NCBI GenBank assembly: GCA_937943575.1
Contig: CALEAV010000007.1
Location: 1 to 64,000 of the forward strand
Source of the DNA: an uncultured bacterium
GTDB lineage: Bacteria; Desulfobacterota; Desulfobaccia; Desulfobaccales; 0-14-0-80-60-11
DNA length: 64,000 nucleotides
Direction: 5' to 3'
The notes under the pieces are model-generated. The model ran no database searches. It was not told the DNA's origin and worked only from the letters and a program-made list of their open reading frames with translations. The position numbers and the translations under genes are program-made. Positions 1 through 64,000 of the stretch are shown here, piece by piece (within the stretch, counting starts at the first letter, position 1; each line of letters starts with the position of its first letter).

Positions 1-240
1 CAACTGGCTGCCCGGGGGGGCACCTGGACGGTGGTCCTGCCCGTCATCCCGGACGGCTCCCATACCGGCTGGAAGGAGGTCCTGGGCTTTGCCCCCTTCC
101 GGATCACCGGAGTGGTCACCAAGGGCGGGAGAAAGGGGGTGAAGGGAATCACCCTCACCCACTACGCCACCCCCATCGGGGTCCCCGGCGGCCCGGTGAA
201 CTATGGCCTCTGGGCCTCCTTCCCGCGACTGGTGCGCTGA
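1..240 (+). CDS. C-terminal fragment, possible TadE/TadG-like pilus-assembly protein
   Basis: The frame is open from base 1 to a TGA at 238-240, so this is the last 79 residues of a protein whose start lies outside the window. The visible pattern (TWTVVLPVIPD, then GFAPFRITGV, then a hydrophobic beta-rich end) resembles the C-terminus of putative Flp pilus-assembly TadE/TadG-like proteins, whose tail commonly has a V-LPV segment followed by G-[FY]A-[FV]-I-GV. That resemblance is from memory of the family and is weak because so little is present. No catalytic motif is visible. It could equally be another exported beta-rich protein. Confidence 0.45.
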   Translation, partial: QLAARGGTWTVVLPVIPDGSHTGWKEVLGFAPFRITGVVTKGGRKGVKGITLTHYATPIGVPGGPVNYGLWASFPRLVR

Positions 241-545
241 GCCAAGCCCCCCGGCCTGATCCCCGGGATTCCCTTGGGGCCGTCGCCAACGAATCTCTCC
301 GGGGAGGCACCAGGCAAAGACGCCCCGGCCTGATCCTCGGAGTGCAACCAGGCCGGGATGTCCTCCGGTGGTGGGCACCCCTGAACCGGAGGCCCGGCCG
401 GAAACTGCCCCCGGAGGGGCCGCCCGGATCCTTCTTCGCTCCCCTCCCCTCGCGCCCCCTTGGGCCGTCGGTTGACTTCTCCCCCAAGGGGGTATAGCAT
501 GCAAGGATGCCGGCAGGGCCGGCGCATCACCCCTGCGAGGTGCCC
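241..545. other. Intergenic region before pgi
   Basis: No gene is supported here. An imperfect 14-15 nt direct repeat (CCGGCCTGATCCCCGG near 250 and CCGGCCTGATCCTCGG near 326) lies in the first half. A CCCCCAAGGGGG palindrome sits at about 481-492, between possible promoter boxes (TTGACT 472-477, TATAGC 493-498, spacer only 15 nt). The open frames running through this stretch on the minus strand look like antisense shadows of pgi. Confidence 0.4.
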
Positions 546-1985
546 ATGGACCGCTTCGACGACAGCGCCTGGACGGCCAAGATGGCCGTGGGCCTGGATT
601 TCAACTATGCCATGGCCGATTTTGTGGCGCAGCACGGCCTCACCTGGGAGGAACTGACGGCCCTGGCGCCCCGGATGGCGGCAGTGCACAAACGCCTGGA
701 GGAGGGTCGCCAAAATGGGCGGCTGGCCTTCATGGACCTCCCCTATGACCAGAACCTGGTGCGGGAGATCCAGGCGGTGGCCAAACCCTTGCTGGAATTC
801 TTGTGGGAGTTTGTCGTCCTGGGGATCGGGGGCTCCGCCCTGGGAGCCCGGGCCCTGCACCAAGCCCTCTGCCACCCGCAGCACAACCGCCTGCCCCTGG
901 GCCGCCGGGCGCACAAACCCTCCCTGTGGGTGTTGGACAACATCGACCCGGACTGGCTCTACGGCATCCTGGACGGCCTGGACCTGCGGCGCACCGGCGT
1001 CAACGTCATCAGCAAATCCGGCAGCACCGCCGAGACCCTGGCCCAGTTCCTCTTCGTCCACCACATGCTGAAAAACCGGGTGGGGGAGGACAGGCTCCGG
1101 GAACGCCTCATCATCACCACCGACCCGGAAAAGGGGCCGCTGCGCCAGCTGGCCCGGAAGGGCGGCTTTCGCTCCCTGCCGGTGCCCCCGGCGGTGGGGG
1201 GGCGTTTTTCGGTGCTCTCCGCCGTGGGGCTCCTCCCCGCCCATATGGTGGGCATCAACATCCGGGAGCTTTTGGCCGGGGCCCGCTTCATGGATCAGCG
1301 CCTCAGGGAACGGGACTTCCTGAAAAACCCGGCCCTGCTGGTGGCCGCCCTGGCCTACCTCTTTGCCACGGAGAAGAAGCGCCCCCTGCTGGTGGTCATG
1401 CCCTACGCCAGCACCCTGGCAGGCCTGGCGGAGTGGTTCTGCCAGCTGTGGGCCGAAAGCCTGGGGAAGAGATACGACCTGGCCGGCCGGCTGGTGGAGA
1501 CGGGCAGCACCCCGGTCCGGGCCCTGGGGGTCACCGATCAGCATTCCCAGCTGCAGCTCTACATGGAGGGCCCCCACGACAAGCTTATCCTCTTCCTCCG
1601 GGTGGAGAAATTCCAGCACGATCTGCCCCTGCCGCCCCTGGAGATGGGGCTGGAGGAGCTGGAATACCTGGAAGGCCGCAGCCTGAACGAGCTTCTGGCG
1701 GCGGAGTTTGAGGCCACCAGCTTCAACCTCATGAAGGCCGGCCGCCCCAACCTCACCCTCACCCTGCCGGAGATCAACGCCTTCACCATCGGCCAGCTCC
1801 TCTACCTGCTGGAGGTGGCCACCGTGGCCGCAGGCGAGCTCTTTGAGGTCAACCCCCTGGACCAGCCGGGGGTGGAAGGGGGCAAACTCACCACCTTCGG
1901 GCTCATGGGCCGGCCGGGATTTGAAAGCTACCGGGAGGAGATCCGCCATTACAAACCCAAACAGGTGAAATACACCGCCAACTGA
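546..1985 (+). CDS. pgi: Glucose-6-phosphate isomerase
   Basis: Interconverts glucose-6-phosphate and fructose-6-phosphate in the cytoplasm. The 479-residue product has the two SIS-type sugar-phosphate isomerase domains: GIGGSALG at about 93-100 and SKSGSTAETL at about 156-165, which bind the phosphate, and a later ETGSTPVRALG segment. The length fits the shorter bacterial/archaeal-like Pgi group. I chose the ATG at 546 because GAGGTG lies 6 nt upstream; an in-frame ATG at 507 would add 13 residues lacking family similarity and has no clear ribosome site. It stands alone, followed by two hairpins at 1990-2089. Confidence 0.93.
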   Translation: MDRFDDSAWTAKMAVGLDFNYAMADFVAQHGLTWEELTALAPRMAAVHKRLEEGRQNGRLAFMDLPYDQNLVREIQAVAKPLLEFLWEFVVLGIGGSALGARALHQALCHPQHNRLPLGRRAHKPSLWVLDNIDPDWLYGILDGLDLRRTGVNVISKSGSTAETLAQFLFVHHMLKNRVGEDRLRERLIITTDPEKGPLRQLARKGGFRSLPVPPAVGGRFSVLSAVGLLPAHMVGINIRELLAGARFMDQRLRERDFLKNPALLVAALAYLFATEKKRPLLVVMPYASTLAGLAEWFCQLWAESLGKRYDLAGRLVETGSTPVRALGVTDQHSQLQLYMEGPHDKLILFLRVEKFQHDLPLPPLEMGLEELEYLEGRSLNELLAAEFEATSFNLMKAGRPNLTLTLPEINAFTIGQLLYLLEVATVAAGELFEVNPLDQPGVEGGKLTTFGLMGRPGFESYREEIRHYKPKQVKYTAN

Positions 1986-1989
1986 ACCT

Positions 1990-2089
1990 GCCGCTTGGGG
2001 AGGCAAGCGGCGCTCCCTGGCGGCGAGCCTTTCATCACCTGGCGGCGCCTGCGGGGCTGGGGCGGGGACCAGGGGGGACTGCCCCCTGG
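1990..2089. other. Two hairpins downstream of pgi
   Basis: An 8-bp perfect stem GCCGCTTG/CAAGCGGC with loop GGGAGG spans 1990-2011, and a second 8-bp stem CCAGGGGG/CCCCCTGG with a 5-nt loop spans 2069-2089. Neither is followed by a U tract, so they are weak as intrinsic terminators; they may stabilise the pgi 3' end. The rest of 1986-2203 holds no gene I can support. Confidence 0.4.
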
Positions 2090-2203
2090 CCCCGGCCCGG
2101 CCGGACCCCGGCGTTGCGATTTTTCCCCTGGTTTTCATCCCTTGCCTGCAATTTCTCCCGTTGTCATGGTAAAATAAGTTGACAGGGATGAGGGAGTCGC
2201 CCG

Positions 2204-3706
2204 GTGGGATGTGCCCCTGAGGCGACCCGGCAGCCTCATATGGCCAAGGACAGACTGAAAAACTCCGTCATGCGAATGGCTTCCTGGTGGACCCGCCAAC
2301 AGGACCTGGAGACCTTCCGTCTGGCCCGCTTCTTTTCCCTTACCAGCTTTGTGGTCATCGTGCTGTCCACCGCCCTCCTCACCCTGCTTCTGGCTCACCG
2401 GGCCCAGCAGATGGCCCTCAAAAAGAGCCAGGATTACCTCAAACTGCTGGCCGCCAACCTCAACCACCAGGTCATTCAGCAGTTTCTCGTCCCCACCGCC
2501 ATCCGCACGCAGGGCAATGTGCGGGTGGCCGACCCGGTTCAGTACCGGGACCTGGACCAGGTGGTGCGCAACACCATCCATGGCTTCCACGTGGAGAGGC
2601 TGGCCATGTATGACGAGGTGGGGGTTCTGGCCTACAGCACCGTGCCGGCGGAGCTGGGCAAGGACTGCTTCGAGGTGGTGGGGGTGCGCCAGGCCCTCTT
2701 CGGGGAGGAATACTTTGAACTCCCCGGCCGGCATCTTCTCTGGGCCGTCCTGGGGCGCCTCAGCCATTCTGAGGCCCGCCTGACCGGATACTTCCCCTTC
2801 CGCGTGGAGGGCAGGGAGACCCCGGATGCGGGCGCAGTGCTGGGGGTCTTTGAAATCACCCAGAACATCACCAAGGACCTGGTGGAGATCAGCCGCTTTC
2901 AGATCATCATCCTGCTGATCTCCACGCTCATTATGGGCGGCCTGTTTCTGGCCCTGCGGCACATCGTCAAACAGGCCGAAGTGATCATGGAACGGCGCCA
3001 GGCGGAGCAGCGGGCCCTGGAGGCCCAGCTCCATCAGGCCGAACGCCTGGCGGCCCTGGGCGAGATGACCGCCGGGGTGGCCCATGAAATCCGCAATCCC
3101 CTGGGGATCATCAGCTCCACCGCCGAGCTCCTGCACCAGCGCCTGAGCCGCTACGAACCCGACAGCCGCCTGGCCCGGATCATCGTGGAGGAGGCCACCC
3201 GCCTCAACAACAAGGTGACGGAATTCCTGGACTTCGCCCGGCCGCGCCTCCCCCACCTGCAGCCGGTGGACCTGGAAAAGGTCCTGGAGCGCAGCCTGGA
3301 GTTCCTGGAGCCGGAAATCCAGCGCCTCCACATCCGGGTGACCCGGCACTACCGGATGAACGGCCGGCCGCAGGTGGCGGATCCCGAGCTGCTGCACCAG
3401 GCCTTCCTCAATATCCTCATCAACGCCCTGCAGGCCATGCCCCAGGGCGGGGAACTGCGGGTTGCTTTGGCCCCCGACGCCGACGGCGGCAGCCGCATCC
3501 GGGTGGAGGACACCGGCGGGGGCATCGAACCCGAGATCCTGAAGAAAATCTTCAACCCCTTCTTCACCACCAAGGAGAAGGGGAGCGGCCTGGGTCTGCC
3601 CATCGTCAAAAGCATCGTGGACAGCCATCAGGGGGAGATCCGGGTGGAGAGCCAGCCCGGACGGGGCACCGCGGTGACCATCCATCTCCCTCCCCTGGCG
3701 GCGTGA
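2204..3706 (+). CDS. Membrane sensor histidine kinase (NtrB/HydH type)
   Basis: Predicted inner-membrane sensor that phosphorylates the NtrC-type regulator encoded next. Order: TM1 at about 47-65 (LTSFVVIVLSTALLTLLL), a periplasmic sensing domain of about 170 residues (sCache-like length; ligand unknown), TM2 at about 234-252, a short coiled coil, the HisKA motif AHEIRNP with phospho-acceptor His294, then HATPase boxes NILINALQAMPQGG, DTGGGIEPEI and GSGLGLPIVKSI. The ATG at 2240 (MAKDRL) is an equally plausible start and would drop 12 residues; neither has a strong ribosome site. The ligand cannot be told from sequence. Confidence 0.9.
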   Translation: MGCAPEATRQPHMAKDRLKNSVMRMASWWTRQQDLETFRLARFFSLTSFVVIVLSTALLTLLLAHRAQQMALKKSQDYLKLLAANLNHQVIQQFLVPTAIRTQGNVRVADPVQYRDLDQVVRNTIHGFHVERLAMYDEVGVLAYSTVPAELGKDCFEVVGVRQALFGEEYFELPGRHLLWAVLGRLSHSEARLTGYFPFRVEGRETPDAGAVLGVFEITQNITKDLVEISRFQIIILLISTLIMGGLFLALRHIVKQAEVIMERRQAEQRALEAQLHQAERLAALGEMTAGVAHEIRNPLGIISSTAELLHQRLSRYEPDSRLARIIVEEATRLNNKVTEFLDFARPRLPHLQPVDLEKVLERSLEFLEPEIQRLHIRVTRHYRMNGRPQVADPELLHQAFLNILINALQAMPQGGELRVALAPDADGGSRIRVEDTGGGIEPEILKKIFNPFFTTKEKGSGLGLPIVKSIVDSHQGEIRVESQPGRGTAVTIHLPPLAA

Positions 3707-3717
3707 ACCGGCGGGGG

Positions 3718-3836
3718 TGGAAAGGGGTGAGGGTGTGGGCCCTGAGGCCCTCTGCCTGGCATCCCCCCGCATGATTCCACGGGGCGGGGGGTGAGGGGAG
3801 CCTGGCCTTTGCGGCCTGCCCCCACCCACCCCGGCC
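3718..3836. repeat. G-rich/C-rich palindromic intergenic element between kinase and regulator
   Basis: The 148-nt gap between the kinase and regulator genes holds GGGCCCTGAGGCCC near 3738 and GCCTGGCCTTTGCGGCCTG near 3810, flanked by G-runs on one side and C-runs on the other. The composition resembles the elements at 6706, 6962, 8656, 11346 and 31487 but the core is less well conserved, so family membership is tentative. Confidence 0.4.
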
Positions 3837-3854
3837 AAGAGACAAAGGAGCTGC

Positions 3855-5228
3855 ATGGACACCATCCTGGTCGTGGATGATGAGGCCAACTACCTCACGG
3901 TGATGGAGGCCCTGCTGGGCGAAGCGGGGTATGAGACCCTCACCGCCGCCAGCGGCGCCGACGCCCTCAAGGTGGCGGCTCAGGCGGATCTGGATCTGGT
4001 GCTCACCGACATGAAGATGCCCCAGATGAGCGGCATCGAGCTTCTAAGCGAGCTCAAGCGCCTGGATCCGGACCTGCCGGTCATCATCATGACCGCCTAC
4101 GGCACCGTGGAGAAGGCGGTGGAGGCCATGAAGAAGGGCGCCTTCGACTACATCCTCAAGCCCTTCAAGAACGAGGAGATCCTGGTCACCATCGCCAAGG
4201 CCCTGGAACACCGCCACCTCCTGCGCCAGAACCGCCTCCTGGGCCAGGAACTGGGCAAGCGCTACGGCCCCGCCAACATCGTGGGCCACAGCAAGGCCAT
4301 GCAGGAGATTCTGGCCCTGGTGCACCGGGTGGCCCCCACCAGGGCCACCGTCCTCATCAGCGGTGAATCCGGCACCGGCAAGGAGCTCATCGCCCGGGCC
4401 ATCCACGCCCTGAGCCCCCGGGCCGCCAAGCCCTTCATCTCCGTCAATGTGGCCGCCCTCACTGAGACCCTGCTGGAAAGCGAACTCTTCGGCCACGAAA
4501 AGGGCGCCTTCACCCATGCCGTGGCCATGCGCAAGGGCCGCTTCGAACTGGCCGACGGCGGCACCCTGTTCCTGGACGAAGTGGCGGAGATGACCCCCGC
4601 CCTGCAGGTAAAGCTCCTTCGGGTGCTCCAGGAGATGGAATTCGAACGGGTGGGGGGCACCCGCACCATCAAGGTGGACGTCCGGGTGGTGGCGGCCACC
4701 AACAAGGACCTGAAGGAGGAAGTGGACGCCGGGCGCTTCCGGGAGGACCTCTTTTACCGGCTCAACGTGGTGCATTTGAAGATCCCCCCCCTGCGCCAGC
4801 GGCCCGAGGACATCCCGCCCCTGGCCCACCATTTCCTGCGCAAATATGCGGAGGAAAATGCCCGGGGCGAGGTGCACCTTGCCCCCGAGGCCCTCTCTGT
4901 CCTGAACCGCTACCCCTGGCCGGGGAACGTCCGGGAGCTGGAGAATGTCATGGAGCGGGCAGTGATTCTCTGCAACGGCCGGCTCATCACCCCTCAGGAC
5001 CTCCCCGCCGAGCTGGCCGGGACCCGGCCCGACCCCTCCCTGGACCTGGGCCAGCTCCCCCTCTTTCACCTGCCCCTCCCCGAAGCCCTGGAGCGCCTCG
5101 AGGAGCAGATGATCCGCCGGGCCCTGGCGCAGGCCGGCAACGTCCAGGTCCGGGCCGCGGAGCTGTTGGGCATCACCAAAAGCCTCCTGCAATACAAGCT
5201 GAAAAAATACCAGCTGACCACCCAGTGA
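3855..5228 (+). CDS. Sigma-54-dependent NtrC-family response regulator
   Basis: Transcription activator of 457 residues with three domains: receiver (acidic pair D8/D9, phospho-acceptor Asp52 in LTDMKMP, Lys in KPF), sigma-54 AAA+ domain (Walker A GESGTGKE 170-177, Walker B LFLDE with Asp241-Glu242, arginine finger region in FREDLFYRLNV) and a C-terminal Fis-type helix-turn-helix (VRAAELLGITKSLLQYKLKK). The sigma-54 contact loop reads GAFTHA (217-222) instead of the usual GAFTGA. A ribosome site GGAG lies about 6 nt before the ATG. It is paired with the upstream kinase. Targets are unknown. Confidence 0.93.
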   Translation: MDTILVVDDEANYLTVMEALLGEAGYETLTAASGADALKVAAQADLDLVLTDMKMPQMSGIELLSELKRLDPDLPVIIMTAYGTVEKAVEAMKKGAFDYILKPFKNEEILVTIAKALEHRHLLRQNRLLGQELGKRYGPANIVGHSKAMQEILALVHRVAPTRATVLISGESGTGKELIARAIHALSPRAAKPFISVNVAALTETLLESELFGHEKGAFTHAVAMRKGRFELADGGTLFLDEVAEMTPALQVKLLRVLQEMEFERVGGTRTIKVDVRVVAATNKDLKEEVDAGRFREDLFYRLNVVHLKIPPLRQRPEDIPPLAHHFLRKYAEENARGEVHLAPEALSVLNRYPWPGNVRELENVMERAVILCNGRLITPQDLPAELAGTRPDPSLDLGQLPLFHLPLPEALERLEEQMIRRALAQAGNVQVRAAELLGITKSLLQYKLKKYQLTTQ

Positions 5229-5233
5229 GACCC

Positions 5234-6700
5234 ATGAAACTCAACGATTTTCCCGCGGACCTGCAGCCCCACCTCGTGCCTGCGCCCAGCGGCCGGATGG
5301 TCTACCAGTGCCTGGAGTGCGGCCGGGAATACGGCATCACCGAACTCCTCTATACCTGCCCCGCCTGCAGGGGCCTGTTTCTCCTGGTGGACAAAAACGA
5401 GGCGCGCCTGAAGGAGCGCCCCGGGGCCTTCTGGCGGCGCCTCTTTGACCACCGCAGGATGCTCACCCTCCCGGCCCTGAAAGGGATTTTCCTCTACTAC
5501 GAGCTCATCGCCCCGGTCATTCCCCTTGAGGACATCATCTACCTGGGGGAGGGGCACACCCCGGAAGTCCAGGCCTGCCCCGCCCTGGCGGAGCAGGTGG
5601 GCCGGCCCTTCGCCTTCAAGAATGACGGCCAGAACCCCTCGGCCTCCTTCAAGGACCGGGGCATGGCCGCGGCCCTGAGCTACCTCAACTTCCTGGTGCA
5701 AAGCGAGAATCTGGGCCGGGTCCTGGCGGTATGCGCCTCCACCGGCGACACCTCCGCCGCCGCCGCCTTGTACGCCGCCTACCTGGGGGACAAGGTGGCC
5801 TCGGCGGTGCTTCTGCCCCACGGCAAGGTCACCCCCCAGCAGCTGGCCCAGCCCCTGGGCGCCGGCGCCCGGGTGCTGGAGCTCCCCGGGGTCTTCGATG
5901 ACTGCATGAAGGTGGTGGAGGCCCTGGCCGACCACTACCAGGTGGCCCTCCTCAACTCCAAGAACTCCTGGCGCATCCGGGGCCAGGAATCCTACGCCTT
6001 TGAGATCGCCCAGGCCCACGACTACGAGCTCACCGGCCTGGCCGTGGTGGTGCCCATCGGCAACGCCGGCAACATCACCGCCATCCTGCAGGGCTTCCTG
6101 CGCCTCCATGACCTGGGGATCATTGACACCCTGCCCCGGGTGCTGGGGGTGCAGTCATCCCACGCCGATCCGGTGTTTCGCTACTTCCGGGAGCCCAAAG
6201 GCCGCCGGGTCTTCACCCCCGTGGCGGTCCGGCCCTCGGTGGCCCAGGCCGCCATGATCGGCAATCCCGTCAGCATGCCCCGGGTCATCCGCCTGGCGGA
6301 GGAATACACCCGCCGGGCCGGCGAGGAGAGCGTGGCGGTGGTGCAGGTGAGCGAACAGGAGATCATGGACTCCATGCTCCTGGCCAACCGCCACGGCCAC
6401 ATCGCCTGCACCCAGGGGGGCGAATCCCTGGCGGGTTTCCGGGCCGCCATCCAGGCCGGCCTCCTCGGCCCAAACGAAACCGGCATCCTGGACGCCACCG
6501 CCCATCATCTGAAATTCATCGGCTTCCAGCAGATGTACTTCGACAACACCTTCCCGCCGGAATTCGAGGTTGTCCCCAAACCGGAATACCAGAACTTTCC
6601 CCAGCTCCTCACCCCCACCACCGACGACCCAAAGGAAAAGACCGCCGACCTGGCCCGCCAGATCGCCGCCCTGTTGGGCCTCACCCCCAAGGGGGCGTAA
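5234..6700 (+). CDS. thrC: Threonine synthase (PLP-dependent)
   Basis: Converts O-phosphohomoserine to threonine in the cytoplasm. The 488-residue product starts with a small zinc-ribbon-like segment (CLECGREY...CPAC, about residues 27-51) and continues into a fold-type II PLP domain with the cofactor lysine in SASFKDRG (Lys140), a catalytic STGDTSAAAA loop and a C-terminal PLP phosphate region. A GTG at 5225 in the same frame overlaps the regulator's stop; I prefer the ATG at 5234. The N-terminal Cys4 ribbon is typical of the deltaproteobacterial/archaeal type. It ends about 440 nt before the convergent hydrogenase operon. Confidence 0.9.
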   Translation: MKLNDFPADLQPHLVPAPSGRMVYQCLECGREYGITELLYTCPACRGLFLLVDKNEARLKERPGAFWRRLFDHRRMLTLPALKGIFLYYELIAPVIPLEDIIYLGEGHTPEVQACPALAEQVGRPFAFKNDGQNPSASFKDRGMAAALSYLNFLVQSENLGRVLAVCASTGDTSAAAALYAAYLGDKVASAVLLPHGKVTPQQLAQPLGAGARVLELPGVFDDCMKVVEALADHYQVALLNSKNSWRIRGQESYAFEIAQAHDYELTGLAVVVPIGNAGNITAILQGFLRLHDLGIIDTLPRVLGVQSSHADPVFRYFREPKGRRVFTPVAVRPSVAQAAMIGNPVSMPRVIRLAEEYTRRAGEESVAVVQVSEQEIMDSMLLANRHGHIACTQGGESLAGFRAAIQAGLLGPNETGILDATAHHLKFIGFQQMYFDNTFPPEFEVVPKPEYQNFPQLLTPTTDDPKEKTADLARQIAALLGLTPKGA

Positions 6701-6705
6701 GGGCT

Positions 6706-6877
6706 GTGGGGGAAGGGCCAGGGTGCGGAAGCTCCCTGCCCTCCCCTCTCCCAACCCTTTATATGACAGCCTCAGCACGACCTGACGCTGCCATAGATAA
6801 TTCATCACCCCAGGTGGGATTGGGGGTGGGCGTGGGGAGGGGGGGAGGGGCCACTGCCCCCTTGGCCTCCTCCCCAC
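6706..6877. repeat. G-rich/C-rich palindromic element, copy 1
   Basis: Left half (6706-6757) reads G-rich then C-rich, ending CTCCCAACCC. Right half (about 6813-6877) reads GGGATTGGGGG then C-rich GGCCTCCTCCCCAC. The two halves match those of the elements at 6962-7136 and 8656-8785. No protein-coding signal is present, and with the copy at 6962 it fills most of the thrC-mvhA interval. Confidence 0.6.
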
Positions 6878-6879
6878 AT

Positions 6880-6915
6880 AAAAAACGGCCGCCCTCCCGT
6901 TAGGGAGAACGGCCG
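6880..6915 (-). terminator. Intrinsic terminator of the hydrogenase operon
   Basis: On the minus strand the arms CGGCCG...CGGCCG and CTCCC/GGGAG form an interrupted hairpin with a TAAC loop, followed directly by six U (A-run at 6880-6885 on the plus strand). It lies about 220 nt downstream of the mvhA stop at 7137, as expected for the end of the hdrA-mvhA transcript. Confidence 0.75.
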
Positions 6916-6961
6916 GCTGGAGGGTTACGGGTAAACGGGAACGATCCCTGCTGATTGCTTT

Positions 6962-7136
6962 GCGGGGGAGGGCCAGGGGCTTCGAAGCCCCTGCCCTCCC
7001 CCCCGCACTCCCTCCCAACCCGCAAAGGATCGCCTGGGAAGGCGGGCTTTCAGCCCGACTTCCCGAGCGATACACCCCCTTGTGGGATTGGGGAGGGGGG
7101 GGTGGGGGGCCCGTGGCCCTTACCCCCTCCCCCACC
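6962..7136. repeat. G-rich/C-rich palindromic element, copy 2 (with insert)
   Basis: The left half forms an outstanding hairpin: GGGGGAGGG and CAGGGGCTT pair with AAGCCCCTG and CCCTCCCCC around a CG turn. It ends in CTCCCTCCCAACCC. About 60 nt follow that are absent from the copy at 8656, including their own GGGCTTTCAGCCC hairpin. Then comes the right half starting TGTGGGATTGGGG and ending in CCCCCTCCCCCACC right at the mvhA stop codon. Confidence 0.65.
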
Positions 7137-8639
7137 TCACCTGGCCGCGCTGATGAGTCGGCCCTGGCTGTCGAAAACCTCGATTTCCACGGTGCGACCG
7201 CCATCCAGGCGGTGGGTGGCGCAGCTCAGTCACGGGTCGTAGCAGCGCACCGCCATCTCCACTCTGTTTAAGGCCTCCTCGGTGACCTGACCGTGGCGGA
7301 TGACGCTTTGGGCCGCCTGGCGGATGCTCATGTTCATGGGGGCCACATTGTGGGTGGTGCCCACAATGAGGTTGGCCCGGGTGATGAGGCCGTTTTTGTC
7401 GGTGGAGTAGTCGTGGATGAGGGTCCCCCGGGGGGCCTCCACGCAGCCCACCCCCCGGCCCGCCTTGGGCTCCACCGGGTTGCGCACCTGGGGGTCGGTG
7501 ATCTCCGGGTCCTCCAGAAGCTCCACCACCTTCTCGCAGGCATAGAGGAGCTCGATGAGCCGGGCCCAGTGATAGAGCATGGTGGATTGGGCCGGCCGCC
7601 CGAAGCGGCTCCGGAACTCCTCCAGCTCCGCCTGGGCCAGGGGCGTGCTGATCCGATCGCAGACATTGAGGCGGGCCAGGGTGTTCACCCGGTAGATGCC
7701 TTTGGGCTGCTCCAGGTCCATGGAGAAGCCCTCCCCCCAGACCCGGGCGTAGGGGAATTTGGAGTAGGCCCAGTCTTCCACGTGCTCGCCCAGGTAATAG
7801 GCGTACTCCAGGTGGCTGAAGTCCTGGTAGGTGCCGTCCGGCTTCATGAGGCGCAGCACACCTTCGTAGAAGGTGAGGGAGCCATCCCGGGGGTCCACCG
7901 TGCCGAGGAAGCCGGTGGTGATCTCCCCCAGGCGCACGGTGGCGTCGTCCAGCTGGGCGAAGACGTTCTTTTTGGCCCAGTCCAGGCAGAACTGGGCAAA
8001 CTCCAGCTGCTCCCGGCTCTTTGCCAGCAGCTCCTGGCGCTCCGCCTCGGTCATGGGCTTGGAGAAGCCGCCCGGCACCACCGCCACCGGGTGGATGACC
8101 TTGCCGGCGAACTTCTCGATCATCATCTGGCCGGCCTGGCGCATCTTCACCACCTGGGTGGCCAGCTCCGGGGCGGCCTTCACCACCCCCAGGACGTTGC
8201 GGACCGAATAATCAGCCCCGGGCCCCAGGACAAAGTCCGGGGCCGCCAGGAAGAAGAAGTGCAGGATCTTGTCATTGATCTGCGCCATCACCAGCATGAG
8301 CTCCCGGAGCTTCCGGCCGGCAGGGGGGACCTGGGCTCCGAAACAGCCGTCCACCGCCTTGTTGGAGGCGGTGTGGTGCATCCAGGGGCAGATGCCGCAG
8401 ATGCGGTTGACGATGCGGGGCACCTCCTCCGCCGGGCGCCCCTCGATGAATTTCTCAAAGCCCCGGAGCGCCATGATGTTGAGGCGGGTGTCCGCCACAT
8501 TGCCCTCGTCGTCCAGCACGATGGCGATGCGGGCGTGGCCCTCGATGCGGGTGATGGGCTGGATGTTGATCACCCGCCGGCCGCTTCCGGCGCCGTGGGC
8601 AAACGCCTTGTCCGCCGTGGCTTCTATAGTCTGTGCCAT
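7137..8639 (-). CDS. mvhA: [NiFeSe]-type hydrogenase large subunit, MvhA/VhuA family (selenoprotein)
   Basis: Catalytic H2-binding subunit of an Mvh-type hydrogenase. The proximal Ni ligand motif RICGIC is at residues 79-84 (Cys81, Cys84). The frame meets TGA at 7230-7232, exactly where the distal motif DPCxxCxxH begins, and continues in frame as DP-U-LSCATH plus 24 residues to a TGA at 7137-7139. Read as selenocysteine, the protein has 500 residues with Sec470, Cys473 and His476; the tail after His476 would be removed on maturation, as is known for this family. A bSECIS-like hairpin follows the UGA. Start ATG at 8639 has AGGAGA upstream. It is the last gene of the operon; a caller ignoring Sec would stop at 7230 and lose the metal-binding C-terminus. 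Confidence 0.94.
7197..7229 (-). promoter_or_regulatory. bSECIS-like hairpin in mvhA
   Basis: Minus-strand stem ACCGCC/GGCGGT (6 bp, perfect) with loop UGGAU. The loop begins 22 nt after the UGA codon at 7230-7232. Known bacterial SECIS elements lie within the coding region just after the UGA, with a G in the first two loop positions; this fits both criteria. Confidence 0.75.
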
Positions 8640-8655
8640 GATGTTCTCCTGAATG

Positions 8656-8785
8656 GTTGTGTGGGGGCCAGGGAGCGTTGCTCCCTGCCCTCCCCCCACC
8701 CCCCTCCCAACCCTGTATGGGATTGGGGGAGGGGAGTGGGGAGGGGGTAAGGGCCCACCGGTCCTTAGCCCCCTCCCCACCTCCT
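8656..8785. repeat. G-rich/C-rich palindromic element, copy 3, inside the hydrogenase operon
   Basis: This fills nearly all of the mvhG-mvhA gap. Left half: GGGGGCCAGGGAGC gtt GCTCCCTGCC then CTCCCAACCC. Right half: TGGGATTGGGGGAGGGG, then TAAGGGCCCACCGGTCCTTA, then CCCCTCCCCACC. It is the most compact copy and defines the two-hairpin layout of the family. It lies directly between the mvhG stop and the mvhA ribosome site. Confidence 0.65.
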
Positions 8786-9730
8786 CTACCTCTCCGCCGC
8801 CCGACGCCGCTGCAGCAGGCCGTGGGCGCCGGAAAATTCCAGCACTGTGGCCCGATCGGTGATGGAGCGCACGTCGATACGGTTACTGGCCAGGGCGTTG
8901 AGGTAGTCCAGCAATTGGTTGCCGTCTTTGCGCACCGGCCCGTAGCAGCCCTGGCAGGGCACCCGGGCCCGGATGCACTGCGGCGCCTCGCCCTGCAGCC
9001 CGGCGCAGCCCGCCCGGGTGACGGGCCCCAGGCACTGGAAGCCCTGCTCCAGCAGGCAGTGCATCTCGCTGATGGGCCTGGCCGGATCGTAATGGGCGTT
9101 GCGGGTGAAGCGGTGCAGCTTTTGCAGCTTGCCCTTCCCCTGCCGGATGGTGGGGCAGGTGTCGCAGACGCTCTTGTCCGGCAGGCGGGGCTCCCGGCCC
9201 TCGAGGAGCGCCACGATGGCCTCGGCGATGAGGTCCGGATGCGGCGGGCAGCCCTGGAGGTAAAAGTCGACCTTGATCTTTTCATCCAGGGCGTAGGTGC
9301 GGTCCAGAATGGGGGGCAGGACCGGATCCGCCGGCGTCTCATGGGGATCGGTGCTTTCGCTGGTGCGGTAGTAGCGCTCCAACAGGGCGGGATTGTCAAA
9401 CAGGTTCATGAGGGCGGGAATCCCCCCGTGGGTGGCGCAGGTGCCCAGGGCGAGGATGATTTCACAGCTCTCCCGCATGGCCTGGGCCACCTCCAGGTGC
9501 TCCTGGTTGCGGATGCCCCCGGAGATGATGCCCACCGTGGCCCGGGGGATCTCCAGATGATGGACATCCCCTTCCCCTGTCTGGCCGAAGTATTTGTGGT
9601 CCATGAGTACCGGGATGTGGACAAACTCCAGGTGGGGCAGAACCTCAAGGAGGGTCTCCCCCAGATTGAGGATGGCCACCTCGCAGCCGGAGCAGGAATT
9701 GAGCCATTCTGAGGCAACTTTGACCGGCAT
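8786..9730 (-). CDS. mvhG: Mvh-type [NiFe] hydrogenase small (electron-transfer) subunit
   Basis: Carries the Fe-S relay from the Ni-Fe site in MvhA to MvhD/HdrA. The 314-residue protein begins at the ATG at 9730 with AAGGAGGG upstream. It has no Tat signal, so it is cytoplasmic. Proximal cluster motif NSCSGC (Cys13, Cys16) is followed by LALGTCATHGG, the QGCPP motif and a C-terminal Cys-rich block (CAGLQGEAPQC, CQGCYG), as in F420-non-reducing hydrogenase subunit G. It follows the FrhB-like gene by 11 nt and is translated before mvhA. Confidence 0.92.
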   Translation of the reverse strand: MPVKVASEWLNSCSGCEVAILNLGETLLEVLPHLEFVHIPVLMDHKYFGQTGEGDVHHLEIPRATVGIISGGIRNQEHLEVAQAMRESCEIILALGTCATHGGIPALMNLFDNPALLERYYRTSESTDPHETPADPVLPPILDRTYALDEKIKVDFYLQGCPPHPDLIAEAIVALLEGREPRLPDKSVCDTCPTIRQGKGKLQKLHRFTRNAHYDPARPISEMHCLLEQGFQCLGPVTRAGCAGLQGEAPQCIRARVPCQGCYGPVRKDGNQLLDYLNALASNRIDVRSITDRATVLEFSGAHGLLQRRRAAER

Positions 9731-9741
9731 GGGACCCTCCT

Positions 9742-10863
9742 TTACCCCTTGACCCTGACGGCGCGGCGCTCCAGCTCGGCATGCCGCGCCGCCGCCCGCT
9801 CCTTCTTTTTGTCGGACCACTCCATGACCTTGGCCAGGGCCTGGTGCGCCAGCTCCTGGCTGCCGACCTCCACGTCCCCCTCCCGGGCGTCGGCCATGAT
9901 CGCCCGGCCCAGGGGGGAGCGCACGATCACCGTGGTCCAGCCCTCCGGCGCGCCGATGCCGCCAAAGGACAGGTCCGCATATTCGGCGGCATAGTCGTCG
10001 CAGTACTGGCAGGCGTAGCGCTTCATGAACTCCAGCTTCTCTAAGGGGATGGTGCGCAGCTCGCCGGATTTCAGATGCACCATCAGGGTTTCCTTGACGT
10101 TGATTTTGCGCACCTCCTCCCAGCGGAACCCCCCCAGCTCCATGAGCCGCCGGCGCTCGGCCTCGCCGAAGTGGAAGTTGCCGGTGCAAAAGAGCCCCAG
10201 GTGCACGGTGATGGAGCCCGCCGGCACGATCCCCAAGACCTCCATGCGCCGCAAGGCGTTGATCTGGCAGGGCGTGCCCACAAAGGCCACCCGGTTGAGG
10301 CGCTTTTTGGCCACCTCCCCCAGCTCGATGATGGAAGGGGAAAACGTGCTGCTCTCCAGGGTGGCATAGACCTTGGAGAAATGGGTCATGCCGTGGATGG
10401 TGTCGAAATGGAACCCGGCGGCGTCCAGGATCTCCTCCCGGGTGATGGCCAGCCAGGGCCAGCGCCGGAATTCCCCCACCTTGCGGCTGACGATGGCCCC
10501 GTCGATGCGGCCCAGATCAAAGAGGTGCAGGAGCAGGGCAGTCACCACCCCGCCGTCCGTGCCCCGGGCCAACACCCCGGGGTCGGCGGCCCGGGCCACC
10601 TGGGTGCTGAGAATGCGGCCCATGGGCGCGCTCCAGGACACCAGGCGCTTGGTCTCCTCGTCCAGCTCGTGAATCTCCGGACAGATGGAGTAGCACAGGC
10701 CGCATTCAATGCACTTCTCGATGTCCTTGTAGCGGGGGCGGCCGTCCTCCCCCAGCTCCAGGGCGCCGTAATTGATGGCGGTGCAGAAGGTCACGCAGCC
10801 GCCGCAATGGTGGCACAGCCCCGGCTTCTGCACCTCCTGGATGAGATGAAAAAAGGTCTTCAT
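9742..10863 (-). CDS. FrhB-family flavin/Fe-S oxidoreductase (F420 hydrogenase beta-like)
   Basis: 373 residues. The N-terminus carries two ferredoxin-like clusters: CHHCGGCVTFC (Cys17, 20, 23, 27) and CIECGLCYSIC (Cys51, 54, 57, 61). The FrhB domain follows, with GTDGGVVTALLLHL, FVGTPCQINALR and LGLFCTGNFHF, and a C-terminal Cys pair YACQYCDDY. The family binds FAD and passes electrons between Fe-S partners and a soluble carrier (F420 in methanogens; other acceptors in bacteria). The carrier here is unknown. Start ATG at 10863 has GGAGGAGG upstream. It lies between mvhD and mvhG, so it is probably a component of the same complex. Confidence 0.88.
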   Translation of the reverse strand: MKTFFHLIQEVQKPGLCHHCGGCVTFCTAINYGALELGEDGRPRYKDIEKCIECGLCYSICPEIHELDEETKRLVSWSAPMGRILSTQVARAADPGVLARGTDGGVVTALLLHLFDLGRIDGAIVSRKVGEFRRWPWLAITREEILDAAGFHFDTIHGMTHFSKVYATLESSTFSPSIIELGEVAKKRLNRVAFVGTPCQINALRRMEVLGIVPAGSITVHLGLFCTGNFHFGEAERRRLMELGGFRWEEVRKINVKETLMVHLKSGELRTIPLEKLEFMKRYACQYCDDYAAEYADLSFGGIGAPEGWTTVIVRSPLGRAIMADAREGDVEVGSQELAHQALAKVMEWSDKKKERAAARHAELERRAVRVKG

Positions 10864-10880
10864 GGCGCCTCCTCCCCGGG

Positions 10881-11324
10881 TCAGCCGGCAGCTTCCGCCA
10901 GCTCCGCTCTTAGCGGCCTCAGCGGATTGGGCCCCAACGCCCGGATCTTCTCGACAAACTGCGTCACCACCTGGGCAAACCGGGGAGCCTCGGCGGACGA
11001 CACCCATTCCAGCGCATAGCGCTCCGGGTCAAGATTCAGGGTCTCCAACACCAGCCGGGTGGCTTCAAAACGCGACAGGGCTTTGTAATTACCATCCAGG
11101 TAATGACAGTCACCCAGATGTCACCCCATCACCAATACCCCATCCACCCCCCGGCTCAGCGCCTTCACCACCAGCTCCGGATGCACCATGCCGGAACAAT
11201 TCACCCGGATCACCCTGAGATTGGGCGGATACTGCAAACGGGACACTCCCGCCAGGTCCGCCCCGGCATACGCACACCAGTTGCACAAAAAACCCAGCAC
11301 CACCGGTTCAAATGTCTCTTCCAT
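10881..11324 (-). CDS. mvhD: Hydrogenase delta subunit MvhD, selenocysteine-containing
   Basis: MvhD is the [2Fe-2S] protein that links Mvh hydrogenase (or other donors) to HdrA. The 147-residue product has LGFLCNWCAYAGADLAG (Cys14, Cys17), VNCSGM (Cys43) and then VMG-U-HLGDCHY. The codon at 11121-11123 is TGA and is read here as Sec68, replacing the first Cys of the conserved G-C-x4-C cluster motif (Cys73 is the second). The frame continues normally to a TGA at 10881. A perfect hairpin follows the UGA. Start ATG at 11324 has AAGGAGG upstream. Without Sec decoding the gene would be cut at 67 residues. Confidence 0.93.
11088..11120 (-). promoter_or_regulatory. bSECIS-like hairpin in mvhD
   Basis: Minus-strand stem AUUACC/GGUAAU (6 bp, perfect) with loop UGGAU starting 22 nt after the UGA at 11121-11123. 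Loop sequence and spacing are identical to the hairpin in mvhA, although the stem sequences differ (compensatory). Confidence 0.78.
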
Positions 11325-11345
11325 GTCGCCTCCTTGATTGCGTCG

Positions 11346-11440
11346 CCGCATGGGGGGCTAACCCGCCCTTTCCCCCTTCCCCCTTGCGGGTTGGGAGGGG
11401 GGCGCCGGGGGAGGGCAGGGCACCAAAGCCCCTGGCCCTT
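11346..11440. repeat. G-rich/C-rich palindromic element, copy 4 (inverted)
   Basis: Read on the minus strand it begins GGGAAGGGCCAGGGGCTT, continues CCCTGCCCTCCCCC, and ends CCCCCTCCCAACCCGCAA, matching the left half of the copy at 6962. It occupies the hdrA-mvhD gap, so the same operon carries two copies in opposite orientation. Confidence 0.6.
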
Positions 11441-11448
11441 CCCATGAC

Positions 11449-14400
11449 CTACAGCGCCTCCAGCACGGCCTCCACCTGGGCCTCCAGCTGGGGCAGGGTG
11501 AAGCCGTGCACGGTGATGCCCTCCTTGGGGCAGGTGGCCTCGCACAGGCCGCAGCCCTTGCAGAGGGCCTTGTCGCTCGCCACCCGCCGGTGGCGGCGGC
11601 CGTCCTCGCCCTGGTAGTCCTCCAGTTTCAGGGCCAGATACGGGCAGACGTCCACGCACAGGCCGCAGCCGTCGCAGTGGCTGGTAACCTCGCTCTTGAT
11701 GGCATCCAGCTCCATGGCGCTTCGGGCCAGAATGATGCCGGCCCGGGTGGCGGCCGCCTTGGCCTGGCTGACGGCCTCCTCCAAAGGTTTGGGATGGTGG
11801 CAGAGGCCGGCCAGAAACACCCCGTCCACGGTGGAGTCCACCGGCCTCAGTTTGGGGTGGGCTTCATTGAAGAAGCCGTCCTCGTTGACGCTCAGTTTGA
11901 AGAGCTCCACCAGCCCCCCGGGGTCGTGGGGCCTGATGCCGCTGGCCAGCACCAGATAGTCGGGGGCAAGCTGCACCGGCAGCCCCAGGATGGGGTCGGT
12001 CACTGTCACCTGGAGCCGGCCGTCGGCCTCCCTTACCTGGGGCTTGTTCTCCAGGGTGTAGGGGATAAAGATCACCCCCAGCTCCCGGGCCTTGGTGGCG
12101 AGGGTCTCCCGCAGGCCGTAGGTGCGAAGGTCCCGGTAGAGGATGTAGACGGGTTTGTCCGGGTCCAGCTCCTTGAGGCGGATGGCGTTCTCCACCGAGT
12201 GGGTGCAGCAGGTGCGGCTGCAGTACATGCGTCCCGGCTCCCGGGAGCCCACACACTGGATGAAGACCACCGGGCCGGCGGCCTTGAGGTCCGCCGGTTT
12301 TTCCCGGAGCAGGGCGTCCAGCTCCAGGGCGGTGAGCACCCGGGGGTGCCGGCCGTAGAGATATTCCTCAGGCTTGTACTCCTGGCCGCCGAGGGCCAGG
12401 ACCGCCACCCCAAAGGAGAGGCTGCGGCTCTCCCCGGCCACGCTGACCTCGCTCCGGAAATTGCCCACCGAGCCGGAGACGCTTGTCAGTTCCGCCTGTT
12501 TCAGGACCTGGATCTTGGGGTGGTTCTCCACCTGGGCGATGAGGGTGGTGAGGAAGGGCCGCACCTCCTCCCCCTTCCAGGTGCGGTTGAGGTGCCAGGC
12601 GTTGCCGCCCAGCTTGTCGGTCTTTTCCAGCAGGGTGACGGCATAGCCCTGTTCCGCCAGCTCCAGGGCCGCAGTCAGGCCGGCGACGCCCCCGCCCACC
12701 ACCAGGGCCTGCTGCACCACCGGCACCGCCTCCCGGGTCAGAGGGTAGTCCAGGGCCGCCTTGGCCACCGCCATGCGCACCTGGTCCCGGGCCTTCAGGG
12801 TGGCATAGGCGGGGTTGTGCTGGTGCACCCAGGAGCCCTGGTTCCGGATGTTGGCCATCTCCACCAGATAGGGGTTGAGACCCGCCTCCCGGAGGGTGTC
12901 CTGAAACAGGGCCTCATGGGTGCGGGGCGTGCAGGCGGCGATGACGATGCGGTTGAGGTTCAGCTCCCTAATCTTGGCGGCGATGAGGTCCTGGGTGTCG
13001 GTGGAGCAGGTGAAGAGATTGTTCTCCACGAAGGCCACATGCGGCAGAGTGCGGGCATACTCCGCCAGCCCCTTGACGTCGATGACCCCGGCGATGTTGA
13101 TGCCGCAGGAGCAGATGAACACCCCGATGCGGGGTTCGTCGGCGGAGACGTCCCGCTCCGGCGGGTAGGTCTTCTCCCGGGTGAGGGTGCCCCGGGCCGC
13201 GACCAGGCTCCGGGCCGCCTCGCCCGCCGCCGCCGAGGCGTCCATCACCGCCCGGGGGATGGACTTGGGGGATTCGGCGGCGCCGCAGACATAGATGCCG
13301 GGCCGGGAGGTGGCCACCGGATTGAAGCCGTTGGTGGCCACAAAGCGGAACTGGTTCAGGTCCAGGGCGGCGGTGCGGGCCAGCTCCTGGGCGGAATCCG
13401 GGGCCTCCAGGCCCACGGAGAGCACCGCCAGGTCGAAGTCCTCCCGGCGCGGGCGGCCGTCCTCCCCCACATATTCCACCTGCACCCCCCGGTTCTTGGG
13501 GCCGGGGAGGAGGCTGTGGGGCCGGGCCCGGACGAAGCGCACCCCCTTGGCCTGGGCGTTGACGTAATAGCGCTCGAATTCCTTGTTGTGGGCCCGCAAG
13601 TCCATGTAAAAGATGGTGGTCTCGGCGCCGGGGAGGTGGTCGGCGGTGACCAGGGCCTGCTTCACCGCGTACATGCAGCAGACGGTGGAGCAGTAGGGGT
13701 TGCCCCGACCGTCCTGGCTGCGGGAGCCGACGCATTGGATCCAGGCCACCCGCCTGGGCTCCTGGTGGTCCGACGGCCGGATCAGGTGCCCCTGGAAGGG
13801 GCCGCCGGCGGAGAGGAGCCGCTCGTACTCCAGGCCGGTGACCACATCGGGCACCCGGCCGTAGCCGTAGGGGGCCAGCACCCCGGGGTCGAAGGGGCGG
13901 TAGCCCGGGGCCAGGATCAGGGCCCCCACCTTCAGGGTGACGGTCTCTCCTTGATCCTCAAAGTTGATGGCGCCGGTGGGACAGAACTTCTCGCAGGCCT
14001 TGCACTTGCCCTTGGCAAAGTAGAGGCAGGCGTCCGGATCGATGGCGTATTTCAGGGGGACCGTCTGACTGTAGTAGATGTAGATGGCCTTGCGCTTGCC
14101 CACCCCGAGATTGTAGTCGTCGGCCACCTTTTTGGGGCATTTCTCGGCGCACAGCCCGCAGGCGATGCACTTGTCCGGGTCGACGTATCGGGGGTTTTTC
14201 CGCAGGGTGACGGTGAAATTGCCGGGGCCGCCGTGGATCTCGGCCACCTGGGACAGCGTGTGCAGCTCAATGTTCAAGTGCCGACCGCACTCGACCAACT
14301 TGGGCGACAGAATTCACATGGCGCAGTCGTTGGTCGGGTAGGTCTTGTCCAGTTGGGCCATCTTGCCGCCGATGCCGGCCTTGGCCTCCACCAAGTGGAC

Positions 14401-14757
14401 GTAGTAGCCGGAGTCGGCCAGATCCAGGGCGGCCTGGATGCCGGCGATGCCGCCGCCCACCACCATAACCGCACCCACCACATTTCCTGTCATGTTGTCC
14501 TCCCGGGTTGCTGGGGCAGCCTGCCTGGGGACCAGGCGGGGTTGGGCCTCCCGCCCTCCGCCCACCTCCCGGGGGGCCAGGGCCTCGGGGTCCAGGTGGA
14601 ACTCCTGGCAGAGGTGGGCCAGGTCTTCCGGGGTGAAGACCAAGCCCTTGCCGGGTCCGGGACGGCAAGGCAGGCGGCCGCTCTTCACCCAGTTGCGGAT
14701 GGTGTTGCGGTGGACACCGATGGCTTTGGCCAGGGCCACGAGGTGGACCACAAACAT
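11449..14757 (-). CDS. hdrA: HdrA, long double-flavin form, with N-terminal HTH; selenocysteine-containing
   Basis: Flavin-based electron-bifurcating subunit of heterodisulfide-reductase-type complexes. The frame from ATG 14757 (ribosome site AAGGAG) gives 1102 residues. Residues 1-57 are an excisionase/MerR-like HTH ([17 protein letters not shown]). After a Pro/Arg-rich linker, the HdrA body starts at an internal Met (14493) with its own GGAGGA site 4 nt upstream. From that Met: FAD motif VVGGGIAG (11-18), then NDCAM-U-ILSP with TGA at 14314-14316 read as Sec60, where homologues have Cys; ferredoxin motifs [11 protein letters not shown] and CKACEKFC; a second FAD domain ([13 protein letters not shown]); and C-terminal clusters [11 protein letters not shown] and [11 protein letters not shown]. 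HdrBC are not adjacent. First gene of the operon. Confidence 0.92.
14280..14313 (-). promoter_or_regulatory. bSECIS-like hairpin in hdrA
   Basis: Minus-strand stem GUUGGUCG/CGGUCGGC (8 pairs including several G-U) with loop AGUG starting 22 nt after the UGA at 14314-14316. The spacing equals that in mvhA and mvhD and a G occupies loop position 2. The pairing is weaker than in the other two because of the wobble pairs. Confidence 0.6.
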
Positions 14758-14796
14758 GTCGGCGCTCCTTTTCTGCCTCCGGAGGGGGGGGCGAAC

Positions 14797-14826
14797 TGTG
14801 CAATTTGTGCAATGTGCATTTTGTGC
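14797..14826. promoter_or_regulatory. Four TGTGC direct repeats, possible operator of the hdrA operon
   Basis: TGTGCAA at 14797, TGTGCAA at 14806, TGTGCAT at 14813 and TGTGCT at 14822 lie head to tail with spacings 9, 7 and 9 nt. They start 1 nt downstream of the predicted -10 box and cover the likely transcription start, as a repressor operator would. A TGCAA in the opposite orientation lies in the promoter spacer (about 14839-14843). The binding protein is unknown. Confidence 0.55.
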
Positions 14827-14827
14827 T

Positions 14828-14856
14828 TTTTTACCTGGATTGCACCCGCCTGTCAA
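14828..14856 (-). promoter_or_regulatory. Sigma-70-type promoter of the hdrA operon
   Basis: On the minus strand TTGACA (14851-14856), a 17-nt spacer and TAAAAA (14828-14833). The -35 is a perfect match and the spacing is optimal. It lies between the nfn terminator and the hdrA start at 14757, so hdrA has its own transcription start. Confidence 0.7.
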
Positions 14857-14881
14857 GAAAAATCTGCCCCTCCCGGACAAC

Positions 14882-14909
14882 AAAAAAGGCCGGGGGATCC
14901 CCCCCGGCC
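14882..14909 (-). terminator. Intrinsic terminator of nfnA-nfnB
   Basis: Perfect 9-bp stem GGCCGGGGG/CCCCCGGCC with a 4-nt loop, followed on the minus strand by six U. It starts 23 nt after the nfnB stop at 14932 and separates the nfn transcript from the hdrA operon. Confidence 0.88.
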
Positions 14910-14931
14910 CCACCGGCCCAACCTTGCGGCT

Positions 14932-16347
14932 CTACCAGCCGTAGGTCAGGAAATCATGGATGGAGTTGCTGGCCAGACGGCCGGCGCCCATGGCCAAAAT
15001 GACCGTGGCCGCACCGGTGACGATGTCCCCCCCGGCCCAGACCCGGGGCTTCATGGTCTTGCCGGTCTTGGGATCGGCGATGATGTAGCCCCACTTGTTG
15101 AGGGCCAGGCCCGGGGTGGCCTTGGTGAGCAGGGGGTTGGCCCCGGAGCCGATGGCGATGACCGCGGTGTCGATCTCCACGATGAACTCCGAGCCCGGAA
15201 TGGGAATGGGGCGCCGGCGGCCGGAGGCGTCGGGTTCCCCCAGCTCCATCTTCAGGCATTCCACCCCGGTGAGGTAGCCGTCTTCGTTGCCCAGGAAGCG
15301 CACCGGGTTGGTGAGGAAGAGGAATTCCACCCCCTCCTCCTCGGCGTGGTGGATCTCCGCCGCCCGGGCCGGCAGCTCGGCGTGGGAGCGCCGGTAGATG
15401 ATGTAGGAGTGCTCGGCCCCCATGCGCAGGGCGGTGCGGGCTGCGTCCATGGCCACGTTGCCGCCCCCGAAGGTGGCCACCTTCTTGCCCCTCACCAGCG
15501 GCGTGTCGTAGTTGGGGAAGTCGTAGGCCCGCATCAGGTTGGAGCGGGTGAGGTATTCGTTGGCGGAATAGACCCCGATATAGTGCTCCCCGGGGATATT
15601 GAGGAACATGGGCAGGCCGGCCCCCACCCCCAGAAAGACGGCGTCGAAGCGCTCCAGGAGCTCATCCACCGTCTCGGTGCGCCCGATGACCGCGTTCACC
15701 TCAATCTTGACGCCCAGGCGCTCGAGATACCGGCACTCATGGGCCACGATCTCCTTGGGGAGGCGGAACTCCGGGATGCCGTAGATGAGCACCCCGCCCG
15801 GGGCATGCAGGGCCTCAAAGATGGTGACCTCGTGGCCCTTGAGGATGAGGTCGCCGGCCACGGTGAGACCTGCGGGGCCGGAGCCCACCACCGCCACCTT
15901 CTTGCCGGTGGGCGGCGCCTTGGGGGGCAGGATGTCCCGGCCGTGGAGGCGCTGGTAATCGGCGGCGAAGCGCTCCAGGTTGCCGATGGCCACCGGCTCG
16001 TCCTTTTTCCCCACCACGCACAGGCCTTCGCACTGAATCTCCTGGGGGCAGACCCGGCCGCACACCGCCGGCAGGGAGTTCTTCTCCCACAGCTTGCGGA
16101 TGGCCGCCTCAAAATCCCCTTCCTTGATGAACTTGATGAAGCCGGGGATGTCGATCTCCACCGGGCAGCCCTGCTTGCAGCGGGGGTCCTTGCACTGGAT
16201 GCAGCGCTCCGCCTCCTTCATGGCCAGCTCGGGGGTGTAGCCGTAGGGCACCTCGTTGAAATTATGGCGCCGGACCTGGGGGTCCTGCTCCGGCATCTTC
16301 TGCCGGGGGATCTTCTCTTTTTTCGGAGCCTTGACTTCTTCAGACAT
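14932..16347 (-). CDS. nfnB: NfnB-type NADH-dependent ferredoxin:NADP+ oxidoreductase, large subunit
   Basis: 471 residues of the GltD-like family. An N-terminal Fe-S domain (CIQCKDPRCKQGC, then CGRVCPQEIQCEGLC) leads into two dinucleotide folds: FAD site VAVVGSGPAGLTVAG and NAD(P) site VATFGGGNVAMDAA. In NfnAB this subunit carries the bifurcating FAD and the NADPH site; the complex couples NADPH oxidation to NAD+ and ferredoxin reduction, or the reverse. Pairing with the ferredoxin-NADP reductase-like gene 26 nt upstream (nfnA) favours NfnB over a stand-alone glutamate synthase small subunit. Start ATG at 16347 has a GGAG-type site upstream. Confidence 0.87.
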   Translation of the reverse strand: MSEEVKAPKKEKIPRQKMPEQDPQVRRHNFNEVPYGYTPELAMKEAERCIQCKDPRCKQGCPVEIDIPGFIKFIKEGDFEAAIRKLWEKNSLPAVCGRVCPQEIQCEGLCVVGKKDEPVAIGNLERFAADYQRLHGRDILPPKAPPTGKKVAVVGSGPAGLTVAGDLILKGHEVTIFEALHAPGGVLIYGIPEFRLPKEIVAHECRYLERLGVKIEVNAVIGRTETVDELLERFDAVFLGVGAGLPMFLNIPGEHYIGVYSANEYLTRSNLMRAYDFPNYDTPLVRGKKVATFGGGNVAMDAARTALRMGAEHSYIIYRRSHAELPARAAEIHHAEEEGVEFLFLTNPVRFLGNEDGYLTGVECLKMELGEPDASGRRRPIPIPGSEFIVEIDTAVIAIGSGANPLLTKATPGLALNKWGYIIADPKTGKTMKPRVWAGGDIVTGAATVILAMGAGRLASNSIHDFLTYGW

Positions 16348-16373
16348 GCGTCATCTCCTCCCTTGTGTCTCGG

Positions 16374-17228
16374 TCAGCTCTTGTGGGAGCAGCCCTGCCC
16401 CAGGCTGGCTTTGAAGCGGTCGTAGGCCAGCTTCTCTTCCGGCAGATAGGAACGCAGCCTCAGGGTGAGCTCGTCGAAGTCCACCTGATGGCCGTCAAAC
16501 TCGGGGCCGTCCACGCAGGCGAACTGCATCCTGCCGCCCACCTGCACCCGGCAGCAGCCGCACATGCCGGTGCCGTCCAGCATGATGGGGTTGAGGCTCA
16601 CCAGGGTCTTGACGCCGAACTCCTTGGTCATCTGGCTGCAGAACTTCATCATGGGCACCGGGCCGATGCACACCGCCAGGCCGATGTCCCGGTTCTCGGT
16701 GAGGACCTTCTTCAGCATCTCGGTGACGAAGCCCTTGTGCCCGTAAGAGCCGTCATCGGTGCAGATATGCAGCTCGTGGGAGGCGGCCCGCATCTTGTCC
16801 TCCAGGATGAGCAGCTCCTTGGTGCGGGCGCCGATGATGGCGATGACGTGGTTGCCCAACTGCTTCAGCCCCCGGGTGATGGGGTGCAGCACTGCGATGC
16901 CGGTGCCGCCGCCGACGCAGACCACCTTCCCCACTTTCTCCAGGTGGGTGGGCTGCCCCAGGGGCCCGATGACGTCAAGATACGCATCCCCCACCTTCAG
17001 GGTCTTGAACAGGGCGGTGCTCTTGCCCACCACGGCGTAGATGATGTTGATGAGACCCCGTTCCGGATCGGTGTCGGCCATGGTCAGGGGGATGCGCTCC
17101 CCCGTCTCGTTGGCCCGCAGGATGACGAACTGGCCCGGTTTGGCTTTCTTGGCAATCTTGGGGGCCCTGACCCAGTTGCTGATGATGGTGCCCTGGGCCA
17201 TTTCCTCGCGTTCCACAATTTCAAACAT
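16374..17228 (-). CDS. nfnA: NfnA-type subunit (ferredoxin-NADP+ reductase-like, SudB family)
   Basis: 284 residues, homologous in layout to PyrK/ferredoxin-NADP reductase: an FAD-binding barrel (PGQFVILRANETGERIPLTMAD), an NAD-binding domain (VCVGGGTGIAVLHPI) and a C-terminal Cys cluster for one [2Fe-2S] (CGCCRVQVGG, with a further Cys in MQFACVDGPEF). In NfnAB this subunit binds NAD(H). It is the first gene of the nfn pair; the ATG at 17228 has GGAG about 6 nt upstream. A Crp/Fnr-like palindrome lies about 120 nt upstream. Reading it as a sulfide dehydrogenase (SudB) is the main alternative. Confidence 0.87.
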   Translation of the reverse strand: MFEIVEREEMAQGTIISNWVRAPKIAKKAKPGQFVILRANETGERIPLTMADTDPERGLINIIYAVVGKSTALFKTLKVGDAYLDVIGPLGQPTHLEKVGKVVCVGGGTGIAVLHPITRGLKQLGNHVIAIIGARTKELLILEDKMRAASHELHICTDDGSYGHKGFVTEMLKKVLTENRDIGLAVCIGPVPMMKFCSQMTKEFGVKTLVSLNPIMLDGTGMCGCCRVQVGGRMQFACVDGPEFDGHQVDFDELTLRLRSYLPEEKLAYDRFKASLGQGCSHKS

Positions 17229-17349
17229 AGGCGCATCTCCTCACTTCGGGAAAATGGTGGCCTCGCCTTGCCACTCCCCCAGGCTGTCGGCGGAACGGCC
17301 CGCTGCTCTTGTAATCGTATCCTCTTACCACGGCCGCCTGCCGGGGTTC

Positions 17350-17367
17350 AAGTGATAAATATCACAA
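17350..17367. promoter_or_regulatory. Crp/Fnr-family binding-site-like palindrome upstream of nfnA
   Basis: The sequence GTGATAAATATCAC (17352-17365) is an inverted repeat with half-sites GTGA and TCAC six bases apart, flanked to give AGTGA-N6-TCACAA. This is close to the TGTGA-N6-TCACA consensus of Crp-type regulators and the TTGTGA-N6-TCACAA consensus known for HcpR in sulfate reducers. It lies in the fhs-nfnA gap (17229-17558), which otherwise holds the fhs terminator and no gene. Confidence 0.55.
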
Positions 17368-17477
17368 TTATCAAAAAGAGGGAAGCGGCCGCCGGGCCCG
17401 GTAGGCCCGCCCCCAAGGCCGCCCCCTGCCATCCGGCCGGTCCGGTCTGCAGGGGAGGCCCGAGAGGGGACCCCCCC

Positions 17478-17514
17478 AAAAAAAGGCCGGCCTCCCCCAC
17501 AAGAGAAGCCGGCC
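17478..17514 (-). terminator. Intrinsic terminator of fhs
   Basis: On the minus strand the arms GGCCGGCTTCTC and GGGAGGCCGGCC pair over 12 positions (two G-U) around a 6-nt loop, followed by seven U. It starts 44 nt after the fhs stop. A 13-nt direct repeat (GCGCCCGGCCGGG) lies just beside it at about 17516 and 17530. Confidence 0.88.
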
Positions 17515-17558
17515 GGCGCCCGGCCGGGGAGCGCCCGGCCGGGAGGAAGGGTAGCTCC

Positions 17559-19343
17559 TTAGAAGAGGCCGATGACCTTGCCGGTCTTGACGTCCACATC
17601 CACCCGCCGGAAGGCCGGGTCGGAGGCGGTGCCGGGCATGAGGCTGATGGCGCCGCACACCGGGCAGATGAACTTGGCGCCGCTGTAGACCAGGAAGTCC
17701 CGGACGGGGAGCCGCCAGCCCTTGGGCACGCCCTTCTTGGTGGGGTCGTGGCTGAGGCTCAGGTGGGTCTTCACCATCATGGTGGCGTATTCGTTGTACT
17801 TGGGATCCTTCTCGAAGCGCTCGGCCTTGGCCACCGCTTCGGGGAGGAAGTCCACCCCGTCGGCGCCGTAGACTTCCTTGGCGATGACTTCCACCCGCTG
17901 GCGCAGGGGCATCTCATTGGGATAGAGGAACTTGAAGTCGTTCTTCTCCTTGCAGGCCTCCATGACCGCGTCGGCGAATTCCAGGGCGCCTTCGCCGCCG
18001 AACTGCCAGTGCCGGGAGACCGCCACCCGGGCCCCTTCGGCCTCGCACACCCGGCGGATGAGGTCGTGCTCCTCTTTGGAGTCGAAATGGAAGGCGTTGA
18101 TGCACACCACCGGGTTGATGCCCGCCTTCTTGATGGTGCGGATATGGTGCACGGCGTTCTGGACGCCGTCTTCCAGCCACTTGAAGGTCTGGGGCGACGC
18201 TTCGAAGTATTCCTTGGGGATGGGCTTGCCGGGCGGGCAGGGGAGGGCCCCGGCGTTGACGCCGTGGTGCTTGAGACCCCGCACCGTGGTGGTGAGCACC
18301 GCCACATGGGGTTTGAGGCCGCTGAAGCGGCATTTCACGTTCCAGAACTTCTCAAAGCCGATGTCGGCGCCGAAGCCCGATTCGGTGACGTGGTAGTCAA
18401 AGAGCTTCAGGCCGATCTGGTCGGCGATGATGGAGGACTGGCCCACGGCGATGTTGGCGAAGGGACCGGCGTGCACAAAGACCGGCTGCTTCTCCACCGT
18501 CTGCATGAGAGTGGGGTTGATGGAGGGCACCATCCAGGCGGTCATGGCATTGCCCACTTCCAGGTCGCCGGTGGTGATGGGGTTGCCCCGCTTGTCATAG
18601 CACACGGTGATGTTGTTGAGGCGCTCCTTCAGGTCGGCCAGGGAGGTGGTGATGGACAGGATGGCCATGACCTCCGAGGACACCGCAATGCCGAACTTGG
18701 AGGCCATCATGAAGCCATCCATCTTGCCGCCGATGCCGATGATGATGTTGCGCAGCGCCTGGGCGCAGAAGTCGATGATCCAGCCCATCTCGAAGTTCTT
18801 GGGGTCAATGTCCAGGCGCTTCAGGTTCCGCTTCGCCAGCTGCTCATCGGTGTAGTTGAACTCATGCTGCAGGCGGGAGGTGGCGGCCACCATGGCCAGG
18901 TTGTGGGCGTTCATGATGTTGTTGATGTCGCCCGTCAACCCCAGGGAGAACTCGGTCATGGGGATGAGGAGCGAAATGCCGCCGCCGGCCGCCGTGCCCT
19001 TGATGTTCATGGTGGGGCCGCCGGAGGGTTGCCGGAGGGCCCCGCCGACGTTCACCCCCCGCTTGCCCAGACCCTCAATGAGACCCAGGGAGGTGGTGGA
19101 TTTGCCCTCGCCCAGGGGGGTGGGGGTGATGGCGGTGACGTCGATGTAGTAGCCGTCGGGTTTGTCCTTCAGGCGCTCCAGGCACTTCAGGTAGTCCACG
19201 CGACCGATTTTCTGCCCGTAGGGGATGCGCTCCTCCTTGGGGATGCCCAGCATCTCGCACATGTCGTCGAAGGGGATCATCTCCGCTTCGGCGATTTCGG
19301 CGATCTGCCAGTCTTTCATGGTGACCGGATCATACTTTGCCAT
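17559..19343 (-). CDS. fhs: Formate--tetrahydrofolate ligase
   Basis: Makes 10-formyl-THF from formate, ATP and THF; the entry step of the Wood-Ljungdahl methyl branch (or its exit when run in reverse). At 594 residues it is slightly longer than the usual 555-590. The P-loop-like [12 protein letters not shown] is at 73-84, followed by the family's [20 protein letters not shown] segment and later [13 protein letters not shown] and CRxxG-type THF regions. Start ATG at 19343 has AAGGAGG upstream. It is a single-gene transcript with its own promoter and terminator, divergent from metV-metF. Confidence 0.95.
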
Positions 19344-19398
19344 AAACTCGCCTCCTTCAGATTAGGGGTATTGCCTCCATAGGCTTCCCACCGGCTTC

Positions 19399-19458
19399 AG
19401 CGCTGGCGTACACGCGCAGAAAGCCTTCATGAGTCCTGGCCCCCACCGCGCCAGCGCT
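19399..19458 (-). promoter_or_regulatory. Structured leader of fhs mRNA
   Basis: The predicted 130-nt fhs leader contains a perfect 10-bp long-range stem, AGCGCTGGCG (19449-19458) with CGCCAGCGCT (19399-19408) on the minus strand, enclosing 40 nt. I compared it with the THF and ZTP (pfl) riboswitch signatures as I remember them and saw no match, so class and function are unknown. The rest of 19344-19705 holds the two divergent promoters. Confidence 0.4.
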
Positions 19459-19482
19459 CATGCTTTTTTTCACATATGCCCC

Positions 19483-19511
19483 CTTTTAGACGAGAGCCTG
19501 GGGTTTGTCAA
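19483..19511 (-). promoter_or_regulatory. Sigma-70-type promoter of fhs
   Basis: On the minus strand TTGACA (19506-19511), 17-nt spacer, TAAAAG (19483-19488). It predicts a start near 19476 and a leader of about 130 nt. Confidence 0.65.
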
Positions 19512-19570
19512 CAAATATTTTGCCCCAGGAACGCTTTTCCCTTCCCGCCTCCCGGCCCGGGATTTTTGGT

Positions 19571-19599
19571 TTGACAAAGATTTTCCGGCTCCCTACAAT
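19571..19599 (+). promoter_or_regulatory. Sigma-70-type promoter of metV-metF
   Basis: TTGACA (19571-19576), 17-nt spacer and TACAAT (19594-19599), one of the best consensus promoters in the window. It drives metV, whose start lies 107 nt downstream. Confidence 0.78.
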
Positions 19600-19705
19600 G
19601 TGAAGAGAATTACAAAAAGGGGACCGCTCCCGGCCAGGCGCCGGGGCCTGAACGGAAGCATGGTTTTCTACCCGAACCCGGGGCCCCCGGGTTTAGGAGG
19701 ATGGC

Positions 19706-20377
19706 ATGGTAGTCGCGGAATCCAAGCCTGTCAGCGAAATCCTGGAGATGATCAAGGACTGCAAGAAAGTGGTGGTGGCCGGATGCAAAGGCTGCGTCAC
19801 CGTCTGCAACTCCGGCGGCGAAAAGGAAGTGGGCATCCTGGCCTCAGAGTTGCGTCTGGCCCGCAAGGTGGCCGGCACCGACCTGGAGGTGCTGGAATAC
19901 ACCTGCGAGCGCCAGTGTGACCCGGAATACATCGAGCCCCTGGACGATTTGGTCAAGGATGCGGACGCAGTGGTCTCCATCGCCTGCAGCGTCGGACCCC
20001 AGTACATCGCCGCCCGGTATCCCTTCCTGCCGGTGTTCCCGGGCCTCAACACCGTCTTCATCGGCGGCGCCGCCGAACACGGCGTCTGGAAGGAGTATTG
20101 CCAGGCCTGCGGTCAGTGCATCATCGGGGATTTCGGCGGATTGTGCCCCGTGGCCCGCTGCGCCAAGTCCCTGATGAACGGCCCCTGCGGCGGCTCCTCG
20201 GGGGGCAAATGCGAAGTGGGCAAGGGCACCATCGACTGCATCTGGCATCTCATCTATGAGCGCCTCAAGAACCTGGGGCAGCTCTCCAGGCTGGAAAACC
20301 CCTGGGGCTTCAAGAACTGGTCCACCAGCCGGGACGGCGGGCCCCGCACCATGATCCGGGAGGAGTTACGGAAATGA
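19706..20377 (+). CDS. metV: MetV, zinc/iron-sulfur partner of methylene-THF reductase
   Basis: 223 residues, homologous to the MetV subunit of acetogen MetFV reductases. Cys-rich N-terminus VAGCKGCVTVCNSGG (Cys27, 30, 34), then YTCERQC, then a C-terminal set YCQACGQC and GGLCPVARCAKSLMNGPCGG, which resembles the MTHFR-C domain. In Moorella, MetV joins MetF to HdrABC-MvhD. Start ATG at 19706 has an AGGAGG site 5 nt upstream. The stop overlaps the metF start by 4 nt (ATGA), so the two are translationally coupled. Confidence 0.92.
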   Translation: MVVAESKPVSEILEMIKDCKKVVVAGCKGCVTVCNSGGEKEVGILASELRLARKVAGTDLEVLEYTCERQCDPEYIEPLDDLVKDADAVVSIACSVGPQYIAARYPFLPVFPGLNTVFIGGAAEHGVWKEYCQACGQCIIGDFGGLCPVARCAKSLMNGPCGGSSGGKCEVGKGTIDCIWHLIYERLKNLGQLSRLENPWGFKNWSTSRDGGPRTMIREELRK

Positions 20378-21306
20378 CACTGACGGCCGGGAGCAAACTG
20401 GAAAAGATCTTGAAAAGCGGCCAAAAGGCCGTCACCTGCGAATGCGGTCCGCCCCGGGGCGCCGACGCCGAGCATTTCCGCCACAAGGCCTCCTTCCTCA
20501 AGGATGTCGCCGACGCGGTGAACGTTACCGACAACCAGACCGCGGTGGTGCGCTTCTGTTCCCTGGCGGCCTGCCGCATTCTTCTGGATATGGGCATCGA
20601 GCCGGTGATGCAGATGGTCACCCGGGACATGAACCGCATCGCCCTGCAGAGCAATGTCCTGGGCGCCGCCGCCCTGGGCATCAAAAATCTCCTCTGCCTT
20701 ACCGGCGACCACAACTCCTTCGGCGACCATCCCCAGGCCAAAAACGTCCACGACCTGGACTCGGTGCAGCTTTTGGCCGCGGTCAGGGGCATGCGGGATG
20801 ACGGCAGGATGATCAGCGGCACCGAGGTGGTGGGGCGGCCCCAGATGTTTCTGGGCGCCGCGGTGAACCCCTTTGCCGACCCCTTCGAGTTTAGGGTGGT
20901 GCGCATGGCCAAGAAGGTCAAGGCCGGCGCCCAGTTCGTCCAGACCCAGTGCATCTATGACATGGAGCGCTTCGCCAAGTTCATGCAGATGGCCAATGAC
21001 ATGGGCCTGACGGAGCAGTGCTACGTCCTGGCTGGGGTCACCCCCTTCAAGAGCGTGGGCATGGCCAACTACATGAAGAAGTTCGTCCCCGGCATGCTGG
21101 TGCCCGACTCCTACATCCAGCGCCTCAAAGGCGTGCCCAAAGAGAAGCAGGCGGAGGAGGGCATCAAGATCGCCGTGGAGCAGATCCAGCAGCTCCTGGA
21201 GATGAAGGGGGTGGCCGGCATCCACCTCATGGCCATCGAATGGGAGGAGCGGGCGCCGGAGATCCTCAAGGCCGCCGGGCTGGTGCCGCGGCCCCAGGTG
21301 GATTGA
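20374..21306 (+). CDS. metF: Methylenetetrahydrofolate reductase
   Basis: Reduces methylene-THF to methyl-THF using FAD. 310 residues forming a single TIM-barrel MTHFR domain: N-terminal TCECGPPRGADAEHF (catalytic Glu region), NVTDNQ, LCLTGDHN, GAQFVQTQCIYD and LAGVTPFKS. It is typical of the short anaerobe MetF that works with MetV, not the NAD(P)H-dependent long form. A strong terminator follows at 21363, before cooS. Confidence 0.94.
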   Translation: MTLTAGSKLEKILKSGQKAVTCECGPPRGADAEHFRHKASFLKDVADAVNVTDNQTAVVRFCSLAACRILLDMGIEPVMQMVTRDMNRIALQSNVLGAAALGIKNLLCLTGDHNSFGDHPQAKNVHDLDSVQLLAAVRGMRDDGRMISGTEVVGRPQMFLGAAVNPFADPFEFRVVRMAKKVKAGAQFVQTQCIYDMERFAKFMQMANDMGLTEQCYVLAGVTPFKSVGMANYMKKFVPGMLVPDSYIQRLKGVPKEKQAEEGIKIAVEQIQQLLEMKGVAGIHLMAIEWEERAPEILKAAGLVPRPQVD

Positions 21307-21362
21307 CGCCCCCGACCCGGGGCTGGGCCAGGAGGCAGCGGCCCCAATGTGTCGTCATCGTC

Positions 21363-21398
21363 GCCCGGCCCAAAGAGATGGGGGCCGGGCTTTTGTTT
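21363..21398 (+). terminator. Intrinsic terminator after metF
   Basis: Perfect 9-bp stem GCCCGGCCC/GGGCCGGGC (21363-21371 and 21382-21390) with a 10-nt loop, followed by TTTTGTTT. It lies between metF and cooS, 40 nt before the cooS start, so it either separates the two units or attenuates cooS. Confidence 0.85.
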
Positions 21399-21429
21399 CT
21401 GTGCCTGGACAAACCATGGAGGTGCGGTG

Positions 21430-23322
21430 ATGGATCACCGGGAAGGATCAACACAGGCGATCTCCATTCAGGCGGACACCCTGGCCCTGGCGCAGCAGGC
21501 CCGCAGCCAGGGGGTGGCCACGGTCTGGGACCGGGCCCGGGCCCAGGAGCCCCAATGCGGCTTCTGCTCCTTGGGCTTGAGCTGCCGCATCTGCGTCATG
21601 GGCCCCTGCCGCATCGACCCCTTCGGCGAGGGCCCCACCCACGGCATCTGCGGGGCGGATGCCGACATCATGGTGGCAAGGAACCTCGGGCGCATGATCG
21701 CCGCCGGGGCCGCCTCCCATTCGGACCACGGCCGGGATCTGGTGGAGACCCTCCACGCCGTGGCGGAGGGCCGGGCCCCGGGCTATCAGATCACCGACCC
21801 GGCCAAGCTGGAGCGCCTGGCGGTGGAATTCGGCGTGGACGGCAGCCTGCCGGTCCTCGACAAGGCCAAGGCCCTGGCTGAGGCCCTGATGGAGGAATAC
21901 GGCATCAGGAAAGGCCACCTCACCTTCAGCCGGCGCCTCCCCGCCCCCCGGCTGGCCAAATGGCAGGCCCTGGGCATCGCCCCCCGGGGGGTGGACTGGG
22001 AAGTGACGGAGATGATGCACCGCACCCACATGGGGGTGGACAACGACTACGTGAATCTCCTCCTGCAGGCCCTGCGCTGCGCCCTGGCCGACGGCTGGGG
22101 CGGCTCCATGATCGCCACCGAGATCTCCGACGTGCTCTTCGGCACCCCCACCCCCATCCCCAGCGAGGTGAACCTCGGGGTCCTCAAGCAGGACCAGGTG
22201 AACATCATCCTCCACGGCCACAGCCCCCTGGTGAGCGAGATGGTGGTTCGGGCCGCCCAGGACCCGGCCCTGCTCAACCGCGCCCGGGAGCTGGGGGCCC
22301 AGGGCATCAACCTGGCGGGCCTGTGCTGCACCGGCAATGAGGTGCTGATGCGCAAGGGCATCCCCATGGCCGGCAACCACCTGGTGCAGGAGCTGGCCAT
22401 CCTCACCGGCGTGGTGGAGGCTATGGTGGTGGATTATCAGTGCATCATGCCGGCGGTGGCGGAAGTGGCCGCCTGCTACCACACCCTGTTCTTCACCACC
22501 TCGGCCAAGGCCAAGTTCCCCAAGGCGGTGCACCTGCCCTTCAGCCCGGACAACGGCGAGACCCTGGGCCGGGAGCTGGTGAGCCGGGCGGTGGAGAACT
22601 TCCCCCGCCGCAACCCGGCCAAGGTATTTCTGCCCGCCGGCCAGGCGGTGCGGCAGGTGAGCGGCTTTTCCGTGGAGGCCATCCTCGCCGCCCTGGGGGG
22701 CACGCCGGAGCCACTCCTCGACGCCCTCAAGGCGGGCCGGATCCGGGGCGCCGCGGCAGTGGTGGGCTGCAACAATCCCAAGGTCACCCAGGACCTGGGC
22801 CACACCACCATCACCAAAGAGCTCATCGCCCACGACATCCTGGTGCTGGACACCGGCTGCACCGCGGTGGCCACCGCCAAGGCCGGCCTCAAACAGCCGG
22901 AGGCCGCCGCCCAGGCGGGCCCGGGGCTGAGGGCCGTGTGCGAGGCCCTGAAGATCCCGCCGGTGCTGCACATGGGCTCCTGCGTGGACAACACCCGCAT
23001 CATCAATCTGGTGGCGGCCCTGGCCAACGCCCTGGGGGTGGACGTGGACCAGCTCCCGGTGGCCGCCGCGGCCCCGGAGTGGTACTCCGAAAAGGCCGCC
23101 GCCATCGGCTGCTACGCCGTGGCCACCGGGGTGTTCACCGTCCTGGGGGTGACTCCCCCGGTCCTGGGGAGCAAAAACGTCACCGAGCTGCTGCTGTCGG
23201 GGTTAAAGGACCATCTGGGGGCCTGCTTTGCGGTGGAGCCCGACCCCAAGAAGGCCGCGGCCCTGATGATCCGCCACATCGAGGAAAAGCGGCAAGCCCT
23301 GGGGCTGGACAGCCGCCTCTAG
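21430..23322 (+). CDS. cooS: Anaerobic carbon monoxide dehydrogenase catalytic subunit
   Basis: Oxidises CO to CO2 or reduces CO2 at a Ni-Fe-S C-cluster. 630 residues. The N-terminal D/B-cluster ligands are in CGFCSLGLSCRICVMGPC (Cys43, 46, 52, 55, 60). C-cluster regions include ICGAD, LCCTGNEVLMR, VVGCNNPKV, LVLDTGCTAVATAKAG, HMGSCVDNTRI and IGCYAVATGVFT. No acsB, cooC, cooF or acs corrinoid genes adjoin it. ATG at 21430 has GGAGG 8 nt upstream. Location beside metVF suggests a Wood-Ljungdahl role, but a mono-functional CO-oxidising CooS cannot be excluded. Confidence 0.94.
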   Translation: MDHREGSTQAISIQADTLALAQQARSQGVATVWDRARAQEPQCGFCSLGLSCRICVMGPCRIDPFGEGPTHGICGADADIMVARNLGRMIAAGAASHSDHGRDLVETLHAVAEGRAPGYQITDPAKLERLAVEFGVDGSLPVLDKAKALAEALMEEYGIRKGHLTFSRRLPAPRLAKWQALGIAPRGVDWEVTEMMHRTHMGVDNDYVNLLLQALRCALADGWGGSMIATEISDVLFGTPTPIPSEVNLGVLKQDQVNIILHGHSPLVSEMVVRAAQDPALLNRARELGAQGINLAGLCCTGNEVLMRKGIPMAGNHLVQELAILTGVVEAMVVDYQCIMPAVAEVAACYHTLFFTTSAKAKFPKAVHLPFSPDNGETLGRELVSRAVENFPRRNPAKVFLPAGQAVRQVSGFSVEAILAALGGTPEPLLDALKAGRIRGAAAVVGCNNPKVTQDLGHTTITKELIAHDILVLDTGCTAVATAKAGLKQPEAAAQAGPGLRAVCEALKIPPVLHMGSCVDNTRIINLVAALANALGVDVDQLPVAAAAPEWYSEKAAAIGCYAVATGVFTVLGVTPPVLGSKNVTELLLSGLKDHLGACFAVEPDPKKAAALMIRHIEEKRQALGLDSRL

Positions 23323-23347
23323 GGCGATGACCGCACCTGGCTCCTGG

Positions 23348-23377
23348 GAGGGGAGGCCGGGGGCCGGCCCCTCTTTC
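23348..23377 (+). terminator. Possible terminator after cooS
   Basis: Arms GAGGGG...CCCCTC with inner CCGG/CCGG, followed by only three T. It sits 26 nt after the cooS stop. The weak U tract keeps confidence moderate. Confidence 0.45.
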
Positions 23378-23496
23378 AGGTCCACCTTTCCCCGCACGGG
23401 GGTGAGCGGAGGGGGGCAGCAGAGAACCGCTGCTCCCCCGACTCTTTCCTCACAACCGTCCACGGCTTCCCTCGTCTCCCTGGCCGCCGAAAAGGA

Positions 23497-23525
23497 TTGA
23501 CAAGCCGGCCGGGGCTCAGTAAGAA
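23497..23525 (+). promoter_or_regulatory. Sigma-70-type promoter of trxA
   Basis: TTGACA (23497-23502), 17-nt spacer, TAAGAA (23520-23525), 43 nt before the trxA start. Confidence 0.65.
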
Positions 23526-23567
23526 TTAACACCAAGACACGCCGCACAAATCAGGGAGGGGAGCGAT

Positions 23568-23894
23568 ATGGCGGGTGAACCCTTGGAAGTGAGCGACGCC
23601 ACCTTTGAGGAGGATATCCTCAAGTCTGACATCCCGGCCTTGGTGGACTTCTGGGCGGCCTGGTGCGGGCCTTGCCGGGCGGTGGCCCCGGTGGTGGAGG
23701 AGCTGGCCCGGGACTACGCCGGCAAGGTGAAGGTGGCCAAGATGAACGTGGATGAGAACGCCAAAACCCCGGCCAAATACGGCATCCGCGCCATCCCCAC
23801 CCTCATCATTTTCAAGGGCGGCCAGGTGGTGGAGCAGATCACCGGCGCCGTCTCCAAGGGCGTCATCGAAGCGGCTTTGAAAAAGGCCCTGTAA
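23568..23894 (+). CDS. trxA: Thioredoxin
   Basis: Small cytoplasmic dithiol protein of 108 residues, with the canonical redox site WCGPC (Cys33, Cys36), the buried Asp in LVDFWAA, and the cis-proline IRAIPT. ATG at 23568 has GGGAGGGG upstream. It is followed after 13 nt by trxB, the reductase that recharges it, and then by bamD, forming one unit from the promoter at 23497. Confidence 0.96.
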   Translation: MAGEPLEVSDATFEEDILKSDIPALVDFWAAWCGPCRAVAPVVEELARDYAGKVKVAKMNVDENAKTPAKYGIRAIPTLIIFKGGQVVEQITGAVSKGVIEAALKKAL

Positions 23895-23907
23895 GCCGAT
23901 AGCCTGC

Positions 23908-24840
23908 ATGACCACCTGGGATTATGACGTCATCATCATCGGCGGCGGGCCCGCCGGTCTGACGGCGGGCATCTACACCGGCCGGGCCCGCCTCAGGGCC
24001 CTGCTGGTGGAAAAACTCATCCACGGCGGCCAGATGATGACCACGGACCTGGTGGAAAACTACCCCGGATTCCCTGAGGGCATCTCCGGCCCCGAGCTGA
24101 GCGACCGCATGCGCAAGCAGGCGGAGCGCTTCGGCCTGGAGATCATCAGCGGCGAGGTCCAGGAGATCAGGCCCGGGAACCCGGTGCATACCGTGGTCCT
24201 GGCAGATCGGGAACTGACCGCGCCGGCCCTCATCATCGCCACCGGCGCCAGCTATAAGCACCTGGGGGTGCCCGGGGAGGCGGAGCTCGTGGGCCGGGGC
24301 GTCAGCTTCTGCGCCACCTGCGACGGCGCCCTCTATCGGGACCAGGAGATCGCCCTGGTGGGCGGCGGCGACACCGCCCTCACCGAAACCCTCTTCCTCA
24401 GCCGCTTCGCCAAAAAGATTCACCTCATCCACCGGCGGGACCAGTTCCGGGGTGCCAAGTACCTCCAGGAACAGGTCCTGGCCCTGGAAAAAGTCCAGGT
24501 CCACTGGGACTCGGTGGTGGAGGCCTTTGAGGGCAAGGAGGCCCTGGAGGCGGTCCGCCTGAAAAACGTCAAGACCGGCGAGGTGACCCGCCTGCCGGTG
24601 AGCGGCTGCTTTGTGGCCATCGGCATCACCCCCAACACCGCCTTCCTCAAGGACCTCTTGCCCATGGACGAATGGGGCTTCCTCTTCACCGATGCCGACA
24701 TGGCCACCGCCATCCCCGGCATTTTCGCCGCCGGCGATGTCCGCTCCAAAAACCTCTGGCAGATTGCCACCGCCGTGGGAGACGGCGCCATCGCCGCCCA
24801 CGCGGCGGAGAACTACCTCAACCGTCTCCGCAAGGAGTAG
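23908..24840 (+). CDS. trxB: Thioredoxin reductase
   Basis: FAD-dependent reductase of thioredoxin, 310 residues. FAD motif IIGGGPAGLTAG at the N-terminus, redox-active CATC (Cys135, Cys138), the NADPH-site fold VGGGDTALTE, and the C-terminal FAD motif IFAAGDVR. Length and motif order are standard. Whether it prefers NADPH cannot be read safely from the sequence. Translated in the trxA-trxB-bamD unit. Confidence 0.95.
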   Translation: MTTWDYDVIIIGGGPAGLTAGIYTGRARLRALLVEKLIHGGQMMTTDLVENYPGFPEGISGPELSDRMRKQAERFGLEIISGEVQEIRPGNPVHTVVLADRELTAPALIIATGASYKHLGVPGEAELVGRGVSFCATCDGALYRDQEIALVGGGDTALTETLFLSRFAKKIHLIHRRDQFRGAKYLQEQVLALEKVQVHWDSVVEAFEGKEALEAVRLKNVKTGEVTRLPVSGCFVAIGITPNTAFLKDLLPMDEWGFLFTDADMATAIPGIFAAGDVRSKNLWQIATAVGDGAIAAHAAENYLNRLRKE

Positions 24841-24845
24841 TTCCC

Positions 24846-25562
24846 ATGCTGCGCCTCAGGTGGGCCCCCCTCGGCCTGATCCTGTGCCTGGCCGTGACAA
24901 GCGGCTGTGGCACCATGAAGGGCTGGTTCTCCAAGAAAAAGCCGGACAAACCCCCGGAAGTCCTGGCGGAAGAAGGCATCAAACAGTTGAAACGCAAGAA
25001 GTATGAAGACGCCATCGAGACCTTTGAAAAACTCAAGGACCGCTACCCTTACAGCGATCAGGCGCTCCTGGCCCAGGTGAAGCTGGCGGACGCCTACTTC
25101 TATAAAAAGAAATACGACGAAGCCCTCCAAGTCTATAAAGAATTCGAAAAACTTCACCCCACCAACAAGGCCGTGCCCTATTCCATCTACCGCCAGGGGC
25201 TGTGCTATTACATGCAGCGCTCCACCATCGACCGGGACCAGACCCCCACCGCCAAGGCCCTGGCGGAATTCAAACGCCTGAAGGAGAAATTCCCCGACTC
25301 GGAATACGTCCCCAAGGCCGAGGCCTACATGGCCAAATGCCGGCAGGATCTGGCCGCCCATGAGTTCTATGTAGCGGAGTTTTACTACCGCACCAAACGC
25401 TACTCCTCGGCCCTGGAGCGCTTCCAGACCCTCGCCCAGGAATATCCGGATTACAACCCGGCCAAAGTAAAAGATTACATCGCCAAGTGCCAGGCCAAGG
25501 TGAATAATCCCGACAAGAAATCCGGGAACTTCATCACCAATCTCTTTGACGCCCGCTGGTGA
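24846..25562 (+). CDS. bamD: Outer membrane assembly lipoprotein BamD
   Basis: 238 residues with a lipoprotein signal ending LAVTSGC (lipobox Cys about residue 20), then repeated TPR-like helical pairs (GIKQLKRKKYEDAIETFEKL, YFYKKKYDEALQVYKEF, YYRTKRYSSALERFQTL). BamD is the essential lipoprotein of the BAM complex that inserts beta-barrels. The Pro position YPYSDQALLAQ is typical of the YfiO/BamD family. It starts 5 nt after trxB. A hairpin with a short T run follows at 25573. Confidence 0.9.
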   Translation: MLRLRWAPLGLILCLAVTSGCGTMKGWFSKKKPDKPPEVLAEEGIKQLKRKKYEDAIETFEKLKDRYPYSDQALLAQVKLADAYFYKKKYDEALQVYKEFEKLHPTNKAVPYSIYRQGLCYYMQRSTIDRDQTPTAKALAEFKRLKEKFPDSEYVPKAEAYMAKCRQDLAAHEFYVAEFYYRTKRYSSALERFQTLAQEYPDYNPAKVKDYIAKCQAKVNNPDKKSGNFITNLFDARW

Positions 25563-25572
25563 GGCCAGTAGA

Positions 25573-25609
25573 GGCGGGTGGCGGCAACACCCGCCCGCCT
25601 CCGCCTTTT
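25573..25609 (+). terminator. Terminator after bamD
   Basis: Perfect 8-bp stem GGCGGGTG/CACCCGCC with a 7-nt loop, followed after 10 nt by TTTT. It starts 11 nt after the bamD stop. Confidence 0.55.
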
Positions 25610-25824
25610 CCGCTTTCCTCCCCAGAGATGGCGTCCAAAAGTGGCGGCTGAGGCCTCAGCATCCGCCGCGCCTCTCATTCTCCCCTTACCCCCATAGAGA
25701 CGCCCAGGAAGGCCGGGGGCGTCAGGGCCCGCCAAGGCACAGGGCCCGGGTGGCGGCGAAAAGGCGTCCGGGGCCCCTGCCCCCTCCCGGGCACCGGGAG
25801 GCACCGGACACGGCCCCGCCTCCT

Positions 25825-25860
25825 GGTCGGCCCCCCACACGGGGGGTGCCGGCCCTTTTT
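25825..25860 (+). terminator. Second hairpin with U tract before surE 3' end
   Basis: Arms GGTCGGC-CCCCC and GGGGG-GCCGGCC (one small bulge) around ACAC, followed by TTTTT. It lies in the 313-nt convergent gap between bamD and surE, where no gene is visible, and probably stops plus-strand read-through into surE. Confidence 0.6.
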
Positions 25861-25875
25861 GCATGCCCCGGACCC

Positions 25876-26640
25876 TCAGGGGAGCTTCAGGTCCAACCCC
25901 TCCAGGGGGGCGAGGCTGGGGTAGTGGGTGAGGTCAAAGCTGATGGGGGTGATGCTGATATACCCGGCCTGGAGCGCCCCGTAGTCGGTGTCCAGGTCCA
26001 GCTCCTGGCGCTCGTTGATTTCCGCCAGCCAGTAATAGACCCGCTCCCGGGGGTCCACCCGGCGCTCGAAGTGCTCCACCAGGCGGCCGGTGTCCTGCCG
26101 GGTGATGCGGATCCCCAAGATCTCTTCTTCCGGCCGGGCCGGCAGGTTGACGTTGAGGCAGACTTTGGGGGGCCAGGCGGACCAGCCGGCCAGGGCCGAC
26201 ACCAGACGCCGGGCGAGCCTCGCGGGGAGGCAGAAATCCGCCTGCCTATAGGTGTCCAGGGAGAAGGCGATCCCCCGGATGCCCAGGATGACAGCTTCGG
26301 TGGCGGCGGATACGGTCCCGGAGTAGAGCACGTTGATCCCCACGTTGGGCCCCAGGTTGATGCCGGAGACCACCAGGTCCGGGGGGCCGTTCAGGAGCTC
26401 CGCCAGGGCGATCTTGACGCAGTCCGCCGGGGTGCCGGTCACCGACCAGCCCCGGACCCCGCCCGGCAGGAGCACCTCCTTGACCCGCAAGGGGTGGCTC
26501 AGGCTGATGGCGTGCCCCACGGCGCTCTGTTCGGTGTCCGGGGCCACCACCGCCACTTCCCCCACATGGCGCAGCTCCCGGTAGAGGGCGCTCAAGCCCG
26601 GGGCAAAGATCCCGTCATCGTTGGTCACCAGAATTTTCAT
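25876..26640 (-). CDS. surE: 5'-nucleotidase SurE
   Basis: Divalent-metal nucleoside monophosphatase of 254 residues. The N-terminal metal motif ILVTNDDGI (Asp8, Asp9), the P-loop-like SAVGHAISLSHPLR, and SGINLGPNVG with the metal Asn are all present, as is a YSGTVSAATEA segment. Stands alone on the minus strand; a 270-nt gap without a gene separates it from the DUF4340 gene upstream. Confidence 0.95.
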   Translation of the reverse strand: MKILVTNDDGIFAPGLSALYRELRHVGEVAVVAPDTEQSAVGHAISLSHPLRVKEVLLPGGVRGWSVTGTPADCVKIALAELLNGPPDLVVSGINLGPNVGINVLYSGTVSAATEAVILGIRGIAFSLDTYRQADFCLPARLARRLVSALAGWSAWPPKVCLNVNLPARPEEEILGIRITRQDTGRLVEHFERRVDPRERVYYWLAEINERQELDLDTDYGALQAGYISITPISFDLTHYPSLAPLEGLDLKLP

Positions 26641-26910
26641 CTGTCCGCCGCCTTCCCCAGGAAAAAGGTGCCGCCCCGGTTCCGGGGGAGGAGGGGGCGG
26701 GCCATGGCCATCCCTCCTTCACCCCTGGCCGGGAAGGGATTTTCAGGAGTGCGGGGCCGGGGCCGTCAACCCCTTCCCGGCACTCCATTTTATTGAAGCC
26801 CCAGCCGCCTGTGTGGCGCAGCCGGCGCCTGCCCCCTCAGCGGCCAGGGCGGTCGCCACAGTCCCCCAGCCGACCCCTCCCGCTCCGCCTTTGCCCCCGG
26901 TCAGGGACAT

Positions 26911-28257
26911 TCAGGGGGTGCCGCCGCTTTTGTCGGCCGGCTGGGTGAGGCGGGCCATGTCGGCCTGCCACTGCTCAAAGCCGGTCTTGGGAAGGAGGGC
27001 GGCCTCCTGTTTACCCCCCCGTTCCAGGCGCACCGTCAGCCTGTCCTTGTCCGCCTTGCCCGCCTGGGTCAGGCGGAAGAGGAGCTCCCCGGCCCCGTCC
27101 CGCACCTCCACCAGATACTCCTTCCTGGCGGCCCCCGCCTGGGGGAGCAGCCGGTCATACTCCAGCTCCTGCAGCTTGATAAGCGCCGCCTCCAGGCGTA
27201 CCGCAGGCTGGCGCACCTCCTGCCCCTCGGGGCCGGTGAGCTTCCAGGCGTCCTTCTCTTTCACCCCGGTCCAGGGTTTGTCCGGCGGCCCCCAGGTGAG
27301 CTTGGCCGCCTCACTCACCTCGCCGGACCACAGGCGTCGGTCCTCCAGGGCAGCGGGCAGGCCTAGCAGGCGCTGGCCCACCTCGGACTCCACCAGAAAC
27401 AGCTCGCCCTGGGCTTCCTTCCGGGCATAATAGTCGCCCTCCCGCCGCCCTCCCAGGATCAGGCTCTGGGGCGGCCCCTCCGCCGGATAAACGCTCACCT
27501 CGGCGGTGGGGAGGGGGGCAAAACCGAGCTGGGGCTCCTTGGGCGGCTCACGGACGAACTCCTTCACCCGGGCCAGGGTGAGGAAGCGCAGGAAGGACTC
27601 CAGGCGGTCCTTGCGCACCTTGACCTCCTCCCGGCCGCTCAGGCGCCACAGGCCCGCGGGGGTCTTCTCCAGCTCCAGGGTGCTGGGGCCCACCACCAGC
27701 CGCAGCTTGCTCACCTTCTCCGGGGCGAACTCAAAGAGCGCCTTGTCCCGGAAGGCCTCCAGGGGCCGGTCCAGGGTGTCTTTGGTGGCGGCATTGAGGG
27801 TGTAAAGGCGCGGCTCGTCATCCCGCTGCACGTAATACCCCAGCTGCCCCGGCGTGGCCTGGCCCACCTTCAGGCGGTGGGTCCGATCGCCGGCCGTCAC
27901 CTCCACCACCAGGGCGGGCTGGTCCAGGCCGTAGGCCTTGGGGTCGCTCAGCTCCCCCAGATCCCGGTCCCGCTCCAGGGTGGCCAGAAGATTCACCTGG
28001 CTGCGGACCGTCTCCTGGTCGGCCTTGGCCTGCAGGGGCTTTTCCAGCCGCCAGACCTGGTCCTGGCGCACCAGGCGGATCTCCTGGTCCTTTTTGCGCA
28101 GCCGGATGGCGCTGATCTCCTCCTCCTTCACCGGCACCAGACGGCGGGCCTCCCGCTCCTGGCGGTCCCGGCGCTCCTGGTGCCACGTCGCCAGGAAATA
28201 GCCCGCCGTGAGCACCAGCAGGATCACCACGAAGGAGAGAAGACGCCGGGGATGCAT
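26911..28257 (-). CDS. DUF4340 protein, last gene of the GldG/ABC cluster
   Basis: 448 residues. One N-terminal TM helix (LLSFVVILLVLTAGYFLATW) anchors a large periplasmic part with repeated WRLEKPLQAKAD-, WRLSGREEV- and WKLTGPEG-type beta segments, characteristic of DUF4340. Function is not established. The family is usually encoded, as here, after an ABC ATPase, an ABC-2 permease and a GldG-like protein. Starts 13 nt after the GldG-like gene stop. Confidence 0.85.
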   Translation of the reverse strand: MHPRRLLSFVVILLVLTAGYFLATWHQERRDRQEREARRLVPVKEEEISAIRLRKKDQEIRLVRQDQVWRLEKPLQAKADQETVRSQVNLLATLERDRDLGELSDPKAYGLDQPALVVEVTAGDRTHRLKVGQATPGQLGYYVQRDDEPRLYTLNAATKDTLDRPLEAFRDKALFEFAPEKVSKLRLVVGPSTLELEKTPAGLWRLSGREEVKVRKDRLESFLRFLTLARVKEFVREPPKEPQLGFAPLPTAEVSVYPAEGPPQSLILGGRREGDYYARKEAQGELFLVESEVGQRLLGLPAALEDRRLWSGEVSEAAKLTWGPPDKPWTGVKEKDAWKLTGPEGQEVRQPAVRLEAALIKLQELEYDRLLPQAGAARKEYLVEVRDGAGELLFRLTQAGKADKDRLTVRLERGGKQEAALLPKTGFEQWQADMARLTQPADKSGGTP

Positions 28258-28270
28258 CTTTTGCCTCCCT

Positions 28271-29707
28271 TCAGCGGCGGGCCCGGCGGCGCAGGTAGGC
28301 CGCCACCCCGGCCGCCAGCATGGCCCCGGGGATAAAGATCAGGGTGAGGAAAAAGAGGCCGTAGATCTGCCAGCTGGTGAGGTTTAAGGGCTGCGGCTTT
28401 TTTTCGTCCCGCCGGATCAGGATCTGCTTTTCCTCCTCGGCCAGGAAATTCACCGTGTTGAGAAACAGATCGCCGTTCATGGAGAGGTTGAAATAGCCGT
28501 TGGTGGCGAAATCCACATCCCCGAAGACCGCCAGGTAGGCGGTTTTGCCCTCCTCCTTTTTCTCCTGGGAGGCCGCCTTCTCCTTGGCTTCGGAAGCCCC
28601 GTCCTTGAGCTCCGGGGGCTTGAGCTCCACCAGCACCGCCAGGTTGAAGGGCCCCTGCCGGTCCGTCTGGGGGTTGAAGTCCCAGTTCTCCTTTTTCAGG
28701 ACCTCCCGGCCGATCTTCTCCCAGCTCGTCTGGGTGGAGAGGGCCAGGGGCAGCCCGGCGGCTCCCGGCAGGTCCCGGCGCAGGCCCAGGGGCCGGGCCA
28801 GGGGAAAGAGGGTGACCACATTGGTGAAGTCCCGGGTGATGCGGTGGGGGCCGTATTTCACCGCAATGGGCATGACGACGCTGGCCCCCAGGGCCTGGCT
28901 CACCTGGTTGTGGTCCAGCACCAGGCCGTCATTGAGCTCCACCCCGTAGCCCAGGAGGAAGTCCTTGAGGCCCGCATCCTGGAAGGGCTCCAGCATCACC
29001 AGGAGGCGGCCGCCCCGGGCCAGGTAATCCTTCAGGGACGGGATCTCCTGGGGGAAGAGGGGCTTCACCGGCCCGGCGATGACCACCACGGCGGCGTCCG
29101 CCGGAACCTTCCCCTCTTTGAGGAGATTGAGCTCGCTCAGGAGGAACCCCTCATTCTCCAGGGCCCGTTTGGCGGTGAGGAGGCCCTCCCGGCGGGGCTC
29201 CTCAATGCTCCGCTCGCCGTGGCCGGTGAGGAAATAGACCTTTTTCTGCTGCGGGCGCAAGAGCCGCCGCAGGGCCTCGGAGAGGGCCTCCTCCTCGGCC
29301 CGGTCCGCCATCTGCCGCCGGCCGTCATACTCCAACAGCACATTTCCAGGAAAACGGAAGCCCGCCTCCCGGGCCTTGTGGGGATTCCGGTCCGGGTCCA
29401 CAAAGCTGAAGGAGACCTGGGGGTTGGCATAGGCGTAATTCTGGAGCACCTCCCGGGCCCGCTGGCGGTCGCCCTGGCCCTCCGGGAGAAAGGCGGTCAT
29501 GGTGAGAGGCTTGTCCACGTCCTTCAGAAGCGCCAGGGTGACGGCGGTGAGGGACTGGGATTTCCCCTGGGTGAGGTCCAGGCGCCCGGGGTAGCGCCCC
29601 GCCAGCAGGTTGATCACCACCAGGATGGCCAGCACCAGCGCCACCGCGGCCGCCGAGCCGCCGCCGTAGACCACGGTGCGGGTGAAGAGACGATCACGCA
29701 GAGCCAC
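28271..29707 (-). CDS. GldG-like ABC transporter auxiliary protein
   Basis: 478 residues from a GTG at 29707, which lies 17 nt after the permease stop; the frame is open further upstream but that part is in the permease gene. TM at the N-terminus (VALVLAILVVINLLAG), the family's RLDLTQGKSQSLT segment, a periplasmic IFT52/GldG-like domain (VYFLTGHGERS, LLVMLEPFQDAGL), and a C-terminal TM pair (LFFLTLIFIPGAMLAAG). In Bacteroidetes the homologues act in gliding; outside that group the role is unknown, probably envelope export. The start choice is uncertain because the ribosome site is weak. Confidence 0.83.
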   Translation of the reverse strand: MALRDRLFTRTVVYGGGSAAAVALVLAILVVINLLAGRYPGRLDLTQGKSQSLTAVTLALLKDVDKPLTMTAFLPEGQGDRQRAREVLQNYAYANPQVSFSFVDPDRNPHKAREAGFRFPGNVLLEYDGRRQMADRAEEEALSEALRRLLRPQQKKVYFLTGHGERSIEEPRREGLLTAKRALENEGFLLSELNLLKEGKVPADAAVVVIAGPVKPLFPQEIPSLKDYLARGGRLLVMLEPFQDAGLKDFLLGYGVELNDGLVLDHNQVSQALGASVVMPIAVKYGPHRITRDFTNVVTLFPLARPLGLRRDLPGAAGLPLALSTQTSWEKIGREVLKKENWDFNPQTDRQGPFNLAVLVELKPPELKDGASEAKEKAASQEKKEEGKTAYLAVFGDVDFATNGYFNLSMNGDLFLNTVNFLAEEEKQILIRRDEKKPQPLNLTSWQIYGLFFLTLIFIPGAMLAAGVAAYLRRRARR

Positions 29708-29723
29708 GGTACCCCCCCACCCA

Positions 29724-30494
29724 TCAGGCTCGCCAGCGGCGGGATTCCAGCTGCCGCTGGGTGAGGAAGAGGAAAAAGTAAATGAAACTGAGGTAGAAGA
29801 TGACATCCCGGGTGTCGATCACCCCCCGGGCCAGATTTTCAAAGCGCTCCAGCAACGACAAGGCGGCAAACACCCCGCCCCAGCCCGCCGCCCCCAGCTC
29901 CTGCTGCCAGCCGATGAGCCAGAAGAGGAGCAGCAAGGCAAAGGCCAGCACCGCGGCGATGATCTGGTTCTCCGTCAGGCTGGAGGCAAAGAGCCCCAGG
30001 GCCAGGCAGGCGCCCCCCAAAAGGATGAGACCCAGATAGCCGCTGGCCAGGGCCCCCCAGTCCAGGCGGGTGATGGGCGCCAGCGACAAAGGATAGATGA
30101 CCGTGATGGCCAATAAGAGGAGATAGACCAAAAGCGCCGCCAGAAACTTCCCCAGGATGATGGCCCCGTCGGTGAGGGGATAGGTAAAGAGCAGCTCGGC
30201 GGTGCCGGAGCGCTTCTCCTCGGCCAGGAGGCGCATGGTGATCAGGGGCACCAGAAAGAGAAAGACGATGGCCAGGGTGCCGAAGAGCGGCCGGAAGACC
30301 ATCTGCTGGGGGGTGAGCAGGGCCGCCAACTGCGGATTCTGGGCCCCCTGGAAGCTCAGGAGATTGTAGTAGAGCAGGTTGGCGTAGAAGAAATAACCGC
30401 CCAGAAGCAGAAAGCAGAAGCCCACCAGGTAAAAGATGGGGGTGGCGAAATAGATGGTGAGCTCCTTGCGCACCATCGCGCCGATGCCGGACAT
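29724..30494 (-). CDS. ABC-2 type permease (GldF-like)
   Basis: 256 residues with six hydrophobic helices, including LVGFCFLLLGGYFFY, TLAIVFLFLVPLITMRLL, FLAALLVYLLLLAITVIYPL and VLAFALLLLFWLIG. The motif LLAEEKRSGTAELLFTYPL between TM2 and TM3 is diagnostic of ABC-2 permeases. ATG at 30494 has GGAGG 8 nt upstream and follows the ATPase gene after 2 nt. Confidence 0.87.
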   Translation of the reverse strand: MSGIGAMVRKELTIYFATPIFYLVGFCFLLLGGYFFYANLLYYNLLSFQGAQNPQLAALLTPQQMVFRPLFGTLAIVFLFLVPLITMRLLAEEKRSGTAELLFTYPLTDGAIILGKFLAALLVYLLLLAITVIYPLSLAPITRLDWGALASGYLGLILLGGACLALGLFASSLTENQIIAAVLAFALLLLFWLIGWQQELGAAGWGGVFAALSLLERFENLARGVIDTRDVIFYLSFIYFFLFLTQRQLESRRWRA

Positions 30495-30496
30495 CC

Positions 30497-31423
<927 letters not shown>

Positions 31424-31486
31424 GACTCAAGGGCGCACATCCTCAGGGACAAAAATTATAACCGTGGCTATTTGAGGGGAGGGACG

Positions 31487-31595
31487 CCCGGAAGAGCACG
31501 GCTCTCCCCCTCCTCTCCCTCCCCTCCTGAGGTTGGGGGGTAGGGCTTGGGAGGGGCGCAGACCTGTAGCCCCCTGACCCCTCCCCCACGCCTGC
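31487..31595. repeat. G-rich/C-rich palindromic element, copy 5
   Basis: Matches the right half of the copy at 8656: GAGGTTGGGGGGTAGGG, then a CTTGGGAGGGG segment, then TAGCCCCCTGACCCCTCCCCCACGCC. It occupies the gap between the epimerase stop and the ABC ATPase start. Confidence 0.55.
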
Positions 31596-31596
31596 C

Positions 31597-32526
31597 TCAG
31601 GACGCCCGGGCCGCCCGGAAGGCCGCCACGGTGCGGGCCAGGCCCTCCTCCAGGGGAACCGTGGGCTGCCAGCCCAGGCGCTCCCGGGCCAGGGCGGCGT
31701 TGAGGGCGCTGCGCCGCTGCTCCCCGGGCTTGGGGGGCCCGTGCACCGGCTCCCGGGGCGAGTCGCACAGCCGCTGCAGATGCCGGTAGAGCGTCAGGAT
31801 GTCCGTTTCCGTGCCGGTGCCGATGTTGAAGATGCCGGGGGCGGGATAATCCAGGGCCAGAAGGTTGGCCGCCACTACGTCCGCCACATAGACGAAGTCC
31901 CGGGTCTGGAGGCCGTCGCCGTTGATCACCGGCTGCTCGCCGGCCAGGAACTTTTCGATGAAGATGGCCACCACCCCCGCCTCCCCCAGGCCGTTCTGCC
32001 GGGGCCCGTAGACATTGGCGTAGCGCAGGGAAATGGGGATGAGGCCGTATTCCCGCGCATAAAAATGGAGATAGTGTTCCACCGCCAGCTTGGCCACCCC
32101 ATAGGGGCACTCCGGCCGGGGCACATCGCTTTCGGCGGCCGGCACCGGCGCGGCGTCGCCGTAAATGGCCCCCCCCGTGGAGGCGAAGATGAACCTTTGC
32201 ACCCCGGCCTGGACCGCGGCCTGGCAAAGATTCAGGGAGCCCAGGATGTTCTCCCGGGCGTCGAAGAGGGGATCGGCCACCGAATGGCGCACGCTCATCT
32301 GGGCGGCGTGATGGATGATCACCTGGGGCCCAAAGTCCAGGATAAAATCGTAGGCCTCCCGGCTGTTGATGTCCAGGGGAAGAAACTGCGCCGCCGCGGG
32401 CACGTTCTCCCGGCGGCCGCTGGAAAGATTATCCAGCACCGCCACGTCCCAGCCCGCCGCCACCAGCTGATCCGCCACATGAGAGCCGATGAAGCCCGCT
32501 CCCCCGGTCACCACCACCCGCTGCAT
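31597..32526 (-). CDS. NAD-dependent epimerase/dehydratase (UDP-glucose 4-epimerase-like)
   Basis: 309-residue extended short-chain dehydrogenase. NAD motif TGGAGFIGSH (7-16), catalytic Ser/Thr in ASTGGAIYG (116-117), Tyr142 and Lys146 in PYGVAKLAVEHY, and the sugar-binding YANVYGPRQ segment. The GDGLQTRDFVYVADVV block is typical of GalE-like NDP-sugar epimerases, so a nucleotide-sugar 4-epimerase is the best guess; exact substrate is open. ATG at 32526 has GGGAGAG upstream. It is monocistronic and not part of a polysaccharide cluster here. Confidence 0.88.
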   Translation of the reverse strand: MQRVVVTGGAGFIGSHVADQLVAAGWDVAVLDNLSSGRRENVPAAAQFLPLDINSREAYDFILDFGPQVIIHHAAQMSVRHSVADPLFDARENILGSLNLCQAAVQAGVQRFIFASTGGAIYGDAAPVPAAESDVPRPECPYGVAKLAVEHYLHFYAREYGLIPISLRYANVYGPRQNGLGEAGVVAIFIEKFLAGEQPVINGDGLQTRDFVYVADVVAANLLALDYPAPGIFNIGTGTETDILTLYRHLQRLCDSPREPVHGPPKPGEQRRSALNAALARERLGWQPTVPLEEGLARTVAAFRAARAS

Positions 32527-33065
32527 CCCCTCTCTCCCTTCCGGCTGGGCGCAGCCGCCTGCTAAGCGGACCGGCGCCCTGCCCGTTGTTATACCACAAA
32601 ACCCCACGGGGGCAAGGAGACCTCCCCCCGGTTTCTTCTCCTCTTTTCGACTGATTTGAAGGGAAGTTGAGGCCGGATTGAAATATTTTCAAAAATGGCG
32701 GAGGGCGGCATCCAGGAATGGCAGCCCCCGGATCCTTTAGGCATCCTTTCCCGATCCCACAAGCCGGAGAGGGCAGGGGAGGGGAACCGAGAAGGGGTCT
32801 GGCGCCCCTCCCTCCCCTGTTCATTTAGACTCGAGAGCAATGCCCGATTACCTTAACAAAATTTAGGGAATGGGCCTGAAAGAGGGGGAGGGCTCCATGA
32901 TCTTGGGCCCTGGCGGCCAAAAGTTATCGGAATGGTCTCAAATATAATGGACTTTGCGCTTTATTCCCGGTAAGGTTGACATTAATGCCCCAAGGGACGG
33001 GCCAGGGCAGGCTTTTATGCCCCCGTGGTCCGACCGGGGGCGGAAGTCCTTATCCGGAGGGGGAG
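32527..33065. other. Long intergenic region between divergent epimerase and TolC-like genes
   Basis: No gene is supported. It has two more AT-rich stretches (about 32640-32700 and 32830-32990), unlike the rest of the window. A TATAAT at 32943-32948, 118 nt before the tolC-like start, is a possible -10 without a recognisable -35. A C-rich/G-rich palindrome at about 32770-32820 (GGCAGGGGAGGGG paired with CCCCTCCCTCCCCTG) resembles the dispersed element. Confidence 0.4.
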
Positions 33066-34508
33066 ATGGTGCGGATCATCCTGATGATGGCCATGGGGGT
33101 GCTCCTGGCCGGGACCGGGGGAGTCCTGGCCGCAGAGGTCCCGGTGATGACCCTGCCGCAGCTCATGGACCTGGCCTTGAAGTACAGCCCCGAGGTCAAG
33201 GCCAGTCAAAGCGAGGTGGACTACGCCCGGGCCCGGAAGGACGAGGCCCACGGCTACCTCTACCCGCAGCTGGAGGCCACCGCCCTGGGGAGCATCGTCC
33301 CCAATTCCCGGGCGCCTTTCTTCAAGGACCTGAACGGCTCCAAAGTGCTCTTTTACCCGGACCCGGCGGACCAGCTCCACGGCGTCAACGTCTTCGGACG
33401 CCTGGATGTCACCCTCATCCAGCCCCTGTACACCTTCGGCAAGATCAAGTTCCGGGAGCGGGCGGCGGAAAGCTTCATCAAGGTGAAGCAGGCCGGGGTG
33501 GAGAGCAAGCAGGGCGAAGTCCTCACCCGGGTGGCCGAGGCCTACTACGGCCTCATCCTGGCCAACCAGGGCAAGGATGAAGTGAAGGAGGCCCGCACCT
33601 ACATCCGGGACATCAAAGAGCGCATCAACCGCCTCATGCAGGTGGGCTCCGCCACGGTGAAGGAGACGGACAGATACCGGGTGGCGGCTTATGAAGGCGG
33701 GGTGGAGAAATTCGCCGCCGAAGCCGAGGAGGGCTCCAAACTGGCCTACCAGGCCCTCAAGGCCATGACCGGCATGGGGCCCGGCCAGGAATTCCGGGTG
33801 CCTGCCGACCTGCCCGCCGCCGAGCCCCTGCGGGAGGACCTGGACTACTTTGTGCGGCAGGCCCTGGAGCTGCGGCCCGAATTCACCCAGCTCAAGGAGG
33901 GCCTGCGGGCCCGGCAGCTGCTGGTGGACGCCGCCCGGGCCGACCGCTATCCCTCCCTTTTCCTCATGGTCATGGGCGCCCTGGCCGGCGCCCCGGGCCG
34001 GGACCGCATCACCGGCAATTTCCGGGACCCGGCCATCGTGGACTACTACAACACCGCTTTTGTGGCGCCGTTTGTAGGCATCCGCTGGAACTTCGATTTC
34101 GGCATCGCCCAGGCCAAGGTGAAGGCGGCCCAGGCCGAGCTGGCGCAGCTCCAGCACACGGAAAAGGCCGCCCTCATGGGCATCCCCCTGGAGGTGGCCA
34201 AGCACTACGCCAAGGTCCAGGAGAGCGCCAAGGCGGCCAAGGGGCTGGAGACGGCCTATATCAACTCCCGCCGCTGGCTGGTCACCGCCTTCAGCAACTT
34301 CGACATGGGCCTGGGGCAGCTCAACGACATCTTCCAGGCCGTCGAGCGCTACGGCAAGTTCCGGGGGGACTACCTCGTCAGCCTCTATGAATACAACCTG
34401 GCCCGGGCCAAACTGGACCAGGCCACCGGCTTGTATCGCCGCACGCTGGCCCAGGGGGCGGCGCCGGCGGCCGGCAAGCCGGGGAACCTGACGCCAGCCG
34501 GGCGCTGA
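33066..34508 (+). CDS. TolC-family outer membrane efflux protein
   Basis: 480 residues. Signal peptide ILMMAMGVLLAGTGGVLAA, then two repeats of long helices separated by short strand segments, as in the TolC duplication (first repeat with LTLIQPLYTFGK-like strand region DVTLIQPLYTFGKIKFRERAA; second with VGIRWNFDFGIAQAKVKAAQAEL). ATG at 33066 has CCGGAGGGG upstream. No inner-membrane pump or adaptor adjoins it, so the export partner is encoded elsewhere. Confidence 0.85.
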   Translation: MVRIILMMAMGVLLAGTGGVLAAEVPVMTLPQLMDLALKYSPEVKASQSEVDYARARKDEAHGYLYPQLEATALGSIVPNSRAPFFKDLNGSKVLFYPDPADQLHGVNVFGRLDVTLIQPLYTFGKIKFRERAAESFIKVKQAGVESKQGEVLTRVAEAYYGLILANQGKDEVKEARTYIRDIKERINRLMQVGSATVKETDRYRVAAYEGGVEKFAAEAEEGSKLAYQALKAMTGMGPGQEFRVPADLPAAEPLREDLDYFVRQALELRPEFTQLKEGLRARQLLVDAARADRYPSLFLMVMGALAGAPGRDRITGNFRDPAIVDYYNTAFVAPFVGIRWNFDFGIAQAKVKAAQAELAQLQHTEKAALMGIPLEVAKHYAKVQESAKAAKGLETAYINSRRWLVTAFSNFDMGLGQLNDIFQAVERYGKFRGDYLVSLYEYNLARAKLDQATGLYRRTLAQGAAPAAGKPGNLTPAGR

Positions 34509-34632
34509 TGGCAGCGGGGGGACGGGTGAAGGAGATCACCTTCCCCCCTGCCGTCCCGAACTTTCGCCCAGGGGGCTCTGGGCCGCCCTCCCCGGCCGGG
34601 CTTCAGGGTGACCTCCGTTTTGGCCGCCTCCT

Positions 34633-35235
34633 TCAGGGAATCACATCCAGCACCTGGTAACCGGCCTTTTCCAGGGCCGCCACAATGGGCTTGAGGTCGC
34701 ACTTCTGGAGGCGGAAGACGTGGCGGCGGCGCCGGCCCTTGGTGAGTCCCAGGGCAATGTTGATGATCTTGCCGCCGGCTTTTTCAATCAGGGCGGTCAC
34801 CTTTTCCAGTTCGGCGGGATCCTTGTCCAGGAGCACATCCAGGCGGGAGCTGCTCCTGAGCAGCCCCAGCATGGAGAGGAAGGCGGCCAGGAGATCCAGG
34901 GTGGTGATCACCCCCACCAGCTTGTCCCCCTCCATCACCGGCATGCCCCCGATCTTGTGTTCATACATCAGGCGGGCCGCCTCCTCCACCCCGGTGTCCG
35001 GGCTGACGGTGATGGGCGCCTCGATCATCACATCTCCCACCGTGATCACCTCCAGCATGGAGGCCAAAAGCACCTCCCTGAGCAACCGGGAGGTGATCCA
35101 GCCCACCATCTGGCCGTTCTTCATCACCGGCAGGTGGCGGATGTTGTGCTCCTGCATGAGCTTCAGCGCCTGGTCCACCCGTTTGTCCGGCGTGATCGTG
35201 ACCGGATTTTTGTGCATGATCTGCCCCACTCGCAT
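34633..35235 (-). CDS. CBS-domain pair with C-terminal ACT-like domain (AcuB type)
   Basis: 200 residues. Two CBS motifs (MHKNPVTITPDKRVDQALKLM...RHLPVM; VMIEAPITVSPDTGVEEAARLM...GGMPVM) bind adenine nucleotides in known members. The last 60 residues (DPAELEKVTALIEKAGGKIINIA) look like an ACT-type fold as in AcuB. A regulatory function is likely but target unknown. ATG at 35235 has GGGGAGG upstream. Convergent with the TolC-like gene. Confidence 0.85.
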   Translation of the reverse strand: MRVGQIMHKNPVTITPDKRVDQALKLMQEHNIRHLPVMKNGQMVGWITSRLLREVLLASMLEVITVGDVMIEAPITVSPDTGVEEAARLMYEHKIGGMPVMEGDKLVGVITTLDLLAAFLSMLGLLRSSSRLDVLLDKDPAELEKVTALIEKAGGKIINIALGLTKGRRRRHVFRLQKCDLKPIVAALEKAGYQVLDVIP

Positions 35236-35268
35236 CGTTGCGCCTCCCCGGATGGAGTTGGGGCCAGC

Positions 35269-35308
35269 GTAAAACAAACAGGCGGGAATTTCCAGGAAAT
35301 TCCCGCCT
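35269..35308 (-). terminator. Intrinsic terminator after DUF2333 gene
   Basis: Perfect 12-bp stem AGGCGGGAATTT/AAATTCCCGCCT with a 5-nt loop; on the minus strand it is followed by GTTTGTTTTAC. It lies 75 nt after the DUF2333 stop and ahead of the CBS gene. Confidence 0.8.
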
Positions 35309-35383
35309 GCGGCGACCTCTGGGCTGAGTCGTCTGCCCCCTCCGGGCCCTCACCCCGGGGAGAAGGGGGGCAGCCCCCGGGTT

Positions 35384-36505
35384 TCAGTTGGTGGCCAAAA
35401 CACTCTGCATGGTGGCCACCAGGTGCTCCGCCTCCCCGATGTAGCAGGAGAGATTGGCCCGGTGGTTGGCCAGGATCCCGTCCTTGGCGGCATCGGTGAT
35501 GATCCAGGGGGCGAGATGCGTGCCGGCGTGCAGGGCGTGGATGGTGTCGTCCAGGAGCTTGTGGGTGTTTTTCTTCAAGAGCTCGGCGGCAAAATCCTCC
35601 TTCACCGCCTCCAGCATCTGGGACATGCCCACCGCCACCCCCTGGGAGAAGTAGAAGTAATCGTCGGTTCTCGTCCAGCGCACCGGGGTGCCGTCGGCCT
35701 CGGTGTCCTTGATGAGGTTGTGGTAGCAGCTCCCCAGGATGTCCTTGTAGTTGCCCAAAAGCGCAATGAGATTGTCCACCCGGGCATAGAAGCGGCTGCG
35801 GCCCCGCTGCAGATCCTCCATATAGATTTTAAGATCCTGGATGGCCTCCCGGTATTTGCCCGAGGCCGAAGGAAACCAGTATTTGTCCGGGCTCACCATG
35901 AGGAAGTTCATGGCTTCATTCACCTGGGGGTTGTAGGCCTCGGTGATGGCAAAGCGGGTCAGGTTCTCATTGAGGACCACGATGGTGCGCCGGGCCACCT
36001 CCAGCACCCCCAGCTGGTGGTGGTTGACGTTGTCCGTGAGGCCCAGCTTGCCGAAGACGATGGTGTTGGGCCGCCAGCCGAGGAAGCGCCTGTTGACCTC
36101 GTCATCAATGATTTTGATGAGGGCCTGGGTGAAGGCCACCCCCTTCACCGCCGCCTTGGGTGGGGGGGCCCCGGGGGCCAGGGGCGGCGCCACCGGAGAA
36201 GCCGGGGGCACCGAGGGGGCTTTCGGGGCCTCAGCGCCCGGTTCCTCCGGCCTGCCCTCCTCCGGGGCCGGAGGGGCGGGGGCCGGGGTGGGGACTGTCA
36301 GCGACGGCGCCGGGGCCAGGGCCGCCTGCTCCCCCTCCCCGGGCGCTCCCCTCCAGGCCCTCCAGCGGCCATGCAGGAAGAGGCCCGCAAAAAAGAGGAG
36401 CACCAGCACCACGATGACCAGCAGGCGGTGCTTCAGCAGCTTGAAGAGGGAGGAGGCCCGGGGGGGCGGCTCCGGGGGCAGGGGGGCGGGCATCTCAGTA
36501 GTCAT
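35384..36505 (-). CDS. DUF2333 family membrane-anchored protein
   Basis: 373 residues: a short Pro-rich cytoplasmic start, one TM (LLVIVVLVLLFFAGLFLH), a 75-residue Pro/Ala/Glu-rich linker, then a helical domain with WRPNTIVFGKLGLTDN, QLGVLEVARRT, YWFPSASGKYREAI and RFYARVDNLIALLGNYKDILGS, which match my recollection of the DUF2333 pattern. No function is known. Its start overlaps the AMMECR1 stop by 4 nt, so the two are translationally coupled. Confidence 0.75.
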   Translation of the reverse strand: MTTEMPAPLPPEPPPRASSLFKLLKHRLLVIVVLVLLFFAGLFLHGRWRAWRGAPGEGEQAALAPAPSLTVPTPAPAPPAPEEGRPEEPGAEAPKAPSVPPASPVAPPLAPGAPPPKAAVKGVAFTQALIKIIDDEVNRRFLGWRPNTIVFGKLGLTDNVNHHQLGVLEVARRTIVVLNENLTRFAITEAYNPQVNEAMNFLMVSPDKYWFPSASGKYREAIQDLKIYMEDLQRGRSRFYARVDNLIALLGNYKDILGSCYHNLIKDTEADGTPVRWTRTDDYFYFSQGVAVGMSQMLEAVKEDFAAELLKKNTHKLLDDTIHALHAGTHLAPWIITDAAKDGILANHRANLSCYIGEAEHLVATMQSVLATN

Positions 36506-37083
36506 GGCTGATGACTCTCCTTGGCAGCGCCGACAGGCGAACCCTCCGAGAAAATCTCCGCCTCAAAGACATAGATGCGGGTCTCCGGGTCCTTCCAGGC
36601 CGAAGGCGGCAACCCCGCCTTGCAGCAGGTCTGCTCCAGAAAGGTGGTGCGGTTCCAGCGATATTCCGTGGCCACCTGCGGAAGCAAAAGGCCCCGGCAG
36701 AGCCCCCGCTCGATATACAGGCCATGCCTGCCCACCTCAATCTCCCGGGGGTCCTCGATCCGGCGCATGGGCGTCAGGACGGAGATCTCCAGCTCCACCT
36801 CCGGGAGCTCCGCGGCGGCAAGCGGGGGAAAGCGGGGGTCCTGGAAGGCGGCGGCCTGGGCCATCTCCGCCACCGCCTGGGCCAGGGGCTTGACGGCCTC
36901 CAGATAGCCGATGCAGCCCCGCAGCCGCCCCTGCCGGTGCAGGGTGACGAAGACCCCCCGGGGCTCCCGCAGGGCCGGGGGCAGACTCTGGGGCAGCTGC
37001 AGGGCCCGCTTCTCCAGGCCGGCGGCGATGCTCTCCCGGGCGATCTGGAGGAGGAGGCGCCGTTCGGCCTCCGACAGGGGCAT
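36502..37083 (-). CDS. AMMECR1 domain protein (AmmeMemoRadiSam system protein A)
   Basis: 193 residues with the hallmark motif LRGCIGYLEA and the preceding GVFVTLH segment, followed by FPPLAAAELPEVELEISVL and the conserved GLLLPQVATEYRWN-FLEQTCCKAG block. In prokaryotes this protein occurs with a Memo-like protein and a radical SAM enzyme; neither is adjacent here. An ATG at 37152 in the same frame would add 23 residues; I prefer 37083 because the domain begins there. First gene of a pair with DUF2333. Confidence 0.88.
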   Translation of the reverse strand: MPLSEAERRLLLQIARESIAAGLEKRALQLPQSLPPALREPRGVFVTLHRQGRLRGCIGYLEAVKPLAQAVAEMAQAAAFQDPRFPPLAAAELPEVELEISVLTPMRRIEDPREIEVGRHGLYIERGLCRGLLLPQVATEYRWNRTTFLEQTCCKAGLPPSAWKDPETRIYVFEAEIFSEGSPVGAAKESHQP

Positions 37084-37282
37084 GATGAGTCCGTCCTCCC
37101 ACACTTGAGGGGCCGCCTCAGCGGCCCGGAGATGCCTGACTTCCCCTCTCATTAAATCAGATTTCCTTCCCGTGTCAATGGCAGCACCGGCGGGGACCAC
37201 CTCTATGGTAGGGCTGCCTTACCTTGCATCTCCCCCCCGGAAAGGGTACATTTCCTAGCATCCCTTTGAGGGCGCGGGCTTT

Positions 37283-37981
37283 ATGCAGACTTACCCCCTC
37301 TTTGCCATCCTCACCGGCAGGCCCGTCCTGGTGGTGGGGGGCGGCGCGGTGGGGGAGCGCAAGGTCCTGGATCTTCTGGCTGCCGGGGCCCGGGTGACGG
37401 TGGTGAGCCGGGAGTTCACCCCCCGCCTCCAGGAGCTGGCGGCCCGGGGGGAAATCCGGACGATCCAAGGGGGTTTCGACCCCGGCCAGGTGGCGGGCAT
37501 GGCCCTGGTGGTGGGGGCCACCGATGATCCGGAGGTCAACGCCCGGGTGAGCCGGGCGGCCCAGGCCGCCAATATCTGGGTCAACATCGTGGACGCCCCG
37601 GAGCTCTGCACCTTCATCGTGCCGGCCCAAATCAGGCGGGGGGAACTCACCCTGGCGGTGAGCACCGGGGGCGCCAGCCCGGCGCTGGCCCGGCGCCTGC
37701 GGGAGGCCCTGGAGCGCACCTTCGGCCCGGAATACGGCCCCTACCTGCGTCTCCTCCGGGCCGTCCGGGAGCGGGTCCTGGAGGTCCGCCGGGGTCACCC
37801 CGACAACGCCGCCCTGTTTCTGCGCCTGGCGGACTCCCCCCTGCTGCCGGCGGTGGCCCGGGGAGACCGGGAGGCGGTCCGGGGCCTGCTGGGCGAGGTG
37901 CTGGCCGGGGTGCTTCCGGAGGCCGTCGTGGAGGAGCTCAGCGCACTGATCCTGGAGGAGCCGCCGCCCACCGGGAGATGA
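37283..37981 (+). CDS. Precorrin-2 dehydrogenase / sirohydrochlorin ferrochelatase (CysG N-terminal type)
   Basis: 232 residues. NAD-binding motif VLVVGGGAVGERKVLDLLAAGARVTVV at the N-terminus, then the NIVDAPELCTFIVPAQIRRGELTLAVSTGGASPALARRLRE segment that is diagnostic of siroheme synthase dehydrogenase domains. It lacks the methyltransferase half of CysG. It converts precorrin-2 to sirohydrochlorin, and with iron possibly siroheme, the cofactor of sulfite reductase. Lies ahead of ccsA and hemA in one direction, forming a tetrapyrrole cluster. Confidence 0.9.
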   Translation: MQTYPLFAILTGRPVLVVGGGAVGERKVLDLLAAGARVTVVSREFTPRLQELAARGEIRTIQGGFDPGQVAGMALVVGATDDPEVNARVSRAAQAANIWVNIVDAPELCTFIVPAQIRRGELTLAVSTGGASPALARRLREALERTFGPEYGPYLRLLRAVRERVLEVRRGHPDNAALFLRLADSPLLPAVARGDREAVRGLLGEVLAGVLPEAVVEELSALILEEPPPTGR

Positions 37982-38084
37982 GCACCATTGCCGGCGGCCC
38001 GGGGCCGCCCACAGTTGCAGTCAGACTCACAAAAGCAGCCTCGGCAGCGCCCCTCCTTCGTGGCCGCTGCCGGGGCCAGGGCGC

Positions 38085-38915
38085 ATGGCCGCACTTCTGA
38101 TCTCCCTCATCCTGCTGGCCTATTTCGGCGGCACCGCCGCCTACCTGGCCTATGTCTTTGTGCAGCGGGAGGGCTTCGCCCGGGTGGGCGCGGGCTGCCT
38201 GGCCGCCGGCTGGCTGGTCCACACCGGCGAGCTGATGCGGCGCTTTGTGTCCCTGGGCCAGCTTCCCATGTCCACGCCCGGAGAGGCCCTGTTCTTCTTC
38301 AGCTGGACCCTGACGGCCGTCTTTCTCCTCCTCACCTGGCGCTTCCCCATCCGCATCCTGGGCGTCCTGGTGGCGCCCCTGTCGGCCCTGATGGCTGCGG
38401 CCCTGTGGCTGCTCCCCAGCCGCCCCGGGGGGGTCTCCCCCCTGCTGGCGGGCTTCTGGCTGCACCTGCACGTCCTTTTGTCCCTGGCGGGCACCGCCGC
38501 CCTCACCCTGGCGGGCTTGGGCGGCCTCCTTTATCTCCTCCAGGAGCGGCAGCTGAAGCAGAAAAAATTCGGCTTCTTCTATCGCCGCCTCCCCTCCCTG
38601 ACGCAGCTGGACCGGTTGAACCACTGGTGCCTGACCTTGGGTTTCCCTCTGCTGACGCTGGGGATCATCACCGGCTCCCTCTATGCCCAGATGGCCCTGG
38701 GCCGCTTCTTCAACTGGGACCCCAAGGAGATCCTCACCCTCATCGCTTGGCTGATCTACACCGTCCTCCTGCATGAGCGCCTCACCGTGGGCTGGCGGGG
38801 GAGGAGGGCCGCCTGGCTGGCCCTGGGGGGCCTGAGCATCATGGTGCTGGCCTTCGCCGGGGCCAGCCTGTGGTTCACCGGCTATCACAGCTTCGGGAGT
38901 TTCCGCATGCCATGA
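38085..38915 (+). CDS. ccsA: Cytochrome c biogenesis/HemX-like membrane protein (CcsA family)
   Basis: 276 residues with eight hydrophobic segments and the conserved FNWDPKEILTLIAWLIY motif (a WWDPKE variant) plus a His on the loop before it (WLHLHVLL), which binds haem in CcsA/ResC. Genes of this type adjacent to hemA are often called hemX. It could either handle haem for cytochrome c assembly or influence HemA; sequence alone does not decide. Its stop overlaps the hemA start (ATGCCATGA). Confidence 0.83.
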   Translation: MAALLISLILLAYFGGTAAYLAYVFVQREGFARVGAGCLAAGWLVHTGELMRRFVSLGQLPMSTPGEALFFFSWTLTAVFLLLTWRFPIRILGVLVAPLSALMAAALWLLPSRPGGVSPLLAGFWLHLHVLLSLAGTAALTLAGLGGLLYLLQERQLKQKKFGFFYRRLPSLTQLDRLNHWCLTLGFPLLTLGIITGSLYAQMALGRFFNWDPKEILTLIAWLIYTVLLHERLTVGWRGRRAAWLALGGLSIMVLAFAGASLWFTGYHSFGSFRMP

Positions 38916-40219
38916 ACCTGGTGCTGGTGGGAGTCAATCACAAGACCGCGCCGGTGGAGCTCCGGGAAAAACTCTGCGGGCTCTTTCCCGACCCACAGAC
39001 CGCCTACCAGCGGCTGAAGGCGGCCCCCGAGCTCTCGGAGGTGCTTTACTACAACACCTGCAACCGGGTGGAGGTGCTGGCGGTGGCCCCGGACCCCGAG
39101 GCCGGCATCCGCCGCCTCACGGAATTTTTGGCCTCCCATCCCGAGGTGGACCCGCCGGAGCTGGAAAAGGCGCTGTATGTGCACCAGGGGGAGGCGGCGG
39201 TGCGCCACCTCTTCCGGGTGGCCGCCAGCCTGGATGCCATGGTGGTGGGGGAGCCCCAGATCCTCGGCCAGGTGAAGGCCGCCTACCGCCAGGCCACGGA
39301 GCAGAACGCCACCGGCCCCATCCTCAACCGCCTGCTCCATAAGACTTTCTCGGTGGCCAAGAAGGTGCGCACCGAAACCGGCATCGGCGACCACGCGGTG
39401 AGCATCAGTTATGCCGCCGTGAGCCTGGGGAAAAAGATCTTCGGGGAGCTTGGCGGCAAAACCGCCCTCCTCATCGGCGCCGGGGAGATGGCGGAACTGG
39501 CTCTGGAGCACCTGCGCCGTCAGGGGGTGGACCGGATCATCATCGCCAACCGCACCCTGGAGCGGGCGGCGCGGCTGGCGGAGCGCTTCCGGGGCCGGGC
39601 GGTCCCCCTGGAGGGGCTGGAGGAGGAGCTCCTCGCCTGCGACATCCTCATCAGCTCCACCGGCGCCGAAGGCTATGTCCTGAGGCGGGAGCAGGTGGCC
39701 GCCGCCATGCGCCGCCGCCGGCAGCGGCCCCTCTTCCTCATCGACATCGCCGTCCCCCGGGACCTGGACCCCCGCATCAATGAGCTGGAATACGTCTATC
39801 TCTACAACATCGACGACCTGAAGGAGGTGGTGGAGAGCAACGTCCAGCGCCGCCAGCAGGCCGCCTCCCAAGCCGAGGGCCTGGTGGCTGCGGAAACTCT
39901 GAAGTTTCTGGACTGGCTCAAGACCCTGGGGGTCTTTCCCACCATCATCGCCCTGCAGGAGAAGGCCCGGGCCATCTGCCGCCAGGAGCTGAAAAAGACC
40001 CTGGGCCACCTGGGGCCCCTCACGCCGGAGCAGGTGGAGGCCCTGGAGGTCCTGACCCGCTCGGTGGCCGCCAAACTGCTCCACGACCCCATCATGTTCC
40101 TCAAGCGCAACCACCACAGTCGCCATGCCGCGGCGGAAATCACCCTGGTGCGCCGCCTCTTCAACCTGGACCCCGACGAAAATCACCTCCGGAAGCCCGC
40201 CCTGGCAGAGTCCGACTGA
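38912..40219 (+). CDS. hemA: Glutamyl-tRNA reductase
   Basis: First committed step of C5-pathway tetrapyrrole synthesis: reduces glutamyl-tRNA to glutamate-1-semialdehyde. 435 residues. Active-site Cys50 in YNTCNRVEV, then the GEPQILGQVKAAYR block, NADPH-binding LLIGAGEMAELAL and the C-terminal dimerisation helices. The start overlaps ccsA by 4 nt, giving coupling; an upstream in-frame ATG at 38870 is inside ccsA and adds a non-homologous extension. Confidence 0.95.
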   Translation: MNLVLVGVNHKTAPVELREKLCGLFPDPQTAYQRLKAAPELSEVLYYNTCNRVEVLAVAPDPEAGIRRLTEFLASHPEVDPPELEKALYVHQGEAAVRHLFRVAASLDAMVVGEPQILGQVKAAYRQATEQNATGPILNRLLHKTFSVAKKVRTETGIGDHAVSISYAAVSLGKKIFGELGGKTALLIGAGEMAELALEHLRRQGVDRIIIANRTLERAARLAERFRGRAVPLEGLEEELLACDILISSTGAEGYVLRREQVAAAMRRRRQRPLFLIDIAVPRDLDPRINELEYVYLYNIDDLKEVVESNVQRRQQAASQAEGLVAAETLKFLDWLKTLGVFPTIIALQEKARAICRQELKKTLGHLGPLTPEQVEALEVLTRSVAAKLLHDPIMFLKRNHHSRHAAAEITLVRRLFNLDPDENHLRKPALAESD

Positions 40220-40228
40220 CCCGGGGCA

Positions 40229-40257
40229 TTGCGTAACCTGCCGGAAAAGATTATTTT
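40229..40257 (+). promoter_or_regulatory. Possible promoter of the Cys-rich protein
   Basis: TTGCGT (40229-40234), 17-nt spacer, TATTTT (40252-40257), about 97 nt before the start at 40354. Only the -35 first three bases and the -10 fit well. Confidence 0.35.
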
Positions 40258-40353
40258 TTAGGTATCATCGGGGAGCCGGGAAACCCCGGGGCCGAGCGGG
40301 TGGTGTGGACTTGTCCCGCTCTGTGCTTCCCCCCGGGAAGAGGTGGGCGGCTT

Positions 40354-40740
40354 ATGTCCAAGATCATTGACATCGAAGAGCGGCTGAGGCAGGAGCAGCA
40401 GAAGCGGCTCCAGGTGGACCGGGCCAAAAAGGTGGAGATGGTGCGCAAGATCCTGCAGTGCACCCGCTGCCTCTCCCGTTGCGTCAAATGCGGGCTGCAC
40501 TTTGAGACGCAGCAGATGTACAAGCGCTACGAGGGCTTCCGCTTCTGCGACAGCTGCCAGGAGGAGTACCACGAATACCTGCGGCTTACCCGGGGGCAGG
40601 GCGAACCCCGCTATCCGTGGTATAACCGGCAATGGCGCCGCACCTGGGAGACCTGGCTGGCCTACCAGCAGGCCCTGAAGGAATACGGCGAGTCGCCGGA
40701 ATTTCTGGATCTGGTGCGGGAGGTGGAGTGGGGACGTTGA
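40354..40740 (+). CDS. Small Cys-rich protein of unknown function
   Basis: 128 residues. Charged helical start, then CTRCLSRCVKCGLHF (Cys34, 37, 41, 44) and FCDSCQEEY, which gives two zinc-ribbon-like or Fe-S-like Cys pairs, followed by a Trp/Tyr-rich helical C-terminus (WYNRQWRRTWETWLAYQQAL). I do not recognise the family. It follows hemA by 134 nt on the same strand and has codon use and composition like its neighbours. Start ATG at 40354 follows GGAAGAGGTGGG, a fair ribosome site. Confidence 0.7.
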   Translation: MSKIIDIEERLRQEQQKRLQVDRAKKVEMVRKILQCTRCLSRCVKCGLHFETQQMYKRYEGFRFCDSCQEEYHEYLRLTRGQGEPRYPWYNRQWRRTWETWLAYQQALKEYGESPEFLDLVREVEWGR

Positions 40741-40773
40741 GGGGAGAGGCCGGACCTCTCCCCGGGGAGACGG

Positions 40774-40971
40774 TTATTTGCTGCCCACCCCCAGACGGTA
40801 GGCGTGCTGCAGGATCTCCATGGCAAAGTCAAAGGCGCTCTGGCCGTCCATGGTGAATTCAAAGTGCGTCACCGAGCCGGTGTAGAGCATCACTTTGAGA
40901 ACCCCTTCAGGGCGTTGCGCCACGGCGATCTCCCCCTTGGGTTCCAGGGTCTTGAATGTGCGATGGACCAT
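40774..40971 (-). CDS. Small conserved-looking 65-residue protein
   Basis: Starts at an ATG (40971) with a strong GGGAGGAG site 5 nt upstream and ends at 40774. The product (MVHRTFKTLEPKGEIAVAQ... TGSVTHFEFTMDGQSAFDFAMEILQHAYRLG) looks like a globular alpha/beta domain, not a shadow. No family recognised. It is divergent from mnmG with 84 nt between the starts, and convergent with the Cys-rich gene. The long open frame continuing over mnmG on this strand is an antisense artefact. Confidence 0.65.
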   Translation of the reverse strand: MVHRTFKTLEPKGEIAVAQRPEGVLKVMLYTGSVTHFEFTMDGQSAFDFAMEILQHAYRLGVGSK

Positions 40972-41055
40972 GTTTCTCCTCCCACCCGGGTGATTTCCTG
41001 AATGTTCAACCATAACCGAATCTCCCCGGAAATTCAACCGTAGAGTGCCAACGCC

Positions 41056-42948
41056 ATGGCAGTTGCCGTGCCGGAGTATGACCTCATCGTGGTGGGGGCC
41101 GGGCATGCCGGCTGCGAAGGGGCGCTGGCCGCAGTGCGCCTGGGCCTGAGCGTGCTTCTCTTCAATCAGAACCTGGACACCACCGCCCACATGGCCTGCA
41201 ACCCGGCGGTGGGGGGCCTGGCCAAAGGCCACCTGGTGAAGGAGATCGACGCTTTGGGCGGGGCCATGGGCTGGCTGGCGGACAAAACCGGCGTCCAGTT
41301 CCGCACCCTCAACCTCTCCAAAGGCCCGGCGGTGCGGGGCACCCGGGTGCAGTGCGACAAGCCCGCCTACCGCCTGGCCATGAAACTCTATCTGGAGGCC
41401 CAGCCCCGGTTGCACCTCAGGGAGGCCACCGTCACCCGGCTTCTGGTGGAGGACGGCCGGGTCACGGGGGTGCTGGACGCCTATGGCATGTGTTATCGGG
41501 CCCGGGCGGTGCTCATCACCACCGGGACTTTCCTCAACGGTCTCATCCACATCGGCCCCACCAAGATCCCCGCCGGCCGGGCGGGCGAATTCGCTGCCAT
41601 CGACCTGGCCCGGCACCTGAAGGACCTGGGCTTCCGCCTGGGCCGCATGAAGACCGGCACCCCGCCCCGGCTTCGGGCCGCCAGCATCGACATCGCCGGC
41701 ATGGCCAAGCTGGAGGGCGACCCCCGGCCCCGGCCCTTCTCCTGGCGCACCACCAAGCTCCCGGAGGAACAGCTCGTCTGCCACGTCACCCACACCACCC
41801 CCGAGGTGCACGACTTCCTGCGCCGCCACATCCGCCACTCGCCCCTGTACAGCGGCGAGATCACCGGGGTGAGCGCCCGCTACTGCCCCTCCCTGGAGGA
41901 CAAGGTGATGCGCTTCCCCGAAAAGCTGAGCCACCAGGTCACCCTGGAGCCCGAAGGCCGGGACACCCAGGAGATCTACGCCAAGGGCCTGGGGAACTGC
42001 CTGCCGGTGGAGCTGCAGCTGGAGCTCTTTCGCAAGGTGCCGGGGCTGGAGCACTGCGAGGTCATGCGGCCGGCCTACGCCATCGAATATGACTATGTGG
42101 ACCCCGTGCAGCTCAAACCCACCCTGGAGACCAAGCTCATCCAGGGGCTGTATCTCGCCGGCCAGATCAATGGCACCTCGGGCTATGAGGAGGCCGCGGC
42201 CCAGGGCCTGTGGGCGGGGATCAACGCCGCCTGCCGCCTCCTCGGGCGGCCGCCCTTTGTCCTGCACCGCTCCCAGGCCTATATGGCGGTTTTGGTGGAC
42301 GATTTGGTGACCAAGGGAACTCGCGAGCCCTACCGCATGTTCACCTCCCGGGCGGAGTACCGGCTGCTCCTGAGGGAGGACAACGCCGACCGGCGCCTCA
42401 GCCGCATCGGCTATGAGCTGGGGCTGGTGGACAGGGAGGCCCTGGAGCGCCTGGAGGAGAAAGAGCGCCTCCAGGCCGAGGAGGAGGCGCGGCTGCGGGG
42501 CCGGCGGGTCTTCCCCACCCCTCAGGTGAATGACACCCTCGCCGCCCTCAAGACCGCGCCCTTGAGCGAGCCCACCCCGGCCCTGAAGCTCCTGAAGCGG
42601 CCGGAGATCAGTATCGCCACCCTCTACCGCCTCCTGGGGGAGGAGCCCCCGGTGCCGGAGGAGGTGGCGGAGCAGGTGGAGATCGCCTGCAAATACGAGG
42701 GCTATCTCAGGCGCCAGGCGGAGACCGCCGCCAAGCTGGCCGCCTGGGAGGCCAAAGAGATCCCCGAATCCCTGGACTATGACCGCCTCCCGGGGCTCTC
42801 CCATGAAGTGCGCCAGAAGCTCAAGGAGGTGCGGCCCCGGACCCTGGGGCAGGCCTCCCGCATCTCCGGCATCACCCCCGCCGCCCTAAGCCTCCTTATG
42901 GTATATATCAAACGGCGAAAAGAGCCCGCTTGCGGCCGCCTGCCGTGA
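41056..42948 (+). CDS. mnmG: tRNA uridine-5-carboxymethylaminomethyl modification enzyme
   Basis: FAD enzyme that with MnmE modifies U34 of certain tRNAs. 630 residues. FAD motif [10 protein letters not shown] (13-22), the CNPAVGG-x-GKGHL-like segment ([22 protein letters not shown]), the conserved Cys pair region, [35 protein letters not shown] and the C-terminal helical GISP-type domain ([18 protein letters not shown]). Length matches the family. mnmE is not adjacent. No strong ribosome site before the ATG at 41056. Confidence 0.95.
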
Positions 42949-43381
42949 AATCCCCCTGCGGCGGGGCATCCGGGCGGCGGCCCGCGAAGGTGAGTCTTAC
43001 CTGCCTCCCTCTGCCGGGACCGCCGGCCGGAGAGAGCGCTGCGCAGGGAAGCTGGGAGGAGCCCCAGGAGGGCTGGCGCCCGGCGGGGCGCCCTGCCCCC
43101 GGGACTGCCATGCGGGCCTGGCGGCCGGGGAGTATAGGGGCGGCGGGCTGCAGGCGGGTCATCTCTCCCGGCAGACAAAAAGGCGCCCTCATGTCCGGGC
43201 GCCTTCCTGTTCCAGGGCTGAGCTGGTGACGCGAGGGCCTCTCACAACTGCGCCCCGCCATGGACCTCCCCCTGGTTCGCCCTCTCCTTTCCTTGATCAG
43301 GGCAGTCGGGGGCCCGCAATTCGTTTGGTCTCAGGGAGGCGGGCCGGCGAGCCCCTCTTCCCCTGCCCTCCTCAAGGCGTC
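42949..43381. other. Intergenic region after mnmG
   Basis: No gene supported; short frames on both strands have no ribosome site and read as GC-rich noise. The only clear signal is the minus-strand terminator at 43174-43204. Confidence 0.5.
43174..43204 (-). terminator. Intrinsic terminator of the small exported-protein genes
   Basis: Perfect 8-bp stem AGGCGCCC/GGGCGCCT with an 8-nt loop, followed on the minus strand by UUUUUGUC. It lies about 180 nt beyond the glycine-zipper gene stop. Confidence 0.75.
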
Positions 43382-43615
43382 TCAGTAGCGGCCCCGGCTC
43401 TTCTGGTAGCGGTCGTAGAGGAAGCCGCCCAACACACCGGCGCCGCCGCCCACTGCCGCCCCGACGGCCGGGGAGCCGGCGGCCCAGCCGATGAGGGCGC
43501 CACTGGAGGCCCCCACCGCCCCGCCGCTCAACATGCGCTGTTCCGTGGAGCTCATGCCGGCGCAGCCGGCGACCAGGAGAGTCCCCGCCAACACCAGAAT
43601 CATGACCCGCTTCAT
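43382..43615 (-). CDS. Small glycine-zipper lipoprotein
   Basis: 77 residues with a lipobox signal (LAGTLLVAGC) and a glycine-zipper segment GGAVGASSGALIGWAAGSPAVGAAVGGGAGVLGG spanning the middle (alternating G-x3-G), ending in a charged tail DRYQKSRGRY. Glycine-zipper lipoproteins sit in the outer membrane and can oligomerise; specific function not known. ATG at 43615 has GGGGGAGG upstream. Confidence 0.85.
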   Translation of the reverse strand: MKRVMILVLAGTLLVAGCAGMSSTEQRMLSGGAVGASSGALIGWAAGSPAVGAAVGGGAGVLGGFLYDRYQKSRGRY

Positions 43616-44313
43616 GGTTCACCTCCCCCAGGCCCCGTTTTCTCCCCCGGGTGCCCTGTGCTGCAGATCCTGACACTATCTTCCGGGCGAGGAGTCCGGA
43701 GGGCCGCATTCCGCTTCCCTGCTCCCGGCCCCCCCCGGCCCACATTTTTGGGGGCATCGTGCCCCGGCCCCAATTTTCCCGCTGGGGCCGGAGGGGAGAT
43801 GCCGCTCCCGGTCCCCCTTGGCAAACCCCCGGTACCGCCCTCTCCAGCCGCCCGGGGCCGAGCCCCCTGCCGCCGGCGCCGACGTCCCCGGAATCAGCGC
43901 TCCGGGGGAACGCCCGGCAGGTGTCGCCCCCTACCACCCCGCACCGGGGTGGAGGGCTGAACCGGGCCATCCCGGGAGAAAGGGTCCACCTCCCGTGAGA
44001 GCACGGACGTGGCAACCCGCCGCATTCCCGCCGGGGTGCCCGGGAGACCGCCGCAACCGCCCGTTGTGGCCGCGACGGGCTCCAGGTCCGCCTCATGGCT
44101 CACCCCCCGGAGCCCGCCCGGCTCGCCGCTCCGGGACCTCGTGGCCTCATGCCTGCCATCCCCCGGGAGCCCCTTCCTCCCCGGGCAGGGCCAGCCCCGG
44201 GCCGGTTCAGAGCAGGCTGACAGAGTCGGATCGGGAGCCCCTCACCCTCCCCGGGCAGGGCCGCCAGGGCCAGCCCCGGGCCGGCGGGTCCGCCGGATGC
44301 CGCCTCGGCCCCC
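43616..44313. other. 700-nt GC-rich gap with an imperfect 40-nt direct duplication
   Basis: No gene is supported: the frames across it have no signal sequence, motif or ribosome site. A segment beginning GGGAGCCCCT and ending AGCCCCGGGCCGG occurs at 44165-44205 and again at 44233-44284, with a 9-nt internal insertion (GCCAGGGCC) in the second copy. It ends immediately upstream of the exported protein gene's stop at 44314. Confidence 0.45.
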
Positions 44314-44697
44314 TTATTTGGCGGGTTTGGCCGGAGTCTCCGGCGGGCAGAGCTTGGTGCAGCGCCGGAGCACCACCTCGATCACCGGCATGGCCCGCTT
44401 GTCGGCATTCTCCTGATAAAACCTGTCCACTTCCTGGATGATCTGGTTGATGGTGAGATGCTTCAGCTCATCCACAAAGGCCTGGGAGATGCAGGGGCCC
44501 CGGCCGGCGCCGGCGGCGGCCACCTCAAAATCCGCCATGTTGCCGATGCCTTTGATGTAGGCGACCTTGATCTCCGGGGACATGGTCGCCCAATGGGTGC
44601 CGTTCCACAGCTCCGGCCTGCCCTGGGCCGCCCCCGGACCGGCCGCCAGCAGCACCAATACCATTGTGGCACCCGCCAGATAACTCAGCCTGCGCAT
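44314..44697 (-). CDS. Small exported protein of unknown function
   Basis: 127 residues with a clear signal peptide (LAGATMVLVLLAAGPGAAQ, cleavage near residue 25). The mature part has GTHWATMSPEIKVAYIKGIGNMADF, LTINQIIQEVDRFYQENADKRAMPVIEVVL and three Cys (PCIS, RRCTKLC), suggesting disulfides. This layout recalls other small periplasmic proteins of about 100 residues seen in deltaproteobacteria, but I do not recognise a named family. ATG at 44697 has GGAAGG upstream. Confidence 0.75.
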   Translation of the reverse strand: MRRLSYLAGATMVLVLLAAGPGAAQGRPELWNGTHWATMSPEIKVAYIKGIGNMADFEVAAAGAGRGPCISQAFVDELKHLTINQIIQEVDRFYQENADKRAMPVIEVVLRRCTKLCPPETPAKPAK

Positions 44698-44729
44698 GTC
44701 GGTCTTCCTTCCGTGGGTGGCATGCGGCC

Positions 44730-45077
44730 TCAGGTGTTCCGGGCCGACGCCCCCCGGGTGGTGGCCACCCCTTTCTTGCGGCCGGATTTGGGGGATGTCT
44801 TTTTGCCCGAGACCGTTGTTTTTTTCCCCTTCTTCTTGCTGCTCACCTTGGGGGTCGGGCGGGTTTGCCGCCCCGGTTTCACCGTCTGCTGGGTGGCAGG
44901 TTTCTCGGTCTCCGCCGTCGGCCCCTCCGGATGCTTGCTTTCCGGGTAGGCCAGGGGCCGGTTGCCTTCGAGGATGGGCGGGATGGCAGGAGGTTGGGCG
45001 TCCTGCTGCGCCAGGAGGGGGGGAGTCAGGGCCAGACAGAGCAGGCCGGTGAGGGCAAGTTCTCCCAGTCGCTTCAT
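44730..45077 (-). CDS. Small exported basic Pro/Lys-rich protein
   Basis: 115 residues. Signal peptide LTGLLCLALTPPLLA, then a Pro-rich stretch, then a highly basic low-complexity tail (SSKKKGKKTT, GKKTSPKSGRKKG). No recognised domain. The composition resembles the next gene on this strand (45248-45502), and both could bind polyanions, but that is inference. ATG at 45077 is preceded by GGAAA only, a weak site. Confidence 0.65.
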   Translation of the reverse strand: MKRLGELALTGLLCLALTPPLLAQQDAQPPAIPPILEGNRPLAYPESKHPEGPTAETEKPATQQTVKPGRQTRPTPKVSSKKKGKKTTVSGKKTSPKSGRKKGVATTRGASARNT

Positions 45078-45247
45078 GGCCGGTTTCCTGTGTGGGATTT
45101 AGGTTGCAATCCTTGCGGGCGGGGATGGGCGGCGTCGCCCCCCGCTTTCCCCTCTCCCCCGTGTGTCCGGAGAAATCCGGGGGGGCGGGATGCCAGTCTC
45201 ACCACCTGGCACCCCGGCAGAAACCCTGGACTGATGCCTCTCTCGGC

Positions 45248-45502
45248 TTAAGAAGGCTGCTGTTCCGCCTTTTTGGCCTTGGTCTTGCTCTTCTTGGCCT
45301 TGGTGGTCTTGGCCTTCTTCGCCTTCTTGGTGGTGGTTTCCTTCTTCTCGGTCTTTTGCGTGGCGGCGGTTTCAGCCTTCGGAGCCTGGGATTCCACTGC
45401 CGGCGCCGGCGCAGTGGCCGTCTCCTCCTTCTGGGCCAGCCCCATGGCGGGCAGGCTCAAAAGGAAGGCTCCCCCCACAACCCAGGTCAACAACTTTTTC
45501 AT
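45248..45502 (-). CDS. Small exported Lys/Ala-rich protein
   Basis: 84 residues. Signal peptide LLTWVVGGAFLLSLPAMGLA, then an Ala/Glu-rich part and a repetitive Lys-Ala-Thr tail (KKAKKAKTTKAKKSKTKAKK). The tail resembles the disordered lysine repeats of histone-like proteins, but a signal peptide indicates export. ATG at 45502 has GGAGG 10 nt upstream. It begins 28 nt after the tRNA-Met 3' end, so it may be co-transcribed with the tRNA. Confidence 0.7.
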   Translation of the reverse strand: MKKLLTWVVGGAFLLSLPAMGLAQKEETATAPAPAVESQAPKAETAATQKTEKKETTTKKAKKAKTTKAKKSKTKAKKAEQQPS

Positions 45503-45529
45503 AAGGCCCATCCTCCAAAAAATAATAAG

Positions 45530-45606
45530 TGGTGGCGGTGCAGGGATTCGAACCCCGGACACTGCGGATATGAGCCGCATGCTCTAACCAGCTGAGCTAC
45601 ACCGCC
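45530..45606 (-). tRNA. tRNA-Met (CAU), elongator type
   Basis: 77 nt with encoded CCA. Acceptor GGCGGTG/CACCGCC with discriminator A; D arm GCTCAGCTGGTTAGAGC; anticodon arm TGCGG-CTCATAT-CCGCA with anticodon CAT; T arm CCGGGGTTCGAATCCCTG. The acceptor begins G-C and resembles elongator tRNA-Met rather than initiator (which mispairs at 1-72) or tRNA-Ile2. A CAT anticodon alone cannot exclude a lysidine-modified Ile tRNA. Confidence 0.93.
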
Positions 45607-45616
45607 ATCCCCTTCA

Positions 45617-45646
45617 TATATATTCCCCCCTCCGGCCCCCTGTCAA
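45617..45646 (-). promoter_or_regulatory. Promoter of tRNA-Met
   Basis: On the minus strand TTGACA (45641-45646), 18-nt spacer, TATATA (45617-45622), 11 nt before the tRNA 5' end. Confidence 0.7.
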
Positions 45647-45746
45647 ACGAAAATTCCGGGCGCCCCGGGGCCGCTTGGGGCTGAACCTTCCGGGTGAGGC
45701 GGCGGTGCGTTTCTGTAATCCTGAGACCACGGGAGACCCGGGAAGG

Positions 45747-46433
45747 TTAACTTTCTCCCGGGCCAGGAGAGCCGGACGCGCCCCCTGCCAGCCGCTGAAG
45801 GAGCCGGGGGAAGCGGCTGATGAGCCCGTCCGGGCCCGCCGCCGCCAGCCGGGCCGGGTCGCCATACCCGTAGGTGACCGCCACCGTGGCGGCCCCGGCG
45901 CCTTTGCCCGCCAGCACATCCGCGGGCTTGTCCCCCACCATCAGGGTGCGCTCCGGCCGGGCCCCCAGCTCCGTGATGAGGGCCATCAGACCCCGGGGGT
46001 CCGGCTTCAGGACGCCGTAACTGTCCCCGCCCCGGACCGCCAGAAAAAAGGGGGCCAGCCCCAGTCGGTCCACAATGCCCCGGGTCAGGGCGGTGAGCTT
46101 GTTGGACAGCACCGCCAGCTTCCGGGGCGCCAAGGCCGCCAGGGTCTCCGGCACCCCGGGGTAGAGGCGGGTCGCCTCCACCAGGTGGGCGGCGTAATAA
46201 TCCAGATACCGGCGGCGCACCTCCCCATAGAGCGCCTGGTGCTCCGGCCCCAGAGCCCGGCGGAGAAAGGTCTCCTCCCCGCCACCCAGCATCTCCGCCA
46301 CCGCCGCCTCCGTATACCCGGGCAACCCCACCGCCGCCAGGGCATGGTTCAGGGCTGCGGCGATATCCGGGACGGTGGCCGCCAGGGTGCCGTCCAGGTC
46401 AAAGACGATGAGCTCCGGGTCGGGCAGAGGCAT
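45747..46433 (-). CDS. HAD-family phosphatase, phosphoglycolate phosphatase-like
   Basis: 228 residues of the HAD superfamily: nucleophile motif FDLDGTL (Asp12, Asp14), VLSNK motif II, KPDPRGL with Lys motif III, and MVGDKPADVLAGKGAG motif IV, with a helical cap between I and II. Similar to Gph/PGMB-type enzymes; substrate not certain. No obvious partner next to it (121 nt to the peptidase gene upstream). Confidence 0.87.
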   Translation of the reverse strand: MPLPDPELIVFDLDGTLAATVPDIAAALNHALAAVGLPGYTEAAVAEMLGGGEETFLRRALGPEHQALYGEVRRRYLDYYAAHLVEATRLYPGVPETLAALAPRKLAVLSNKLTALTRGIVDRLGLAPFFLAVRGGDSYGVLKPDPRGLMALITELGARPERTLMVGDKPADVLAGKGAGAATVAVTYGYGDPARLAAAGPDGLISRFPRLLQRLAGGASGSPGPGES

Positions 46434-46554
46434 ATCAGGCTGACTCCGGGGCCGGGGCGCGGGAGGGCTTGACCCCGCTTTTTTGGCCCTCTCCCCCCTC
46501 TCCAGGTTCAGCTGGCTCCCGGGGAACTCCCCGGCGGCCCCGGCAAAGCAAAAG

Positions 46555-47532
46555 TCAGACCCCGGGGGTGGAGGCGCCCCCCTGGAGCTCCTGCCAGCAA
46601 GGCAACACCCCCAGACCGTGGGCGCTTTTCACCGCCGAGAGGATGGCCGCCTCCAGGGCCGCCTGGGTGAGCAAGCCCACCACATGCAGGTCCGCCCTGA
46701 CCTCGGGATGGGCGAGCACAAAGATGATATCGCCGTCAAACAGGGTGTGGACCGGCCGGATGCAGCGGGCCAAGGCGTTGTGGCCCATCTGGGCGATCTT
46801 CTGGGCCTCCTCCCGGGTGAGGCGGGCGTTGCTGGCCACCACCCCCACCGTGGTGTTTTGCTCCCCGAAACGCTGGCGCACCACCCCCCGGCGGATGTGT
46901 CGGGCGCTGTCGGCAAACTCCCGGCTCTCCGGGCCGGTGCGGGCCCCGGCCAGGATCTCCCCGGTCTCCGGATCCACCACGTCCCCGAAGGCATTGACCA
47001 CCACCAGGGCCCCCACCTGCAGCCCCTCCGGGCCGCTCACGTGCGCCGTCCCCAGCCCCCCCTTGGTGGCCTGGCGGATGCCGAAGAGCTTGCCCACGCT
47101 GGCACCGGTGCCGGCCCCCACGCTGCCGTCCCCCTGGGGCTCACTGCGGGCCGCCAGACAGGCGCTGAAGCCCATGGCCCGGTCAGGCCGCACCCGGCAG
47201 TTCCCCACGGTGAGATCGTAGATCACCGCGGTGGGCACGATGGGCACCCGGGTGATGGCCACATCAAAGCCCCGGCCCTGCTCCTCCAGAAACTCCATCA
47301 CCCCGCCGGCGGCGTCCAGACCGAAGGCGCTGCCGCCGGCGATGCAGACGGCGTGGACCTCATTCACCACATGCAGGCCCTGAAGGGCGTCCAGCTGCCG
47401 GGTGCCCGCGGCGGAGCCCCGGATGTCCACGCTCCCCACGGTGTGGGGCGGGCAGAGCACCACCGTGACCCCGGTGAGGTTTTTGTAATCACTGGCATGC
47501 CCCACGGCAAAGCCGGGCACCCGGGTGATCAT
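46555..47532 (-). CDS. P1-family (S58) aminopeptidase/DmpA-like protein
   Basis: 325 residues. The N-terminal VPGFAVGHASDYKNLTGVTVVL start, the HAVCIAGGSAFGLDAAGGV block, and the GFSACLAARSEPQGDGSVGAGTGAS segment are characteristic of P1/DmpA-type N-terminal nucleophile hydrolases. The autoprocessing nucleophile is probably the Thr in NTTVGVV (227 or 228). Likely hydrolyses N-terminal residues or D-amino-acid amides; substrate open. Its start overlaps the upstream lipoprotein gene's stop by 4 nt (ATGA). Confidence 0.85.
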   Translation of the reverse strand: MITRVPGFAVGHASDYKNLTGVTVVLCPPHTVGSVDIRGSAAGTRQLDALQGLHVVNEVHAVCIAGGSAFGLDAAGGVMEFLEEQGRGFDVAITRVPIVPTAVIYDLTVGNCRVRPDRAMGFSACLAARSEPQGDGSVGAGTGASVGKLFGIRQATKGGLGTAHVSGPEGLQVGALVVVNAFGDVVDPETGEILAGARTGPESREFADSARHIRRGVVRQRFGEQNTTVGVVASNARLTREEAQKIAQMGHNALARCIRPVHTLFDGDIIFVLAHPEVRADLHVVGLLTQAALEAAILSAVKSAHGLGVLPCWQELQGGASTPGV

Positions 47533-49364
47533 GGCGCCGCCTCCACCGGCACCACCCGGCCGCCCCGGCAGGTGAGGAGATAGACGGTGAGCTCCCCCTG
47601 CCGGTTTTCACTGAAGCCCTTCAGCCACGGCACCTGGGGGGCCCCCCGGAAGGCCATCAGCCGCCTGGCCACCTCCTCCCGGCTCAGGGGGCCGTCGGCC
47701 GCCACCCGGCTCAGGAGGCGGCCGGCCAGGTAGCCCTGGGCGGCGAAATAGTCCGGCGCTTTGCCGTAGCGCTGCCGCCAGGCGCTGACGAACTCCTGCA
47801 CCGCCGGGTTCGGGTCCCCCGGGAAAAAGCCTTCCGGAAAGATGACCCCTTCCAGCTGCCTGACCCTGGCGTCGTCGGGGTGAGCCAGGTTGGTGCCCAA
47901 AAGGGGCAGGCGGCGCAAGGGATGGTCGGAAATCCGGCTCAAAAGCGAGCTGAGGACGGCCGCCTCCTCCGGGACGAACCAGGCGTCAAAGGGCCGGGAC
48001 CCCCCCTCCGACTCCGGAAAGAGGGCCAGCAAGGGGGAGAGGGCCAGGCTGAAGTCCCCGCTGCCGGGGGGGTAGGTTCCCTGGACCACCACCTCGCCCC
48101 CCCGTCTGGCGAGCTCTTCCTGAAACAGCCGGGTGAAGGTGCGGCCGTAGGCCGACTCCGGGGCCAGGATGGCATAGCGCTGCCAGCCCCGGGCCACGCC
48201 GTAGCGCACCAGCTCCTGGACCTGGGCCTGGGGGGTGAGGAAGGCCTGGAACACCCACTCCCCGGCCTCCGTCACCTCGGCCCGCTGGGTCAGGGCCAGG
48301 AGCGGCACCCCCGCCTCCTGGGCCGCCCGGGCCGCCTCCGGGGCCTCCGCCGAGGCAAAAAAGCCCACCATCATCACCACCCCGGGCTGGCGGGCCAGGG
48401 CGCCCACCCCCTGGGCGGCGCCGGCACCGGCAGCCTCCTGGAAGACCACCTCCACCGGCGCCCCCTGGAGGGCCAGCTCCAGGCCCCGTTTCAGCCGCTG
48501 CCCTGCCTCCGCCAGGTCCCCCGCCAGGGGGATCACCGCCCCCACCCGGGGGCGGGCGGGGGTGAGGAGCTGCTCCGCCGCCTGGGCCTCGGGCGTCCCC
48601 GGGTAGCGCTCCGTGAGCAGGGTGAGCCAGCGCCGGGCCTCCTCAATGCGGCCGGCCCGCCGGGCATTCTCCGCCAGCCGGGCCAGCAGGGCGGCGCTCA
48701 AGGGGGTGTCCCGGTAGAGATTCGCCAGGCGCTCCAGATCGACAGGGCTGGCCTGCTCCAGCAGGCGCTTTTTTAAAAATTCGAACCACTCGGCATCCCC
48801 GGCGGCCAGATCCTGGTGCGCCAGGCGCAGGCGCACAAAGGCGGGTTCCACCTGCCCCTGCCGCAGGGCGATCTCGGCCAGGAGGGCATTGGTGGAGAAG
48901 CGCAGGGCCACCGGCAGGTCGGCGGCGGTGAGGGGCTCCAGGATCTGCAACGCCCGGGTGTATTGCCCCAGCTTGTAGTAGGCCCGGCCCAGACCGTAGC
49001 GGATCTCCCGGCTCTGGTCCAGGTCCGGGTTGTGGGCCAAAAGGGTCTCATAGCGGCTCAGCGCCCCGGCCCAGTCCCCCAGAAGCCCGGTGAGCTCCGC
49101 CTCCCGGAGCCGGGCCCGAAAGGCCTGGGGGCCCTGGGGATGCCGGCTGAGATAGGTGCGGTAGTCCCGCAGGGCCTGTTCATAGTCCTGGCGGCGGTAG
49201 GCCGCCTCCGCCTGGTGGAAGAGCTCCTCCCCCGCCGCCTCCGGCGCAGCGGCCGGACGACGGGCCCCCACCTGGATCTGGGGCTGCACCACCACCGGCG
49301 GGGGGCTGACGCAGCCCGCCAGCAGCAGCCCGACCAGCAGAAGATATGGCCAGCGTCTCATCAT
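47529..49364 (-). CDS. LpoA/amino-acid-binding-type periplasmic lipoprotein with TPRs
   Basis: 611 residues. Lipobox signal LLLVGLLLAGC. Residues about 45-270 are TPR-like (HQAEAAYRRQDYEQALRDYRTYL, GLGRAYYKLGQYTRALQIL). The rest is a type-I periplasmic binding domain (VGAVIPLAGDLAEAGQRLKRGLELAL, VPLLALTQRAEVTEAGEWVFQAFLTP, YAILAPESAYGRTFTRLFQEELARRGGEVV). This combination matches LpoA-like penicillin-binding-protein activators. Branched-chain amino acid receptor is the main alternative but would lack the TPR part. Coupled to the P1 peptidase. Confidence 0.82.
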   Translation of the reverse strand: MMRRWPYLLLVGLLLAGCVSPPPVVVQPQIQVGARRPAAAPEAAGEELFHQAEAAYRRQDYEQALRDYRTYLSRHPQGPQAFRARLREAELTGLLGDWAGALSRYETLLAHNPDLDQSREIRYGLGRAYYKLGQYTRALQILEPLTAADLPVALRFSTNALLAEIALRQGQVEPAFVRLRLAHQDLAAGDAEWFEFLKKRLLEQASPVDLERLANLYRDTPLSAALLARLAENARRAGRIEEARRWLTLLTERYPGTPEAQAAEQLLTPARPRVGAVIPLAGDLAEAGQRLKRGLELALQGAPVEVVFQEAAGAGAAQGVGALARQPGVVMMVGFFASAEAPEAARAAQEAGVPLLALTQRAEVTEAGEWVFQAFLTPQAQVQELVRYGVARGWQRYAILAPESAYGRTFTRLFQEELARRGGEVVVQGTYPPGSGDFSLALSPLLALFPESEGGSRPFDAWFVPEEAAVLSSLLSRISDHPLRRLPLLGTNLAHPDDARVRQLEGVIFPEGFFPGDPNPAVQEFVSAWRQRYGKAPDYFAAQGYLAGRLLSRVAADGPLSREEVARRLMAFRGAPQVPWLKGFSENRQGELTVYLLTCRGGRVVPVEAAP

Positions 49365-49497
49365 GGTGCACTCAGAATAGTGAGGGGAGGGCCGGGAGAC
49401 CCGGAGGCCCCCGCCCTCCCCTGAAGCGGCCCCCCTTCCCCGGAAAGGAGGGGGCTGGGACAGGATGCCTCCTGCCCCTCCTGGTGGAACCGCCGGT

Positions 49498-51393
<1,896 letters not shown>

Positions 51394-51414
51394 TTATATT
51401 CCTCCTCGCAAAAC

Positions 51415-52014
51415 TTATGCGGAAATATCAACACCGGGGGAGGCAGGCCGGTTGCCGCTGCGGGCCACCACCACCATGGCGGGCCGCAGGAGCCTCGTGC
51501 GGAAGAGATACCCCCGCTGCAGCTCCTTGGTGACCGTCTGGTCCGCCAGCTCCGGGGCCTCCTCCTCCATGACGGCGTGGTGATAGGCCGGGTCGAAGGG
51601 CTGCCCCAGGCACTCCACCGGGGTGACCCCGAATTTCTGCAGCACCTTGAGAAACTCCTGGCGCACCAGCTCCAGGCCCTCCAGCAGTCCCGGGGGCGCC
51701 TCGAACTGGCGGCCGTTTTCCAGGGCCCGCTCCAGATTGTCCAGCACCGGCAGGAGCTCCTTGAAGACCGCCTCGTTGGCGTACTGCACCACCTCGGCCC
51801 GCTCCCGCTCGGCCCGCTTCTTCAGGTTCTCCAGCTCGGCGGCGTAGCGCAGAAGCCTGTCATGGCATTCCTGGGCCTCCTTGGTCTTCTCCGCCAGCAG
51901 GCGTTTCAGCTCTTCCGGATCCGGCTCGGCCGCCGGCGTCTCTGCGGTGTCGGGGGCCGTCTCCCCGGCCCCGGCCGGTTCTTCCCGCTTATCGGTGTCA
52001 GTCATGGAGTGCAT
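51415..52014 (-). CDS. grpE: Nucleotide exchange factor GrpE
   Basis: 199 residues. Acidic, disordered N-terminus, long coiled coil (EELKRLLAEKTKEAQECHDRLLRYAAELENLKKRAERE), the signature YANEAVFKELLPVLDNLERAL, and the beta domain FDPAYHHAVMEEE...GYLFRTRLLRPAMVVVA. Releases ADP from DnaK. Two in-frame Met codons (52014, 52005) begin the frame; GGGAGG lies 3 nt before the first, too close, so the second (12 nt) is also plausible. Part of hrcA-grpE-dnaK. Confidence 0.95.
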   Translation of the reverse strand: MHSMTDTDKREEPAGAGETAPDTAETPAAEPDPEELKRLLAEKTKEAQECHDRLLRYAAELENLKKRAERERAEVVQYANEAVFKELLPVLDNLERALENGRQFEAPPGLLEGLELVRQEFLKVLQKFGVTPVECLGQPFDPAYHHAVMEEEAPELADQTVTKELQRGYLFRTRLLRPAMVVVARSGNRPASPGVDISA

Positions 52015-52076
52015 AAACCTCCCAAACCATAATCATTCCGAACGATGGATGCAACGGCCCGGCGGCGGGGACAATG

Positions 52077-53126
52077 TCAGGAGTGGTGCTTTCTCAGCCA
52101 GTCGGTGACCAGGGCGGCGGTGTAGCGCACCACCGGGACGATGCGGGCGTAATCCATGCGCATGGGGCCGATGACCCCGAGGCTCCCCACCGGCGCGTCG
52201 TCCAGGGAATAGGAGGAGGCCACCAGGCTGAGCTGCATCTCCGGGAACTTGTCGTCCGGGCTGATGATGATCTGCACCCCCTGGGAGGCCAGGGTCTGGT
52301 CCAGCAGGGCGATGAGGTGGTGCTTCTCCTCGAAGGCCCGGAAGATGGCCCGGATCTTGGCCACATCGGCGGCGAATTCCGGATAATCCAGGATGTGGCT
52401 GGTGCCCTCGATCATCAGCTCGCCCTGGTCCTCCGCCGCCAGGGCCTGGCGGCTTAAGTTCAGGGCCTGGGCCACCATCTTGTCAAACAGGTCCTTGTCC
52501 TTGGCCATCTGCTCCAGGATGCGGCGTCGGGCCTCCGCCAGGGTGAGGTTCTGGCAGAGGTCGTTGAGATAGCGGCTGAAGCGGTCCAGCTGCTCCTGGG
52601 TGAAGGCGACGCCGCTCCTCAGAAACCGGGTCTGCACCTGCTGATCCTGGGAGACCAGCAGCACCAGGACAAAGTCCCCGCCCAGGCTGATGAACTGGAT
52701 GTGGCGCAGGTGCACCGCCCGGGGCCGAGGGGTGAGGACCAGGGCCGGGTGGCCGGTGGCCGCTGACAGGGCCCGGGAGGCCTGCCGGAAGAGATCCTGG
52801 GGCTCCGCCGCCACGGGCTTGAAGACCTCCCGGATCTGCCGGCGGGCGCTGGCCTCCAGCTCCCTCACCGGCAGGATGTGGTCCACGTAGTAGCGGAAGG
52901 CCAGGGCCGTGGGCACCCGCCCGGCGGAGGTGTGGGGCTGGCGCAGGTAGCCCCGGTCCTCCAGGTCCAGCATGACGCTGCGGATGCTGGCCGAGGACAG
53001 ATTCAGGCCGGAGAGCTTCGCCACCACCCGGGACCCCACCGGCTCGCCGGTGGCGATGTACTGGCTCAGCACGGTGGCTAGCACCCGCCGCTCCCGCTCT
53101 GTTAACGTGTTCGCCGCTGTCACCAT
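52077..53126 (-). CDS. hrcA: Heat-inducible transcription repressor HrcA
   Basis: 349 residues. N-terminal winged helix (LTERERRVLATVLSQYIATGEPVGSRVVAKL...SSASIRSVMLDLEDRGYLRQPHTSAGRVPT) and GAF-like effector domain ending GSLGVIGPMRMDYARIVPVVRYTAALV. It represses the heat-shock operon in other bacteria, usually through CIRCE. No CIRCE is visible in the 150 nt upstream, so its operator must be elsewhere or divergent. ATG at 53126; first gene of the hrcA-grpE-dnaK operon. Confidence 0.94.
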   Translation of the reverse strand: MVTAANTLTERERRVLATVLSQYIATGEPVGSRVVAKLSGLNLSSASIRSVMLDLEDRGYLRQPHTSAGRVPTALAFRYYVDHILPVRELEASARRQIREVFKPVAAEPQDLFRQASRALSAATGHPALVLTPRPRAVHLRHIQFISLGGDFVLVLLVSQDQQVQTRFLRSGVAFTQEQLDRFSRYLNDLCQNLTLAEARRRILEQMAKDKDLFDKMVAQALNLSRQALAAEDQGELMIEGTSHILDYPEFAADVAKIRAIFRAFEEKHHLIALLDQTLASQGVQIIISPDDKFPEMQLSLVASSYSLDDAPVGSLGVIGPMRMDYARIVPVVRYTAALVTDWLRKHHS

Positions 53127-53142
53127 CGCGTCCGCCTGTTTC

Positions 53143-53171
53143 AAAGTAAGGTGGCCCCGGGGAGATGTCAA
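53143..53171 (-). promoter_or_regulatory. Sigma-70-type promoter of hrcA-grpE-dnaK
   Basis: On the minus strand TTGACA (53166-53171), 17-nt spacer, TACTTT (53143-53148). The start point would be near 53136, giving a very short leader before the ATG at 53126. Confidence 0.6.
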
Positions 53172-53274
53172 GGGATTTGTCCCGAATTCAAGGAGTTACC
53201 CCTTTACCCCCCGCCCCCGGGGGGTGACACCGCAGGCCTGCTCCCCCCCTGCCCCCACCACCGGCCCCTGCCGC

Positions 53275-53949
53275 TCAGCCCTGGCAGCGGTGGCGGATGC
53301 TCTCCCCCTCCGCGGCGTAGACCACCTGTTCGGCGATATTGGTGGCGTGGTCCCCCACCCGCTCCAGGTGGCGGGCCACGCTGATCTGGGCCTCCCCGAA
53401 GCCGATGACCTCATCGGCCACCATCTCTTTCAGGATATCCTGGGTGAGGCTCCGGTGGAGGTCATCCACCTCGTTGTCCGCCCGGCAGACCTCCCGGGCC
53501 AGGGCGGGGTTGTGCTCCACGTAGGCGGCGAGGCTCTGGCGCACCATGGTCAGCGCCATGCCGGCCAGCCGGCTCATCTCCGGGTGGAAAGTCCGGCCGC
53601 CGGGAGGGTCCAGGGACAGGGCCTCCTCGGCGATATTCACCGCCAGGTCGCCGATGCGCTCCAGCTCGGCGACGATGTGGTCCGCGGCCATGATCTCCCT
53701 CAGGTCCGCCGCCACCGGCTGGTAGAGGGCGATGAGCCGCACGCATTCGGCGTCGATGGCCTCCTCCAGGTCGTTGATGTCCCTGTCCCCGGAGATGACC
53801 CGGCGGGCCAGCTCCCGGTCCTGTCGCAGGAAGGCCTGGACCGCCCGTTGGATGGCCTCCTCCGCCATCCCGGCCAGCTTCAGGAGCCGCTCCTTCAGGG
53901 AGGCGATCTCCTGCCGGAATTTGTCCACCTGTCTGGGAGCTTCCGCCAT
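53275..53949 (-). CDS. phoU: Phosphate-signalling protein PhoU
   Basis: 224 residues forming two repeats of a three-helix bundle with the metal-binding motifs: DAECVRLIALYQPVAADLREIMAADHIVAELERIGDLAVNIAEEAL and the second half EVDDLHRSLTQDILKEMV...SVARHLERVGDHATNIAEQVVYAAEGE, the conserved E/D-x-x-x-D pattern. Regulates Pst phosphate uptake and PhoR. pst genes are not adjacent. ATG at 53949 has GAGGTG upstream; the long frame upstream is noise. Confidence 0.93.
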   Translation of the reverse strand: MAEAPRQVDKFRQEIASLKERLLKLAGMAEEAIQRAVQAFLRQDRELARRVISGDRDINDLEEAIDAECVRLIALYQPVAADLREIMAADHIVAELERIGDLAVNIAEEALSLDPPGGRTFHPEMSRLAGMALTMVRQSLAAYVEHNPALAREVCRADNEVDDLHRSLTQDILKEMVADEVIGFGEAQISVARHLERVGDHATNIAEQVVYAAEGESIRHRCQG

Positions 53950-54396
53950 GATGCACCTCGTGGCTGCAGCGCCCCCCTCCCCGGGGGCGGCGCCGCGGCA
54001 GCGCCCGGCCGCAGTCCGGCCGTTTTCTCCTTCAAGGTTATTGTTCCACAGGCGGCTGCAGAAACCAAGCCCTTCCGCCGCCGGGGCCTGGGGGCCGCCC
54101 AGGCCGGCCCCTCCCCCCGGGGCGCCGCCGGCTCCGAGAGCTCCTCCGGGACCGGCAGGGCCGGGCCGAAGGGAAGGAGGACACCCGGGCCAGGCCGGCA
54201 GGCCGGGGTGCCCGGGAGCTCCCGGCTCCGGGGGGTTAGGGAAATCGCGGCCGCACAAAGCCTTGCGGCGACCTCTGCCGCCTCCAAGGCGGGGCGGCCG
54301 GCGCCGGAGGGGCTGACCAACCCCCCTTTACGGCCGTGTCCTTCGGGAGGCCCGGGTTCCCCTCCGCCGCCGCCACCCCCCGGCCCGGTTGGGCCC
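53950..54396. other. Intergenic region between truA and phoU
   Basis: No gene supported. A weak possible phoU promoter on the minus strand is TTGGTT (54063-54068), 17-nt spacer, AACAAT (54040-54045). The rest is GC-rich without repeats. Confidence 0.35.
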
Positions 54397-55137
54397 TCAG
54401 TAGCTCACCTCCACCAGAAAGAGGCCCTGGGGTGGGGCGGTAGGCCCCACCAGGCGCCGCTCCGGACGGGTGAGCAGCTCCGCCAGGTGCGCAACCGGCC
54501 GCTTCCCCCCGCCGATCTGCACCAGGGTGCCCACCAGGCTGCGCACCATGCCCCGAAGAAAGCCGGTGGCGGTGATGCGGAAAATGAGCAGCTCCCCTTC
54601 CCGTCGCCAGCCCGCCGCCAGCACTCGGCGCCTGGTGGTGCGCAGGCCGCTGCCACTGGCCTGGAAGGCGGCAAAATCGTGCTCGCCCACCAGCAGCCGG
54701 GCGGCCTCCTCCAGGGCCGGAACCGCAAGGGGCCCGGCGACCTGCCAGACGTAGCGGAGATTCAGGGGCGAGCGCACCGGCCGCTGAAGGATCTGGTATT
54801 CATAGGTTTTGGCCCGGGCGGATTTGCGGGCATGGAACTCCGGGGGCACCTCGGCGGCCGAAAGGACCGCAATATCCGGCGGCAGGAGGGAGTTGAGGCC
54901 CTGCACGAAGGCCCGGAGGGGCAGGGAGCTAAGGGTGTGGAAGTTGGCCACCTGGCCTTTGGCGTGCACCCCGGCGTCGGTGCGGCCGGAGCCGATGAGG
55001 TGCACCTGTTCGCCGGTGAGGCGGGCCAGGGCGCTTTCAATGGTCCCCTGCAGGGTGAGGGCGTTTTTCTGGCGCTGCCAGCCGTGGTAGCGGGTGCCGT
55101 CGTATTCCAGGTCCAGGCGGAGGTTGCGGGGGCCCAT
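54397..55137 (-). CDS. truA: tRNA pseudouridine(38-40) synthase
   Basis: 246 residues. Catalytic Asp54 in GRTDAGVHAKGQ, N-terminal EYDGTRYHGWQRQ, the RKSARAKTYEYQI and HDFAAFQASGSG motifs, and the C-terminal ATGFLRGMVRSLVG segment. Modifies the anticodon stem-loop. Last gene of the rplM-rpsI-argC-truA unit, starting 17 nt after argC; the ATG at 55137 follows a GGC-rich stretch without a clear ribosome site. Confidence 0.95.
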   Translation of the reverse strand: MGPRNLRLDLEYDGTRYHGWQRQKNALTLQGTIESALARLTGEQVHLIGSGRTDAGVHAKGQVANFHTLSSLPLRAFVQGLNSLLPPDIAVLSAAEVPPEFHARKSARAKTYEYQILQRPVRSPLNLRYVWQVAGPLAVPALEEAARLLVGEHDFAAFQASGSGLRTTRRRVLAAGWRREGELLIFRITATGFLRGMVRSLVGTLVQIGGGKRPVAHLAELLTRPERRLVGPTAPPQGLFLVEVSY

Positions 55138-55154
55138 GGCCGGGCACCGGCGGC

Positions 55155-56201
55155 TCAGGGGACCAGGGGCGGGCCGTCCAGGCCGGTGGTCTCGGGAAAG
55201 CCGGCCATGAGGTTGAAGTTGCACACCGCCTGGGCCGCGGCGCCCCGCCCCAGGTTGTCGATGGCGGCCACCACCACCACCCGGTCCCCCGCCGGGTGCA
55301 CCCTGAGGGCCAGGTCGCAGAAATTGGTGCCCCGCACTTGGGCGGTAGTGGGGAGAGTTCCCGGCGGCATCATCCGGACGAAGGGCTCGTCCCGATAGAA
55401 GCCTTCGTAGAGCCCATAAAGCTCCGCCTCGGTGGCCGGCGAAGTCAGGGTGGCGTAGAGGGTGGCGAGGATGCCCCGGTTCATGGGCACCAGATGGGGG
55501 GTGAAGGTGAGGCGCACCGGCTCCCCGGCCAGGAGGCTCAGCTCCTGCTCCATCTCCGGGGTGTGGCGGTGCTCGAAGACCTTGTAGGCCCGGAAGCTGT
55601 CCGCCACTTCGCAGAAGGAGGTGGCCAAGGACGCCCCCCGGCCGGCGCCGCTGACGCCGCTTTTGCAGTCGGCGATGAGGGTGTGGAGCTCCACCCGCCG
55701 GGCCCTGACCAGGGGCGCCAGCCCCAGGACGACCGCGGTGGGGTAGCACCCCGGGTTTCCCACCAGGCGGGCCGTGGCCAAGCGCTGCCGGTGGAGCTCC
55801 GGCAGGCCGTAGACCGCCTCCTCCAGCAGCTCCGGGGCCGTGTGCGGCTGATACCAGGCTTCATACACTCCAGGGTCCCGGAAGCGGAAGTCGGCGCTCA
55901 GGTCCACCACCCGCATGCCCGCAGCCAGCAGGCGGGGCACCATCTCCAGGGCGCTGCGATGCGGCACTGCGGTAAAGGCAAACCGGGCCCGCCTCGCCAC
56001 CTCCTCCGGGTCCGGGGGGATGAACTCCTGGTGGACGATCCCGGCCAGGGCGGGGAAGACCTGGCCCACCGGCCGGCCCTGATACTCCCGGGAGGTGAGG
56101 GCCGCAAGCCGGACGTGCGGGTGCCGGGCCAGAAGGCGCAGCAGCTCCAGGCCGGTGTAGCCCGAGGCCCCCACCACCGCCACGGTCACCTGGGCGGACA
56201 T
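55155..56201 (-). CDS. argC: N-acetyl-gamma-glutamyl-phosphate reductase
   Basis: 348 residues, third step of arginine synthesis. NADP motif VVGASGYTGLELLRLL at the N-terminus, catalytic Cys152 in VGNPGCYPTA, the CKSGVSGAGRGAS segment and HTPEMEQELSLL. It begins 9 nt after the rpsI stop in the same operon, an arrangement with ribosomal-protein genes known from several deltaproteobacteria. Confidence 0.95.
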   Translation of the reverse strand: MSAQVTVAVVGASGYTGLELLRLLARHPHVRLAALTSREYQGRPVGQVFPALAGIVHQEFIPPDPEEVARRARFAFTAVPHRSALEMVPRLLAAGMRVVDLSADFRFRDPGVYEAWYQPHTAPELLEEAVYGLPELHRQRLATARLVGNPGCYPTAVVLGLAPLVRARRVELHTLIADCKSGVSGAGRGASLATSFCEVADSFRAYKVFEHRHTPEMEQELSLLAGEPVRLTFTPHLVPMNRGILATLYATLTSPATEAELYGLYEGFYRDEPFVRMMPPGTLPTTAQVRGTNFCDLALRVHPAGDRVVVVAAIDNLGRGAAAQAVCNFNLMAGFPETTGLDGPPLVP

Positions 56202-56210
56202 GGCAAAAAA

Positions 56211-56606
56211 TTACCGCTTGGAGTATTGGCAGCCCCGGCGGGCGCCCCGCCGGCCGTATTTCTTGCGCTCCTTGATCCGGGCGTCCCGGGTAAGGTAGCC
56301 TGCCTTTTTGAGGAGGGGGCGGTATTCGGGGTTGAGCTCCTGCAGGGCCCGGCTGAGGCCGTGCTTGATGGCCCCGGCCTGGCCTTCGGGGCCGCCGCCG
56401 GTGACCCTCACCAGGATGTCCAACTCGGCGCCCACGTTGAGGAGCCGCAAGGGCTGGCTGACCAGATTGCGGGTGGTCTCCAGGGGGAAATAGTCCTGGA
56501 AATCCCGGTCATTGATGATGATGCGGCCGTTGCCCGGCCGGAGGTAGACCCGGGCCACCGCCGATTTCCGTTTGCCCACCGCATGGATGTTGAACGACTG
56601 GGCCAT
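56211..56606 (-). CDS. rpsI: 30S ribosomal protein S9
   Basis: 131 residues: [24 protein letters not shown] start, [21 protein letters not shown] core, and the conserved basic C-terminus [14 protein letters not shown] ending in the KR that contacts P-site tRNA (the usual end is QFSKR). ATG overlaps the rplM stop by 1 nt (TAATG). Confidence 0.97.
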
Positions 56607-57040
56607 TAGTCCTCCCAGGTCACCGGCCGGGGCTGCTGGGCCTCATGGGGATGCCCGGGGCCGGCGTAAATCTTCAGTTTCTTGAGGAGCTGGCGCCCCA
56701 GGCTGTTTTTGGGGAGCATGCCCCGAACCGCCTGGCGCAGCAAGTCCTCCGGCCGTTTCTTCAGAAGCTGCCGGGCGGTGATGCTCTTGAGCCCGCCCAT
56801 GTAGCCGGTATGGCGGTAATATATCTTTTTGTCCCACTTCTGCCCGGTGAGGCGCACCTTGTCGGCATTCACCACCACCACGAAATCCCCGGTGTCGAGG
56901 TGAGGGGTGAAAACGGGTTTGGTTTTACCCCGCAGCGCCATGGCAATGCGGCTGGCCAGGCGGCCCAGCACCTGGCCCTGGGCGTCCACCAGGAGCCACT
57001 CCCGGGGCACTTCCCCTTTCTTGGCCATATAGGTCGGCAT
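56606..57040 (-). CDS. rplM: 50S ribosomal protein L13
   Basis: 144 residues, standard length. [58 protein letters not shown] and [24 protein letters not shown] are all canonical. Frame is open further upstream (to 57124) but the start at 57040 (MPTYMAKKG) matches the family; the upstream part overlaps the promoter. Confidence 0.97.
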
Positions 57041-57070
57041 GACAACCCTCGTCTCAGAAATAACCTGATT

Positions 57071-57100
57071 AATATATCGATTTCCCCCAAAGCTTGTCAA
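57071..57100 (-). promoter_or_regulatory. Sigma-70-type promoter of rplM-rpsI-argC-truA
   Basis: On the minus strand TTGACA (57095-57100), 18-nt spacer, TATATT (57071-57076); 31 nt before the rplM start. Upstream of it (57101-57303) is a GC-rich gap with no gene. Confidence 0.75.
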
Positions 57101-57303
57101 TCCCCAGGTGCGGCGGGGGGACATTTCGGCCTTGGCGGCCGGGCCACCGTGAGTGGCGGCGGGCCCCCCTGCCGCCAGACCCCTTCATGAGGCTTGGGGG
57201 AGAGGGCGTGAAGGGCAGCAGGGCGCTGCTCCTCGGGATGAGTCCAGGGCCAGGGTGCGGTCCCCCCGCGGTTTCCTTCTCCCCTTTTTTGGGCGACAAT
57301 GAG

Positions 57304-57939
57304 GTGACTTCCTTCAAGGAGGCGGCCATTTTCCCCCTGTTTCTCATTGCCGCCATGGTCCTGCATGCCTGGCCGGCACCGGCCCCGGCCCAGTCCGGGA
57401 GGCCGCCTGCGGCCCTGCGCCGCCCGCCCCTCCAGCAGCTCTTTCATACCGAGCGGGTGGATGTCGTCTATGACCGCCGGGAGCACCTGGAGGAGCTGGC
57501 CCGCCGGCTGGGGGTGGCGCCGCCGGCCCCCGGAGCGCCCCCGGACCTGGGCACCCTGGCCCTGCGCTTGGATGACATGCTGGCGGAAATCACCCGGGTG
57601 CTCAAGCGCCAGCCGCCGCCGGGGGTGCGGCTTAGGCTGCGGCTTGTGCCCGATGCCCTGGCGGTGCGCCGGCAGCACGACGCCTTGACCGGCCTGCGGC
57701 CCCACACTCCCGGGCCCCGGGGCTGGCTGCCCGCCTTTTATGAGCCCAAAAGCCGCACCCTGTATCTCTCGGTGGCGGATGCCCGCATCGGCCTCCTGGC
57801 CCATGAACTGACCCACTTTGTGCTGAGCGAATCGCCCGGAGGCCGGCCCAGCGAGGTCTTCCAGGAATCCCTGGCCCGCTATCTGGAAGAACGCTACCTC
57901 TCGGGGCGCTCCTTCGATTTCCGGCCGCCGGGGCCTTAG
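57304..57939 (+). CDS. Small exported protein with an HExxH zinc-peptidase-like motif
   Basis: 211 residues from a GTG at 57304; the start is uncertain because no ribosome site is clear (an in-frame start at 57094 is possible but would put coding over the rplM promoter region). Hydrophobic segment FPLFLIAAMVLHAWPAPAPAQ suggests a signal peptide. Near the C-terminus LLAHELTHFVL carries HExxH (His167, Glu168, His171), and downstream FQESLARYLEERYL could supply a glutamate ligand, as in gluzincins. Function unknown. Followed 1 nt later by the MFS gene. Confidence 0.7.
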   Translation: MTSFKEAAIFPLFLIAAMVLHAWPAPAPAQSGRPPAALRRPPLQQLFHTERVDVVYDRREHLEELARRLGVAPPAPGAPPDLGTLALRLDDMLAEITRVLKRQPPPGVRLRLRLVPDALAVRRQHDALTGLRPHTPGPRGWLPAFYEPKSRTLYLSVADARIGLLAHELTHFVLSESPGGRPSEVFQESLARYLEERYLSGRSFDFRPPGP

Positions 57940-57940
57940 G

Positions 57941-59164
57941 ATGTCGGCATCTCCCCCCCGGCTGTTCCCCGCCCTGTGCGCCGTGGGCTTTTTGGCCCGC
58001 TTCTCCTACGCTCTGGCCCGGAACCCGGTGCTGCCACTCTTTGCCCTGTATTTGGGGGCCGGGCCCGAAGCCATCGGCCTGGCGGTGGGCATCTCCACCG
58101 TCACCGGGATTTTCTTCAAGCTGCCCTCCGGCGCCCTCTCCGATGTCATCGGCCGGCGCCGCACCCTGCTCATGGGCCTGGTTATCTTCGGGGGGATGCC
58201 CTTTGCCTACCTCGTCGTCCATAACTACCCCTCCCTCATCCTCATCCGCTTCCTGCACGGGCTGGCCACTGCCATCTACGGCCCGGTGGCCATGGCGGTG
58301 GTGGCGGATCTCGCCGGGACCAGAAAAGGCGAATGGCTCTCGTGGTTCTCCTCGGTGACCATCATGGGGACGCTGGCGGGGGCACCGGTGGGCGGATTTC
58401 TGCTCACCTTTCTGACCCAGGGCCAAGGCCCGGTTCTCGCTGACTTCCGCCTGGTCTTCCTGCTGTCCGGGCTGGCCGGGACCGCTGCCCTCCTTTTGGG
58501 TCTGATGGCCTTACGGGGGAAAGAGACGGTGGCACCTCACCCCGGGGCCCTGAAAGAGCGCCTCAGCCGGTTTTTCTCCGGCATCAAAGAGGTGCTGGGC
58601 GACCGGCGGGTGGTCATCACCTCCAACATGGAGGGTTTGCAGAACCTGACGGTGGGGGCCCTGGAGGCCTTTCTGCCGGTGTATGCGGTCACGGTGGTGG
58701 GGCTGAATGAATTTCAGGCAGGTTTGCTGTGGGGCGTCCAGGTGCTCACCACCATCCTGGCCAAGCCCATGATGGGGCGCCTGTCCGACCGCTTCGGGCG
58801 CAAATTCATCATCGGCGCCGGCATGGTCCTGTGCGCCGGCTCTTTCGCCGCCATCCCCCGGCTCACGTCTTTCTCCCCGCTCCTTGCCACCGCCTCGGTT
58901 TTCGGGCTGGGGGAGGCCTTGGTCACCTCGTCGTGTGCAGCCCTGGTGGCGGATGTATGTCAGGAAAGACACTTCGGCGCCGCCATGGGCGCCTTCGGCA
59001 CCATCTTTGACCTCGGGCATGCCGCCGGCCCCATCCTGGCCGGCCTCCTCCTGGCCCGTCTGGATTACCCCGGGGCCTTCGGCCTCCTGGCGGCGGTGCT
59101 CGCGTCGGCGGTGCCGGTCTTTGTCCTGGGGGTGAAGGAACCGGGACGCCGGATCGCCCGCTGA
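57941..59164 (+). CDS. Major facilitator superfamily transporter
   Basis: 407 residues with 12 predicted membrane helices. The loop 2-3 motif GALSDVIGRRRTLLMGL and its second-half copy GRLSDRFGRKFIIGAGMVL are classic MFS signatures, and the loop-4 Arg region LILIRFLHGLATAIYGPVAMAVVADLAG fits drug/sugar exporters. Substrate not assignable. It lies 1 nt after the HExxH gene and may be co-transcribed with it. Confidence 0.9.
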   Translation: MSASPPRLFPALCAVGFLARFSYALARNPVLPLFALYLGAGPEAIGLAVGISTVTGIFFKLPSGALSDVIGRRRTLLMGLVIFGGMPFAYLVVHNYPSLILIRFLHGLATAIYGPVAMAVVADLAGTRKGEWLSWFSSVTIMGTLAGAPVGGFLLTFLTQGQGPVLADFRLVFLLSGLAGTAALLLGLMALRGKETVAPHPGALKERLSRFFSGIKEVLGDRRVVITSNMEGLQNLTVGALEAFLPVYAVTVVGLNEFQAGLLWGVQVLTTILAKPMMGRLSDRFGRKFIIGAGMVLCAGSFAAIPRLTSFSPLLATASVFGLGEALVTSSCAALVADVCQERHFGAAMGAFGTIFDLGHAAGPILAGLLLARLDYPGAFGLLAAVLASAVPVFVLGVKEPGRRIAR

Positions 59165-59209
59165 CCCGCCGCAGGGCGAACGGTTCGGGTGAGGGCTCCG
59201 GGAGACCGG

Positions 59210-61123
59210 TCAATCCCCCCGGCCGGGCAGGAGCCGGAAGAGCTGCCGCCGGGCGGCGGGCTCCAGGTGAAACTCGGCGGGCATGGGCGCGGCCAGGGCC
59301 CCCTGAAAGGCCCGGCCCAGGGGCGTGGGGGCCAGGCGGCCCCGCTGGCGCATGACCAGGGCTTCAGGCCCCTCGGACCAGGCGGCGGCCAGCCAGTGGA
59401 TGCCGGCCTGGGCCAGCCGGGGGCCCAGGGCCTGCACTTGGCGGCCTTCCAGGGGGCCGGCGGTGATCCCCAGGGCGGCCACCGACTCCTGCCGGCCGAG
59501 GCGCCGCAGCTCCCCCAAGCCGGCGGCACTCGCCCCCGCCGGGAGCGTGAGCCCGTAGATCAGGTGGGGCACCGGGGAGCCGTCGGAGAAGGGCAGGGGA
59601 AAGCCGGACAGCTCGCTACCCAAGCCCGGCACCAGGGCCACGGCCCGGGGATGCTCCCGGCGCAGCTCCCCCAGCATGGCCAAAAGGTGATTCCGCCACA
59701 CCGGCCAGGTGACCCGGGGGAGCAATCCGGCGGTGGCATCCCCCGGCCCGGGGTCGTGGGGCGGGCCGAAGAGCTGGAAGAGCACCGCCGGCTCCTCGGC
59801 ATAACGCCGGGCCAGGATTCCCCAGAAATCCAAAGAGCCCGGATCCGGCAGCGGCGGGTCATAGCACTCACCCCCGGGGCCCCGGTGCGTGGGCAGCAGG
59901 CTGGAGAGGAGGGAGAGCTGGAGGATAGTGTACAGGCCGGCGGCGGCCGCGGTGGCGACGGCGGCATCCACCGCTTCCAGATAATCCTCGCCGTCGGCCT
60001 CGCCCCGGCCCTCCAGGGCCAGATCCTGGGCCAGGGGGAGGCGCACCACCGTGGCCCCCCAGGAGCGGAGCATCGCCGCCTCCGCCGAGCTCAGGGGGAG
60101 TGGGAAGGTGCTGCCCTGGGGGGCGGCCCGCTCCAGCCCCTGCAGGGTGACCCCCCTAAGGAGCCGCACCCGGTCCCGTTCATCCACCAGAAAGCGCCCC
60201 TCCACCCGCAGCCAGGGAAGGTGGCCGGAGAGGCTGCCGCCGGGCAGGCGGGCGGCTCCGGGCCGGGGGTGGGGGTTGTCGGCCGGCAGGATCAGGGTCC
60301 GCTTCCGGGCCGGCGCCTCTAACGTGGGCCGGCGCCAAGGGATTTTCTTAGCGGCGGGACCCCGGCGGGGGCGGCCGATGCGGGAGCGCGGCGCCACCCC
60401 GGCGGCCCGGGGGCTTTCCCGGTCTTTGGCGGGGATTTTCCAGGGCGCCACCGGGCCGGTGGCCTTGACCCGGGGCTTGTCCCGCTGCGGAGCGGGTTTT
60501 TGTCCGGCGGGGCGGACCACCCGGGGGCTGAGTTCAGCCGCTCGGCGGCGCTCGGACTGCGGCCGCTTTTTCTCCGGTTCCCGGGAGGCTGGCAGCTTTT
60601 CCCGGCGCCAGTCACCGCCGGGTTTGGCCGACAAGGCGAGTGGCGGCCTCTCTTTTTCCGGCCTCGGCCCCTGTGGCCGACGCGCCGGGGCCTTTTTGGC
60701 CCTGAGGGTCTGAGGCCGCCGTGGCCGGGTTTTGGCGGGTGGCTTGGCCGGCTTTGGACGGCGTTCCCGACGCTTAGGTTCCCCCGCCTGGCGGGTGGCC
60801 AAGGGGGCCATAGTGCGCCGGGCTTCCCGACTGCTCTCCCGGGCCTCCTCCTCCTTGGCTGCTTGCCGTCTTTCCTGGCGGCGTTGCTGCTGGAGACGCC
60901 GCCGGCGGGCCGCCTCCTGCTCCCGGCGGCGCCGCTCCTTCTCCTCCCGCTCCCGGGCCTCCCGCAGAGCCTCAGCCCGGCGGGCCTCCTGCCGCTGACG
61001 CTCCCGGGCCTCCTCCCGGGTCCGGACGGCGGCCTCGGCCCGGCGCTCCTCCTCCCGGCGGCGGGCCCGCTCCGCCTGCCGTTCTGCCCGGCGGCGCTCT
61101 GCCGCTCTGTCGGTGCGGCTCAT
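59210..61123 (-). CDS. GH5-like protein with long Arg/Glu-rich N-terminus; both catalytic glutamates missing
   Basis: 637 residues. Residues 1 to about 290 are highly charged, first a predicted coiled coil (ERRRAERQAERARRREEERR type), then an Arg/Lys/Pro-rich disordered part. The rest aligns by eye with the TIM barrel of the neighbouring gene: LPWLRVEGRFLVDERDRVRLLRGVTLQGLE against LKWLRVDGNRLVNEDGDPVVLRGVNLSGME. At the acid/base position FNEP is replaced by FGPP, and the ITEWGGE nucleophile segment is GITAGPLEG. So it is probably non-hydrolytic. Start ATG at 61123 (MSRTDR) lacks a strong ribosome site. No signal peptide seen. Confidence 0.8.
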   Translation of the reverse strand: MSRTDRAAERRRAERQAERARRREEERRAEAAVRTREEARERQRQEARRAEALREAREREEKERRRREQEAARRRRLQQQRRQERRQAAKEEEARESSREARRTMAPLATRQAGEPKRRERRPKPAKPPAKTRPRRPQTLRAKKAPARRPQGPRPEKERPPLALSAKPGGDWRREKLPASREPEKKRPQSERRRAAELSPRVVRPAGQKPAPQRDKPRVKATGPVAPWKIPAKDRESPRAAGVAPRSRIGRPRRGPAAKKIPWRRPTLEAPARKRTLILPADNPHPRPGAARLPGGSLSGHLPWLRVEGRFLVDERDRVRLLRGVTLQGLERAAPQGSTFPLPLSSAEAAMLRSWGATVVRLPLAQDLALEGRGEADGEDYLEAVDAAVATAAAAGLYTILQLSLLSSLLPTHRGPGGECYDPPLPDPGSLDFWGILARRYAEEPAVLFQLFGPPHDPGPGDATAGLLPRVTWPVWRNHLLAMLGELRREHPRAVALVPGLGSELSGFPLPFSDGSPVPHLIYGLTLPAGASAAGLGELRRLGRQESVAALGITAGPLEGRQVQALGPRLAQAGIHWLAAAWSEGPEALVMRQRGRLAPTPLGRAFQGALAAPMPAEFHLEPAARRQLFRLLPGRGD

Positions 61124-61327
61124 GCTGCGGTCCCGTGGCGTGTCAGCGGCTCCGCCGCCACGCACAACCCCCAGGAAATCGTAGCCATTTCGGGGCCAGG
61201 GAGGACACCCCAGAGGCAAGGCCCTGCTGCGATTCCTGATGGAATTTCATTGAAATTTCCCTTGGATAAATAAGGACCCCTGCAACGCCTGCATCCCGGC
61301 CCCCTTCGATTCCCGGGCTCCTTTCAT

Positions 61328-61591
61328 TTAGGCGACTCCCGGCTCCTCCGGCTCTTCCGGTTCCTCCGGCAGGCGGGCCCAGACCTGTTCCAGGGCCTCC
61401 TGCAGGCGGGGAAAGAGCCGGGCTTCCATCGCCGCCAGCTCCTCATCCAGCTCCCGGGCCCGCTCCGGGTCCATTTCCCCCACCTTGAGGCGCAAAAGCA
61501 GCAGCTCCTCAAAGCGGTCCAGATCCCGGGGCCGGGCCTGGGGGTGGAGGGCCAGCACCGCCGCCCGCTCCTCGGGAGTGAGGGTCCTCAT
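61328..61591 (-). CDS. Small acidic coiled-coil protein between the GH5-like genes
   Basis: 87 residues from ATG 61591, which overlaps the preceding stop by 4 nt (ATGA), implying coupled translation; another in-frame ATG at 61606 exists. Composition is Glu/Leu/Arg-rich (FEELLLLRLKVGEMDPERARELDEELAAMEARLFPRL) and ends with an EEPEEPEEP tail. No known family. Its stop lies 204 nt before the GH5-like gene start (61123), a gap with no other gene. Confidence 0.7.
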   Translation of the reverse strand: MRTLTPEERAAVLALHPQARPRDLDRFEELLLLRLKVGEMDPERARELDEELAAMEARLFPRLQEALEQVWARLPEEPEEPEEPGVA

Positions 61592-64000
61592 CGCCCCAGT
61601 TTCCATTCCAGCCGATCCCTAAGAAATCTGAGGGTCAGCCGGTCCAGACGGCACCCTGGAGGAAAACGGGCCAGGAAGTAGTTGTCCATCAGGTTGGGCT
61701 GCGCCGGGTTGATCAGCTCCGGGTGATAGCTGCACCAGGAGGCCGGGTAGCCCAGACCGTCGCGCCGGCGGTCGCTGGCGTAGCTTTGCCCGTCATAGTC
61801 GGCAAACCGCCGGGGGATGGGGCCGCCGGCCCGGGACCGGCGCTTGCGGTTCACTTCGAATAACACCAGGGGCAGGTCGGCATACAGATCATCCACGCCG
61901 CCATTGTCCCGGTCGGAGAAGGCGTGCACGAATTCATGCAAGGGATCCAGGATATAATCCACGGGCGCATGCAGGGTCGCCACTCCCGGTTCCCGGGGCC
62001 GGCGCCGGTGGTGGTGTCTGGCCCCGTCGTAACGAAATGGGCGGCCCTCTGAGGCAATGTCGTCCACGGTGTAAGAGGCCGAGCAGCGCCGGTGGCCGGG
62101 GGAATGATAGAACACCAGGCAGACGTCGGCCTCAAGCAGCTCCGCCGCCAGATAAGCCCGGACCCGCCCCCGGTCCGGCTCCATGACGCCGCCGGCCAGC
62201 TGCCGGCACAGGGCATGGGCCGCCTCCACTGTGTCCGGGGCGAACCGGGCCGCCACCCGGATATCCAGGGCGTACGGGTGCAGCAGGGTCTCCCGCTGGC
62301 CAAAGAGCGAGCGCAGGGCCTGAGCCACCGCCCGGTGGAAGCGCTCCCGGCGGCTGAGCAGGGGCTCGGCCTGGAAGCCCCCCCGCCGGGTCTCCACCAC
62401 CGGATTGGCCAGCAACAGAATGGTAAACCGGCGCTCCGCGGGCTTGCTCTCATCCCCCGGATAGATTTCGGTAAACTCCCCGGGAGCCGCCTCCACCCGA
62501 AGACTCACCGGGTCGCTATGCACCCCGTCCGGCCGCACCACCCAGCACAGCACCTCCCCCAGGGGCACCGTGGCCGGCAGCCGGTCCACCAGCAGGAGGT
62601 GGGGCAGACTCAGCGTGGGCAGGACGGACACCCGGGCCGCCGGGGTCCAGAACTCCAGGCGGCTCCCCGGCAGAAAATCATGGCCCTGCACGGCGAAGAA
62701 ATCCTCCCGCCTCGCCGGACCGGTGCGAATGAGATACCGGCCGCGGCCGCCCCGGGGCCGGTCCAGGGCGAAGGCCAGCCGGGGGAAGGCCGGCATGGTG
62801 TTCAGGGCCGCCCGGACCAGCTCTCCGAACTCGGTGGGCCGGCGGCGGGAGCCGTCCATGATGTAGGTGCGCCAGGTGACCTGGGCGCCGGTGGGCAGGG
62901 TGCGGCTCCCGGTGCCCCGCTCCACCAGAAGCGGCTTATCGGCCCAGGACCAGGCGGTCCAGCCTGCCAGGCCCGGCCAGACGCCGTCCCGGAAGCGGTG
63001 CCGATCCCGGAGATACTGCTCCAGCTCAATCCCCCAGCGGAGTTGAGCCGCCTCGCCCCCCCACTCGGTGATGAAGATGGGATGGGCCTCCCGGAGGCGG
63101 GGAAAGCCGAACCAATAATCCCAATCGGCCCGGGTGGCGGTGCTGCGGCCGGGAGTGGTGTGGTGGTAGACGTGGGCGGCATAGACGGCGTTGGGCAGGG
63201 TGCGGCCGCCGGGCAGGGGCACCGGAAAATGGCGCAGGTTGAGGGCCCAGTCCCAGCCGCTGACAAAGAGGAGGGCCCGGCCGTGCTCCCGGTGGATCAC
63301 CTGCTCCAGGCGCCTCACCCAGGTGTGCCAATGGTCCACCCATTCCTTTTCCGTGGCCAGCCGGGGGGTCACCGCAGCCTGATCGTCGGCCAGGGGGACG
63401 TGAGGCTCGTTGAACAGGTCGAAGAGCACCGCCGGCTCCCGCCGGTAGCGGCTGGCCAGCAGCCGCCAGAGGCGCACGGAGTTCTCCTCCGGCAGGGGCG
63501 GCACCCGGTTCACCGAGCCGTCCGCCAGGTGCCCGAAGTCCCGGCGGGTGTCGAACCACTGCAGGTCCAGGAGCGTATAGGCGCCCTCATGGGCGGCCCA
63601 CTCAATGATGCGGTCCAGGTTGGCCAGGTAATCCTCCCGGGTGAGGGCCCACTCCTGGTTGAGGGGCAGGCGGATGACATTGGCCCGCCAATGGCGCACG
63701 ATCTCCCGGATGAGCTCCCGGGTGATGCCCGCGCCCTCCCGGGAGGTAGGCCGCCTCACCCCGGTGGGATCGAGAGCCCCCCGGTCGGTGTATTCCATAC
63801 CGGAGAGGTTCACGCCCCGGAGCACCACCGGGTCGCCGTCCTCGTTCACCAGGCGGTTGCCGTCCACCCGGAGCCACTTCAAGCTTCCGGAGAGGCGGCG
63901 GCGCACCGGCGGCAGGCGGGTGCCCGGGGGGGCCAGGTAGATGGCCGGGGCCTGCCGGAAATCGTGGGCCGCCAGGCTCTCCTCCTCCCCTCGGCGGCCC
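61588..64000 (-). CDS. GH5-family glycosidase with TIG-like and HExxH C-terminal domains (5' end outside window)
   Basis: The frame runs off the 3' end of the window (coding 5' side), so at least 804 residues. The N-terminal part is a GH5-type TIM barrel: LRGVNLSG, NVIRLPLNQEW, FNEPHV with the acid/base Glu codon at 63406-63408, and FITEWGGE with the nucleophile codon at 63064-63066. After a TIG/IPT-like segment (GHDFLPGSRLEFWTP) comes a domain with LDPLHEFVHAFSDRD (about 61915-61945), an HExxH motif. Chimeric and unusual. Substrate unknown. Its final 4 nt overlap the small acidic gene. Confidence 0.85.
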   Translation of the reverse strand, partial: GRRGEEESLAAHDFRQAPAIYLAPPGTRLPPVRRRLSGSLKWLRVDGNRLVNEDGDPVVLRGVNLSGMEYTDRGALDPTGVRRPTSREGAGITRELIREIVRHWRANVIRLPLNQEWALTREDYLANLDRIIEWAAHEGAYTLLDLQWFDTRRDFGHLADGSVNRVPPLPEENSVRLWRLLASRYRREPAVLFDLFNEPHVPLADDQAAVTPRLATEKEWVDHWHTWVRRLEQVIHREHGRALLFVSGWDWALNLRHFPVPLPGGRTLPNAVYAAHVYHHTTPGRSTATRADWDYWFGFPRLREAHPIFITEWGGEAAQLRWGIELEQYLRDRHRFRDGVWPGLAGWTAWSWADKPLLVERGTGSRTLPTGAQVTWRTYIMDGSRRRPTEFGELVRAALNTMPAFPRLAFALDRPRGGRGRYLIRTGPARREDFFAVQGHDFLPGSRLEFWTPAARVSVLPTLSLPHLLLVDRLPATVPLGEVLCWVVRPDGVHSDPVSLRVEAAPGEFTEIYPGDESKPAERRFTILLLANPVVETRRGGFQAEPLLSRRERFHRAVAQALRSLFGQRETLLHPYALDIRVAARFAPDTVEAAHALCRQLAGGVMEPDRGRVRAYLAAELLEADVCLVFYHSPGHRRCSASYTVDDIASEGRPFRYDGARHHHRRRPREPGVATLHAPVDYILDPLHEFVHAFSDRDNGGVDDLYADLPLVLFEVNRKRRSRAGGPIPRRFADYDGQSYASDRRRDGLGYPASWCSYHPELINPAQPNLMDNYFLARFPPGCRLDRLTLRFLRDRLEWKLGR

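Follow-up and report, generated by a model that had tools for sequence, protein, structure and literature searches.

The window analysed here, a 64,000 nt stretch of contig CALEAV010000007.1 from an uncultured Desulfobaccales bacterium, carries a hydrogenase large-subunit gene whose reading frame is interrupted by UGA within the distal nickel-binding motif. The question raised by this locus is whether the codon ends the protein or is decoded as selenocysteine (Sec). The first-pass annotation had placed TGA 7230–7232 in the context DP-TGA-LSCATH, with 30 further residues before a normal stop. Both observations are confirmed; the codon lies on the minus strand and the stop is itself a TGA (7137–7139). 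Its reading of UGA as Sec is supported by the Sec machinery of the genome, by a covarying SECIS and by the presence of UGA in 74 homologues, and its view of the enzyme as NiFeSe finds strong support at the sequence level. The gene, mvhA, almost certainly encodes a cytoplasmic group-3c [NiFeSe] hydrogenase in which this UGA is decoded as Sec by way of the SECIS. Its features are as follows.

7137–8639, minus strand: mvhA, group-3c [NiFe(Se)] hydrogenase large subunit by Pfam, NCBIfam and PDB matches, about 500 aa including the in-frame UGA
7230–7232, minus strand: Sec-UGA codon, which opens the distal Ni-binding motif U-x-x-C-x-x-H
7197–7213, minus strand: predicted bacterial SECIS of mvhA, ACCGCC-UGGAU-GGCGGU stem-loop (covariation and fit to the bSECIS model)
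7140–7211, minus strand: C-terminal extension past the CATH His, 24 codons, presumed cut by a HycI-type endopeptidase (tail lengths, codon usage)

A ribosome-binding-like AGGAG is found 5′ of the mvhA ATG. Read through with Sec (U), the protein ends ...VEMAVRCYDP-U-LSCATHRLDGGRTVEIEVFDSQGRLISAAR, exactly 30 residues beyond U and then the terminator. MvhA matches PF00374 (Pfam), its best NCBIfam match is VhuA NF041785 (E = 1e-145) and its best PDB matches are VhuA/MvhA chains. The score of 485 bits falls below the 800-bit VhuA equivalog cut-off, which defines VhuA proper and not group 3c; MvhA is homologous to VhuA but no strict equivalog. The HysA model cut-off is missed as well (165 vs 780 bits). 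The proximal motif RxCGxC is present as RICGIC, whose C88 and C91 do not vary across alignment A2, and the distal motif DP(C/U)xxCxxH as DP-U-LSCATH. The gene shares an operon with mvhG, mvhD and hdrA, one of the traits by which group 3c is recognized.

The continuation past UGA is not due to chance, because it aligns with the C-terminus of solved MvhA proteins, which show Cys at the UGA position (DPCLSCATH), and with VhuU (NF041786, E = 2.6e-9). Among the fetched MvhA relatives, the site codon is TGA in 74 genes and TGC or TGT (Cys) in 63. The in-frame UGA thus falls where homologues have a conserved Cys, as is typical of a selenoprotein gene.

The SECIS has a 6-bp stem that begins 16 nt past UGA and a UGGAU loop 22 nt past it. 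Published bSECIS rules give G at the first two loop positions and a spacing of 16–37 nt (PMC13188914), and the mvhA element, with a spacing of 22 nt, agrees with them. Among fetched loci, all five inner pairs form in 72/74 UGA genes vs 1/62 Cys genes, and the loop is TGGAT or TGGAC (UGGAY) in 74/74 UGA genes. An alignment of 43 UGA genes, which shares some genomes with the all-loci collection so that the counts are not fully independent, shows 92.9% paired cells in the stem and compensatory, both-side changes at 3 stem pairs (9 cells), a level reached by 0/500 shuffles. Because the pairs are kept in UGA genes and not in Cys genes, and because compensatory changes are present, the stem-loop is by sequence comparison a bacterial SECIS element. 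Folding of the single sequence gives a stability ordinary for its composition (z = −0.56), therefore the case for the SECIS rests on comparison. A search of the genome with the eukaryotic SECIS model RF00031 showed no match, nor did Rfam show a SECIS match in the window or in the 7000–7400 stretch. To our knowledge there is no Rfam family for bacterial SECIS, thus these blanks carry no weight against the mvhA element.

The SECIS encodes HRLDGG, starting with the CATH His, and forms the first codons of the tail. [NiFe] large subunits are normally cut after this His during maturation, and two HycI-type endopeptidase genes are present in the genome. The Leu codon at position 8 past UGA is CTG in 74/74 UGA genes, and the first Gly of HRLDGG is GGC in 69 of 73; both are variable in Cys genes. 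A conserved Leu at −13 is written with at least four different codons. Since the Leu and Gly codons are fixed in UGA genes but varied in Cys genes, the presumably discarded tail appears to be constrained at the RNA level. In every UGA gene with a readable end, the tail is 22 residues or longer. Three Cys-type genes (L087, L088 and L099) have no extension past CATH/CATM and presumably no endopeptidase step; being three of about 60 Cys genes, they are only suggestive of a tail kept because the SECIS must be held. UGA is absent from the genome's other large-subunit genes of the superfamily (C20 and C15). One of these, a second [NiFe] hydrogenase large subunit (G000:C20:10449–11720), is followed by its own HycI protease gene (C20:11866–12216).

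It is very unlikely that UGA is a true stop, leaving MvhA to end at DP without its distal Ni ligands, or that it is read through only incidentally. Three relatives from one family (f39: L085, L090 and L091) do end at or just past the distal DP and have no distal Cys pair. However, these display TAA, TAG or lost sequence at the site, not TGA, and no conserved tail, whereas in the window the 30 codons past UGA remain intact and homologous, with a covarying SECIS. The three relatives may be hydrogenases that have decayed or taken on another role; in L090 the second proximal Cys is gone as well (ICGISS). L076, a close relative of all three, displays the intact Sec form.

Less likely still is an assembly error or a pseudogene mutation of a Cys codon. 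A single base change from TGC would yield the mvhA TGA and the source assembly is fragmented (62 contigs), but UGA recurs at the same codon in the 74 fetched homologues, among them the isolates Desulfocarbo, Desulfoprunum and Desulfosediminicola with a SECIS in each, and this recurrence refutes an error. A misread TGC, named by the first-pass annotation as what would count against Sec, is thus very improbable for a codon kept across many independent genomes.

The same annotation had proposed a search for selA, selB, selC and selD, and all four are found in the genome above their cut-offs: tRNA-Sec (selC) at 73.8 bits (ARAGORN tRNA-SeC, anticodon TCA), SelA at 619 bits, SelB at 352 bits over the full model length and SelD at 365 bits. 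The SelD open reading frame (L008, G000:C2:12650–13567) has an in-frame UGA of its own at the UxxK position (AAGUAAK). A genome-wide reassignment of UGA to another amino acid, for which nothing speaks beyond the mvhA read-through, can be set aside, because UGA still terminates mvhA, mvhD, GPI, NfnA, MetV and MetF, and the Sec machinery is complete.

The mvhA UGA is not alone: two other genes of the operon contain an in-frame UGA as well. Neither the mvhD and hdrA UGAs nor the 2006 report of a Sec operon (PMC1794560) was mentioned in the first-pass annotation. The remaining features of the operon are these.

8786–9730, minus strand: mvhG, hydrogenase small subunit
9742–10863, minus strand: FrhB/FdhB-like flavin/Fe-S subunit, between mvhD and mvhG
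10881–11324, minus strand: mvhD with in-frame UGA 11121–11123 (G-U-HLGDCHY) and terminator TGA 10881–10883
11088–11104, minus strand: predicted mvhD SECIS, ATTACC-UGGAU-GGTAAT, spacing and loop as in mvhA, stem sequence different
11449–14493, minus strand: hdrA, two fused HdrA units, 1014 aa, in-frame UGA 14314–14316 (PTNDCAM-U-ILSPKL)
14276–14292, minus strand: probable hdrA SECIS, GAGTGC-GGUCG-GCACTT, stem beginning 21 nt past UGA, a weaker candidate
14932–16347, minus strand: NfnB/GltA-like NADPH-binding subunit
16374–17228, minus strand: NfnA-like FAD/NAD-binding subunit

The minus-strand order is formate-THF ligase (Fhs), NfnA, NfnB, HdrA, MvhD, FrhB-like, MvhG and MvhA. Divergent genes on the plus strand encode a MetV-like protein, MetF and CO dehydrogenase; the MetV-like identity is our own reading, as there is no family match. 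The NfnAB, formate-THF ligase, MetV-like/MetF and CO dehydrogenase genes (14932–23322) form a Wood-Ljungdahl neighbourhood. Neither HdrB nor HdrC was found at about 7–24 kb of the window. The FrhB-like insertion is found in 21/74 Sec-MvhA loci vs 0/63 Cys loci. Intergenic segments at 6720–7130 and 8640–8785 are similar in appearance, with C-runs and G-runs flanking several genes, and are possibly a dispersed repeat.

The mvhD UGA aligns with residue 67 of Methanothermobacter MvhD, and across loci its stem forms in 52/53 UGA mvhD genes vs 4/55 Cys genes. The hdrA UGA is residue 60 and aligns with Cys197 of M. wolfeii HdrA (5odc); the exact stem register is kept in 35/53 UGA hdrA genes. Cys197 is described as reaching across to the partner HdrA to ligate its N-terminal Fe-S cluster (PMC9012536). 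The first unit of the fused HdrA carries the Sec197 site but no N-terminal domain, and the second unit carries the N-terminal domain while its alignment stops short of any Cys197 equivalent. This predicted layout fits the self-complementing HdrA pair of PMC9012536, in the opposite order. Among the 54 Sec-MvhA loci with all three sites read, the MvhA/MvhD/HdrA pattern is U/U/U in 42, U/C/U in six, U/C/C in four and U/U/C in two. Three loci (L147 of Dehalococcoidales, L162 and L164) have Cys MvhA but Sec HdrA and/or MvhD, thus the occurrence of Sec in the electron-transfer subunits extends beyond its occurrence at the nickel.

A mechanism can be proposed for the complex. SelB and tRNA-Sec would decode UGA 7230–7232, directed by the UGGAU-loop stem-loop just inside the tail codons. 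Sec would replace the first Cys of the distal CxxC and serve as a nickel ligand, and the SECIS-bearing tail would then probably be removed past CATH by a HycI-type endopeptidase. Electrons from H2 would travel by way of MvhG to MvhD, which holds the second Sec, and on to the HdrA flavin (third Sec, at the Cys197 position), so that three Sec probably lie along one H2-to-flavin electron path. From the flavin, the electrons may reach ferredoxin and probably NAD(P), in the context of the Wood-Ljungdahl pathway.

The MvhA tree bears on the origin of the Sec form. One tree was rebuilt without L182 and L183, which are wrong open reading frames (one too short, one an extreme long branch). The 133-row tree explains 64 Sec MvhA proteins with a total of two changes. 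In the 50-row tree the Sec MvhA clade has a support of 100/98 and includes one Cys row (L087). Closest to this clade stand Cys proteins of Planctomycetota, Acidobacteriota, Aminicenantes, Chloroflexota and others. The archaeal comparison consists of PDB chain 9sfi, which we regard as archaeal VhuA in its VhuU-paired Sec form, and two Cys archaeal chains. Forcing Sec MvhA together with 9sfi is 56 log-likelihood units worse (p-AU 8.7e-6), a result that involves one archaeal Sec sequence. A search for methanogen VhuA in 243 genomes of the sampled archaeal phylum, with other Thermoplasmata among the matches, gave none over the VhuA cut-off. The 2006 proposal was that the Sec operon had been acquired from Sec-decoding archaea (PMC1794560). 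The tree speaks against an archaeal origin, at least for MvhA and with one archaeal Sec sequence compared. It is somewhat probable that Sec at the group-3c nickel arose at least twice, in methanogens (VhuU) and in an ancestor of the sulfate-reducing and related deltaproteobacteria, the latter from a Cys enzyme with a bacterial SECIS written into the cleaved tail and not by transfer of a ready-made archaeal operon.

Because standard gene calling ends MvhA at the active site and cuts MvhD and HdrA, it would give wrong annotations for the entire H2-oxidising complex. The 74 genes form a tractable SECIS family, and the Sec and Cys forms offer a natural comparison at the nickel of a cytoplasmic, electron-bifurcating-type hydrogenase. 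The proposed transfer of a Sec operon from archaea to bacteria also becomes testable, and the MvhA tree points to an independent bacterial origin.

Several known systems can be compared. HysAB [NiFeSe] of Desulfovibrio and Desulfomicrobium shares the Sec Ni ligand and a DPUxxCxxH-type motif with MvhA, but is a periplasmic, group 1 enzyme. The effects of Sec on O2 recovery (PMC10779653) and on H2 affinity, named in the first-pass annotation, come from such HysAB-type periplasmic enzymes rather than from group-3c ones. Methanothermobacter wolfeii MvhADG-HdrABC (5odc), an electron-bifurcating complex, has homologous MvhA, MvhD and HdrA; however, it carries Cys at all three sites and includes HdrBC, whereas the window operon has Sec codons and no adjoining HdrBC genes. 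The archaeal group-3c [NiFeSe] enzyme of Methanococcus, Vhu/VhuU, has the same residue in a UxxC motif, and archaea that use Sec have it in VhuD and HdrA too. Unlike the window MvhA, VhuU forms a small subunit of its own, and the MvhA tree does not unite the archaeal and bacterial enzymes. Archaeal SECIS elements differ from bacterial ones and have been reported from untranslated regions.

The closest likenesses are bacterial. Desulfobacterium autotrophicum HRM2 was reported in 2009 to have Sec MvhA2DG clustered with Sec HdrA1 (PMC2702500), likewise a cytoplasmic Sec Mvh hydrogenase beside a Sec HdrA; that cluster neighbours HysAB, whereas no HysAB gene is found in about 5–24 kb of the window. 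In 2006, Zhang & Gladyshev reported from Syntrophobacter fumaroxidans and Desulfotalea psychrophila an operon with the layout glpC-hdrA-frhD-frhG-frhA in which MvhA/FrhA, MvhD/FrhD and HdrA all contain Sec (PMC1794560), and this operon also appears in a 2026 review (PMC13188914). The window shares with the 2006 operon the three Sec subunits in order with frhG/mvhG (HdrA-MvhD-MvhG-MvhA), a fused or tandem HdrA and a bacterial SECIS. It differs in having an FrhB-like gene between mvhD and mvhG, and in having NfnB, NfnA and Fhs upstream of hdrA and no glpC beside it. Thus this kind of Sec operon is already known in deltaproteobacteria, and the window adds the FrhB-like insertion and NfnAB in place of glpC. 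Also added here are a single deltaproteobacterial clade of Sec MvhA that lies within Cys proteins, a tree test with one archaeal sequence that rejects a clade shared with archaeal Sec VhuA, and the RNA constraint on a tail that is presumed to be cleaved.
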